DNA from: Methanosarcinales archaeon
GTDB taxonomy: Archaea; Halobacteriota; Syntropharchaeia; Alkanophagales; Methanospirareceae
DNA: 36,364 nt
Assembly (NCBI GenBank): GCA_030611585.1
Contig: JAUWPM010000008.1
Location: forward strand, 1 to 36,364
Direction: 5' to 3'
The notes under the pieces were generated by a model. It was not told the origin of the DNA and searched no databases. It worked only from the letters and a program-made list of their open reading frames with translations. Made by a program: the position numbers and the translations under genes. This document shows, piece by piece, positions 1 through 36,364 of the stretch; position 1 is the stretch's first letter, and every line of letters starts with the position of its first letter.

Positions 1-1212
1 AAGCGCAGCAAACATCTGACACTGCCACACATCAGTGGTCACGATTGCATCGTCATCCAGGATTCTGCTGATTTCTTTTATTAATATATCTGATACCGAT
101 GCTCCTTCCCTTGATATATCTTCTACACACGAGTCACATGCCGAGTGCATCTTTTTTATTCTCTTCTCCCATTCGCTCCCGCTTTTCTTCGCTCTCTTTT
201 TCTCCAGCAACTTTATTATTCCCGACAGTGCGAGTTTTACATCTCCTACAATCGGTATATCCACCTGTATATTCTTGTTTATCTCTGCGGTATCTATGTC
301 CACGTGTATTAGAGTGGCATCCGGAGCAAACTGGTCTAATTGCCAGCCCGTAGTTCTATCGCTGAATCTTGTCCCTAAGGCAAGCAGAGCATCGCATTCA
401 TTAATCGCTCTGTTCGCATATACCTGCCCGTGCATCCCTGCCATGCCCAGGCAGAAAGGATGATTTTCGGGAATCGCTCCTTTACCCATAAGCGTTGTTA
501 CTACGGGAGCACCAAGAAAATCCGCTAAATGACGTAACTCCGCCGCAGCATCAGCACTGATAACACCCCCGCCTGCCAGTATAAGAGGTCGCTCCGCATT
601 TGCTAAAATCTCAACGACTCGCTTTATTTGCACTTGATTCGGCTTTATATTCGGTTTATAGCCAGCAAAAGTCTCCTTCGGATGTAAATCCACCTTTGCC
701 TTACCTGCTAATATGTCCGTTGGCAGGTCAACCAAAACAACTCCCTTCCTCCCGGTATTGGCAATATAAAAAGCATTATGGATGACTTTGGGTAAATCTT
801 CCGTTCTCTTTACGAGGAAATTATGTTTCGTGATGGGCATGGTGATAGTGAAGGTGCTGGCTTCCTGGAATGCATTTGTGCCTATTACAGAGGTTGGCAC
901 CTGTCCTGTTAATGCCACCACGGGCGAAGAATCCATGTTTGCGTTCGCCAGTCCAGTAACGAGGTTCGTGGCGCCGGGACCTGAAGTGGCAATACAAACG
1001 CCTGCTTTCCCTGACACACGTGCATAGCCGTCGGCGGCGTGCGCAGCACATTGCTCATGCCGCATCAATATGTGTCTTATCGCCTCTTCCTTGTACAGCA
1101 CATCGTACAAGTCTAACAGAGCTCCTCCAGGTATTCCAAAGGCTACTTCCGCTCCTTCCGTCTTCAACTCCTCTACTACTATTTCCGCACCACTTAGCTT
1201 CTGCTTTGCCAT
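1..1212 (-). CDS. ilvB: Acetolactate synthase large subunit (C-terminus cut by window edge)
   Basis: Thiamine-diphosphate enzyme joining two pyruvates (or pyruvate and 2-oxobutyrate) in the first common step of branched-chain amino acid synthesis. Reading the minus strand from ATG at 1212 gives 404 uninterrupted codons to base 1. The N-terminus carries the TPP-enzyme pyrimidine-domain pattern FGIPGGALLDLYDVL, then HEQCAAHAADGYAR with the catalytic Glu and ATSGPGATNLVTGLANA. The central domain has PLILAGGGV, and the TPP-binding region begins at TTDVWQCQMFAAL, which corresponds to the DVGQHQMW segment of the family. About 150 C-terminal residues lie outside the window. The gene runs in the same direction as the antiporter gene upstream (101 bp gap) but has its own TATA-like box. 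Family assignment is firm; other TPP carboligases are less likely because the N-terminal motifs are typical of IlvB. Confidence 0.93.
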   Translation of the reverse strand, partial: MAKQKLSGAEIVVEELKTEGAEVAFGIPGGALLDLYDVLYKEEAIRHILMRHEQCAAHAADGYARVSGKAGVCIATSGPGATNLVTGLANANMDSSPVVALTGQVPTSVIGTNAFQEASTFTITMPITKHNFLVKRTEDLPKVIHNAFYIANTGRKGVVLVDLPTDILAGKAKVDLHPKETFAGYKPNIKPNQVQIKRVVEILANAERPLILAGGGVISADAAAELRHLADFLGAPVVTTLMGKGAIPENHPFCLGMAGMHGQVYANRAINECDALLALGTRFSDRTTGWQLDQFAPDATLIHVDIDTAEINKNIQVDIPIVGDVKLALSGIIKLLEKKRAKKSGSEWEKRIKKMHSACDSCVEDISREGASVSDILIKEISRILDDDAIVTTDVWQCQMFAAL

Positions 1213-1240
1213 TTTTCCCTGATTTTTCCCACGCCTTTTA

Positions 1241-1250
1241 ATTTATATCT
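1241..1250 (-). promoter_or_regulatory. Likely TATA box of ilvB
   Basis: The minus-strand sequence AGATATAAAT lies about 33 bases before the ilvB start at 1212. An archaeal start site 26-27 bases downstream of its centre would give a leader of about 7 bases. A second AT-rich stretch near 1275 is an alternative. Position and composition are the only evidence. Confidence 0.35.
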
Positions 1251-1313
1251 GTGATGCCGTGGCTCAAATTATCTCTTTTAAATATAGTGCTTGCAGAATA
1301 TTTAAATCCTTTG

Positions 1314-2462
1314 CTATTCCTTCTGGTGCATCTTCCTGAAAATGGTAGGGCAGCTAATGCTTGTTATTATCGCGAGCAAAATAATTGCCGAACCCATTGC
1401 AGTCGTTATTAAATCAAGTTTCATCCCAACCGCAGCCACCGCGATTATCAAGCTCAATCTCGACGAAAGCAAAACACCGGCAGAAATGCTATCCTTCAAT
1501 GAATGCCGTACGAGAAAAAGCAGCGACGGTACTGTCTTCACCACGAATGCGATTAAAAGTAGCATTGGAACAAGATAAATCCCTCCTCTCGCCAAAGCTC
1601 CAAGGTCAAACTGCATTCCTACGCTTATAAAGAATATGGGTATGAGGAATCCGTATCCTATTCCGTAGAGTTTCTGTTCGAGAACCGTACCACCGCGGAA
1701 CAAAAGGGAAAGCATCACGCCGGCGAGAAACGCACCCAGTATGGCTTCCACACCCACTACCTCCGCTAAAACAACGAATACAAGTAGCAATGCGAAGGAA
1801 GCCCTTACGCCTATCTCTGACGGGTGGTCTGATTTAAACCATTTTGAAAGTCGCTCGGGATAGTGCCAGATTGCGAGCTTACCCGCGTAATACACTGCAA
1901 AAAACAACATGAAAATAAGCGCAATTAAAAGCATCTCCCACGTTATCCCCTTCTCGTGGTAGAGCGTATGCACCGTAAGGAGCAGCATGGTGGTAAAATC
2001 AGCGACAAAAGCCGAGATGATTATTGTCTGTCCAAGTTCACTCTTTAACAGGCCCTGTTCCTTTATCGTTGGCAATATCAACCCTACCGAAGAAGTAGAA
2101 AGCACAAGTGCCATGTAGAACCCGTAACCCATTTGATGCGTCAGGAACATCGAAATGGCGAGTGTGATGATAAATATAAGCGTTCCGAGCACGAACAACT
2201 TTGCTCCATGAACTTCAACCTGCGAGAAGTCTATCTCCATACCCACCAAGAACATTAGGAATATAAATCCAAAGCTTGCGAGAAATGCTATTCCCTCTTC
2301 CTCCCCACTAAAAATCCCCAGCACACTCCGCCCGATAATAATCCCGCATATAATCTCCCCAACCACTGCCGGGACGCCTATTCTATCGGAAAGAATAGGG
2401 ATCAGGAACGCAAAGACTGCAATCGCAAATAAAGGAAAATAGGAACTTATTATCATAGGCAT
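1314..2462 (-). CDS. Kef/CPA2-family cation:proton antiporter
   Basis: Integral membrane antiporter of the monovalent cation:proton antiporter-2 family, expected to exchange Na+ or K+ for protons. The 382-residue protein is almost wholly hydrophobic with about 12 predicted membrane spans. It includes the family-like segments VGEIICGIIIGRSVLG, FLVGMEIDFSQ and VEAILGAFLAGVMLS. The frame is open further upstream, but the start at 2462 is preferred because its ATG overlaps the TGA of the upstream gene (TGATG), and the extra 28 residues are non-membrane sequence read from within that gene. It has no C-terminal RCK domain of its own. The overlapping upstream gene encodes TrkA-N and Usp domains, so the two probably form a channel/regulator pair. 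The ion specificity cannot be read from sequence. Confidence 0.9.
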   Translation of the reverse strand: MPMIISSYFPLFAIAVFAFLIPILSDRIGVPAVVGEIICGIIIGRSVLGIFSGEEEGIAFLASFGFIFLMFLVGMEIDFSQVEVHGAKLFVLGTLIFIITLAISMFLTHQMGYGFYMALVLSTSSVGLILPTIKEQGLLKSELGQTIIISAFVADFTTMLLLTVHTLYHEKGITWEMLLIALIFMLFFAVYYAGKLAIWHYPERLSKWFKSDHPSEIGVRASFALLLVFVVLAEVVGVEAILGAFLAGVMLSLLFRGGTVLEQKLYGIGYGFLIPIFFISVGMQFDLGALARGGIYLVPMLLLIAFVVKTVPSLLFLVRHSLKDSISAGVLLSSRLSLIIAVAAVGMKLDLITTAMGSAIILLAIITSISCPTIFRKMHQKE

Positions 2463-3610
2463 CACACAACCGTTAGAACAGAACAGGGAGCGTTGTCTAC
2501 TATTTTCCTGATTATGTCTGACTTTATAACACCCGTTCCTCTCCATGGAATCACTGCGAGCTCGTAATTCCCACTTTTCACCTCTTTTACCGCTTCTATC
2601 ATTGGGTTACCTTCCACCCAATTTTCGATAATCCGTACGTTTCCTTTTTCTCCCATCTTTCTTATTCCGTCAATCAACTCGCCGGGAACCGTCTCCAAAA
2701 TGAGTAAATGCAGTTCAGCACCGCATAAATGAGCTATCTGAACCGCGTGCCTCCCGACACTCTCTGCTATCTCTGATGAATCGAGAAGGGCAATAATGCG
2801 TTCGTAATACCTGAACGTCCGTGCCACAAGAACGGGACAGGAAGCGGATTTTATTACCTTCAAAACGACACTTCGTTTAAACACTTTGTCCATGATGCCG
2901 AGTTCTTCCTGGTCTATAATTACATAATCAGGGTAATACGAATGCTCTTTTACACGGTCCATAATTATGCAGCTCGGATAATGCAGGTGCTTTTTTATAA
3001 TATCCATCAGTTTTTCCTCTTCCAGCAATATCTTAAGTGGCACACCCATCGCCTTTGCTTTGGATTCCATCTCTTTCCTGTCTATATCCACAGACGATAT
3101 AGCCGTAACCTCTGCCCTTGCTACGGAAGCAACTAACAAAGCTTCTTTGAACGCCTTCTCCACCGTATTTTCATTCAGTATCGGAACGAGGATTTTATCA
3201 CAAGGTGTGAGAGTTTCCCCTGCGCCAAACCGCAACAGATCACCGATGAGATTTGCCACTATCTTTGTAGGGTACATGATGTACTCAATGCCCAGCTTCC
3301 GGAACCGTTCTCTATCCTCAGGATCTTCCACCCGGACAATTATCTTAGGAACACCGTGTTTCTTCGCGATAGCCGCAGCTCGATAATTGACGTCGTCATT
3401 GCTCGTGAGCGAGATAAAAGCCGCGGCATCATCCAAACCCACCCGATTTAGCAATTCCTCATCACTTCCATCACCGGTGACTACCTCCACACCCGCTATT
3501 TCTGTGATCTTCTCCCGCTTTTCCTGATTTAGCTCAATAACCACCGATTCCGGCAACTGGGCAGCCAGTTCTCTCCCTACTCTCCCGCCGCCAACAATGA
3601 TCTTTTTCAT
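2462..3610 (-). CDS. TrkA-N (RCK) domain protein with tandem universal-stress-protein domains
   Basis: Cytoplasmic regulatory protein of 382 residues. Residues 1 to about 115 are a TrkA-N/RCK Rossmann domain with the dinucleotide-binding pattern VGGGRVGRELA and the acidic strand end VVIELNQEK, and with the later VVTGDGSDEELL and RVEDPEDRE patterns. Residues about 138-260 and 265-382 look like two universal stress protein domains; the second has ERIIALLDSSEIAES at its first strand and ends in APCSVLTVV, the usual C-terminal Usp strand. RCK domains gate cation channels and antiporters in response to NAD(H) or nucleotides, and Usp domains often bind ATP. The translational overlap with the CPA2 antiporter gene strongly suggests it is that transporter's regulator. 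The start codon ATG directly abuts a dispersed intergenic repeat (3608-3678). Confidence 0.87.
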   Translation of the reverse strand: MKKIIVGGGRVGRELAAQLPESVVIELNQEKREKITEIAGVEVVTGDGSDEELLNRVGLDDAAAFISLTSNDDVNYRAAAIAKKHGVPKIIVRVEDPEDRERFRKLGIEYIMYPTKIVANLIGDLLRFGAGETLTPCDKILVPILNENTVEKAFKEALLVASVARAEVTAISSVDIDRKEMESKAKAMGVPLKILLEEEKLMDIIKKHLHYPSCIIMDRVKEHSYYPDYVIIDQEELGIMDKVFKRSVVLKVIKSASCPVLVARTFRYYERIIALLDSSEIAESVGRHAVQIAHLCGAELHLLILETVPGELIDGIRKMGEKGNVRIIENWVEGNPMIEAVKEVKSGNYELAVIPWRGTGVIKSDIIRKIVDNAPCSVLTVV

Positions 3611-3678
3611 TGTATATAAAGTATAACTGCCGTAATTCTCTTTACGACACAGATTAACATTGATTTACACGGATTTAT
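3608..3678 (-). repeat. Dispersed start-proximal repeat, copy 1
   Basis: Read on the minus strand this is a run of 10-bp-phased units (CGTGTAAATC, then AATGTTAATC, then TGTGTC), followed by TAAAGAGAA and GGCAGTTATACTTTATATACA. It ends directly at the ATG of the TrkA-N/Usp gene at 3610. The same order of blocks recurs at 5414-5470, 9003-9062 and 21750-21812, and a partial copy lies at 6584-6620. This copy has three extra bases (ACG-type interruption) before GGCAG. Confidence 0.85.
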
Positions 3679-3718
3679 TTAGGGAGAACGGCACAGCCTA
3701 ATTTTCCAGTCTGTTGCG

Positions 3719-3874
3719 AAATCACTAAATTCTTAGATTGTTACCAGAGTCTTACCGCAGAGTACGCGGAGCGCGCAGAAGCATTAGAAACCCCCCGGCA
3801 ATGATTGAAACCGTCTAAAAACTCTGCGTACTCTGCGCTCTCCGCGGTGATAAATCACTGGATTTTTAGATTGT
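3719..3874. repeat. Palindromic element flanked by direct repeats
   Basis: Two 30-base arms, 3751-3780 and 3821-3850, are imperfect inverted repeats separated by about 40 bases. Each arm is itself made of 9-bp units of the type CGCAGAGTA/CGCGGAGCG. Outside the arms, 3719-3741 and 3852-3874 are direct repeats: AAATCACT-xx-ATT-x-TTAGATTGT, 20 of 23 positions identical. The layout (direct repeat, inverted repeat, loop, inverted repeat, direct repeat) resembles a small non-autonomous insertion with a target duplication, though 23 bp is long for a target site. No protein is encoded. Confidence 0.75.
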
Positions 3875-3898
3875 GCCATCTGCAGCTTATCAATATCA

Positions 3899-4738
3899 CT
3901 ACGGGCGGGTTCTTTTATAGGGTAAACGAGGCTCTTTGCCCACGCGATGCCGATAATCGCCCCACCATGAACCCCCTGCGAAGCCGGAGATTGAATGCTG
4001 CTTCCTCAAGTACGTTGTATGTCTGAACTTTCTCAAAATCTCATCTAACTTCCTCCGTTGCTCATCCAATGGGATATCCTTCTCACCCTCTATTTTACCT
4101 TTACTCGTAACCTCGTGATAGAACTGGTCCAGGCTCTCGAAAATAGCTTTGAGCTCCTTGTCGTCTACATAATGAGTTACGAGTTCATCCAATTCATCGT
4201 ATACGTCTTTCAGTGCGTTCTTAAAGTTCTCGACACTCTTTTCCACCAAATATACTTCGCAGTCGCTTAAAGCCCGCTCAAGTCTATCAAGAGTCCAGCC
4301 ACTTGCTAAAAGACGCACTCGTGGATAGAATCTCATTACGTACTCCGGCTTCAGGGTCAATATGTTCCTAACGCTTACAATGCCCACGAGCACGCCGTTT
4401 TCAACCACTGGCAGCCTTTTTATATGCTTCTTTGCTGCGACTTCACTTGCTTCATCTACCGAGACTTCCGCATCTACGGTTACCAGCGGGGAAGACATTA
4501 TCTCCTTTGCTTTTACCTCATCTGCTCGTTTATTCTCCAATATCGCTTTTAACGCGATGTCCCGCTCGGTAATAATTCCCGCGGGTTTGCCTTCCGACGT
4601 TATAACGACGCTGCCAATTCCCAGTTCCGCCATCTTCTTCGCTACTTCTATAACCAGAGCGTCCTCATCTTCGGCGATGATTGGACGGCTCATTATCTCA
4701 CGAACTTTCAGATCTCCTTTCTCTTCTTTAGTACACAT
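3899..4738 (-). CDS. CBS-domain-pair protein with helical C-terminal domain
   Basis: 279 residues. Residues about 10-65 and 72-128 are two CBS domains (patterns VREIMSRPIIA, GIGSVVITSEGKPAGIITERDI, AKEIMSSPLVTV, IKRLPVVENGVLVGIVSVRNIL). CBS pairs bind adenosyl compounds and regulate partner proteins. Residues about 140-235 are a charged helical region of unknown role. The start at 4738 is preceded by a strong GGAGGAGGGAT ribosome-binding site. The last 40 or so residues are suspicious: from about base 4045 onward this frame gives an unusual Trp/His/Arg-rich tail, while another frame reads EKVQTYNVLEEAAFNLRL with good coding character. A frameshift or recombined 3' end next to the palindromic element is possible. 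The regulatory target is unknown. Confidence 0.8.
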   Translation of the reverse strand: MCTKEEKGDLKVREIMSRPIIAEDEDALVIEVAKKMAELGIGSVVITSEGKPAGIITERDIALKAILENKRADEVKAKEIMSSPLVTVDAEVSVDEASEVAAKKHIKRLPVVENGVLVGIVSVRNILTLKPEYVMRFYPRVRLLASGWTLDRLERALSDCEVYLVEKSVENFKNALKDVYDELDELVTHYVDDKELKAIFESLDQFYHEVTSKGKIEGEKDIPLDEQRRKLDEILRKFRHTTYLRKQHSISGFAGGSWWGDYRHRVGKEPRLPYKRTRP

Positions 4739-4991
4739 ATCTGTTTTATCCCTCCTCCCGTTTCAATGAAAATTTTTACACCCTTGCTTCTTTAAAGAGC
4801 GCTAAATAATTACCCACACCTCTTTTTTAGATTCATCACTAACTATCATAGTACACGCAGTAAGATAAAAAGTAATACCCATTGCGCAGCAGAGGGTGCT
4901 GCAACTTTTTCGTTATGACACCACACCTTTTGAAGAAGTGAGGCAGAAGACATTCATTTATTGGCTTTGATGATGGTTTTGAGGTTAAAAA
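4739..4991. other. Intergenic region between divergent CBS gene and histone gene
   Basis: About 250 AT-rich bases with no supported gene. The CBS ribosome-binding site lies at its left end. A perfect 6-bp hairpin (GCAGCA, 5-base loop, TGCTGC) sits at 4886-4902 and is followed on the plus strand by a short T run, but no plus-strand gene ends before it, so I give it no function. Confidence 0.5.
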
Positions 4992-5010
4992 ACCGAAAAG
5001 CTTATATATA
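4992..5010 (+). promoter_or_regulatory. BRE/TATA promoter of the histone gene
   Basis: The sequence ACCGAAAAG followed by CTTATATATA is a textbook archaeal BRE plus TATA box. The predicted transcription start, about 27 bases beyond the TATA centre, falls near 5032. This leaves a leader of about 9 bases that contains GTGAT. The same BRE-TATA string, ACCGAAA-GCTT-TATA, occurs at the fqo operon promoter (35935-35952). Confidence 0.8.
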
Positions 5011-5040
5011 CCCACTCATTACACAATCATAGTGATAAAA

Positions 5041-5241
5041 ATGGCTGAACTACCTATAGCACCTGTAACCAGGTTAGTGAGGAACGCAGGAGCAGAGAGA
5101 GTAAGCGAAGAGGCGAGTCAGGAATTGGTGAGGCTGTTAGAGGAATACGGCGAGAAAATAGCGAAAAAAGCCGTAAGCCTCGCTAAACATGCCGGAAGAA
5201 AGACGGTGAAAGTGGAAGACGTCATAGAAGCAGTAGCATAA
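5041..5241 (+). CDS. Archaeal histone (HMf type)
   Basis: A 66-residue single histone-fold protein that dimerises and wraps DNA. The start MAELPIAPVTRLVRNAGAER matches the canonical N-terminus, and the RVSEEA, AKHAGRKTV and VEDVIEAV segments match helix 2, loop 2 (RKT) and helix 3. An upstream in-frame ATG at 5032 would add three residues, but the family consensus begins at MAELP. The gene stands alone with its own strong promoter and a downstream terminator, as expected for an abundant chromatin protein. Confidence 0.95.
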   Translation: MAELPIAPVTRLVRNAGAERVSEEASQELVRLLEEYGEKIAKKAVSLAKHAGRKTVKVEDVIEAVA

Positions 5242-5270
5242 ACCAAAAAGTTTGCATAAAGGGGGGGAAA

Positions 5271-5309
5271 GAGTAAATCGCAAAATTTACCCCTTTTTAT
5301 TTTTTTTAT
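5271..5309 (+). terminator. Histone gene terminator
   Basis: A 6-bp stem GTAAAT/ATTTAC (5273-5278 with 5285-5290) is followed by CCCC and a long T-rich run to about 5309. It lies 30 bases after the histone stop. Archaeal termination depends mainly on the T-rich tract, which is clear here. Confidence 0.7.
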
Positions 5310-5328
5310 AAATTGTTGACACAACACT

Positions 5329-5411
5329 TTTTCTTTTTTACAAAAAGAAAACCTGTGCTAAAAGAAAAACATCAGGAATATTTTAGTCAAGGTTTTTACC
5401 GAAGGTAAAAA
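5329..5411 (+). repeat. Two further hairpins downstream of the histone gene
   Basis: A perfect 10-bp stem of TTTTCTTTTT against AAAAAGAAAA (5329-5338 with 5342-5351) is followed by a perfect 8-bp stem TTTTTACC-gaa-GGTAAAAA (5393-5411). They may be backup terminators, or could protect the 3' end of the histone mRNA. Confidence 0.55.
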
Positions 5412-5413
5412 AG

Positions 5414-5470
5414 TTGTGTGTAAATCTGTGTCTTAAATAGAAGGCAGTTATACTTTATATACAACGAGAA
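5414..5470 (+). repeat. Dispersed start-proximal repeat, copy 2
   Basis: Plus-strand copy with GTGTGTAAATCTGTGTC, TTAAATAGAAGGCAG, TTATACTTTATATACAACG and AGAA, ending at the ATG of the exchanger gene (5471). The 3' extension ACAACGAGAAA is shared with the orphan copy near 9005. TTAAATA at 5433-5439 lies about 35 bases before the ATG and could serve as a TATA box with a short leader; the more obvious TTTATATA is too close to the ATG to do so. Confidence 0.8.
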
Positions 5471-6550
5471 ATGGTGTTGATCAACGTCGTATTGCTTGTA
5501 CTCGGCTTAGTATTACTCGCCAAGGGTTCCGATTTTTTCGTTAAATCCGCGGCATCGGTAGCGCAAAAACTTGGAGTCTCCGAATTCGTTATTGGTCTCA
5601 CATTAGTTGCATTGGGCACGTCAATACCAGAACTCGCCTCATCTGTGATCGCGGCTTTAGAACAGCAAAGCGGCATAGTAATAGGCAATGTCGTGGGCTC
5701 GAATATTGCAAACATCGGATTAATAGTCGGGCTCGGAGCGCTAATAGCCAGAATAAAAACGAAACAAGAAATGCTGAAACGAGATGGCTACATCATGCTT
5801 TTTGCCGCACTGCTGTTCTACGTCTTCATCATCAACGGGACGGTCTCAAGATCGGAAGCACTGATATTTCTGCTGTTGTACATTGCTTATACCGTGTTCT
5901 TATTTGAGGGGAAAACGAAATTGGAAGGCAAATACGAATTCAAAGAATTTATCAGATATTTTTTGGGATTTAAGTACATCGTAACTATACGAAGCATAAT
6001 AATCCCGCGCCTCAAGAACAAAAACAAAAACAAAAAAAAGATGAATAACAAGCCAGAAGAAATAAAAGCAAAAGAGCTATCCAAACCAGACATTAGTAGA
6101 GATTTCCTCGTTCTCATCATTAGTGGTTTCGCTATTGTTGTTGGTGCAAGCTATCTGGTGAATGAAGCGATTTTTTTTGCTGATTTTTTTGACATTCCAA
6201 AAACCGTAATAGGCATCAGCATTGTAGCACTTGGTACTTCGTTACCGGAATTAGGCGTGACAATATCGGCTGCAAGACAGGGCTACGGCAACATAGCTGT
6301 TGGCAACGTCATTGGTTCGAACATTGCAAATATATTCTTAGTTGTAGGCGTTTCGGCGATGATTTTCCCTTTGTCCGTTATAAAGCCAACGATATTCTAT
6401 CTCGCGCCGTTCATGATATTCATGAGCATTTTGCTTTTGATATTCATAAGAAGTAACTGGGAAATAAGTCGAATAAAAGGCATAGTATTTCTTACGTTAT
6501 ATGCCTTATTTTTAGCTGTTTTATTCTTCAACAATCTACTCATAATTTAA
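5471..6550 (+). CDS. Na+/Ca2+ exchanger-family (CaCA) membrane protein
   Basis: 359-residue integral membrane antiporter, expected to move Ca2+ (or another cation) against Na+ or H+. It has two homologous halves, each with the alpha-repeat signature of the family: LTLVALGTSIPELASSV with IVIGNVVGSNIANIGLIVG in the first half, and ISIVALGTSLPELGVTIS with IAVGNVIGSNIANIFLVVG in the second. About ten membrane spans flank a central cytoplasmic loop rich in Lys and Asn (about residues 178-205). Length and two-half topology fit the YrbG/Mj-NCX type. The ATG at 5471 begins directly at the first hydrophobic helix and follows the dispersed repeat without a clear ribosome-binding site. Confidence 0.93.
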   Translation: MVLINVVLLVLGLVLLAKGSDFFVKSAASVAQKLGVSEFVIGLTLVALGTSIPELASSVIAALEQQSGIVIGNVVGSNIANIGLIVGLGALIARIKTKQEMLKRDGYIMLFAALLFYVFIINGTVSRSEALIFLLLYIAYTVFLFEGKTKLEGKYEFKEFIRYFLGFKYIVTIRSIIIPRLKNKNKNKKKMNNKPEEIKAKELSKPDISRDFLVLIISGFAIVVGASYLVNEAIFFADFFDIPKTVIGISIVALGTSLPELGVTISAARQGYGNIAVGNVIGSNIANIFLVVGVSAMIFPLSVIKPTIFYLAPFMIFMSILLLIFIRSNWEISRIKGIVFLTLYALFLAVLFFNNLLII

Positions 6551-6583
6551 CGCTGGGGGGGAGAGATAGGGCTACAAAAACGA

Positions 6584-6620
6584 AATAAATCAGTGTAAAT
6601 CAGTGTCCTAAAGAGAATGG
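6584..6620 (+). repeat. Dispersed repeat, partial copy 3
   Basis: AAATCAGTGTAAATCAGTGTC then CTAAAGAGAATGG matches the first half of the dispersed element, but the GGCAGTTATACTTTATATACA half is missing. It lies just before the ribosome-binding site of the gene at 6630. Confidence 0.7.
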
Positions 6621-6629
6621 TGAGAGGAA

Positions 6630-7007
6630 ATGGAAGACTTGTATAATGTGCTAAAAGGAATAGGACTCGAAGCGGAGAGCAAGGTAAAGGGAGAGCTTTC
6701 GGGTCCGTCAGGGCAGATAAAAGCACTTCTGTATGATATGTTTATGCCGTTGGCTCTTAATTTACAGACCGAAGAGGAAAGTCATCATTATATATTCCAA
6801 AAGGGCGGCTCTATCTCTTTGTACCGGGAATTACATAATTGCCCCGACGTTGAGGTTTCAGGCGAGCATGCGGAGTTACTATTTTTGTTGCAAGCACGAG
6901 ATAAAGAGAGATTCGAGATGGATGAACGGAGAAGGAAAATAGAGATCAACGCATGCACCTTTAAAGGTAGGCAAGCGGTCATGAAGTTACGAGGATTGTT
7001 TTTATAA
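6630..7007 (+). CDS. Unrecognised small protein (125 aa)
   Basis: I do not recognise this family. The protein is soluble, mixed alpha/beta in appearance, begins MEDLYNVLKGIGLEAESK and has a short Gly/Ser/Pro loop (GELSGPSGQ). There are only two Cys (HNCPDVEV and NACTFKG), so a metal site is unlikely, and there is no signal peptide or membrane span. GGTGAG upstream of the ATG is a plausible ribosome-binding site. It is transcribed away from the exchanger and converges on the isocitrate dehydrogenase gene, with 19 bases between the two 3' ends. Length, start signal and coding character support a real gene; the function is unknown. Confidence 0.7.
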   Translation: MEDLYNVLKGIGLEAESKVKGELSGPSGQIKALLYDMFMPLALNLQTEEESHHYIFQKGGSISLYRELHNCPDVEVSGEHAELLFLLQARDKERFEMDERRRKIEINACTFKGRQAVMKLRGLFL

Positions 7008-7026
7008 GGAGTATAGGTTAGATCTT

Positions 7027-8238
7027 TCAAATTAACTTCTCAAGCCGCCGTGCGACCTCATCAATAAACTCTTCCGTGTACACAACTTTCTTCGCAGCCG
7101 GTTCCGCAAGCTTTGCCAGGTCCCCGGTCATTATCCCATCTCCTATCGTCTTTACCGTTGCGGCATCTAATTTATCCGCGAATACGCCAAGCTCCGGTAT
7201 GTCGTCAAGCTCTCCACGCTTTCTCAACGCGCCAGTCCATGCGAATATGAGTGCCACGGAGTTGGTAGACGTCCGCTCGCCCTTGAGGTACTTGTAATAA
7301 TGCTTCTGCACCGTGCCGTGCGCGGCTTCGTACTCGAAGTAGCCGTGCGGTGATACTAAGACTGAAGTCATCATCGCTAAGCTGCCGAACGAGGACGCAA
7401 GCATATCTGACATCACATCGCCATCGTAGTTCTTCAATGCCCAGAGCATGCCACCCTCCGACTTCATTATCCGTGCCACCGCATCGTCTATCAAGGTGTA
7501 GAAGTAGGTTATCCCCGCATCCTCAAACTTATCTTTATACTTCTCTTCGTAGACCTTCTCGAATATCTCCTTAAAATTGCTGTCATAGGTCTTGGATATG
7601 GTGTCCTTTGTGGAGAACCACAGGTCCACTCTCTGGTCAAGTGCGTAAGCGCAGCACGCCTCGGCAAAGCTAATTATTGATGCGTCAAGGTTGTGGATGC
7701 TCTGTATTATACCCGGTCCGTTGAACTCCTGTATCGTGTGCCTGACCTCTTCACCATTATTATTCGTGAACACGAGCTCCGCCTTCCCCGGTTCCTCAAC
7801 CCGGTACTCCACGTTCTTGTAAATATCGCCGTATGCATGCCTGCCCAATATGATTGGCTTTTTCCAGTTTCGCACTGTGGGTTTTATGTTCTTGACCATT
7901 ATGGGTGCTCTGAAGATAGTGCCATCCAGTATCGCACGGATCGTGCCGTTCGGGCTCTTCCACTGCTGCTTCAGGTTGTACTCATCCATCCGAGCTGCAT
8001 TTGGCGTTATCGTGGCGCATTTAACGCCCACGCCGTACCTCTTTATCGCCTCCGCAGCCTCTATAGTTATTCGATCATCGGTCTCATCTCGCTTCTCAAG
8101 TGCGAGGTCGTAATACTCGGTTTTGAGGTCAATATAAGGGCGGAGAAGCTGATCCTTCACCATACCCCACATTATCCTCGTCATCTCGTCCCCGTCCATC
8201 TCTACTAACGGAGTCTTCATCTGGATTTTATCAGTCAT
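7027..8238 (-). CDS. icd: NADP-dependent isocitrate dehydrogenase, type II (eukaryotic-like)
   Basis: Interconverts isocitrate and 2-oxoglutarate plus CO2 with NADP(H). The 403-residue length and the segments [49 protein letters not shown] and [11 protein letters not shown] are those of the homodimeric type II NADP enzymes of eukaryotes and some bacteria, not the type I enzyme usual in archaea. The C-terminal half has [12 protein letters not shown], which contains the coenzyme-binding loop and is typical of NADP specificity. The start at 8238 has no clear ribosome-binding site; ATG at 8220 is an alternative. The gene is 32 bases downstream of the VapC gene on the same strand and close to the aconitase/ATP-citrate lyase operon, so it could work in the same citrate branch. 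Horizontal acquisition is an inference. Confidence 0.95.
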
Positions 8239-8270
8239 TTTTTATTTGTATAGGAAAATTTGAAACATTC

Positions 8271-8681
8271 TTAGATATTTTCTATAAATTTCACAAAATC
8301 CAAGTTGCTTACTCGTTCACAAAGCCTTCTATCGGCGGTGATAAAAGTGAGTTCTGTTTCCTTCGCCAATGCAACATAAAAGGCGTCATAAACAGTTATG
8401 TTATACTCAAAAGCAAGTGTAACCGCTGAGTTTATAGTCTCAGGTATCGGAGTGACTATATCCATATCCATGTCAAATATAGATGTTAAAGCGTCACTGA
8501 CATCATTAGCATCGAAATTTGAATTGTATCTTAAGGCGTTAGCCAGCTCGTACAATAACAAATCCGGCACGACAACTTTTTCTTCCCCCATTCTGATCCT
8601 TTCTCTTATCTCTAAGGCTTTGTCTGTATACTCTTCCTCTGAAAACCATTTCACAACAACGGATGCATCCAGGATAATCAT
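8271..8681 (-). CDS. vapC: PIN-domain toxin, VapC family
   Basis: 136-residue PIN-domain ribonuclease. The expected acidic active-site residues are present: D5 in MIILDASVVVKWF, E45 in LLYELANALRY, D99 in VYDAFYVALA and D117 in FITADRRL. The start at 8681 is chosen because its ATG overlaps the TGA of the upstream gene (ATGA); a longer frame to 8723 exists but would overlap that gene by 46 bases. The pairing with a small upstream gene is the standard VapBC layout. VapC toxins cleave tRNA or rRNA when freed from the antitoxin. Confidence 0.9.
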   Translation of the reverse strand: MIILDASVVVKWFSEEEYTDKALEIRERIRMGEEKVVVPDLLLYELANALRYNSNFDANDVSDALTSIFDMDMDIVTPIPETINSAVTLAFEYNITVYDAFYVALAKETELTFITADRRLCERVSNLDFVKFIENI

Positions 8682-8860
8682 CTTGAATCCCGCCATTTCC
8701 TGATTTCTTTTGCGCCACTCCATCCTTTAGATTTCTTTCTTAGTCTATCCTGAGTTGAAATAGCATTTTCTATTCTGGTTCTGTTTCTCAATCTCGCTCC
8801 CACGATTACCTCCAATCTCTTTTCCATTACATTTATTTTGTCTGTTCTTCCAATCCCCAT
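8678..8860 (-). CDS. Small VapB-like antitoxin
   Basis: 60-residue highly basic protein translated just before VapC, with a 4-base ATGA overlap. Start ATG 8860 is chosen because AAGGAGG lies 7 bases before it; the ATG at 8866 is only a base or so from that site. The sequence has the patterns EVIVGARLRNRTRIENAI and KKSKGWSGAKEIRKWRDSR. I do not recognise a standard AbrB or ribbon-helix-helix fold, so the antitoxin call rests mainly on position and size. Confidence 0.65.
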   Translation of the reverse strand: MGIGRTDKINVMEKRLEVIVGARLRNRTRIENAISTQDRLRKKSKGWSGAKEIRKWRDSR

Positions 8861-8893
8861 TTTCATTCCTCCTTATTTATGAATACGTTTGTA

Positions 8894-8902
8894 TTATTTA
8901 TA
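8894..8902 (-). promoter_or_regulatory. Likely TATA box of the toxin-antitoxin pair
   Basis: Minus-strand CTATAAATA centred near 8898 is about 38 bases before the antitoxin start. It predicts a leader of about 11 bases that contains the AAGGAGG ribosome-binding site. Confidence 0.5.
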
Positions 8903-9002
8903 GTCATTCCAGTAATAAATTGCAAACCACGAGATTTCACAAGATTAACACAAGACCGGAAATCAAAGAGAAGAAAAACGATTCCGGCTTCTTGATCTTT
9001 GC

Positions 9003-9212
9003 TTTTTCTCGTTGTATAAAGTATAACTGCCTTCTCTTTAAGACACAGATAACACTGATTAAGCGAGTTTAGAGGTTTAGCTCGTTAGCGGCTCAGTCAC
9101 ATAACCAAACCGCTAAACCGCCAAACCGCCATATTATCATCTGTGTTAATTAAGCCCTTTCAGGGCTTGCGGGACGTGGGCAGAGCCCACGAGCGTTAAT
9201 CTGTGTCTATAA
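9003..9212. repeat. Composite repeat element between the toxin-antitoxin genes and aclA
   Basis: 9003-9062 is a minus-oriented copy of the dispersed repeat (GTGTCTTAAAGAGAAGGCAG, TTATACTTTATACAACGAGAAA) that is not next to a start codon. 9107-9130 holds three tandem 8-bp units, AAACCGCT and two AAACCGCC. 9138-9150 and 9193-9211 (CATCTGTGTTAAT, GCGTTAATCTGTGTCTATA) form an inverted counterpart of the repeat's ACACAGATT units and match 21858-21890 closely. Two hairpins lie between them. This 368-base gap holds no gene that I can support. Confidence 0.75.
9152..9191 (-). terminator. Twin hairpins downstream of aclA
   Basis: Two perfect stem-loops lie back to back: AAGCCCT-ttt/c-AGGGCTT (9152-9168) and CGTGGGC-aga-GCCCACG (9175-9191). 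They lie 44-83 bases after the aclA stop on that gene's transcript and interrupt a repeat arm that is continuous at 21858-21890. No strong T run follows, so a role in 3' end protection or as an inserted repeat is as likely as termination. Confidence 0.45.
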
Positions 9213-9234
9213 ATAATTTATTTTCTTGTCTCTT

Positions 9235-11103
9235 CTATTCTGCTTTCCGGTATCGCAGTGCCTCTCTCTCACTGGGTAACAGATAGAGAACGTCGTCCCA
9301 GGGATGCCGGTACAGTCTGGAATGTAAGCGTTTCTGGTCTAAGTAGTGCCCGATCATACCGATCGTACGCCCCAACACGAACATGCCATTGAGCGTCCCA
9401 ATATTAATGATCTCGTCTATCTCCTCCTCCGTGTAAATACCCGTAGAGCGCAGAATATCAACGAACAGGATGCCTACACACCCATCCACGTTCAATATGA
9501 GATTGTTCCTCTTGGCGGTTGTTATCTGCTCCACCTCAAGTGCGAAGTCCAGCAGTTCGTGCTTTGGCAGATTGGTAAACGCCCACTCTTCGAGCAGCTT
9601 TACACGCATGTCCGGGTTCTGCACGCTCTTCACCCTGTGCCCTATCCCCGGGATGTTTATGTTCCTGGCTTTCATCTCGCCCACAAACTGCCCTGGCGTT
9701 AAACCTCTTTCCAGGGCGCCCTTGAAGTACTTGGCAGCATCGTCTATTGCACCCCCAAATCGCGGACCTATTGTCAGCACACCCGATGCCACTGCGGCTG
9801 TTAGGTCCTTGCCTGCCTTTGCGGTTACGATAGTATTATGTGCCGCACTCACACACGGGCCGTGATCTGCAGTTATCTTCAGCGCAAGTTCTAAGAACTC
9901 CGTAACGTACTTCGGTAAGCGCTTCTTAAACCACAGCAACGAGATAACGTCACCCACACCGTAGCCCTCCTTGATAACCCTGCTTATCGGTATGCCCGCA
10001 TACAGCAGTTCCTCGCCACGGTCGTCCGAGATCGTACTGATAATATTGGTGGTCTTCCTCATGGTTTGCGGATTGTAACCCGCGGGTATTTCCTGCGGCT
10101 CCACCTCCTCCTTCTCCTCTATGACTCCCCCGGCTTTTAGATCTTCGTACACCCTGCGTATGAGTTCACCAAGGTCATCGTATGAGCTGGGGACGTATGC
10201 CCCAGCCGACTTGAGTGCCGCGTTCTTTGCGTCCGCGGTCTCAGCCTCACCACGCGCCATTGCTCCCGCATGTCCAAATTGTACCTCGCTGGGAAATACC
10301 TTTGCGCACGTACCGGTAACCCAGGCTACCACCGGCTTCTTTATTCTGCCTTCTCTTATTGCATCTGCTATCTCGTACTCGTCCTTACCGCCCACCTCGC
10401 CAAGCATTACCATCATCTTTATGTTCGGGTTTGCCTCGTATCGCAGCAGGTGTTCAACGAGTGTTGAACCGGGATATTTATCCCCGCCGATGGCAACTCC
10501 CTCATACATACCGTCTGAATTCAGCGAGATCATATTTGCCATCTCGTTCATCATACCACCCGACTTCGAGACGAATCCGACGCTTCCGGGTCTGTAAAGT
10601 TTTGACATAAGGAGATTGGACAAAGCTCCGCCAGCATTGCCTATCTTGAAGGCGCCCGGTACAAAGCCACCGACCGTTGCAGGTCCGATGATCCACTTGC
10701 CCAGTTTCTTCCGCAAAGCAATGAGTTCCCTTGTCTGCCTTTCCGGTATACCCTCAGCAATGATGACTACCGTCTTAATGGTGGGATAGTTGAGCGCCTC
10801 AACGGAAACGTTGTAAGCCGAGCGGAAGGATGCGAAGTTAATGACCACGTCAGCCTCAGGATGCTTCTCCACCGCGGTTCCGAGACTGTTGTACATCGGG
10901 ATCAAAATCTCATGCCAGCCGAAGAAGACCTTCGTAAACCCTCTGCGGCCACCGCTGGGGTTCACAACCGCAGCTACGGATGGCTTCTCCTTCCCGGACA
11001 GATAGTCAAAGTCCAGCATTCTCTGAACCGCCGCTTCCTGGTTACCGAAAATGATGGCTGTTGTATCCCGGTCAAACAATACATAATCTGGTCTGATGGC
11101 CAT
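9235..11103 (-). CDS. aclA: ATP-citrate lyase, large subunit (CoA ligase plus citryl-CoA lyase domains)
   Basis: Subunit of the enzyme that converts citrate, CoA and ATP to acetyl-CoA and oxaloacetate. Residues 1 to about 330 match the succinyl-CoA-synthetase-alpha-like part, with FVSKSGGMMNEM and the phosphorylated histidine H278 in QFGHAGAMARGEAE. From about residue 355 to the end is a citrate-synthase-like domain with GPCVSAAHNTIV, NIPGIGHRVKS and NLILNVDGCVGILFVD, which hold the catalytic His, His and Asp. This fused arrangement separates true ACL from the two-enzyme citryl-CoA synthetase/lyase route. Length (622) fits bacterial AclA. ATG 11103 is chosen over an upstream GTG because GGAGGTGAT lies 8 bases before it; the aclB stop ends one base earlier. 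This is the last gene of the aconitase-aclB-aclA operon. Confidence 0.94.
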   Translation of the reverse strand: MAIRPDYVLFDRDTTAIIFGNQEAAVQRMLDFDYLSGKEKPSVAAVVNPSGGRRGFTKVFFGWHEILIPMYNSLGTAVEKHPEADVVINFASFRSAYNVSVEALNYPTIKTVVIIAEGIPERQTRELIALRKKLGKWIIGPATVGGFVPGAFKIGNAGGALSNLLMSKLYRPGSVGFVSKSGGMMNEMANMISLNSDGMYEGVAIGGDKYPGSTLVEHLLRYEANPNIKMMVMLGEVGGKDEYEIADAIREGRIKKPVVAWVTGTCAKVFPSEVQFGHAGAMARGEAETADAKNAALKSAGAYVPSSYDDLGELIRRVYEDLKAGGVIEEKEEVEPQEIPAGYNPQTMRKTTNIISTISDDRGEELLYAGIPISRVIKEGYGVGDVISLLWFKKRLPKYVTEFLELALKITADHGPCVSAAHNTIVTAKAGKDLTAAVASGVLTIGPRFGGAIDDAAKYFKGALERGLTPGQFVGEMKARNINIPGIGHRVKSVQNPDMRVKLLEEWAFTNLPKHELLDFALEVEQITTAKRNNLILNVDGCVGILFVDILRSTGIYTEEEIDEIINIGTLNGMFVLGRTIGMIGHYLDQKRLHSRLYRHPWDDVLYLLPSEREALRYRKAE

Positions 11104-11104
11104 T

Positions 11105-12391
11105 TCACCTATCACCTCCGTTCAGATTCTTTAGTGCAATCTTAACCACTTTTGTCATGTGCAGGTCAGGCCCGTGAACCTCCATATCCAGCCCCAATCT
11201 CTCACCTGCATTCCGAATCTTCTCCAGCCCCGCCTCGTAGTTCGGCCCGCCACGGCGCACGTAGATCTTTATGCCGTGTTCTTTTAGCTTCTCCGCGTAA
11301 TCATCAAGTGCATTTATTATCCCATCGAAGGTCTTTGCCACGTCCGTGAAGTTCGCTATTCCTCCGCCTATGATGAAGACTTTGCCGCCCTCAACCTTCT
11401 CCCTGGTCATCAAATCAAGTAATGTCCGTGCATACTCGTAGGTCTCGTCTGTGCTGGGATTGCCACTGTACTCACCGTAGTTCGCCAGCTCATCACCAAA
11501 TCCAAGATCTACCACGGTGTCCGCATAGATCACGCTTGCTCCCCCTCCTGCTACCATGGTCCATATTCTGCCCCGGGGATTTAGTATGGTGAGTTTCAGT
11601 GAGGCACCGCTCTTATCATCCAGTTCACTTATATACTGCTCCTCATGCCTTAATTCACGACCGAAGGGAACGGGAAACTCTACGTCCATCCAGTCCTCGT
11701 GGCAGAGGAATTGAGCGGTATCGTCCAATCGAGCCACGGTGTCTACCGGAAGGAACTCGCCGTCCTTAAAAGTGAATGGATTGAACTCTAAGAACCCAAA
11801 GTGCAGTTCACGATAAAAGCGGAATAAAGCGGTTATGAGGTCTCTGAAGGCAGTCCGCTCCTCATTGCTCACGCCATCTAAAATGGGAGAGAGGTCAACG
11901 TCCTCAATCTCCGTCTCCGCATCTATGGGAACGTTGACGGTTGTGACCTTGTCCCAGTTAGCCTCTATGTCCACGCCGCCCACAGGCGAGAAATGGATAT
12001 AATCACCCTCCTGATGACCGGTGAAGGCTAAGTAATACTCTTTATCGAGCTCTACGTAGGGCTGAACGAGGAAGTGCGTCAGTTTCCCGCTGGCTTTGCC
12101 CACCTCCACGGTGCTGTTCATCCTCCTCTCTATCCATCTTTTGGCATCGTTATAAGTGGTGCCCACTAATATGAGCCCGTGTTTGCCTCTCTTTCCAAAT
12201 AGTTGATCCGGCTTTACCGTCAGTTTATCCCTCTTCAACCAGGGCTTCTCATCACTTATGGCTTCTATGCTCTTTTCCGGTGTGACCAGAGCGACTTTGC
12301 CATGGTACGTAAACGTTCCGCCCGAAAACTTTACTATATGTTTAGCCAGAATCTTCTTGGCGTCATATTCCCTTATACCTCGTTGTGCCAT
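11105..12391 (-). CDS. aclB: ATP-citrate lyase, small subunit (ATP-grasp)
   Basis: 428-residue partner of AclA that carries the ATP-grasp and succinyl-CoA-synthetase-beta-like domain for citrate activation. It begins MAQRGIREYDAKKILAKHI, where the YDAKKIL helix is typical of ACL N-termini, and has KLTVKPDQLFGKRGKHGL, LEFNPFTFKDGEFLPVDTVA with the metal-binding Glu-Asn/Asp pattern, and the Gly-rich MVAGGGASVIYADTVVDLG. The last third (GGGIANFTDVAKTFDGI) corresponds to the CoA-ligase domain. GGGGGGATGA upstream of the ATG is the ribosome-binding site. The gene follows aconitase by 25 bases and is separated from aclA by one base, so the two subunits are translationally coupled. Confidence 0.94.
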   Translation of the reverse strand: MAQRGIREYDAKKILAKHIVKFSGGTFTYHGKVALVTPEKSIEAISDEKPWLKRDKLTVKPDQLFGKRGKHGLILVGTTYNDAKRWIERRMNSTVEVGKASGKLTHFLVQPYVELDKEYYLAFTGHQEGDYIHFSPVGGVDIEANWDKVTTVNVPIDAETEIEDVDLSPILDGVSNEERTAFRDLITALFRFYRELHFGFLEFNPFTFKDGEFLPVDTVARLDDTAQFLCHEDWMDVEFPVPFGRELRHEEQYISELDDKSGASLKLTILNPRGRIWTMVAGGGASVIYADTVVDLGFGDELANYGEYSGNPSTDETYEYARTLLDLMTREKVEGGKVFIIGGGIANFTDVAKTFDGIINALDDYAEKLKEHGIKIYVRRGGPNYEAGLEKIRNAGERLGLDMEVHGPDLHMTKVVKIALKNLNGGDR

Positions 12392-12416
12392 ATTTCATCC
12401 CCCCTATTCCATTCTC

Positions 12417-14351
12417 TCAGACTTTCGCCTTCACCCAGGGCAGTTTACCCCCGGTCTTCAATATCTCCGCGTCAAGTTGTGAAAGCGAGTGCGTAAGTTC
12501 AATCTCATTACCTTTTGTCAGATTCCTGAGTTTAACGTCGCCCCGCAAATCTCCTATAACCACCTCAAGATTATCGCCCATATCTACGGATTCGTAGTCC
12601 GCAGGATCCTTAAACGTCAGAGGCGCTATTCCAAAGTTTATCAAGTTGGCTAAATGTATGCGCGCGAACGACTTGACAATGACGGCTTTAACGCCTAAGT
12701 ACTTGGGTGCAAGTGCGGCATGCTCTCTGCTCGAGCCCTGGCCGTAGTTCTCACCGCCAATTATGAATCCACCGCCCTTCTCCAAAGCCCTTGCGGGAAA
12801 CTCAGGGTCAATCACCTCAAAAACATACTTAGAAATCTCCGGGATGTTGCTCCGCAATGGTAGGATCTTTGCGCCCGCAGGCATGATGTGGTCTGTGGTG
12901 AGGTTGTCCCCAACCTTAATGAGCACTTCTCCATTTAGAGTATCTGGCAGTGGCGGGAAATCCGGCAGCGACTTGATGTTTGGCCCCCTCACGATCACGA
13001 TTCCCACCGCGGCAGCCTCGTCAGGAGGAAGCGGAGGTATAAACATGTTATCATTAACTATGAACCGCGGTGGCATCTCTATTCTTGAATAATCACCGAG
13101 ATCTCGTGGGTCTGTGAGAACGCCCTTGATTGCAGTCGCAGCAGCTACTTCCGGACTCACGAGGAATACCTGTGCATCTTTTGTTCCGCTCCTGCCCTCG
13201 AAGTTCCGGTTGAAAGTTCGTACAGATACCGCATTAGATGACGGTGCGGCACCCATGCCTATGCACGGACCGCAAGCGTTCTCAAGTATTCGCGCACCCG
13301 CAGCTACGAGGTACCGCATCTCATCGCTCTCAATGAGATGCTCCACCACCTGCCTCGAGCCGGGATTTATCGTGAGATGCAGATTATCGGCAACCGTATG
13401 CCCTTTCAGTATGTTCGCCACGATTTTGAGGTCGCGTAGTGATGAGTTGGTGCATGAGCCGATTGCCACTTGCTGCACCTCCATTCCCGCAATCTCACTC
13501 ACCGGCTTGACCTTCCCGGGACTGTGCGGAAGGGCAGCCAGCGGCTCTAATTCGCTTAGATTAAGCTCCATGAGTTCATCGTATTCCGCATCGGAATCAG
13601 CCACAAGTGGTATCCATTGGTCTCCGCGTTCCTGCGCATCCATGAACGCCTTTGTCACCTCGTCACTTGGGAACACACTCGTAGTTGCTCCTGTTTCGGT
13701 GCCCATATTTGTTATTGTCGCTCGCTCTGGAACGCTAAGGGTCTTAACCCCCGGACCAAAGTACTCCAGCACTTTGCCCACACCGCCTTTGACGTCTATC
13801 CTCCGAAGAACCTCCAGTATGACGTCCTTGGCTGAGACCCAGTCAGGAAGCTTTCCTGTTAGTTTTATACCGACAACTCGGGGATACCTTATTCTGTACG
13901 GCATACCAGCCATCGAAACTGCTACGTCTAAGCCTCCTGCGCCTATGGCGAACGAACCTATACCGCCCGCAGTAGGCGTGTGGCTGTCGGAGCCAATCAG
14001 TGTCTTGCCCGGACATGCAAAACGTTCCAGATGGAGTTGGTGGCAGATGCCATTCCCCGGACGAGAGAAGTACAGACCGTATCTCCTGGCTACGGATTGT
14101 AGGTACCTGTGGTCATCAGGATTTTTGAAGTCCGTTTGCAGCGTGTTGTGATCAGCGTAGCTAACGCTTAATTCCGCTTTTACACGCGGTATACCGATGG
14201 CCTCGAACTGTAAGCAGGCCATGGTACCGGTTGCATCCTGAGTAAGCGTCTGATCAATCTTCAACGCAACCTCTTCCCCCGGAGCTATTTCACCCTCTAC
14301 TATATGCTCATTGAGTATCTTCTCTGCAACTGTTCCAGACATAGTAATCAT
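12417..14351 (-). CDS. acnA: Aconitate hydratase
   Basis: [4Fe-4S] enzyme interconverting citrate and isocitrate. Of 644 residues, the three cluster ligands are clear: C300 in AIGSCTNSS, and C360 and C363 in ENACGPCIGMG. The active-site segments IDQTLTQDATGTMA, LIGSDSHTPTAGG and GGENYGQGSSREHAALAP are also present. The length and these motifs fit the compact AcnA-type enzymes of about 640 residues found in Deltaproteobacteria and others, rather than the 890-residue AcnA or AcnB. ATG 14351 or ATG 14342 could be the start; a TATA box centred at 14369 would make a leaderless message beginning at 14342, and one near 14380 would suit 14351. It is the first gene of an operon with aclB and aclA, so citrate made or used here feeds straight into ATP-citrate lyase. 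Confidence 0.95.
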   Translation of the reverse strand: MITMSGTVAEKILNEHIVEGEIAPGEEVALKIDQTLTQDATGTMACLQFEAIGIPRVKAELSVSYADHNTLQTDFKNPDDHRYLQSVARRYGLYFSRPGNGICHQLHLERFACPGKTLIGSDSHTPTAGGIGSFAIGAGGLDVAVSMAGMPYRIRYPRVVGIKLTGKLPDWVSAKDVILEVLRRIDVKGGVGKVLEYFGPGVKTLSVPERATITNMGTETGATTSVFPSDEVTKAFMDAQERGDQWIPLVADSDAEYDELMELNLSELEPLAALPHSPGKVKPVSEIAGMEVQQVAIGSCTNSSLRDLKIVANILKGHTVADNLHLTINPGSRQVVEHLIESDEMRYLVAAGARILENACGPCIGMGAAPSSNAVSVRTFNRNFEGRSGTKDAQVFLVSPEVAAATAIKGVLTDPRDLGDYSRIEMPPRFIVNDNMFIPPLPPDEAAAVGIVIVRGPNIKSLPDFPPLPDTLNGEVLIKVGDNLTTDHIMPAGAKILPLRSNIPEISKYVFEVIDPEFPARALEKGGGFIIGGENYGQGSSREHAALAPKYLGVKAVIVKSFARIHLANLINFGIAPLTFKDPADYESVDMGDNLEVVIGDLRGDVKLRNLTKGNEIELTHSLSQLDAEILKTGGKLPWVKAKV

Positions 14352-14364
14352 CTTATAATTGGAA

Positions 14365-14384
14365 ATTTATAAACGCATATATCA
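14365..14384 (-). promoter_or_regulatory. Promoter of the aconitase-aclBA operon
   Basis: Two TATA-like boxes lie in tandem on the minus strand: GATATATG at 14377-14384 and TTTATAAAT at 14365-14373. Each is placed about 27-30 bases before one of the two candidate ATGs (14351 and 14342), suggesting leaderless transcription. Confidence 0.55.
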
Positions 14385-14399
14385 AATTTTCGATATTGT

Positions 14400-15428
14400 T
14401 CAGCGATGCCCATAAAGAACATTCTCTAACAGTTTTGCCACCGCAAAAGCGGGAAATGTGGCTGATACGTTCCGGTTATAGATAGAGGAAAGCGGTAAGA
14501 AGTGGATATTCAAGGAATCCGCGGCTTCTTTTGCGATGAAATCACCTATTCCCGTTGCTACTACCGTTTCCAACCCGTACTTCTCTTTCAATCTTCCTAT
14601 CGGAGTAATTAACTCCTCTACCTGCGTCTTCTTTACCTGCTCCGCAATGCTGACCGCGCCATCTTCTCCTATCTCTTCAAGGTCACTGCATACCACTCGG
14701 GATAGCCGTCGCATCGCACTCACTCTGCTTTTCTCTTCGTTTTCTCGACCCGAAAAGGCATAACTGTTCGGGCTGCTACAACTGTAATCAGCCTCCGTTA
14801 TGTATCCAAGAACGAGGTAAGCGTCTGCGGTTATTGCGAACAGCTCTGAAGAAACACCGCATTCCTCTCCTTTATCGCATATTGCGATTTTTTTCAGCAG
14901 TGCGGCAATATTGGTTCGCAATACCCCGGAATAGATTAATTCGCCGGTTTTGAGCCTTTCAAGGTCTGTTCTCTTCGCTTTTATGTCACCGCCCACAATT
15001 GGGATCACATCGGTTGTGGTGCTGCCGATATCAACGAATATCGCATCTTTGTACTGCTCAGCAATGAGCGTCGAGGATGCAAGCCAGTTTGTCGCTGCAA
15101 AGGAAAGCGGATCTTTATCTACCTCGGAGCCTGCTTTGAACGTGCAATTTATGTCAAAGAATTGGAGAGCTTTAAATGTAAATGTCGTGGCGAGTGCTTC
15201 TTTTATCTGTAAAACACCTTCTCGTTTCGTTTCAAAGCAGTCACTGAGTTCCCCGGTCATCACCGCGCCTACTGCTTCTATCTTAGTGCCAAATCTATGG
15301 TTTATTTCGGACAGCACCGCGTAAAGGCACTCCTTATTTCGCCATAAGGGTGCGTACAGTGAATCCACGAATCCGTCTGACGTGGCTATTTTTGTGTTTG
15401 CTCCTCCTACGTCTATACCTACGAACAT
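14400..15428 (-). CDS. mfnF: Hydantoinase/oxoprolinase-family protein, likely methanofuran biosynthesis MfnF
   Basis: 342-residue protein of the ASKHA (sugar kinase/actin) fold. It has the phosphate-1 motif MFVGIDVGGANTKIA at the N-terminus and phosphate-2 motif FVDIGSTTTDVIPI near residue 135, then a Gly-rich third motif VVATGIGDFIAKEA. These fit COG1548, the H4MPT-linked C1-transfer group, whose studied member MfnF joins the furan and tyramine-glutamate parts of methanofuran. The gene is monocistronic; the stop is 48 bases from the aconitase start on the same strand. It diverges from grpE, with a TATA-like TTTTTAAAT at 15448-15456 that predicts a near-leaderless message. The presence of this gene supports a C1-metabolising archaeon. 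Family is firm; the exact MfnF function is inferred. Confidence 0.8.
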   Translation of the reverse strand: MFVGIDVGGANTKIATSDGFVDSLYAPLWRNKECLYAVLSEINHRFGTKIEAVGAVMTGELSDCFETKREGVLQIKEALATTFTFKALQFFDINCTFKAGSEVDKDPLSFAATNWLASSTLIAEQYKDAIFVDIGSTTTDVIPIVGGDIKAKRTDLERLKTGELIYSGVLRTNIAALLKKIAICDKGEECGVSSELFAITADAYLVLGYITEADYSCSSPNSYAFSGRENEEKSRVSAMRRLSRVVCSDLEEIGEDGAVSIAEQVKKTQVEELITPIGRLKEKYGLETVVATGIGDFIAKEAADSLNIHFLPLSSIYNRNVSATFPAFAVAKLLENVLYGHR

Positions 15429-15518
15429 GGACTTGGACCTTTACCAAATTTAAAAATAGAAGTTAAGTAAAGAACATAGTGTTTCTTGGACGAGGTTTAT
15501 TGTTCCATTTATTGAGAG

Positions 15519-16241
15519 ATGACAAAGAGCAGAAAGAGCAGGAAAAAGGACTTTGAGGAACGGATAGACCGTTTATTCAGCGGTCTGGACGGTTGTAGCA
15601 AGACGGTAAAGGCTGAATTAGGCGAACTAAGCGACATAAAAGGCGAGCTGAGCGGAATAGAGAAAGAGCTGGAGCGAATAAAAGAAATGCTAACCGAGGA
15701 GCGGAGAAAGCTGAGCGGGGAAAAACTGGACGAAATAGGCGATGCCGTGGAGATTCTGGAAGAGGAGTTCGAGACAAAGCGTAAAAAAGTGGAGACACGA
15801 TCAACGGGAAAGGAAGAGGAATATTTAACCGCGTTGAAATATCAGAAGGCGGAATTCGAGAACTACAAGCGGAGAGCGGAGAAGGAGAAACAAGAATTTG
15901 GCGATACTCGCTTCGGATACTTCATACAGGATTTACTGCCGATCAAAGACGCTTTAGAGATTGCAATAGGGCACGGAAAAGAGAATGAGAACTCGGAAGG
16001 GTTGGTAAAGGGAGTGGAAATCTCGGTGAAGCAAATCAATGAGCTTTTGAAACGGGAGGGGTTGGATGAGATAAAAGCAGAAGAAGGCGAGCAATTCGAC
16101 CCCTTTAAACATGAAGTCGTATCAAAGGAGATGGTCAAGAAGCATCCAGCGAACACGGTAATTGAGGTACTGAGGAAAGGCTATACGTTTCGTGGGAAGG
16201 TCATCAGACCTGCGATGGTGAAGATCGCGGTAGAGGAATGA
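15519..16241 (+). CDS. grpE: GrpE, nucleotide exchange factor for DnaK
   Basis: Cochaperone that releases ADP from DnaK. Of 240 residues, roughly 1-115 form a very charged coiled coil (heptads in ELSGIEKELERIKEMLTEE), longer than in most GrpE proteins. The family core starts at YLTALKYQKAEFENYKRRAEKE, and the C-terminal beta domain has EQFDPFKHEVVSKE, HPANTVIEVLRKGYTF and RGKVIRPAMVKIA. DnaK and DnaJ are not in the window, so grpE is unlinked from its partners here. The stop overlaps no gene, and the ABC ATPase begins about 20 bases later, so the two may be cotranscribed. Confidence 0.93.
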   Translation: MTKSRKSRKKDFEERIDRLFSGLDGCSKTVKAELGELSDIKGELSGIEKELERIKEMLTEERRKLSGEKLDEIGDAVEILEEEFETKRKKVETRSTGKEEEYLTALKYQKAEFENYKRRAEKEKQEFGDTRFGYFIQDLLPIKDALEIAIGHGKENENSEGLVKGVEISVKQINELLKREGLDEIKAEEGEQFDPFKHEVVSKEMVKKHPANTVIEVLRKGYTFRGKVIRPAMVKIAVEE

Positions 16242-16260
16242 ATGAAGGAGTTAATTGCCG

Positions 16261-17574
16261 ATGACCTCAGGGATAAAGGTAAAGGACGTGGATGCGTACT
16301 ATGGAAGCGTGAAAGTACTGGAGGGTATGGATTTCAGCGCGGCGCAGGGCGAGCTTTTAGGTATCATAGGTCCGAACGGGTCAGGGAAGACAACGTTACT
16401 GAGAACAATTGCGCGTATATTGAAGCCGAAGACGGGTGCGATTCTATTAGACGGCAAGCAAGTGATGCAGATGAATAATAAGGAGTTTTCGCGTAAGTTC
16501 GCTGCGGTTCCACAGGATACCACTATCAATTTCGAATTCGCAGCATTGGACGTTGTGCTCATGGGCAGGAACCCGCATTTGGGGCGGTTAGAGCTGGAGA
16601 GTGAGAAGGATATTGACATTGCGCGGCGGTGCATGGAGCTTACCCACTGCTGGCATCTGGCTGAACGACCGGTAACCGAATTGAGTGGCGGGGAACGACA
16701 GCTTGTTATTATCGCCAGGGCGCTGACGCAAGAGCCGAAGGTTTTACTGCTTGACGAGCCGACGTCGCATCTCGACATCAATTATCAAATAGAAATAATG
16801 GAGCTGCTCAAGCACTTGACCGCGCATGAAGGCTTGATTATCATTGCAGTTATTCACGACCTCAATTTAGCCGCGCAGTACTGCGATCGGTTAGTATTGC
16901 TCCGTAACGGGAAAATCTTTGCGATGGGCACTCAATACGAGGTGTTAACTGCGGGGAACATCAAAAACGCCTTCGGTGCGGACGTCATTGTGAAACGGCA
17001 CGCAGTAACGAATCAGTGCTATGTATCGCCGATTCCGTCTTCGGTAAAGCGCAAGACGGTAGATCCCATAGCATCAAGTGCAAATGCAAATGCAAATGCA
17101 AGTGTAAATGCAAATAAGGATAAAACGGTACATCTAATCTGCGGCGGCGGTGCGGGTGCATCGTTAATGTATCTTCTCACAGAGCACGGTTACAAAGTGA
17201 CCGCAGGTGTGGTGAACTTGCTGGATACGGATTGCGAAGTTGCGCAGCTATTGAACATTCCCGTTGTGACCGAAGCGCCGTTCTCGCCCATAACGGAGGA
17301 GACATTTAACGCACACGTTAAACAGATCGAGAAGGCGGACGTCGTGGTGCTCTGCAATATCCCGGTTGGGTTCGGCAATCTGAAGAACATAGAGGCGGCG
17401 GAGGTGGCGTTAAGACAAAAGGGTAAGAAGTTAGTGGTCGTTGAGGTGGATAAGATAGAGAATAGGGATTTTACCGGTGGCGAAGCTGCTGAACGGGTTA
17501 ACGCGATAAAGGATAAGGGTGCGGTGGTGGTTACGAAAACGGAGGATGTGGTGGGGGTAGTGGATGGGTTGTAG
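16261..17574 (+). CDS. ABC transporter ATPase of the Fe-siderophore/haem/cobalamin type with C-terminal extension
   Basis: 437 residues. The first about 255 are an ABC ATPase: Walker A GIIGPNGSGKTTLLRT, Q-loop VPQDTT, signature TELSGGERQLVIIARAL, Walker B KVLLLDEPTSHLD and switch His in VIHDLNLAAQYC. The sequence is closest in style to BtuD/FepC/HmuV. A low-complexity linker SANANANASVNANKDK, encoded by a hexamer repeat, leads to a second domain of about 150 residues that begins VHLICGGGAGASLMYLL and looks like a Rossmann-type fold. Similar extensions are known on archaeal iron-complex ATPases, but their role is unclear. No permease or binding protein lies nearby. The ATG at 16261 is preferred to TTG at 16255 because GGAG at 16247-16250 is only 4 bases from the TTG. 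Confidence 0.88.
   Translation: MTSGIKVKDVDAYYGSVKVLEGMDFSAAQGELLGIIGPNGSGKTTLLRTIARILKPKTGAILLDGKQVMQMNNKEFSRKFAAVPQDTTINFEFAALDVVLMGRNPHLGRLELESEKDIDIARRCMELTHCWHLAERPVTELSGGERQLVIIARALTQEPKVLLLDEPTSHLDINYQIEIMELLKHLTAHEGLIIIAVIHDLNLAAQYCDRLVLLRNGKIFAMGTQYEVLTAGNIKNAFGADVIVKRHAVTNQCYVSPIPSSVKRKTVDPIASSANANANASVNANKDKTVHLICGGGAGASLMYLLTEHGYKVTAGVVNLLDTDCEVAQLLNIPVVTEAPFSPITEETFNAHVKQIEKADVVVLCNIPVGFGNLKNIEAAEVALRQKGKKLVVVEVDKIENRDFTGGEAAERVNAIKDKGAVVVTKTEDVVGVVDGL
17080..17115 (+). repeat. In-frame hexamer tandem repeat
   Basis: Six units of GCAAAT type (three perfect, then GCAAGT, GTAAAT, GCAAAT) lie inside the ABC ATPase gene. Because the unit is 6 bp, length changes would add or remove Asn-Ala pairs in the interdomain linker without shifting the frame. 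Confidence 0.85.
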
Positions 17575-17677
17575 GCAGTGACTTCGAATCAAAAACCAAC
17601 TTCTAAAAATCCGGCAGTTCGCTTGTATTATTTCTTCTTCTCCGTTTGTCTGTGTAACCATCTGGGTAATCGCGAAT

Positions 17678-17785
17678 ATGATTTTGAGCATCGTTTCGGG
17701 CATAATCTCCGATAAAACTTTAACAACCGCGGAATGGCTCATCGTTCTTCCCCAAATGAGTATGATGGCAAAGGGGCCGCCGTGA
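17678..17785 (+). pseudogene. Possible C-terminal gene remnant or small ORF ending in QMSMMAKGPP
   Basis: A plus-strand frame, open from 17584 with an ATG at 17678, gives a 35-residue peptide MILSIVSGIISDKTLTTAEW... ending LPQMSMMAKGPP and stop. The same ending recurs at 20111-20146 as ILQMSLMETGPP and stop, and several of the base differences between the two are synonymous in this frame. This suggests both are ends of one former protein-coding sequence. I do not recognise the family. The rest of the 17575-17893 gap holds only the promoter of the next gene. Confidence 0.35.
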
Positions 17786-17787
17786 AA
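17750..17787 (+). repeat. Left direct repeat flanking the HD/nucleotidyltransferase island
   Basis: 38 bases that align without gaps to 20111-20148 with 30 identical positions; the conserved 3' part is CCGCCGTGAAA. The pair brackets the AT-rich two-gene island 17894-20094. Confidence 0.65.
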
Positions 17788-17853
17788 AGGTCAAGGGAAG
17801 AAAGAGATTCGTTATCCGTTAAATATTAGCGCAGAGGAAACAGACCCATAAGT

Positions 17854-17863
17854 TATTTATATG
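17854..17863 (+). promoter_or_regulatory. Likely TATA box of the HD/nucleotidyltransferase operon
   Basis: TATTTATATG centred at 17858 predicts transcription from about 17885, a leader of about 9 bases that contains AAGGGT before the ATG at 17894. Confidence 0.5.
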
Positions 17864-17893
17864 CTCATGAATAAATGAATAGATAAGGGTAAA

Positions 17894-19051
17894 ATGGCAC
17901 AAAATCTTTTGGATGCTTTTGATGACCAGCGGTATATTTACACCCAAGAGGAGATACAAGAAAATTTTGGAGCAGACATCTATCAGAGCATTATCAGGAC
18001 TCCAGAATTTCAGCGATTGAAAGGTATTAGTTTTTTAGGAACTATTGATGTATTTGATTTATTTGGTACGAAATACAAATTTAGTAGATTTGATCATTCT
18101 ATTGGTGTTGCGTTAATCGCAAAAAAAATATCAGAGATTTTAAATCTTGATCAAAATAGAACTAAAACTTTGATTGTTGTGCACCTTCTACACGATATTG
18201 GGCACCCTCCACTCTCTCACTGTTTGGAATCAATTTTTACTGAACATGTGCGTTACACATCTAATGGTCATCATACTCAGGCACGCAGATTAATCGTAGG
18301 TAGTTTGCAATACAAGTCGAAGGCCAACAATTTACATAAAATATTGAAGAAGTATTCGATAAACATCGCGGAAATTAGTTCACTTTTAAGCGGGGAAGGC
18401 GATAAAATTATGAGAACATTAATGAATAATCCATTCAATCCTGATACAATTGATGGAATAAATAGAGCAGCATGGTCTTTTGGTGAAAAAACTGTTCCTG
18501 CAGATGATATTCTCAAAAGTTTCTCCCTCGTTAACGGTGATGTTGTCTTAGATCTTAAATATAAGGATGCTTTAGATGCTTTTTGGTCACTTAAAAATAG
18601 AATATACTACAGATATATTTATAATACTAAAAATTTGATAGCAGAACACTTTTTAAGTACGTTGTTTGAGCAAATTGCCAATGAAGAGGATAATTTTAAA
18701 GAACTCTCTTTGATGACTGATAATGAGTTCTTATCTTATCTTTTTAAAAACGACAACCTTTACTCTACTTTGAACGAATGTCGGAAAAACAGTGATTTTT
18801 TTGAAAATTCCAAAAACGATTTTGCCTTCATGCGATATAATAATTTTAAAAAAAGAAAGTTAAAAAAATTCGTTTTTTTGGATACCAAAACTTTTAATGC
18901 ATCTTCTTTTATTAAACTTACAGATGCCAAAGATTGTTATAAAAGAAGTTTTAGTTATTGTGATTTGCCAAAAGATACTATATTTTTACATACGCTTGAA
19001 CAAAATATAGTAAAAGAGTATCTAACGGGTGGATATCCTAGCAGAAAATGA
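17894..19051 (+). CDS. SAMHD1-like HD-domain phosphohydrolase
   Basis: 385 residues with the HD metal-site pattern of the SAMHD1/dNTPase-like group (COG1078). H68 is in FSRFDHSIGVALIA, H100-D101 in VVHLLHDIGHPPLSH, and D184 in FNPDTIDGINRAAW, the position equivalent to the distal Asp. The N-terminal FQRLKGISFLG is the usual lead-in helix of this group. Known relatives hydrolyse dNTPs or other nucleotides; the substrate here is unknown. The gene is visibly much more AT-rich than its neighbours, with A/T-ending codons and many Lys, Asn and Phe. Its stop overlaps the next gene's start by 4 bases (ATGA), so the two are translationally coupled. The C-terminal 180 residues are not recognised. Foreign origin and a role in defence or signalling are inferences. 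Confidence 0.85.
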   Translation: MAQNLLDAFDDQRYIYTQEEIQENFGADIYQSIIRTPEFQRLKGISFLGTIDVFDLFGTKYKFSRFDHSIGVALIAKKISEILNLDQNRTKTLIVVHLLHDIGHPPLSHCLESIFTEHVRYTSNGHHTQARRLIVGSLQYKSKANNLHKILKKYSINIAEISSLLSGEGDKIMRTLMNNPFNPDTIDGINRAAWSFGEKTVPADDILKSFSLVNGDVVLDLKYKDALDAFWSLKNRIYYRYIYNTKNLIAEHFLSTLFEQIANEEDNFKELSLMTDNEFLSYLFKNDNLYSTLNECRKNSDFFENSKNDFAFMRYNNFKKRKLKKFVFLDTKTFNASSFIKLTDAKDCYKRSFSYCDLPKDTIFLHTLEQNIVKEYLTGGYPSRK

Positions 19052-20094
19052 ATGAAACTGATACGATGACCCCCTTTCAGGGATCCTTAGCAGAATTAGG
19101 TTTAAGAGATGAAAATATCCCTTTTATTTTAAATAACTGGCATTTTTCTGTTAGAACTTTGTTAAAGCTTCAAGATAAGGTTTTTGATAGTTTTAAAGCT
19201 GCAGAATTTAATAATGATGTTTGTTTAGCAGCAGTAGGTTCATATGGCCGGCTGGAGGCATCCAGCTCATCTGATTTAGACTATCTCTTAATTTACAAAG
19301 GGGAAGAAAATGAGAGTTATAAATATAAATCACTTGATGATAAAATTTCACAGATATTGGATGAAGAGGGTACTAAAAAACCTTCAGGGATTGGCAAAAC
19401 TTTTGTGAGCCCCGCATCTCTAACCCAATTAACTACTAATATCGGTGGAAACAAAGATAAAACCCAACATCTAACTTGGCGGGTTCTTATGCTTACGGAA
19501 TCTAAATGCCTTTATAATCCAACGCTATATAAACAAATTTTATCTCGGATTTTTGAGCATTATACTAAAACCTCAAGAGAAAAGAGGGGTTATCCAAGAG
19601 CGTTGATAAACGAATTAATAAGATATTATAGAACAGTTGCTGTTGATTATTTGTACAAAGTCGAGGAAATAAATAAACCGTGGGCGTTGAGAAATTTTAA
19701 GTTGCGACATTCGAGGAAGTTCTGGTTTTTCACTAATATGGTTTTAATATTACATACATTCAGAGGATTACCAGACACATTTTCTGATGATTGTTACGAC
19801 CATCTTTTCGATGAGATACGTTTGTCCCCAATCGAAAAATTAGCAATAGTATTATTAGAAAACGACAAAAAAGACCTTATTATGCCTTTCACTCTGTACA
19901 ATGAGTTCTTAGGAATAATTAACGATTCGAACATCAGAGAAGAAATGAGTGAAATTGATTATGTTTCTCGTTATGAAAACCACACATTTTTAGAGCTTAG
20001 GCAGAAATCAGAAAGATTCCATGAGACGTTATTAGAACTCTTTGATAAGTTCGAAATATGGGATGATCTTATTTATGATCTCTTCATTCTGTGA
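19048..20094 (+). CDS. Pol-beta superfamily nucleotidyltransferase (GlnD/DUF294-like)
   Basis: 348 residues. The nucleotidyltransferase core starts near residue 58 with AAVGSYGRLEASSSSDLDYLL: the GSxGR motif at G64-R68 and the metal-binding pair D76 and D78. A third acidic residue is not obvious. Residues about 180-348 are a helical domain (RALINELIRYYRTVAVDYL, WALRNFKLRHSRKFWFF) like the helical part of GlnD/DUF294 proteins. Such enzymes transfer NMP to proteins, nucleotides or antibiotics. Coupled with an HD phosphohydrolase, the pair recalls the two activities of GlnD (add and remove a nucleotide) split over two genes. Same AT-rich composition as the partner. The stop is 16 bases from the right flanking repeat. 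Substrate unknown. Confidence 0.8.
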   Translation: MNETDTMTPFQGSLAELGLRDENIPFILNNWHFSVRTLLKLQDKVFDSFKAAEFNNDVCLAAVGSYGRLEASSSSDLDYLLIYKGEENESYKYKSLDDKISQILDEEGTKKPSGIGKTFVSPASLTQLTTNIGGNKDKTQHLTWRVLMLTESKCLYNPTLYKQILSRIFEHYTKTSREKRGYPRALINELIRYYRTVAVDYLYKVEEINKPWALRNFKLRHSRKFWFFTNMVLILHTFRGLPDTFSDDCYDHLFDEIRLSPIEKLAIVLLENDKKDLIMPFTLYNEFLGIINDSNIREEMSEIDYVSRYENHTFLELRQKSERFHETLLELFDKFEIWDDLIYDLFIL

Positions 20095-20632
20095 AACAGC
20101 TTATCCAATCCTCCAGATGAGCCTGATGGAGACGGGACCGCCGTGAAACAAAAGGCATATTAAAAATGATGAATGCAAGTTCTCACGGTGGATATTGTTA
20201 GAAGCATATACGTGATAAGTATCCTACACAGAAACTAAGAGGCAACTACGGAGCACAAATCTAAGCTCCTGGCCTTTGCCGTTCGCCGAGCAGACTATGA
20301 GAGGAACACAGACTGTTCAGTAGTGTCAACGAAGGCGACCACATGCTACGAGGAGGAAGTGATCTTTAGTGATGTTTTTTCATTAACAAAACTATTTTCC
20401 ATTAAATGTAGATAAATCCTTTCAGGCATCCTTTAGGTAATCTTAGGTTTATGACTTCTTATCCACTTTCGGAAGTACTATAAACAGTGCGAATATTATT
20501 TCGTCTTAAATGATTCTGTTTCTCATTTAAAGAGTGAAAACCGGTGCATTTTTGAAAAGGAGTGAAAAGATACGAAATAACGAAAATGAAGCTATTTCAA
20601 TCTCTGGGAATACAAATTAAGGCACGAGCGAA
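20095..20632. other. Non-coding stretch between convergent nucleotidyltransferase and pelota genes
   Basis: 538 bases without a supported gene. It begins with the right flanking repeat (20111-20148). At about 20250-20410 a plus-strand frame of roughly 57 codons is open (EHKSKLLAFAVRRADYERNT...) but has no start codon and no family that I recognise; it may be a decayed gene. The remainder is AT-rich with no clear structure. Confidence 0.5.
20111..20148 (+). repeat. Right direct repeat flanking the HD/nucleotidyltransferase island
   Basis: Partner of 17750-17787 (30 of 38 identical). In one frame it reads ILQMSLMETGPP and stop. Confidence 0.65.
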
Positions 20633-21751
20633 TCACACCCCGAACCTCAACAACGCCGCAATCCCACCCAACGCGTTGAGCCGCTTCCCCGGCTCGAACT
20701 CCGTACTGAAGACTACTACTTCACCCCTTTTCCGTTCCGCCTCTTCGAGCATTTTATCTATCTCCTCCGCTTCCCGTTCTGCTTCAGCGCCTTCAATGCG
20801 CGACTTCATCAGCTTCTCATCGCAGACCAGCAGCGTCTCTACCGCACCGCACTCCAACGCCCTTCGCACTTCATCCTTACCGTAAACCGCTTTGTTATCC
20901 CAGTCCTTGCTTATCTCCGCCATCAACCGATCCAGCAGTGTCACTTCCTTAGTGAGCCGCTCCTCCTTCTTCAACCGCTCCACTGCGCCCCGTTTCAGCA
21001 CTTCTAAGAAGCCGGAAACACCAATTGAAGACGTCTGCTCTATTCTCGTTTTCTTCGCTAATTCCGCATCCTGCTCCTTCAGGAACGCAAAGAAATCGTC
21101 TTTTATGAAGCCCGGACCCGCAATGATCAGCGCTTCCGCCTGTGTAACTTGAACAGAATTTTGCACGTGCTTCAACAGATCGTTAAAAAAGTCGTTTTTA
21201 CCTCCGCCTGCACTCTCTATGCCCTTGCCAGAGCCGTACCGCAGCGAAAACAGCTCGTCCACGCCGTACTGTTTCACTACTCCCGCAATCGCCTCGCCGT
21301 CCTCTACGGTCACCACGAGCACGTCCGGCGATGCAACCACCTTCTCCGCTTCTCTCAATCGCTTCAATTGATGCTCTCTCCATTCCTTCACTACGGAAAG
21401 CTTCACACCCGGTTCGATATTAAAAGTATGATAAGCACCCAATTCCGTCTCAATTCCATGCTCAATAACGCCCTTTATACGTAACCTGCGCGAGAATTTG
21501 TGGAATTCAACGCCTTCCGTCCGTATACCCAACCGAACTGGCTTCTTATCCGCCTTATCCGGTCGTACCTTATCGGTTGCCTCCTCTATCCTTCTGTACG
21601 TAACCGAATACACGAGGTCGCCCGCTTCGATTACGTGCTTGAGATGCCACAGGTCGTCCAGAGATTCGGGCACCAGCGAGATCTCTCCCACACGTTTCCT
21701 CTCACCGCGTCCTTTCTCCTTCGTCTTGAGCTTCCTCTTGACAATTTTCAT
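20633..21751 (-). CDS. pelA: Pelota, ribosome rescue and mRNA surveillance factor
   Basis: 372-residue eRF1-like protein that recognises stalled ribosomes and, with ABCE1, releases them; in archaea it works with aEF1A. Domain 1 has MKIVKRKLK, then SLVPESLDDLWHLKHVIEAGDLVYSVT, the family's N-terminal signature, and GVEFHKFSRRLRIKGVIE. The central domain has ALIIAGPGFIKDDFFAFL and the last has KAVYGKDEVRRALECGAVETLLVCDE. There is no GGQ motif, as expected. An insert of about 12 mostly basic residues (TKEKGRGERKRVG) separates the first strand from the conserved VPESLDDLW; I do not recall it in other archaeal Pelota. The ATG abuts the dispersed repeat at 21750. Confidence 0.95.
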   Translation of the reverse strand: MKIVKRKLKTKEKGRGERKRVGEISLVPESLDDLWHLKHVIEAGDLVYSVTYRRIEEATDKVRPDKADKKPVRLGIRTEGVEFHKFSRRLRIKGVIEHGIETELGAYHTFNIEPGVKLSVVKEWREHQLKRLREAEKVVASPDVLVVTVEDGEAIAGVVKQYGVDELFSLRYGSGKGIESAGGGKNDFFNDLLKHVQNSVQVTQAEALIIAGPGFIKDDFFAFLKEQDAELAKKTRIEQTSSIGVSGFLEVLKRGAVERLKKEERLTKEVTLLDRLMAEISKDWDNKAVYGKDEVRRALECGAVETLLVCDEKLMKSRIEGAEAEREAEEIDKMLEEAERKRGEVVVFSTEFEPGKRLNALGGIAALLRFGV

Positions 21752-21892
21752 TGCATATAAAGTATAACTGCCTTCTGTTTAAGACACAGATTTACACTGA
21801 TTTACGCGGATTTTTCTTCTGTTGGACCTGGCTATTTTTGACGGCATTGATCTTTTCATCTGTGTCAATCTGCGTTAATCTGTGTCTATAAT
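21750..21892. repeat. Dispersed start-proximal repeat, copy 5, with inverted counterpart
   Basis: 21750-21812 read on the minus strand: CGCGTAAATC, AGTGTAAATC, TGTGTC (10-bp phase), TTAAACAGAAGGCAG, TTATACTTTATATGCA, ending at the pelota ATG. TTAAACA is centred 28 bases before the ATG. 21858-21890 on the plus strand (CATCTGTGTCAATC, TGCGTTAATC, TGTGTCTATA) is the inverted counterpart, so the whole is an imperfect palindrome with an internal spacer of about 45 bases. Confidence 0.8.
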
Positions 21893-21940
21893 TTATTTTT
21901 TGTCCTGCTCGTGATATTTCCCTTTAATCATAAATAGCCT

Positions 21941-21955
21941 ACCAAACTTTAAATA
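21941..21955 (+). promoter_or_regulatory. Leaderless promoter of the AAA/DUF4143 gene
   Basis: BRE-like ACCAAAC followed by TTTAAATA (21948-21955). The TATA centre is 27 bases before the ATG at 21979, exactly the archaeal distance to the transcription start, so the message is probably leaderless. Confidence 0.65.
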
Positions 21956-21978
21956 CTTTCAATTTTAGTAGTACTATT

Positions 21979-23265
21979 ATGGAATACCTCGAACGAGAAC
22001 TGCTCGAAGAAGTGAGGAAGTGGCTCGATCGGCGGGAGATACTTGCCATTAAGGGCCCACGCCAATCGGGGAAGACCACGCTGCTCGAAATGCTTAAAAA
22101 CCGGCTGGCTGTTGGCGAGGACCACATCATTTTCTTAACCTTTGAAGATCTGGAGGTGCGAGATAAGTTCAAGACCGCTCCTAAAGAGTTTATTAACAGT
22201 TTTATGCTTGATGCTGGACGATATTACTTCCTTTTGGACGAATTCCACTACGTCAAGAACGGTGGGCAGCGGTTGAAACTGCTTTACGACACCGTAAAAA
22301 ATGCAAAGTTTGTGATCACTGGCTCATCCTCTCTCGAATTGCGTGGCGAAACCGCGGCCTATTTGGTCGGAAGAATGTTCTCTTTTGAATTGCTACCTTT
22401 CAATTTCTACGAGTTCCTCAATGCACGAGATAAGCGCTTCGCACGGATTTATAGAGCGCGAAACCGGTTGGTGAAGAACCTTATCCTCAGCGGCACGGAT
22501 TTTGCTCTTAGAGAGGAGGACATTTTTCTCGATGACCTGTTGAAGTTCCTGAGCGAGTTCATTACTTATGGCGGTTACCCTGAGGTAATCAAATCTAAGA
22601 GCAAAGAGGAGAAGCTGATGGTGCTTAAGAATATCGTGAACACCTACATTGATAAGGACATTGTTAACTTCCTGAATATCGCCGACGCCTTAAAATTTAA
22701 ACGAGTTCTTACCGTGCTCGCTTCTACAAGTGGTAATACCGTAAAATACGAAAGGATATGCCGGAATACCAATATGTATTATAAAGAACTGGTTAGCGTC
22801 TTTGATATTCTACAACAGACCTACATCGTTGATGTGATCAAACCATACCACAGAAATCTGGTCACCGAGTTACGAAAGAACCCGAAGATTTATTTCACCG
22901 ACCCGGGGCTCAGGAATTACTTGATTAATAATTTCTCTGAACTCGCTGTGAGAGTGGACAAGGGTGCCTTAGCCGAGAATTTCGTGCTCAATCGGTTAAA
23001 GGGCATGGTCGGCGATCAAGGCTTGGTACACTTCTGGCGGACGAAAGCTAAGGCTGAAGTTGACTTTGTCGTTGAGCTGCCTGATCGCTTAATCCCGATC
23101 GAGGTGAAGTTTGAGCCGTTTAACAGGGAAAAGATCACTACCGGTTTACTTTCGTTCATCAAGACTTATTCACCCGCCGTTGCCGTTGTCGTGACCAAAG
23201 AGTTCTTAGGCGAGAGAATAGTCAATAACACAGATGTTAAATTTATACCCATTGTCTACTTTTAG
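21979..23265 (+). CDS. AAA ATPase with C-terminal DUF4143 domain
   Basis: 428 residues. The N-terminal ATPase has Walker A IKGPRQSGKTTLLEML and Walker B YYFLLDEFHY, then sensor-like VITGSSSLELRGE. The middle part has the LVGRMFSFELLPFNFYEF pattern found throughout this family, and the C-terminal DUF4143 region has the nuclease-like fold pattern WRTKAKAEVDFVVELPDRLIPIEVKFE (D, E and K spaced as in PD-(D/E)XK proteins). Such proteins are common, often multicopy and mobile in archaea, and their function is not established. The predicted leaderless promoter supports the start. The next gene begins 35 bases after the stop. Confidence 0.9.
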   Translation: MEYLERELLEEVRKWLDRREILAIKGPRQSGKTTLLEMLKNRLAVGEDHIIFLTFEDLEVRDKFKTAPKEFINSFMLDAGRYYFLLDEFHYVKNGGQRLKLLYDTVKNAKFVITGSSSLELRGETAAYLVGRMFSFELLPFNFYEFLNARDKRFARIYRARNRLVKNLILSGTDFALREEDIFLDDLLKFLSEFITYGGYPEVIKSKSKEEKLMVLKNIVNTYIDKDIVNFLNIADALKFKRVLTVLASTSGNTVKYERICRNTNMYYKELVSVFDILQQTYIVDVIKPYHRNLVTELRKNPKIYFTDPGLRNYLINNFSELAVRVDKGALAENFVLNRLKGMVGDQGLVHFWRTKAKAEVDFVVELPDRLIPIEVKFEPFNREKITTGLLSFIKTYSPAVAVVVTKEFLGERIVNNTDVKFIPIVYF

Positions 23266-23300
23266 CTCCTTTACGAAAGAAAGCCCTTCTCTTTAATAGG

Positions 23301-24122
23301 ATGACCACCACCACCACCACGACAACCACACTCAAACCCTTGATAGACGAGCCAGCGATCGTAGTCGAGAACGAACATAAAGCCTTGGTGATTGCAGACC
23401 TCCATCTGGGCATCGAAACGGAGTTCAGACAGAAGGGCATCAATATCGGCAGTCAAACGGAAAAGTTGTTAGAACGCGCGATAAAATGCGTAAAAGTCGC
23501 AGAACCCGATGTAATCATCCTATTGGGCGATGTAAAACACGCAGTGCCACAGATTTCGTTTACTGATAGAAAGGAAGTCCCGTTCTTCTTAGCACACCTC
23601 GCTGAGTATGCCCCGGTCTACATTGTAAAGGGGAACCACGACGGCTACATAGACAAACTGCTGCCAGAGGTTGCAGCGCCGCTATGGAAGCCAAAGCACG
23701 AAATAATCGTCAAAACGACAAAGGGTTTCCTGTTTGACCGCGTTGGATATACGCACGGGCATTCCTGGCCCTTACGAGATTTGTTCGCCGCACCGTATAT
23801 CCTGATTGGACACAACCATCCGCGAATACGGCTGATCAGTTCCAGCTCGCGTTACACAAGCATGAAACCCGTATGGATACGTGTGCAGTGCGATTACGAG
23901 GCGGTAAAGAAGCACTATCCAGAGCTGAAGCTGAGTAAACGGAATGCTCCATGGATAATAATCATGCCTGCGTTTAACGAACTCTGTGGCGGAGTCGCTT
24001 TTAACGCTGCGAAACGAGAGTTTCTGGGTCCCGTAGCCTCAAAGCTACTTCGCTTAGATACTATGGAAGTCTACCTGCTGGATGGTACGTACATAGGGAA
24101 AGTGTGCGATTTGGGAGAATAA
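23301..24122 (+). CDS. ICC-like metallophosphoesterase (COG1407)
   Basis: 273 residues with all metal-binding motifs of calcineurin-like phosphoesterases: IADLHLGIE (D33, H35), ILLGDVKHA, IVKGNHDGY, GYTHGHSW and IGHNHPRI. These fit the COG1407 group found beside DNA ligase or helicase genes in bacteria and widespread in archaea; the physiological substrate is not known. The N-terminus is a run of nine Thr encoded by ACC/ACG/ACA repeats directly after the ATG. These are not conserved in the family, so an unseen start or a microsatellite expansion are both possible. The 3' end faces fqoF, whose stop is one base away on the other strand. Confidence 0.88.
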   Translation: MTTTTTTTTTLKPLIDEPAIVVENEHKALVIADLHLGIETEFRQKGINIGSQTEKLLERAIKCVKVAEPDVIILLGDVKHAVPQISFTDRKEVPFFLAHLAEYAPVYIVKGNHDGYIDKLLPEVAAPLWKPKHEIIVKTTKGFLFDRVGYTHGHSWPLRDLFAAPYILIGHNHPRIRLISSSSRYTSMKPVWIRVQCDYEAVKKHYPELKLSKRNAPWIIIMPAFNELCGGVAFNAAKREFLGPVASKLLRLDTMEVYLLDGTYIGKVCDLGE

Positions 24123-24123
24123 A

Positions 24124-25170
24124 TCACAATTGAATATTCTTTTCCCGCTCCTTCTTATGGTTAATAAGGAAGTCCAGCTCCTCCACCTTGCCTTCACCGA
24201 CCTCCGCATTACCCATCTTCTTGATGTAATCCCAAACCTCCTTCCCGGTCTCTGTCCTCACCACGGTCGTTGAAAAGCCCGCGGCACTGCCCACACTCCC
24301 GACACTCACGTCGCTTTCCACCGCGGTAAAATCAGTGCACCTACTGCAGCCGCTGGGCAGTATATCATCAAGTTTTGCCACCTTGAATTTCACTTCCTTA
24401 TCGGTCATCGTGGCGACGAACTTGCCCTTTATAATGTCAGTCTTAATAAGCTTCGAGAAATCAACGCCCTTCCCTATCAGGTATTTCGAAACTTCCGCGT
24501 AATGATAATTTTCAGTGCAGAACAAGCCCACCACGAGCTTCACCTTCTCCTTGAAAATAGGGAACTCTTCCTGCAGTTTCCTCACTCCTGAGACCATACA
24601 GGGCGTGCCCACCACGCCCACACCCTTCTTCGTGAACGTCACCGCTTTCTTCAACTCAGGAAGTATATCCGCAAAGACGTATTTCGTTCCGCCTAACGGC
24701 AGCTTTTCAAGCTGCTCCTTTCCACGAACATGAAACACACTCGTTCTCCATTGCTCATCGCGGTCAACGAATATGCCCCGATCTATCAGACCCATGTCCA
24801 TCGCGGAAAAGATGAATTCCGTTCCCATTGCACCATCTTGCCCTTTAAATCGCTTCGACTGTCCCGCCGTGAACTCTATGTAATCTCCCAAACCGCTCTT
24901 GGGCTTGTAATCGTACCGTGGGCACACCCGTACACAGGCGCCACAATCAAGGCATTTATCCTCAAAATCCGGAAAATCTACTACGTCCTCTTCGTTTACC
25001 AATAACCCACCAGGACATATAGATACGCAGGTCAAACACCGGCTGCATAACTGCGTATCAATAACCATCGCCTTCAGATTCTCAAAGAACAATCTATCTT
25101 TCAGCTTCTTCTCCGGGATCTTTACTTCCCATTCTGCTTCTCCCACTTTTGTCTCTGCCGCCATCTTCAT
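24124..25170 (-). CDS. fqoF: F420H2 dehydrogenase subunit F (F420H2-oxidising)
   Basis: 348-residue cytoplasmic electron-input subunit: oxidises F420H2 using FAD and passes electrons through its Fe-S clusters to the membrane complex. Two 4Fe-4S motifs are present, C42/C45/C48/C52 (CSRCLTCVSICPGG) and C73/C76/C79/C83 (CLDCGACVRVCP). An FrhB-type domain follows, with GTEFIFSAMDMGLID, VGVVGTPCMVSGVRKLQ and LVVGLFCTENYHY, plus the later SGCSRCTDF cysteines. It is the last gene of the fqo operon, 3 bases after fqoI. Having F in the operon is the arrangement I recall for Archaeoglobus Fqo; in Methanosarcina fpoF lies elsewhere. A free-standing ferredoxin/F420 oxidoreductase is the alternative, but operon position favours FqoF. 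Confidence 0.93.
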   Translation of the reverse strand: MKMAAETKVGEAEWEVKIPEKKLKDRLFFENLKAMVIDTQLCSRCLTCVSICPGGLLVNEEDVVDFPDFEDKCLDCGACVRVCPRYDYKPKSGLGDYIEFTAGQSKRFKGQDGAMGTEFIFSAMDMGLIDRGIFVDRDEQWRTSVFHVRGKEQLEKLPLGGTKYVFADILPELKKAVTFTKKGVGVVGTPCMVSGVRKLQEEFPIFKEKVKLVVGLFCTENYHYAEVSKYLIGKGVDFSKLIKTDIIKGKFVATMTDKEVKFKVAKLDDILPSGCSRCTDFTAVESDVSVGSVGSAAGFSTTVVRTETGKEVWDYIKKMGNAEVGEGKVEELDFLINHKKEREKNIQL

Positions 25171-25173
25171 TCT

Positions 25174-25923
25174 TCACTTCCTAACCCTAACAAGCCTTAA
25201 AATTTGCATTGAGCATTCCTTAACGCACAAGCCACAGCCCGTGCACTTCTCAGCGTCTATCGCCATCTTCACGGTCATCGTCGCCTCTTCTACGACCGAA
25301 GAAGCCGCTCCACTTTCGCACACCCGCTCGCAGATCTTACAAGCAAGACAGCTCCCCCGGTCTACGCACTGGCTCACCATCGGGATCTCTACCGGCGGTA
25401 CGGCTTCAACAAAAAGCCCATCCCTTTCCTTCTTCCTCTTTAAATGCAAATCCGTTTCGTCTATCACGTATTCCACCGACTTCTTATCCTCGCGAATTAT
25501 CTCCGGCGGTTCGATCATCTCCTCTGTTGACGTGAACATCTCATCCACGTCTTTATACGCTACGTCGTGGATCTTCGTTGTCCTTAACGCACCACCAGAG
25601 CACGAGTCAATGCAGAAATGACAGAAGATGCACTTACCATAATCTATCGTGGGATAATACCTGTTATTTGGAGCTTCCTTCATCCGAATCGCATTCGCGG
25701 GACATACAAAAGAGCAATTGAAACAACTTATGCACTTATCCGGATCAAACAGGATATATCCCCTGAAATTATCCGGCATCTTCTTCTTTTCTCTCGGATA
25801 AAGCACCGTCGCTGTGTGTGGGTATACGGATTCCTCCATTGCCGTCCCTATGGCATACGCATGCGTCTTTATTTTATCACTTAAATTATATTCTGGAGCT
25901 ACAACTTTCTTCATTCCGCTCAT
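25174..25923 (-). CDS. fqoI: F420H2 dehydrogenase subunit I with two extra [4Fe-4S] motifs
   Basis: 249-residue Fe-S subunit of the peripheral arm. Residues 55-115 are NuoI/FpoI-like with two motifs: C64/C67/C70/C74 (CISCFNCSFVCP) and C98/C101/C104/C108 (CIFCHFCIDSC). After a linker of about 70 residues, a second ferredoxin-like unit has C192/C195/C198/C202 (CLACKICERVC) and C227/C230/C233/C237 (CTGCGLCVKEC). Ordinary NuoI/FpoI has only the first pair. The start at 25923 is chosen for its ATGA overlap with the fqoH stop; an upstream frame to 25989 would run into fqoH. The extra clusters could extend the wire toward FqoF or accept electrons from another donor. Confidence 0.9.
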   Translation of the reverse strand: MSGMKKVVAPEYNLSDKIKTHAYAIGTAMEESVYPHTATVLYPREKKKMPDNFRGYILFDPDKCISCFNCSFVCPANAIRMKEAPNNRYYPTIDYGKCIFCHFCIDSCSGGALRTTKIHDVAYKDVDEMFTSTEEMIEPPEIIREDKKSVEYVIDETDLHLKRKKERDGLFVEAVPPVEIPMVSQCVDRGSCLACKICERVCESGAASSVVEEATMTVKMAIDAEKCTGCGLCVKECSMQILRLVRVRK

Positions 25924-27011
25924 ATCACCGCCACCTCCACTAATGATACTGCAAGAGCAATTAAAGCCATAATGAGCATTGGAGACCATCCTATTTTTAA
26001 CCCCTGATCAAGCCTATACCTCGGATATATCGTACGAAGCACGAACAAAGTGGTCATCACAAAATAAGTCTTTAATATGAACCAAAAGGCGCCGGATAAG
26101 TCGCCGAGATACGGAATTGCAGGCCCCGCCCCACCTCCAAGGAATAAAACGGTCATAAGTCCACTTATAATGTACCCCTTCTCGTAGCATAATACGTAGA
26201 TAAGCCCGAATGCAATTCCCGAATACTCTACATGTGGTCCCGCACATAACTCTTGGTCTGATTCCGCTATCTCAAACGGCATTCTCGAGGTCGCCATTGC
26301 AGCCGCGATAAAAAACGTAAGTGCCGCGATAGGATTGAGAATTATCCCTGGTATACATTGCTCACTCGCCATCAATGTTAGGTCGGAGGTTTTATATAAG
26401 ATAATCATTGCGAGAGCTGCTATGATGAACGGGACCTCTTCGGCAAAATACACGAACGCCTCTCTAACAGTGCCTATGTAAGCAAATCTGCTGTTAGATG
26501 CCCAACCAAGGCCCATAACAAACAACGGGAATAGACATAGCAATAGAAGTACTATCTGCAGCCCATACGGGGTTTTTATTGCCACGATATTTCCCGCCGG
26601 GATGAACAGCAACGGCAGAAGGAAAGCTATAAAAGTGAGGAATGGGAACTGCAGGAAATACCGCTTATGTGCGTCCTTATGCACGATCACCTCCTGGAAT
26701 AGGAATCTCAGTGTGTCCGCAAGTATCTGGATTACCCCTCCCAACCACCATACTATCTCGTGTGGTCCTACTCGCCACTGTATCCTCGCACAGAGTTTCC
26801 GCTCTATCCACGGGAAGAATAGGAGTGAAACGCCGCCAACCGTGAGCCCCGGACAAATTACGATTGCGAAAAACGGCTTCCATAAGACCAATGCAATCAT
26901 ATATCCCATCATGGGAATTCCCTGCAACATGTCCAGCATCGGCTCTATAAGTGGTATGCTCACCTGATTGCTCAGCATTGTGTTCATCAGTCCATTTATC
27001 ATTTCCATCAT
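25920..27011 (-). CDS. fqoH: F420H2 dehydrogenase membrane subunit H
   Basis: 363-residue NuoH-like membrane subunit that forms much of the quinone-type carrier site and links the Fe-S arm to the pump arm. Motifs: FPWIERKLCARIQWRVGPHEI (the family's ERK...RxGP loop), LGWASNSRFAYIGTVREA, and EVPFIIAALAMI with the conserved Glu. The loop MPFEIAESDQELCAGPHVEYSG matches the family's PFD.PE.E.EL..G...EYSG. ATG 27011 is chosen because GGTGAT is 4 bases before it; GTG 27020 overlaps that site. The stop overlaps fqoI by 4 bases. Confidence 0.95.
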   Translation of the reverse strand: MMEMINGLMNTMLSNQVSIPLIEPMLDMLQGIPMMGYMIALVLWKPFFAIVICPGLTVGGVSLLFFPWIERKLCARIQWRVGPHEIVWWLGGVIQILADTLRFLFQEVIVHKDAHKRYFLQFPFLTFIAFLLPLLFIPAGNIVAIKTPYGLQIVLLLLCLFPLFVMGLGWASNSRFAYIGTVREAFVYFAEEVPFIIAALAMIILYKTSDLTLMASEQCIPGIILNPIAALTFFIAAAMATSRMPFEIAESDQELCAGPHVEYSGIAFGLIYVLCYEKGYIISGLMTVLFLGGGAGPAIPYLGDLSGAFWFILKTYFVMTTLFVLRTIYPRYRLDQGLKIGWSPMLIMALIALAVSLVEVAVI

Positions 27012-27020
27012 TTTTATCAC

Positions 27021-29381
27021 CTATCTATCCGCTTCTGGTGGGAAGTACCCGAAACTTGCGTAAACCGTCCAGAAATCCGCTACTCTTCCTCCTTTTGACG
27101 CTTCTATTATCCCTCTCAGATTCATCCAGCACGGCGTTATGACCCTCACACGATACGGGACATTCGATTCACCATCGCTTATAATCGAGTACAGAACAGT
27201 GCCCCTTGCTGACTCGGTAACGGAAGTCCACTCGCCTTTGGGAAGAACCAGATTGCCATAGACATTGTACAAGTATCCCTTTATATCGCCAGAAGCTTCT
27301 TTGTAATCACCGAGGATTTCTTCGCTTATTACGTTACCTCTTGGCATCTCTCTCACCGCGTCTACCGCCTGCTTCACGATACGCACACTTTGCTTTATCT
27401 CCTCTAACCTGCCGAAAATCCTCCCGAGACAGTCTCCGGCATCGCCCGTCGTTGCTTCCCAATCAAGCTTGTCGTAAACTTCGTACGGTGCTACTTTCCT
27501 GACGTCGTATTCAACCCCCGATGCCCTTAGGAAAGGACCTACAATTCCAAATTTTATTGCCTCTTCCCTCGTCAGGACGCCAACATCCTTCATTCTTGAT
27601 ATAAGCACCGGATTGTTTACGAAAATATTCTCAAACTTCTTCAGTCTTTTATTAATGGCGGTAGTAAAGTTTCGCGTAAGGTCAAGAACGTCATCGGGGA
27701 TATCTCGTCTTATTCCCCCCGGGATTATAAAAGAGGGTGTGCATCTCGAACCGGTCATTCTCACTATCAATTCGAGAACCATCTCCCGTATCGCAAATGA
27801 ATACATGAATCCACTTGAATGCCCCATGAATAGCGGGAATATGCCCATATCATAGAAGAAAGCCCCTATCCTCGATAGTTCCGCCATTATCGTCCTCATA
27901 TATTTCGCTCTCTCCGGAACTTCGGTACCAAGCGCATCCTCTATCGCACGGACGTATCCGAGGTTCATATTTATGCAATCGGTTATATTCGGCCTCTCAG
28001 CGAGAGGTATATTCTGGATGTATAGCCTATTCTCAGCGAGCTTCTCTATTCCCCTGTGGACGTATCCCGGGTCGGGAATGACATCCACAATGACGTCGCC
28101 TTTCATTCGCATTACCCACCTGAGATGCCCACTACCAGCGTGATGCGGACCTATAAAAGCAACGAACTCATCATTCTTCTCCGCCTCTTCTACAACATCC
28201 TCATAAGCGGGCATCTTAAGATACTCCTCTTCAGAGACTGAGGATGGATGAGGGATATACTGGGGTGGGTCAATTGGAGGCGTAAGTGGGACTCCCTCCT
28301 CTATGACATATCGCTCCTCTTCGATTTTGAAATCCTTCCTTAGTGGAGTCTCAGGAGTATCGGGAGCCAATAAGAACTTACCTTTCATTCCCTCATTACC
28401 TTCAAATCGCACGCCAAAGAAATCGTGCATCTCTCTTTCCGAATAATTCGCACTCTCCCAGAGCGATGTAAGGCTTGGGAATTCTGGCTCTGCTTCTCTT
28501 CTTATTTCCGTGAATACAGTTGTAATAACTGGCATCAGCTCATCAACGCTATAACTTGAAACCATATACTCCACAATATACTTCCGTTCGTGTGGTACGT
28601 CTATCACATTCACGTTCTTCACGTGGTCCATCTTCATTATGTCACTGAGCCTCTGTGCCACATCCATAAACTTCTCTTGCGTTGCCCTTATGGCTATACG
28701 GTTCGTATCGGTAATCGTTATGGACTCATAAAGACCTTCCAGTTCTCTTTTGAGACGCCCTTTTAACTCATTTCCAAAAGCCCAATCCACCGATTTTTTA
28801 ACGTCTATTTTAACTTCTGGTGTTGGAGCAAGTAGCTTTGGAGTAGTAGGCACCATTCGCTCTTCCAACTCGCCTCCAGAAGGCAGTTCTACTTTCTTGA
28901 ACTTTATGGTCGTTATATCTTTTCCGTCTATCTTCTCCTGAATCGCTCTTACACCACGTATGAGCCCCTCTGGCGTTATCGGACACCCGGGGATAAAGAA
29001 ATCCACCGGCACTATCTTCCAGGGATAAGTTACGTTATAGCTGTTCCAGAATATCCCACCTCGCTGACCGCAGGCACCGATAACATTCACGAATCTCGGC
29101 TCCGGCATCTGCTCCCATACAATTCTCAGTGCCCGCGCCATCTTCCTCGTTATCGTGCCCTCAACGATGATGAAATTCGTCTGCCTCGAGATACCCATGT
29201 TTAAGGTGCCCAATCTCTCCATATCAAAACCGCATGCACCAGCATGCGCCAGTTCAACACCACAACAAGAAGTAAGGAAATGGCATGGCCACAGGCTCCA
29301 CTTCGTCCCCCATCGCCTCAACGGTGAAAGTATTCCCGAATGGACATTGCGTATATTCCGGTCCTTCTCTTCTTCTTCCAT
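27021..29381 (-). CDS. fqoBCD: Fused F420H2 dehydrogenase subunits B, C and D
   Basis: 786 residues in one continuous frame. Residues 1 to about 190 are NuoB/FpoB-like with four cluster-N2 ligands C39 and C40 (TSCCGVEL), C104 (GACGQRGG) and C133 (PGCPITPEG). About 210-390 is the 30-kDa NuoC-like part (NVIDVPHERKYIVEYMVSS, SLWESANYSEREMHDFFGV, PLRKDF). About 395-786 is the 49-kDa NuoD-like part: FIGPHHAGSGHLRW at the N-terminal hairpin that reaches the quinone site, DPGYVHRGIEKLAE, RAKYMRTIMAELSRI, and GDCLGR. In most complexes these are three proteins, or BC or CD fusions. No internal stop or restart is visible. It starts 52 bases after the Yip1-like gene, and a weak TATA-like GTTAAATATC near 29423 could be an internal promoter. 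Confidence 0.93.
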   Translation of the reverse strand: MEEEEKDRNIRNVHSGILSPLRRWGTKWSLWPCHFLTSCCGVELAHAGACGFDMERLGTLNMGISRQTNFIIVEGTITRKMARALRIVWEQMPEPRFVNVIGACGQRGGIFWNSYNVTYPWKIVPVDFFIPGCPITPEGLIRGVRAIQEKIDGKDITTIKFKKVELPSGGELEERMVPTTPKLLAPTPEVKIDVKKSVDWAFGNELKGRLKRELEGLYESITITDTNRIAIRATQEKFMDVAQRLSDIMKMDHVKNVNVIDVPHERKYIVEYMVSSYSVDELMPVITTVFTEIRREAEPEFPSLTSLWESANYSEREMHDFFGVRFEGNEGMKGKFLLAPDTPETPLRKDFKIEEERYVIEEGVPLTPPIDPPQYIPHPSSVSEEEYLKMPAYEDVVEEAEKNDEFVAFIGPHHAGSGHLRWVMRMKGDVIVDVIPDPGYVHRGIEKLAENRLYIQNIPLAERPNITDCINMNLGYVRAIEDALGTEVPERAKYMRTIMAELSRIGAFFYDMGIFPLFMGHSSGFMYSFAIREMVLELIVRMTGSRCTPSFIIPGGIRRDIPDDVLDLTRNFTTAINKRLKKFENIFVNNPVLISRMKDVGVLTREEAIKFGIVGPFLRASGVEYDVRKVAPYEVYDKLDWEATTGDAGDCLGRIFGRLEEIKQSVRIVKQAVDAVREMPRGNVISEEILGDYKEASGDIKGYLYNVYGNLVLPKGEWTSVTESARGTVLYSIISDGESNVPYRVRVITPCWMNLRGIIEASKGGRVADFWTVYASFGYFPPEADR

Positions 29382-29433
29382 CTTCTTTTACTTTACACTT
29401 CCTCTTTTCTCTCTCTTTGATATTTAACCTTTT

Positions 29434-30072
29434 CTAAATTTTTATAGCATAGGAGAATGAGTATGCACCCTCAAGCATCGAAAGGACAAATACGGCAGCT
29501 ATTGCGCCCATGATGACCATTGGTACGCCCAAAGCGAAAATAAGTGCGAGGAGTGTCCTTCCCGAATACATCTCCTGAAGTTCGATTAAACCGTTAGGTA
29601 TCAGGAGAATAGCCCATATCGCCCCAATAATATTCAGACCGGGAATCCACCCGAATATGAGGAACGGTGTCGAGCTGTACATCAAAGCCTTTATTGTCTG
29701 TGTCAATCCTTTTCTACCGCCAAATGCGTACGCCCAGATATGAAACCAGATGCCAAGAATGAGTATCCCAATGCTTCCACCTATAAGCGCACCTATAAAA
29801 AGCCCCCCTCCGAGCGTTAGGATATTAAACTGACCGAGTATGGTTAGCAAAAGCCCGACAGGACAAACTTCGGGCAGCATACCACTTATATCTGTTAAAA
29901 TGCCCAGCACCATCGAATTTGTCAAAATCGCAGCGGTTACTATCGCAAACAGAACTGAGAAAATCACTAATAGAGGGACATAATATTTAAGAGCATCGCT
30001 AAACGTCTCCCCCTTAGACGCCCTAAAGGTTACCGACGGGCTGAGCATGAATCCCTCTATTCTTTCCCACAT
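29434..30072 (-). CDS. Yip1-domain membrane protein within the fqo operon
   Basis: 212-residue protein with about five membrane spans. The start MWERIEGFMLSPSVTF, followed by SDALKYYVPLLVIFSVLFA and the later TIKALMYSSTPFLIFGWIPGL, is the layout of archaeal Yip1-family proteins. ATG 30072 is preferred over GTG 30093 because the family begins at MWE and GGAGAG lies 9 bases before it. It sits between fqoA and fqoBCD on the same strand with short gaps, so it is probably cotranscribed with them. It is not a standard subunit of complex I-like enzymes. Assembly factor, accessory subunit (in the way FpoO is specific to some complexes) or chance passenger are all possible. Confidence 0.75.
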   Translation of the reverse strand: MWERIEGFMLSPSVTFRASKGETFSDALKYYVPLLVIFSVLFAIVTAAILTNSMVLGILTDISGMLPEVCPVGLLLTILGQFNILTLGGGLFIGALIGGSIGILILGIWFHIWAYAFGGRKGLTQTIKALMYSSTPFLIFGWIPGLNIIGAIWAILLIPNGLIELQEMYSGRTLLALIFALGVPMVIMGAIAAVFVLSMLEGAYSFSYAIKI

Positions 30073-30089
30073 CTTAGTTTCTCTCCTCT

Positions 30090-30464
30090 TCACTCCTTAG
30101 ACTTAGAAATAGGTCTATACGCCATCTCAACTGACATCTTGTAGCCCACGTAAATTGCGGGCAGTAGTAGTAAAAGTGCCAGTAGTAAAACAATGTAGTA
30201 ATTAACCGCGGGATACGCAGCGAATAATAAGAGAATAACAAGGATTGGTTCCGCAGCCATGAACATGAACATGAACCCTAAATATTGCATTGGCAGCGTA
30301 TACTTGGGATACCTTATTGGAAGATTACCCGCTTCCCATCTCGATTGTTTCACATCGGAGGGATAGTATCTCGGAAGGATTGCCGAAAGCCAAAGGAGGG
30401 CTATATCCATAACTATGCAAACAAGGAGTACAAAACCTATTATCAGTGCATTCTCTATCATCAT
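30090..30464 (-). CDS. fqoA: F420H2 dehydrogenase membrane subunit A
   Basis: 124-residue NuoA-like subunit with three membrane spans. The conserved loop is SRWEAGNLPIRYPKYTLPMQY, where bacterial NuoA has YECG...P, and the following helix has FMFMAAEPILVILLLF with the buried acidic residue. The loop cysteine of NuoA is Ala here. It lies 10 bases after fqoN and before the Yip1-like gene. Confidence 0.88.
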   Translation of the reverse strand: MMIENALIIGFVLLVCIVMDIALLWLSAILPRYYPSDVKQSRWEAGNLPIRYPKYTLPMQYLGFMFMFMAAEPILVILLLFAAYPAVNYYIVLLLALLLLLPAIYVGYKMSVEMAYRPISKSKE

Positions 30465-30474
30465 CTTCTTTTTT

Positions 30475-31728
30475 TCACACCCCTATTGCGAGCCCCATAT
30501 TTTGAACAAGTATTTTAACACCCTCTACAAACCAGTTAGGCGGGACGATAGTAACTAACGTTATCACTACCACTGCGATACAGACGAAGTTTGCGATATT
30601 CGCCTTCCAGCCGATGCCGAGCTCTCTCGCAAGTCTTGTATAATAAGGAACGGATATTGCCGAGTTTATAACTAAAATAACCGCAAGCCAGATATATCCA
30701 ACTTCGACTAAAGAGAGGATGATGAATAATTTACCCCAGAAACCAAGCAGTGGTGGAACACCGATGAAAGAGAACGCAAGGATGTACATCAATGGGGAAT
30801 ACGCGCCTTTTCCCTTTATCGCATTGAAGAATCCTATCTTACCCGCGGCATTCGAGAATAGCATGAGCAATCCACCGGTCAATGCAACGCAGATAAATTC
30901 CGGGTTGGCAATGGCAACAATACACGATAAAACGTAGCCCATATTCGCAACGGTCGAATATCCCAGGACTCGCCCGTGCTCTTTCGCTGTTAAAGCGCCT
31001 ATATTCCCTGTGAACATGGAGATACCAGCGAGTATCGCAGTGAATAACGTAATCGTCTCCGTTAGCGGGCATGAAGTAGAGATGAGTATTTTTATTGCAG
31101 CAATAAACGGTAGGATCTTCGCCATTGACCCAATAATGGATATTGGTATCGGGTCTGCACTCGCGAAAACGTCGGGGACCCACACGTGCAGGGGGGCAAC
31201 GCCCACTTCAAGCGCTAAACCGAGTATGAGCATTACGTATCCGATTATATACATAGACTCTATCTCCGCAGCCAGAATGATCGCACCTATCATGAACAGA
31301 ACGGTGGCGAAGACCATGAACACGATATATTTTACGCCGAGTTCCACATTCGCACCGCCTTCCCGGATCATCACCAAAACGTAGGTCGGCACAGAAACGA
31401 GAACAAGAGAAGCTAAAACTAAAGAGAGGTCGCTCGTGTTGAAGATATACATCGTTGCGAGCGCCATCAAACCCACAAGCCCGTAGTCCACACCCTTTAT
31501 TTCGCTTTTTATCGCTTCAAGCGAGACGAGGTTGATAATGCCTATTGCGAAGATAAAAGAGCCGTAGTAAGTAGAGCGACAAGCTAAAAGCCCGAGTATA
31601 AGCGCAACTATCGCCGTATAAAACCCTAATTTAGAGTGTTTAAATGATAAGATAGAGCCGAGTACTAAGATTACAAGAGCCGCGAGCATTAGCCACAGTT
31701 CACTCACGCCCACTCCTACTCCGATCAT
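30475..31728 (-). CDS. fqoN: F420H2 dehydrogenase antiporter-like subunit N
   Basis: 417-residue ion-pump subunit of the NuoN/Mrp-antiporter family with about 13 membrane spans. Segments GVAPLHVWVPDVFASADPIPIS and IGSMAKILPFIAAI hold the conserved HxWxPD loop and a membrane Lys. AKEHGRVLGYSTVANMGYVLS and FIGVPPLLGFWGKLFII are also family-typical. The start overlaps the fqoL stop by 4 bases. Confidence 0.93.
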   Translation of the reverse strand: MIGVGVGVSELWLMLAALVILVLGSILSFKHSKLGFYTAIVALILGLLACRSTYYGSFIFAIGIINLVSLEAIKSEIKGVDYGLVGLMALATMYIFNTSDLSLVLASLVLVSVPTYVLVMIREGGANVELGVKYIVFMVFATVLFMIGAIILAAEIESMYIIGYVMLILGLALEVGVAPLHVWVPDVFASADPIPISIIGSMAKILPFIAAIKILISTSCPLTETITLFTAILAGISMFTGNIGALTAKEHGRVLGYSTVANMGYVLSCIVAIANPEFICVALTGGLLMLFSNAAGKIGFFNAIKGKGAYSPLMYILAFSFIGVPPLLGFWGKLFIILSLVEVGYIWLAVILVINSAISVPYYTRLARELGIGWKANIANFVCIAVVVITLVTIVPPNWFVEGVKILVQNMGLAIGV

Positions 31729-33671
31729 ACGAGCATCACCCCCATTACTATCGTGGCTATTATGAGGAATGCCATCACGAGAGAGAGGATAATCTGGACG
31801 TACCTGTTAAGTTGTCCGGTCTGAATCAGTCTGATACTACCCGAAATCCTCTTGAATAACCCCGGCATCACCCAGATATTGCAGAATCCATCTAACCCTC
31901 TGTTTACACAATCGCAGATGCGAGAGATGAAGAACCCTATCTTCGGGCAGAAGTAATCATTCAGGTACGGGAAATACATCCGGTCGCTGAGGACAGTGCT
32001 GAACTTCTGCATAGAGGGCATCCTCGGTTTATACAGTGCAATTCCGAAAGATGCTAAAGCAGCAATACCCACCGCGATCGAAAGAGGCTCAAATCCTGCG
32101 TGGACAAATTCTTTAAGCTCACTCCTCGTGAATATGAGATAAAATATGACGAAAAGCATCGAGACCATCATCACGTATCCCGCCTTCATCAACCCCCCAC
32201 CTTCTACGTGTGCTACATGCGGCTTCTCGCCCTTTATGAAGTTGGTGCTCATGAATCTTGCAAGCACAGCGGAGTAGATTATGGAAGTTGCTAATAGAAG
32301 TATTAAGGGAAGAATGCTGTATTCAGTCGCCAGGTGCTCCATCACGTGATCCATAGCAGATTTAATCCAATAAGCGGTAAGCGGCGGTATTCCAACGAGG
32401 AAAGTGGTTGCGATGATGGTCGTGGCGAAAGCTACCTTCATCTTCTTGCCAAACTCGAGATCGCCGACTGCGAATCTCGTATGAGTTGCATGAATCAAAT
32501 GACCACTGACGAGGAACAAACTCGCTTTTGCGAATGCGTGCGTAGCTAAATACCAGAAACCAACAAGAACTGCGATATTCATTCCGTTTACTTCCGCGTG
32601 TATCCAGTAAGAAGCTGCCGTGGCACCGAACATCAGACCGAGACTGGACATGGTTGTTGCAGCGAGTAGAACTTTCTTTTCGAGCATTCCCAGAGCTACA
32701 AGCGCACCATACAAGCCGGAAATCAAGCCTACAAAAAGTGCGATGATATACACCGTTTCAAGTCCGGGGACGCCGTTCAAAGTCCAGGGCTCTATGTACC
32801 AGGTAATTCGCATGAAAACATAAGCTCCGGCTGCAACCATGGTTGCACTGTGGAGCAGCGCACTAACAGTCGTAGGACCGGTCATCGCGGTCATCAGCCA
32901 CTCGCTGAACGGAACCTGCGCAGATTTGGTGAACAAACCAATGAGGAAAAAGAGCAAGATGATTATCGTGCCTGCAAAGCCAACCGTTCCAAAAAGCGTG
33001 CCCCATCCGATTTGTGAGATGTTCAGGTTACCTGCAAAGACCCATATCGCCGCAATCGCAATGAACATCGGCACGTCACCGAATCTTATGGTTGAGATCG
33101 CACGCCATCCGCCGGAGCTTGGGGGCCAGAAGTAGTTAAGCGGTCCTACCTTCCTGTCTACCGTGCCAACATAAGTGAGTTCTTTATCATCGTCCTTGTA
33201 CCAGTGCCCGATCAGACCCCACGAAGCAGCACCTAAACCCTCCCAGCCGACGAATAGCAAGAATAGGTTATCGCTGTAAACAACTAAGAGCATTGACGCG
33301 GTGAAGAGATTGAAGAAGAACCAGTACCACGGCAGCCGATAATCGCCCTTCATGTAATCCAAGCCGTAAATAGCGATGAAGAACGCTATTAATGTGGTCA
33401 CAACACCCATGTGTATGCTCAGATAATCCGTGATGAATACGAAATTTATCCCCAGTTCGGGGATCCAGGGATAAGAGAATCTACATGCCGGTAGATCCGT
33501 TGGGGCACAGAAGAATATATAAATGCTCACAAGCACAGAGATGAAAATCCCCAAGACTGAGAGCGGGGGCAGTCTATTCACCCATTCCTTACTCTTATAT
33601 GCTAGTACAATCGGCACACTACTGATGATCGGTGCTAAGAACAGTATGAGAAAGAGTATCCACTCATTCAT
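31725..33671 (-). CDS. fqoL: F420H2 dehydrogenase antiporter-like subunit L
   Basis: 648-residue NuoL-like ion-pump subunit, including the long C-terminal lateral helix and final membrane anchor. Motifs: DNLFLLFVGWEGLGAASW (membrane Glu), LIGLFTKSAQVPFSEWLM with the conserved Lys, AMTGPTTVSALLHSATMV, and FLVGIPPLTAYWIKSAMD. An insert of about 25 residues at KVGPLNYFWPPSSGGWRAIS interrupts the usual spacing before RFGDVPMFIA and is typical of archaeal L subunits only in part. It overlaps neighbours on both sides by 4 bases. Confidence 0.95.
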   Translation of the reverse strand: MNEWILFLILFLAPIISSVPIVLAYKSKEWVNRLPPLSVLGIFISVLVSIYIFFCAPTDLPACRFSYPWIPELGINFVFITDYLSIHMGVVTTLIAFFIAIYGLDYMKGDYRLPWYWFFFNLFTASMLLVVYSDNLFLLFVGWEGLGAASWGLIGHWYKDDDKELTYVGTVDRKVGPLNYFWPPSSGGWRAISTIRFGDVPMFIAIAAIWVFAGNLNISQIGWGTLFGTVGFAGTIIILLFFLIGLFTKSAQVPFSEWLMTAMTGPTTVSALLHSATMVAAGAYVFMRITWYIEPWTLNGVPGLETVYIIALFVGLISGLYGALVALGMLEKKVLLAATTMSSLGLMFGATAASYWIHAEVNGMNIAVLVGFWYLATHAFAKASLFLVSGHLIHATHTRFAVGDLEFGKKMKVAFATTIIATTFLVGIPPLTAYWIKSAMDHVMEHLATEYSILPLILLLATSIIYSAVLARFMSTNFIKGEKPHVAHVEGGGLMKAGYVMMVSMLFVIFYLIFTRSELKEFVHAGFEPLSIAVGIAALASFGIALYKPRMPSMQKFSTVLSDRMYFPYLNDYFCPKIGFFISRICDCVNRGLDGFCNIWVMPGLFKRISGSIRLIQTGQLNRYVQIILSLVMAFLIIATIVMGVMLV

Positions 33672-35101
33672 GGTACGATACCTCCTATGACTATTTCGAG
33701 CCCTTTAGTCAGCGCGGGGGCTATGGGTGGGAAGAGGAATATAACAGAAAGTAAACCGATTATGACCAGCGGAATGTAGAGGTAGCCACTCACGTGCTTC
33801 GTTTCCCTCACTGCACTTCTCGGTCGCCCGTAGAAGATCTTCTTCAGCATGTAAAAGCCGTACCAGACGGAGAGCATGAAGAGGAAGACTGCCGGTATGA
33901 TAACCCATAAGTTCAGTCCGAAAGTCTCCACGATACCTCTTAAGATGAAGAACTCGCCCAGCATCCCTACGGTCAATATCCCGCCGAGATTCAGCCAGCC
34001 TATCACCGCGGCATTCGAGATCTCCGGCATGTAATCGTGCAAGCCACCCATGTCTCCGAGATCCTTCATGCCGTATAACGCTATAATACCGCCGGCGGTC
34101 ATTAAGAGGATAGACTTACCAAAAGAATGCGACAGGTATTGGATAACAAGACCCATGAGCCCATAAGAGCCCAAGCAGAGCGCAACCAGCATATAACTCA
34201 TTTGAGAGATCGAGGAATAACCCAGAAGTCGCTTGTAATTAGTTTGCCGGAATACGGAAAAGCCCGCATAGATCCCTGAGAATAACGCATACGCGAGTAT
34301 AGGCACTCTATAAACGTCAATAAAGCACGAGTCCACGAGATATATCCTCAACAGGATGTAACCCGCGAGACCGTCAGCCAGGATCAAAAGCCCTAACGGT
34401 GGTGTTGGACTCTGTTCGTAAGTCCATGGTAACCATGAGTGAATGCCGATCGCCGGGAATTTCACTAACAGACCTATAAACAGAATTGCCCAGGCAAGCA
34501 TACTCACCTCACTCAATCCTTTAAGAGCGAACGTATTATTATCAACCCCTATCAGAATGAAACTAAGCATTGCAAGAACTCCCGGGATCAGCATCCAGAC
34601 GAAATAGAGGATACTGGTCCATCTCCTCTTCTCGTAACCGTAGAGGAAAATGAGTAGGAAAGCGGAAATAACACCTATCTCAAGGAAAGTATAAACAAAT
34701 ACGAGACTGCCACTGTAAATGAGCCAGAGCATAGAAGTCGCAAAGAGGCAGTATAAAAAGGCATATTTACGGTATTCGCTATCCATATCGAGTTTCATAT
34801 CCTCTAATCTGCTTTGCATGTAAGGCAAAGAGACGAAAGCAACCATTGCAGAAACGGCACAAATAGCAAGTCCAAAAGCATTCGAGACGGCGTCGGAGAA
34901 CATATAAATCTCACCCACGGGCGCGGCGAAATCCATAACGTGGAACGTTTCGGAGATACCACTTAACAGACAATGTAAAATATAGAAGAAGGGGATGATA
35001 AAGGAGAAGGCAGCCAAATAAGTGGCAGGTTTGGGTTTCATGAAAAGGACTGTACACGTTACAATCAGGGGCAGGAGCAAGAAATAGATTAATAAACTCA
35101 T
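33668..35101 (-). CDS. fqoM: F420H2 dehydrogenase antiporter-like subunit M
   Basis: 477-residue NuoM-like ion-pump subunit with about 14 spans. Motifs: VFVYTFLEIGVISAFLLIF (membrane Glu), LLVKFPAIGIHSWLPWTYEQ (Lys and HSWLP loop), and TNYKRLLGYSSISQMSYM. The helix after the loop reads LLILADGLAGYILLRI, where NuoM proteins usually have a Lys (pattern LAGVLLKLGGYG). No Lys is present here, but an Asp is. It precedes fqoL with a 4-base overlap and follows fqoK by 3 bases, with GGGGGCGAT as ribosome-binding site. Confidence 0.92.
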   Translation of the reverse strand: MSLLIYFLLLPLIVTCTVLFMKPKPATYLAAFSFIIPFFYILHCLLSGISETFHVMDFAAPVGEIYMFSDAVSNAFGLAICAVSAMVAFVSLPYMQSRLEDMKLDMDSEYRKYAFLYCLFATSMLWLIYSGSLVFVYTFLEIGVISAFLLIFLYGYEKRRWTSILYFVWMLIPGVLAMLSFILIGVDNNTFALKGLSEVSMLAWAILFIGLLVKFPAIGIHSWLPWTYEQSPTPPLGLLILADGLAGYILLRIYLVDSCFIDVYRVPILAYALFSGIYAGFSVFRQTNYKRLLGYSSISQMSYMLVALCLGSYGLMGLVIQYLSHSFGKSILLMTAGGIIALYGMKDLGDMGGLHDYMPEISNAAVIGWLNLGGILTVGMLGEFFILRGIVETFGLNLWVIIPAVFLFMLSVWYGFYMLKKIFYGRPRSAVRETKHVSGYLYIPLVIIGLLSVIFLFPPIAPALTKGLEIVIGGIVP

Positions 35102-35104
35102 AGC

Positions 35105-35419
35105 TTATCTATCGCCCCCTATGGTGACAGAACTTGTGTAAATGTTCTTGTTCTTTCTGTCGAACATTATAATGGCAGTGATAAGGACTAAAAGTTCACA
35201 ACTGCTCGTGAATACACCAACGATGGTTATGCCAAAAGCGGTGTTACTGATGGATGAGAAAAGAGGGAGTACAGACATGAATACCGCACCAAACATGAGT
35301 TCAAGGGATATGAGAAGTCGAACCAGATCTTTACTCGATAAGGCGACGGCGTACCCTATGAGGAGCAGAGCAAAAGATGTTATGTAGATTGCCAATGTGC
35401 TAATCAAGTCTATTTGCAT
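35105..35419 (-). CDS. fqoK: F420H2 dehydrogenase membrane subunit K
   Basis: 104-residue NuoK-like subunit with three spans. The two conserved membrane Glu residues are present in LISLELMFGAVFM and SCELLVLITAIIMFDR. The ATG directly follows the TAA of fqoJ, so the two are translationally coupled. Confidence 0.92.
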   Translation of the reverse strand: MQIDLISTLAIYITSFALLLIGYAVALSSKDLVRLLISLELMFGAVFMSVLPLFSSISNTAFGITIVGVFTSSCELLVLITAIIMFDRKNKNIYTSSVTIGGDR

Positions 35420-35911
35420 TTACTCAGCCGGACCCCCCACTATTTTCAAAGCGGATAACATAAGAAGAATACCAAGCGAGGACAAGGATAGCACAAGTAA
35501 GATATATTCGGGGTTTGCTAAGAAATTCTGGAGTTCAAATTGGATCGTCCCGGTTGCGAGTTGAGGATGGAGAATCGCCTGCCGCTTCACGCAGACGTAA
35601 GAGAAGAAGGCTAAAAAGGAAGCGGTTATGATCACGGGAATCCCCCACAATGCTGAAACCTGGCTTTCCGGGGCAGTTCGATAAGTCGCCGCAAGCGCCA
35701 CCGTCACTATGCCTATCGCACCGGCGAATACAAACGCGATCAAAACGAAGACGGGCTGGATGCCGAAAAGGGCGTAAACGGTTGCTACGGTAATCAGTGT
35801 CACGGACATGAACAGAGCGGAATAGAAATTATCCTTGTTGAACAATACCGCCAAAGATGATAGTACCGCTACGCTCGCAAGGGCTATCAGTAACAATATT
35901 TCAACACTCAT
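35420..35911 (-). CDS. fqoJ: F420H2 dehydrogenase membrane subunit J
   Basis: 163-residue NuoJ-like subunit with five spans; VFVLIAFVFAGAIGIVTVALA is the helix with the pi-bulge region near the E-channel. The frame stays open to 35995, but ATG 35911 is the start: MSVEILLLIALASVAVL is where NuoJ proteins begin, and the TATA box is placed 27 bases before it, giving a leaderless message. It is the first gene of the operon J-K-M-L-N-A-yip1-BCD-H-I-F, the same order that I recall for Archaeoglobus fulgidus fqo. Confidence 0.9.
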   Translation of the reverse strand: MSVEILLLIALASVAVLSSLAVLFNKDNFYSALFMSVTLITVATVYALFGIQPVFVLIAFVFAGAIGIVTVALAATYRTAPESQVSALWGIPVIITASFLAFFSYVCVKRQAILHPQLATGTIQFELQNFLANPEYILLVLSLSSLGILLMLSALKIVGGPAE

Positions 35912-35934
35912 GGGAAGTATGTTTTGAATGTCAC

Positions 35935-35952
35935 TATAAAAAGCTTTCGGTT
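35935..35952 (-). promoter_or_regulatory. Promoter of the fqo operon
   Basis: Minus-strand ACCGAAAGC followed by TTTTTATA: a BRE plus TATA box. The TATA centre at about 35938 is 27 bases before the fqoJ ATG. The BRE is nearly identical to that of the histone gene. No other promoter of comparable quality is seen in the following 11 kb of the operon. Confidence 0.75.
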
Positions 35953-35985
35953 TTTTTCGATGCGGTTGATTAGCGAACCACAAGA

Positions 35986-36364
35986 TTACATACATTCCTT
36001 TAAAGCGATTTTGCCCTTATACAACGCACTCCCTATTACTACCCCGCTTGCGCCTGCATCTTTTATTCGCAGCACGTCCTCCACACTGCTTACTCCCCCG
36101 GCGATTACCACCGGGACGTTCACCGAACTTACGAACTCCTCTATAATTCCCGGCTCTATGCCCCGCATCAAACCTTCAACATCTACGTTCGTAAACAGCA
36201 GACTACCCGCACCTATCCTCTCTGCATGCTTCGCCGCTTCTGTTGCATCCACCCCCGTTACCTCTCGCCACCCGTCAATCGCCACTTTGCCCTTTATCAC
36301 GTCCAACGCAACCATTACCCGTTCGGAAGAGAACTCATCCGCCACGGTCTCGATGAGCTGCGGT
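35986..36364 (-). CDS. hisA: HisA, phosphoribosylformimino-AICAR ribotide isomerase (N-terminus cut by window edge)
   Basis: C-terminal 125 residues of a (beta/alpha)8 isomerase in histidine biosynthesis; the reading frame is open to the right edge. The sequence PQLIETVADEFSSERVMVALD, then KVAIDGWREVTGVDA, LLFTNVDVEGLMRGIE, VPVVIAGGVSSVEDVLRI and GASGVVIGSALYKGKI holds the second phosphate-binding half, including the FTN/TDVxxDG-type strand and the AGGV and GSALY motifs. The conserved Asp of TDVDxDG reads TNVDVEG here. HisA-like paralogues exist in archaea, so HisF is excluded, but a HisA homologue is possible. Confidence 0.85.
   Translation of the reverse strand, partial: PQLIETVADEFSSERVMVALDVIKGKVAIDGWREVTGVDATEAAKHAERIGAGSLLFTNVDVEGLMRGIEPGIIEEFVSSVNVPVVIAGGVSSVEDVLRIKDAGASGVVIGSALYKGKIALKECM

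Follow-up and report, generated by a model that had tools for sequence, protein, structure and literature searches.

Two overlapping genes of a methane-oxidising archaeon code for an HD phosphohydrolase and for a nucleotidyltransferase (NTase) of the Pol-beta type. We propose that together they form a mobile conflict module, for antiviral defence or for addiction, with the logic of Clover and non-orthologous parts, in which the HD protein would be the effector and the NTase the regulator. We assign this reading a probability of about 0.42. It is founded on intact active sites, on a pairing that is obligate, co-inherited and sometimes fused, on horizontal mobility, on carriage by a plasmid and a filamentous phage, and on the partner swap of the NTase, all of which are observed. 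From these features we infer the division of labour, with the HD protein as effector and the NTase as restraint.

An AT-rich gene pair in an ANME-1 genome

The window, by which we mean the whole stretch of 36,364 nucleotides analysed, belongs to a Methanophagales (ANME-1) draft genome of 1.71 Mb in 136 contigs; its nearest named relative in our genome scan is Methanophagales QENH01000185.1. The locus comprises the following features.

17894..19051, + strand: HD phosphohydrolase gene, 385 aa, SAMHD1/EF1143 type
19048..20094, + strand: Pol-beta NTase gene, 348 aa, PADLOC family PDC-M70A
19048..19051, + strand: ATGA overlap coupling the HD and NTase genes, read from the sequence
17833..17893, + strand: 60-nt leader, conserved with a second ANME-1 copy by DNA homology between the copies
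17856-17863, + strand: TATA-like TTTATATG inside the leader, read from the sequence, a putative promoter element
17643..17787, + strand: left-flanking copy of a dispersed ANME-1 intergenic repeat, with a 36-bp core 81% identical to the right copy
20076..20148, + strand: right-flanking partial copy of the same repeat, starting within the 3' end of the NTase gene

A preliminary description of this DNA had reported two genes joined by ATGA and far more AT-rich than the genes on either side. Both observations hold: the reading frames at 17894-19051 and 19048-20094 share the ATGA at 19048-19051, and the pair has a GC content of 32.4% compared with 47.0% for the rest of the window. The lowest value for any other, non-overlapping 2.2-kb stretch of the window is 39.6%, hence the AT-richness of the pair is not local noise. 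Both genes are intact, and the overlapping or abutting arrangement is found in nearly all relatives.

The HD protein combines a SAMHD1-type catalytic site with an altered pocket

The HD protein matches the Pfam HD family at 8e-9, and a profile of its family searched against the PDB retrieved EF1143 (2o6i) at 2e-22, 2hek at 6e-21 and SAMHD1 at 2e-16, in agreement with its earlier designation as SAMHD1-like. EF1143, SAMHD1 and 2hek are also the nearest structures to the AlphaFold (AF2) model, which has a pLDDT of 78 and is poor past residue 306. The protein thus has the SAMHD1/EF1143-type fold together with the HD metal and catalytic residues. Both the catalytic set (H68, H100, D101, H104, H109, E112 and D184) and a family-specific set (F47, H127, T185, G188, W231 and K234) are invariant or nearly so among 37 family members; H68, H100-D101 and D184, the HD-site residues picked out previously, are present in 37/37. 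The metal and catalytic residues are the same in the pair family, in the core paralogue and in other SAMHD1-type proteins.

Three substrate-side positions are switched in the pair family: Q to F47 (37/37), K/R to T185 (37/37) and Y to G188 (35/37, with alanine in the other two). The PDB-profile alignments agree at all three. In SAMHD1, Q149, K312 and Y315 contact the nucleotide sugar and phosphates. These residues or their equivalents are absent from the pair-family HD proteins, and Q, K/R and Y are kept in the core paralogues, including that of the window's own genome. CloA residues Q53 and Y246, the equivalents of switched positions, contact dGTP (PMC12265719). Overall, the protein resembles the HD dNTPases of the SAMHD1, EF1143 and COG1078 type in fold, metal site and catalytic residues, and departs from them at F47, T185 and G188, in H127, D228 and W231, which are invariant across the pair family and different in outgroups, and in its obligate NTase partner. 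Since the dNTP-contact residues are replaced throughout the pair family, dNTP depletion, one of the defence functions first suggested for the locus, is doubtful, and a simple dNTPase reading is weakened. Judged from its sequence, the HD enzyme is probably active yet not a standard dNTPase.

Two other HD genes were noted during these searches. The core SAMHD1-like paralogue of the same genome (L002:1033-2295, G000:C71) has intact dNTP-pocket residues and has counterparts in nearly all archaea searched. A divergent HD gene on Rhizobium etli pA (L155:1564-4980), with M, N and N as pocket residues, is closely packed with the genes for two hypothetical proteins and is possibly a further HD-based module.

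The NTase belongs to a candidate defence family and resembles GlnE and DrrA

The NTase has the motif GS-x-x-R-x-E...SD-x-D and a C-terminal helical domain. It matches PADLOC PDC-M70A (PDLC04778) at 2e-48 and gives a weak DUF294/GlnD match (2e-6 to DUF294). The AF2 model is confident (pLDDT 90), and over its full length it fits best to the DrrA domain that AMPylates Rab (6yx5) and to both GlnE domains (1v4a/3k7d), at a TM score of about 0.45; HalB and MntA match it in part only. The previous assignment to Pol-beta nucleotidyltransferases holds, the enzyme being of the GlnD/GlnE type, and the residues on which it was based (G64-S65-Y-G-R68, D76 and D78) are invariant in all 49 aligned members.

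PADLOC PDC families derive from a guilt-by-embedding screen (PMC12988326). PDC-M70 couples an M70A NTase to an M70B TIM barrel, and the NTase of the pair belongs to the M70A family. Unlike in PDC-M70, itself only an unvalidated candidate, the partner here is an HD enzyme, and the two kinds of NTase occupy separate clades of the NTase tree. The HD protein gave no match to PDLC04779 (M70B), and M70B-type TIM barrels are absent from the HD loci.

The HD and NTase genes are inherited together

A genome scan with the NTase alignment yielded 80 loci, which together with plasmid loci gave 84 NTase loci besides the window. An HD gene lies immediately upstream on the same strand in 37 of these 84, far beyond chance, so that the proposed check on whether the two genes are conserved together came out in favour of the pair. 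The count includes three Pseudomonas loci in which HD and NTase form one polypeptide with both active sites intact (L028:4927-7002, L046:4804-6990 and L076:4825-6897); these fusions have host-like GC, and the fused form may be resident rather than mobile. In ANME-1, one further copy of the pair was found in 99 genomes of relatives, 74% identical and with the same gene order and overlap. Pairwise distances of the HD and NTase proteins are correlated (r=0.90, a value reached in 0/2000 permutations, with organismal phylogeny uncontrolled). The HD-NTase pair is thus an ancient, co-inherited and mobile module.

The remaining loci point to other partners. A TIM-barrel protein of the PDC-M70B type accompanies the NTase at about 39 of the 84 loci, HD and TIM partners never occur at the same NTase locus, and three NTase loci have a histidine phosphatase and neither of the other two. 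In a quick tree of the NTases, the HD clade, made up of 37 rows and a single Pseudomonas that lacks the HD gene, is separate from the TIM clade, with SH-aLRT values of 83-92. Because HD-partnered and TIM-partnered NTases fall into separate clades, we consider that a constant NTase has been wired to alternative partners. A histidine-phosphatase gene is also next downstream at six HD-NTase loci; L014 was left out of the six, as its histidine phosphatase is on the opposite strand and over 1 kb upstream.

The NTase-histidine phosphatase arrangement without HD or TIM barrel occurs at L008:7941-9636, L067 and L078, and in Rhizobium sp. BT04 it stands amid glycosyltransferase and transporter genes near rtcR. 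The TIM barrel of the sister clade is AP_endonuc_2-like (for example at L009, L010, L019, L036 and L065) and is encoded downstream of the NTase in Proteobacteria, Planctomycetes and Bacteroidota, whereas many Actinobacteria encode it upstream. The PADLOC definition of the PDC-M70 candidate does not cover this full breadth.

The pair is rare, AT-rich and carried by a plasmid and a filamentous phage

Compared with its own flanks, the pair is richer in AT at 33/36 loci, and its GC content is lower by 10.8 percentage points on average (Wilcoxon p 2e-9, the loci not being fully independent); only the fused Pseudomonas forms depart from this. Of the 394 genomes of archaea searched, just two contain the full NTase, and these two alone contain the pair-type HD protein as well; the HD score is about 297 bits in them and 119 or less in all other archaea. 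The core HD relative is present in 311/322 near-complete archaeal genomes, and the window's genome carries it in addition to the pair. In E. coli the pair was found in 1/5426 complete genomes, on the 4499-bp ColE1-like plasmid pISHS7_5, whose replicon backbone (52% GC) is accompanied by no large genes other than HD and NTase (32% GC).

A viral scan with the NTase gave no match, and one with the HD profile led to the contig IMGVR_UViG_3300035491_000331 from IMG/VR (L194). Its genes, which include a replication initiator, coat and minor coat proteins, Zot/pI and a repressor, identify it as a filamentous phage (inovirus). The cargo at 6891-10914 consists of a DNA cytosine methyltransferase followed by HD, NTase and histidine phosphatase genes, at 33% GC against 50% for the backbone. 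As to the suggested proximity to defence genes or mobile elements, type I and II restriction-modification, integrase and conjugation genes do occur among the neighbours of bacterial loci, although they are scattered and the survey has no control set. No constant third gene was found beside the HD-NTase pair among the bacterial loci, whose neighbours are heterogeneous.

The pair shares the plan of Clover but not its proteins

Clover is the only characterised system that we found with an HD plus NTase plan. In Clover, the HD dGTPase CloA is activated by dTTP and the NTase CloB makes the inhibitory nucleotide p3diT; losing the NTase active site turns the HD enzyme toxic (Yamaguchi et al., 2025; PMC12265719). 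Like Clover, the pair is mobile and joins an HD phosphohydrolase gene to a Pol-beta NTase gene in a two-gene operon, with invariant metal ligands and an H...E catalytic dyad of the same spacing. Unlike CloA, which is of the Dgt type, the HD protein of the pair is of the SAMHD1/EF1143 type, its metal-ligand spacing differs (84 versus 125), and the equivalents of Q53 and Y246 are replaced. The NTase is of the GlnE/DrrA type with 348 aa, in contrast to a CloB homologue of 259 aa with which it has no detectable homology.

For these comparisons, PDB entries 9p8s-9p8v ('DNTP triphosphohydrolase', eight chains) were taken as CloA; the preprint prints 8P9S-8P9V for CloA and 9P8W for a companion dGTPase. 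The HD profile gave no match to 9p8s-9p8v at E<=0.01. Starting from a CloA fragment, we located a dgt gene of 50% identity in Phaeobacter pP14_b; after 8 bp comes a gene for a 259-aa protein with a GG...SDVD motif (L132:3487-4266), the putative CloB homologue. In hhalign, the NTase profile aligned with this protein with a probability of 1.5%, and the CloA homologue aligned with the HD profile over the HD core only. Since the HD and NTase profile tests against the Clover proteins fail, the pair is not Clover; as far as sequence comparison can tell, it is Clover's plan realised in different, non-orthologous families. The earlier remark that no named system has exactly this pair must accordingly be qualified: the plan itself exists in Clover, and the statement stands in so far as Clover is not orthologous.

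Of the other dGTPase loci inspected as Clover candidates, none has an annotated adjacent NTase (L131 is unannotated); Phaeobacter pP14_b has one. On Pantoea pSOD02 (L130:2423-4596) a Dgt-like gene is annotated in two pieces and directly followed by a 212-aa protein.

Proposed mechanism and alternative explanations

In the conflict module that we propose, the HD protein would be the effector and would hydrolyse a nucleotide-type phosphate bond. The NTase would act as regulator: with an NTP as donor it would either nucleotidylate the HD protein or build a small nucleotide signal, and in this way hold the HD enzyme inactive as long as neither infection nor loss of the module upsets the balance. 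This reading draws on Clover as a tested precedent, on the PADLOC candidate family and on AT-rich mobile carriage. Against it, the NTase fold is nearest to protein AMPylases (DrrA, GlnE) rather than to CloB or HalB, and a writer/eraser enzyme of the GlnD kind would account for the HD-NTase fusions equally well. Because the HD pocket has lost three dNTP-contact residues, effector chemistry of the Clover type should not be taken for granted. Tentatively, the loci may represent a new defence or counter-invasion family parallel to Clover, spread between ANME-1, Nitrospirota, Proteobacteria, plasmids and filamentous phage, in which a GlnE/DrrA-like protein NTase governs exchangeable partners (HD, TIM barrel or histidine phosphatase), or has its action undone by them, and the HD substrate is a non-dNTP nucleotide bond.

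A close rival, somewhat less probable, is a writer/eraser pair: the NTase would nucleotidylate a third molecule (protein or RNA) and the HD enzyme would remove the nucleotide again, in the manner of GlnD within one chain and of the AMPylase DrrA and the de-AMPylase SidD as two. The add/remove reading of the preliminary description may thus still be correct. The NTase shares fold and motif with the NTases of the GlnD, GlnE and DrrA/SidD systems, being nearest to DrrA and GlnE in full-length fold and to DUF294/GlnD in sequence; GlnD likewise joins NTase and HD, as do the three Pseudomonas fusions with their host-like GC. The HD pocket has changed away from dNTPs, and the HD, histidine phosphatase and possibly TIM-barrel partners could all be phosphoesterases, although a TIM barrel is not known as one. 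On the other hand, neither a conserved third gene as target nor a PII or glutamine synthetase context accompanies the pair, and its patchy, phage- and plasmid-borne spread suits conflict better than housekeeping modification. GlnD itself is a single NTase-HD-ACT-ACT chain that acts on PII and has the reverse domain order (the pair has HD first), whereas the pair is two genes with no ACT domains; the GlnD equivalog models gave 11-25 bits against cut-offs of 519-1299, and no ACT match.

Plasmid or phage addiction with no antiviral role, one of the two proteins being a toxin and the other its antidote, appears improbable. HEPN-MNT, in which the NTase modifies the toxin, offers an analogue, the NTase core is related to MntA, and the genes overlap and travel as inovirus cargo or as the only cargo of a minimal plasmid. 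However, the two proteins are large and have conserved catalytic sites, a fused form would be unusual in a toxin-antitoxin system, and the partner is an HD enzyme and not a HEPN ribonuclease. An ordinary housekeeping or metabolic enzyme pair, as the metabolic relatives of both families and the host-like GC of the fused forms might suggest, is very improbable: the patchy distribution (2/394 archaea, compared with 311/322 for the core HD paralogue, and 1/5426 E. coli), the AT-rich composition and the plasmid and phage carriage speak against it, so that the refuting outcome foreseen in the preliminary description, a characterised housekeeping family, did not arise. Least credible is bona fide Clover, a dTTP-activated dGTPase silenced by p3diT, for despite the common two-gene plan and HE dyad spacing the HD profile that finds SAMHD1 at 2e-16 misses CloA, and both profile tests rule out membership.

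We found no paper describing the HD-NTase pair in the open-access literature, a search to which supplementary tables, subscription journals and preprints were largely external; a prior listing as an unnamed candidate is possible, and there is a real chance that the pair is a new family. If the proposed reading is true, an HD hydrolase with an NTase is a recurring design in prokaryotic immunity, with two or more origins in different protein families, and SAMHD1-type enzymes, protein AMPylases and nucleotide signals become linked. The candidate family PDC-M70A would gain a function, and uncultured ANME-1 a further candidate module that is not CRISPR. Since versions of the pair exist on an E. coli plasmid and in an inovirus, the module can be tested directly in laboratory strains.

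Leader and flanking repeats

The second ANME-1 copy lies at another genomic location, and its DNA homology corresponds to window positions 17833-20095, that is, to the leader and both genes. A scan for sigma-70 promoters and terminators gave matches at chance level. Two copies of a degenerate repeat of about 145 bp, which ends in a conserved GGGRCCGCCGTGAAA-like core, bracket the island. The repeat is dispersed through Methanophagales genomes (L105, L117, L118 and L121), and its occurrence between genes across this group argues against a target-site duplication; being a dispersed intergenic repeat, it is only a possible insertion or recombination footprint, outside the mechanism. No empty site was recovered from sister genomes, as the left and right neighbours lie on separate contigs in the other genomes of the genus that have both. 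A second family of short dispersed repeats is located at window positions 3604-3689, 5418-5473, 6581-6617, 9003-9060 and 21745-21904, and BLAST searches indicate that it is common to intergenic regions of the window and to other Methanophagales contigs.
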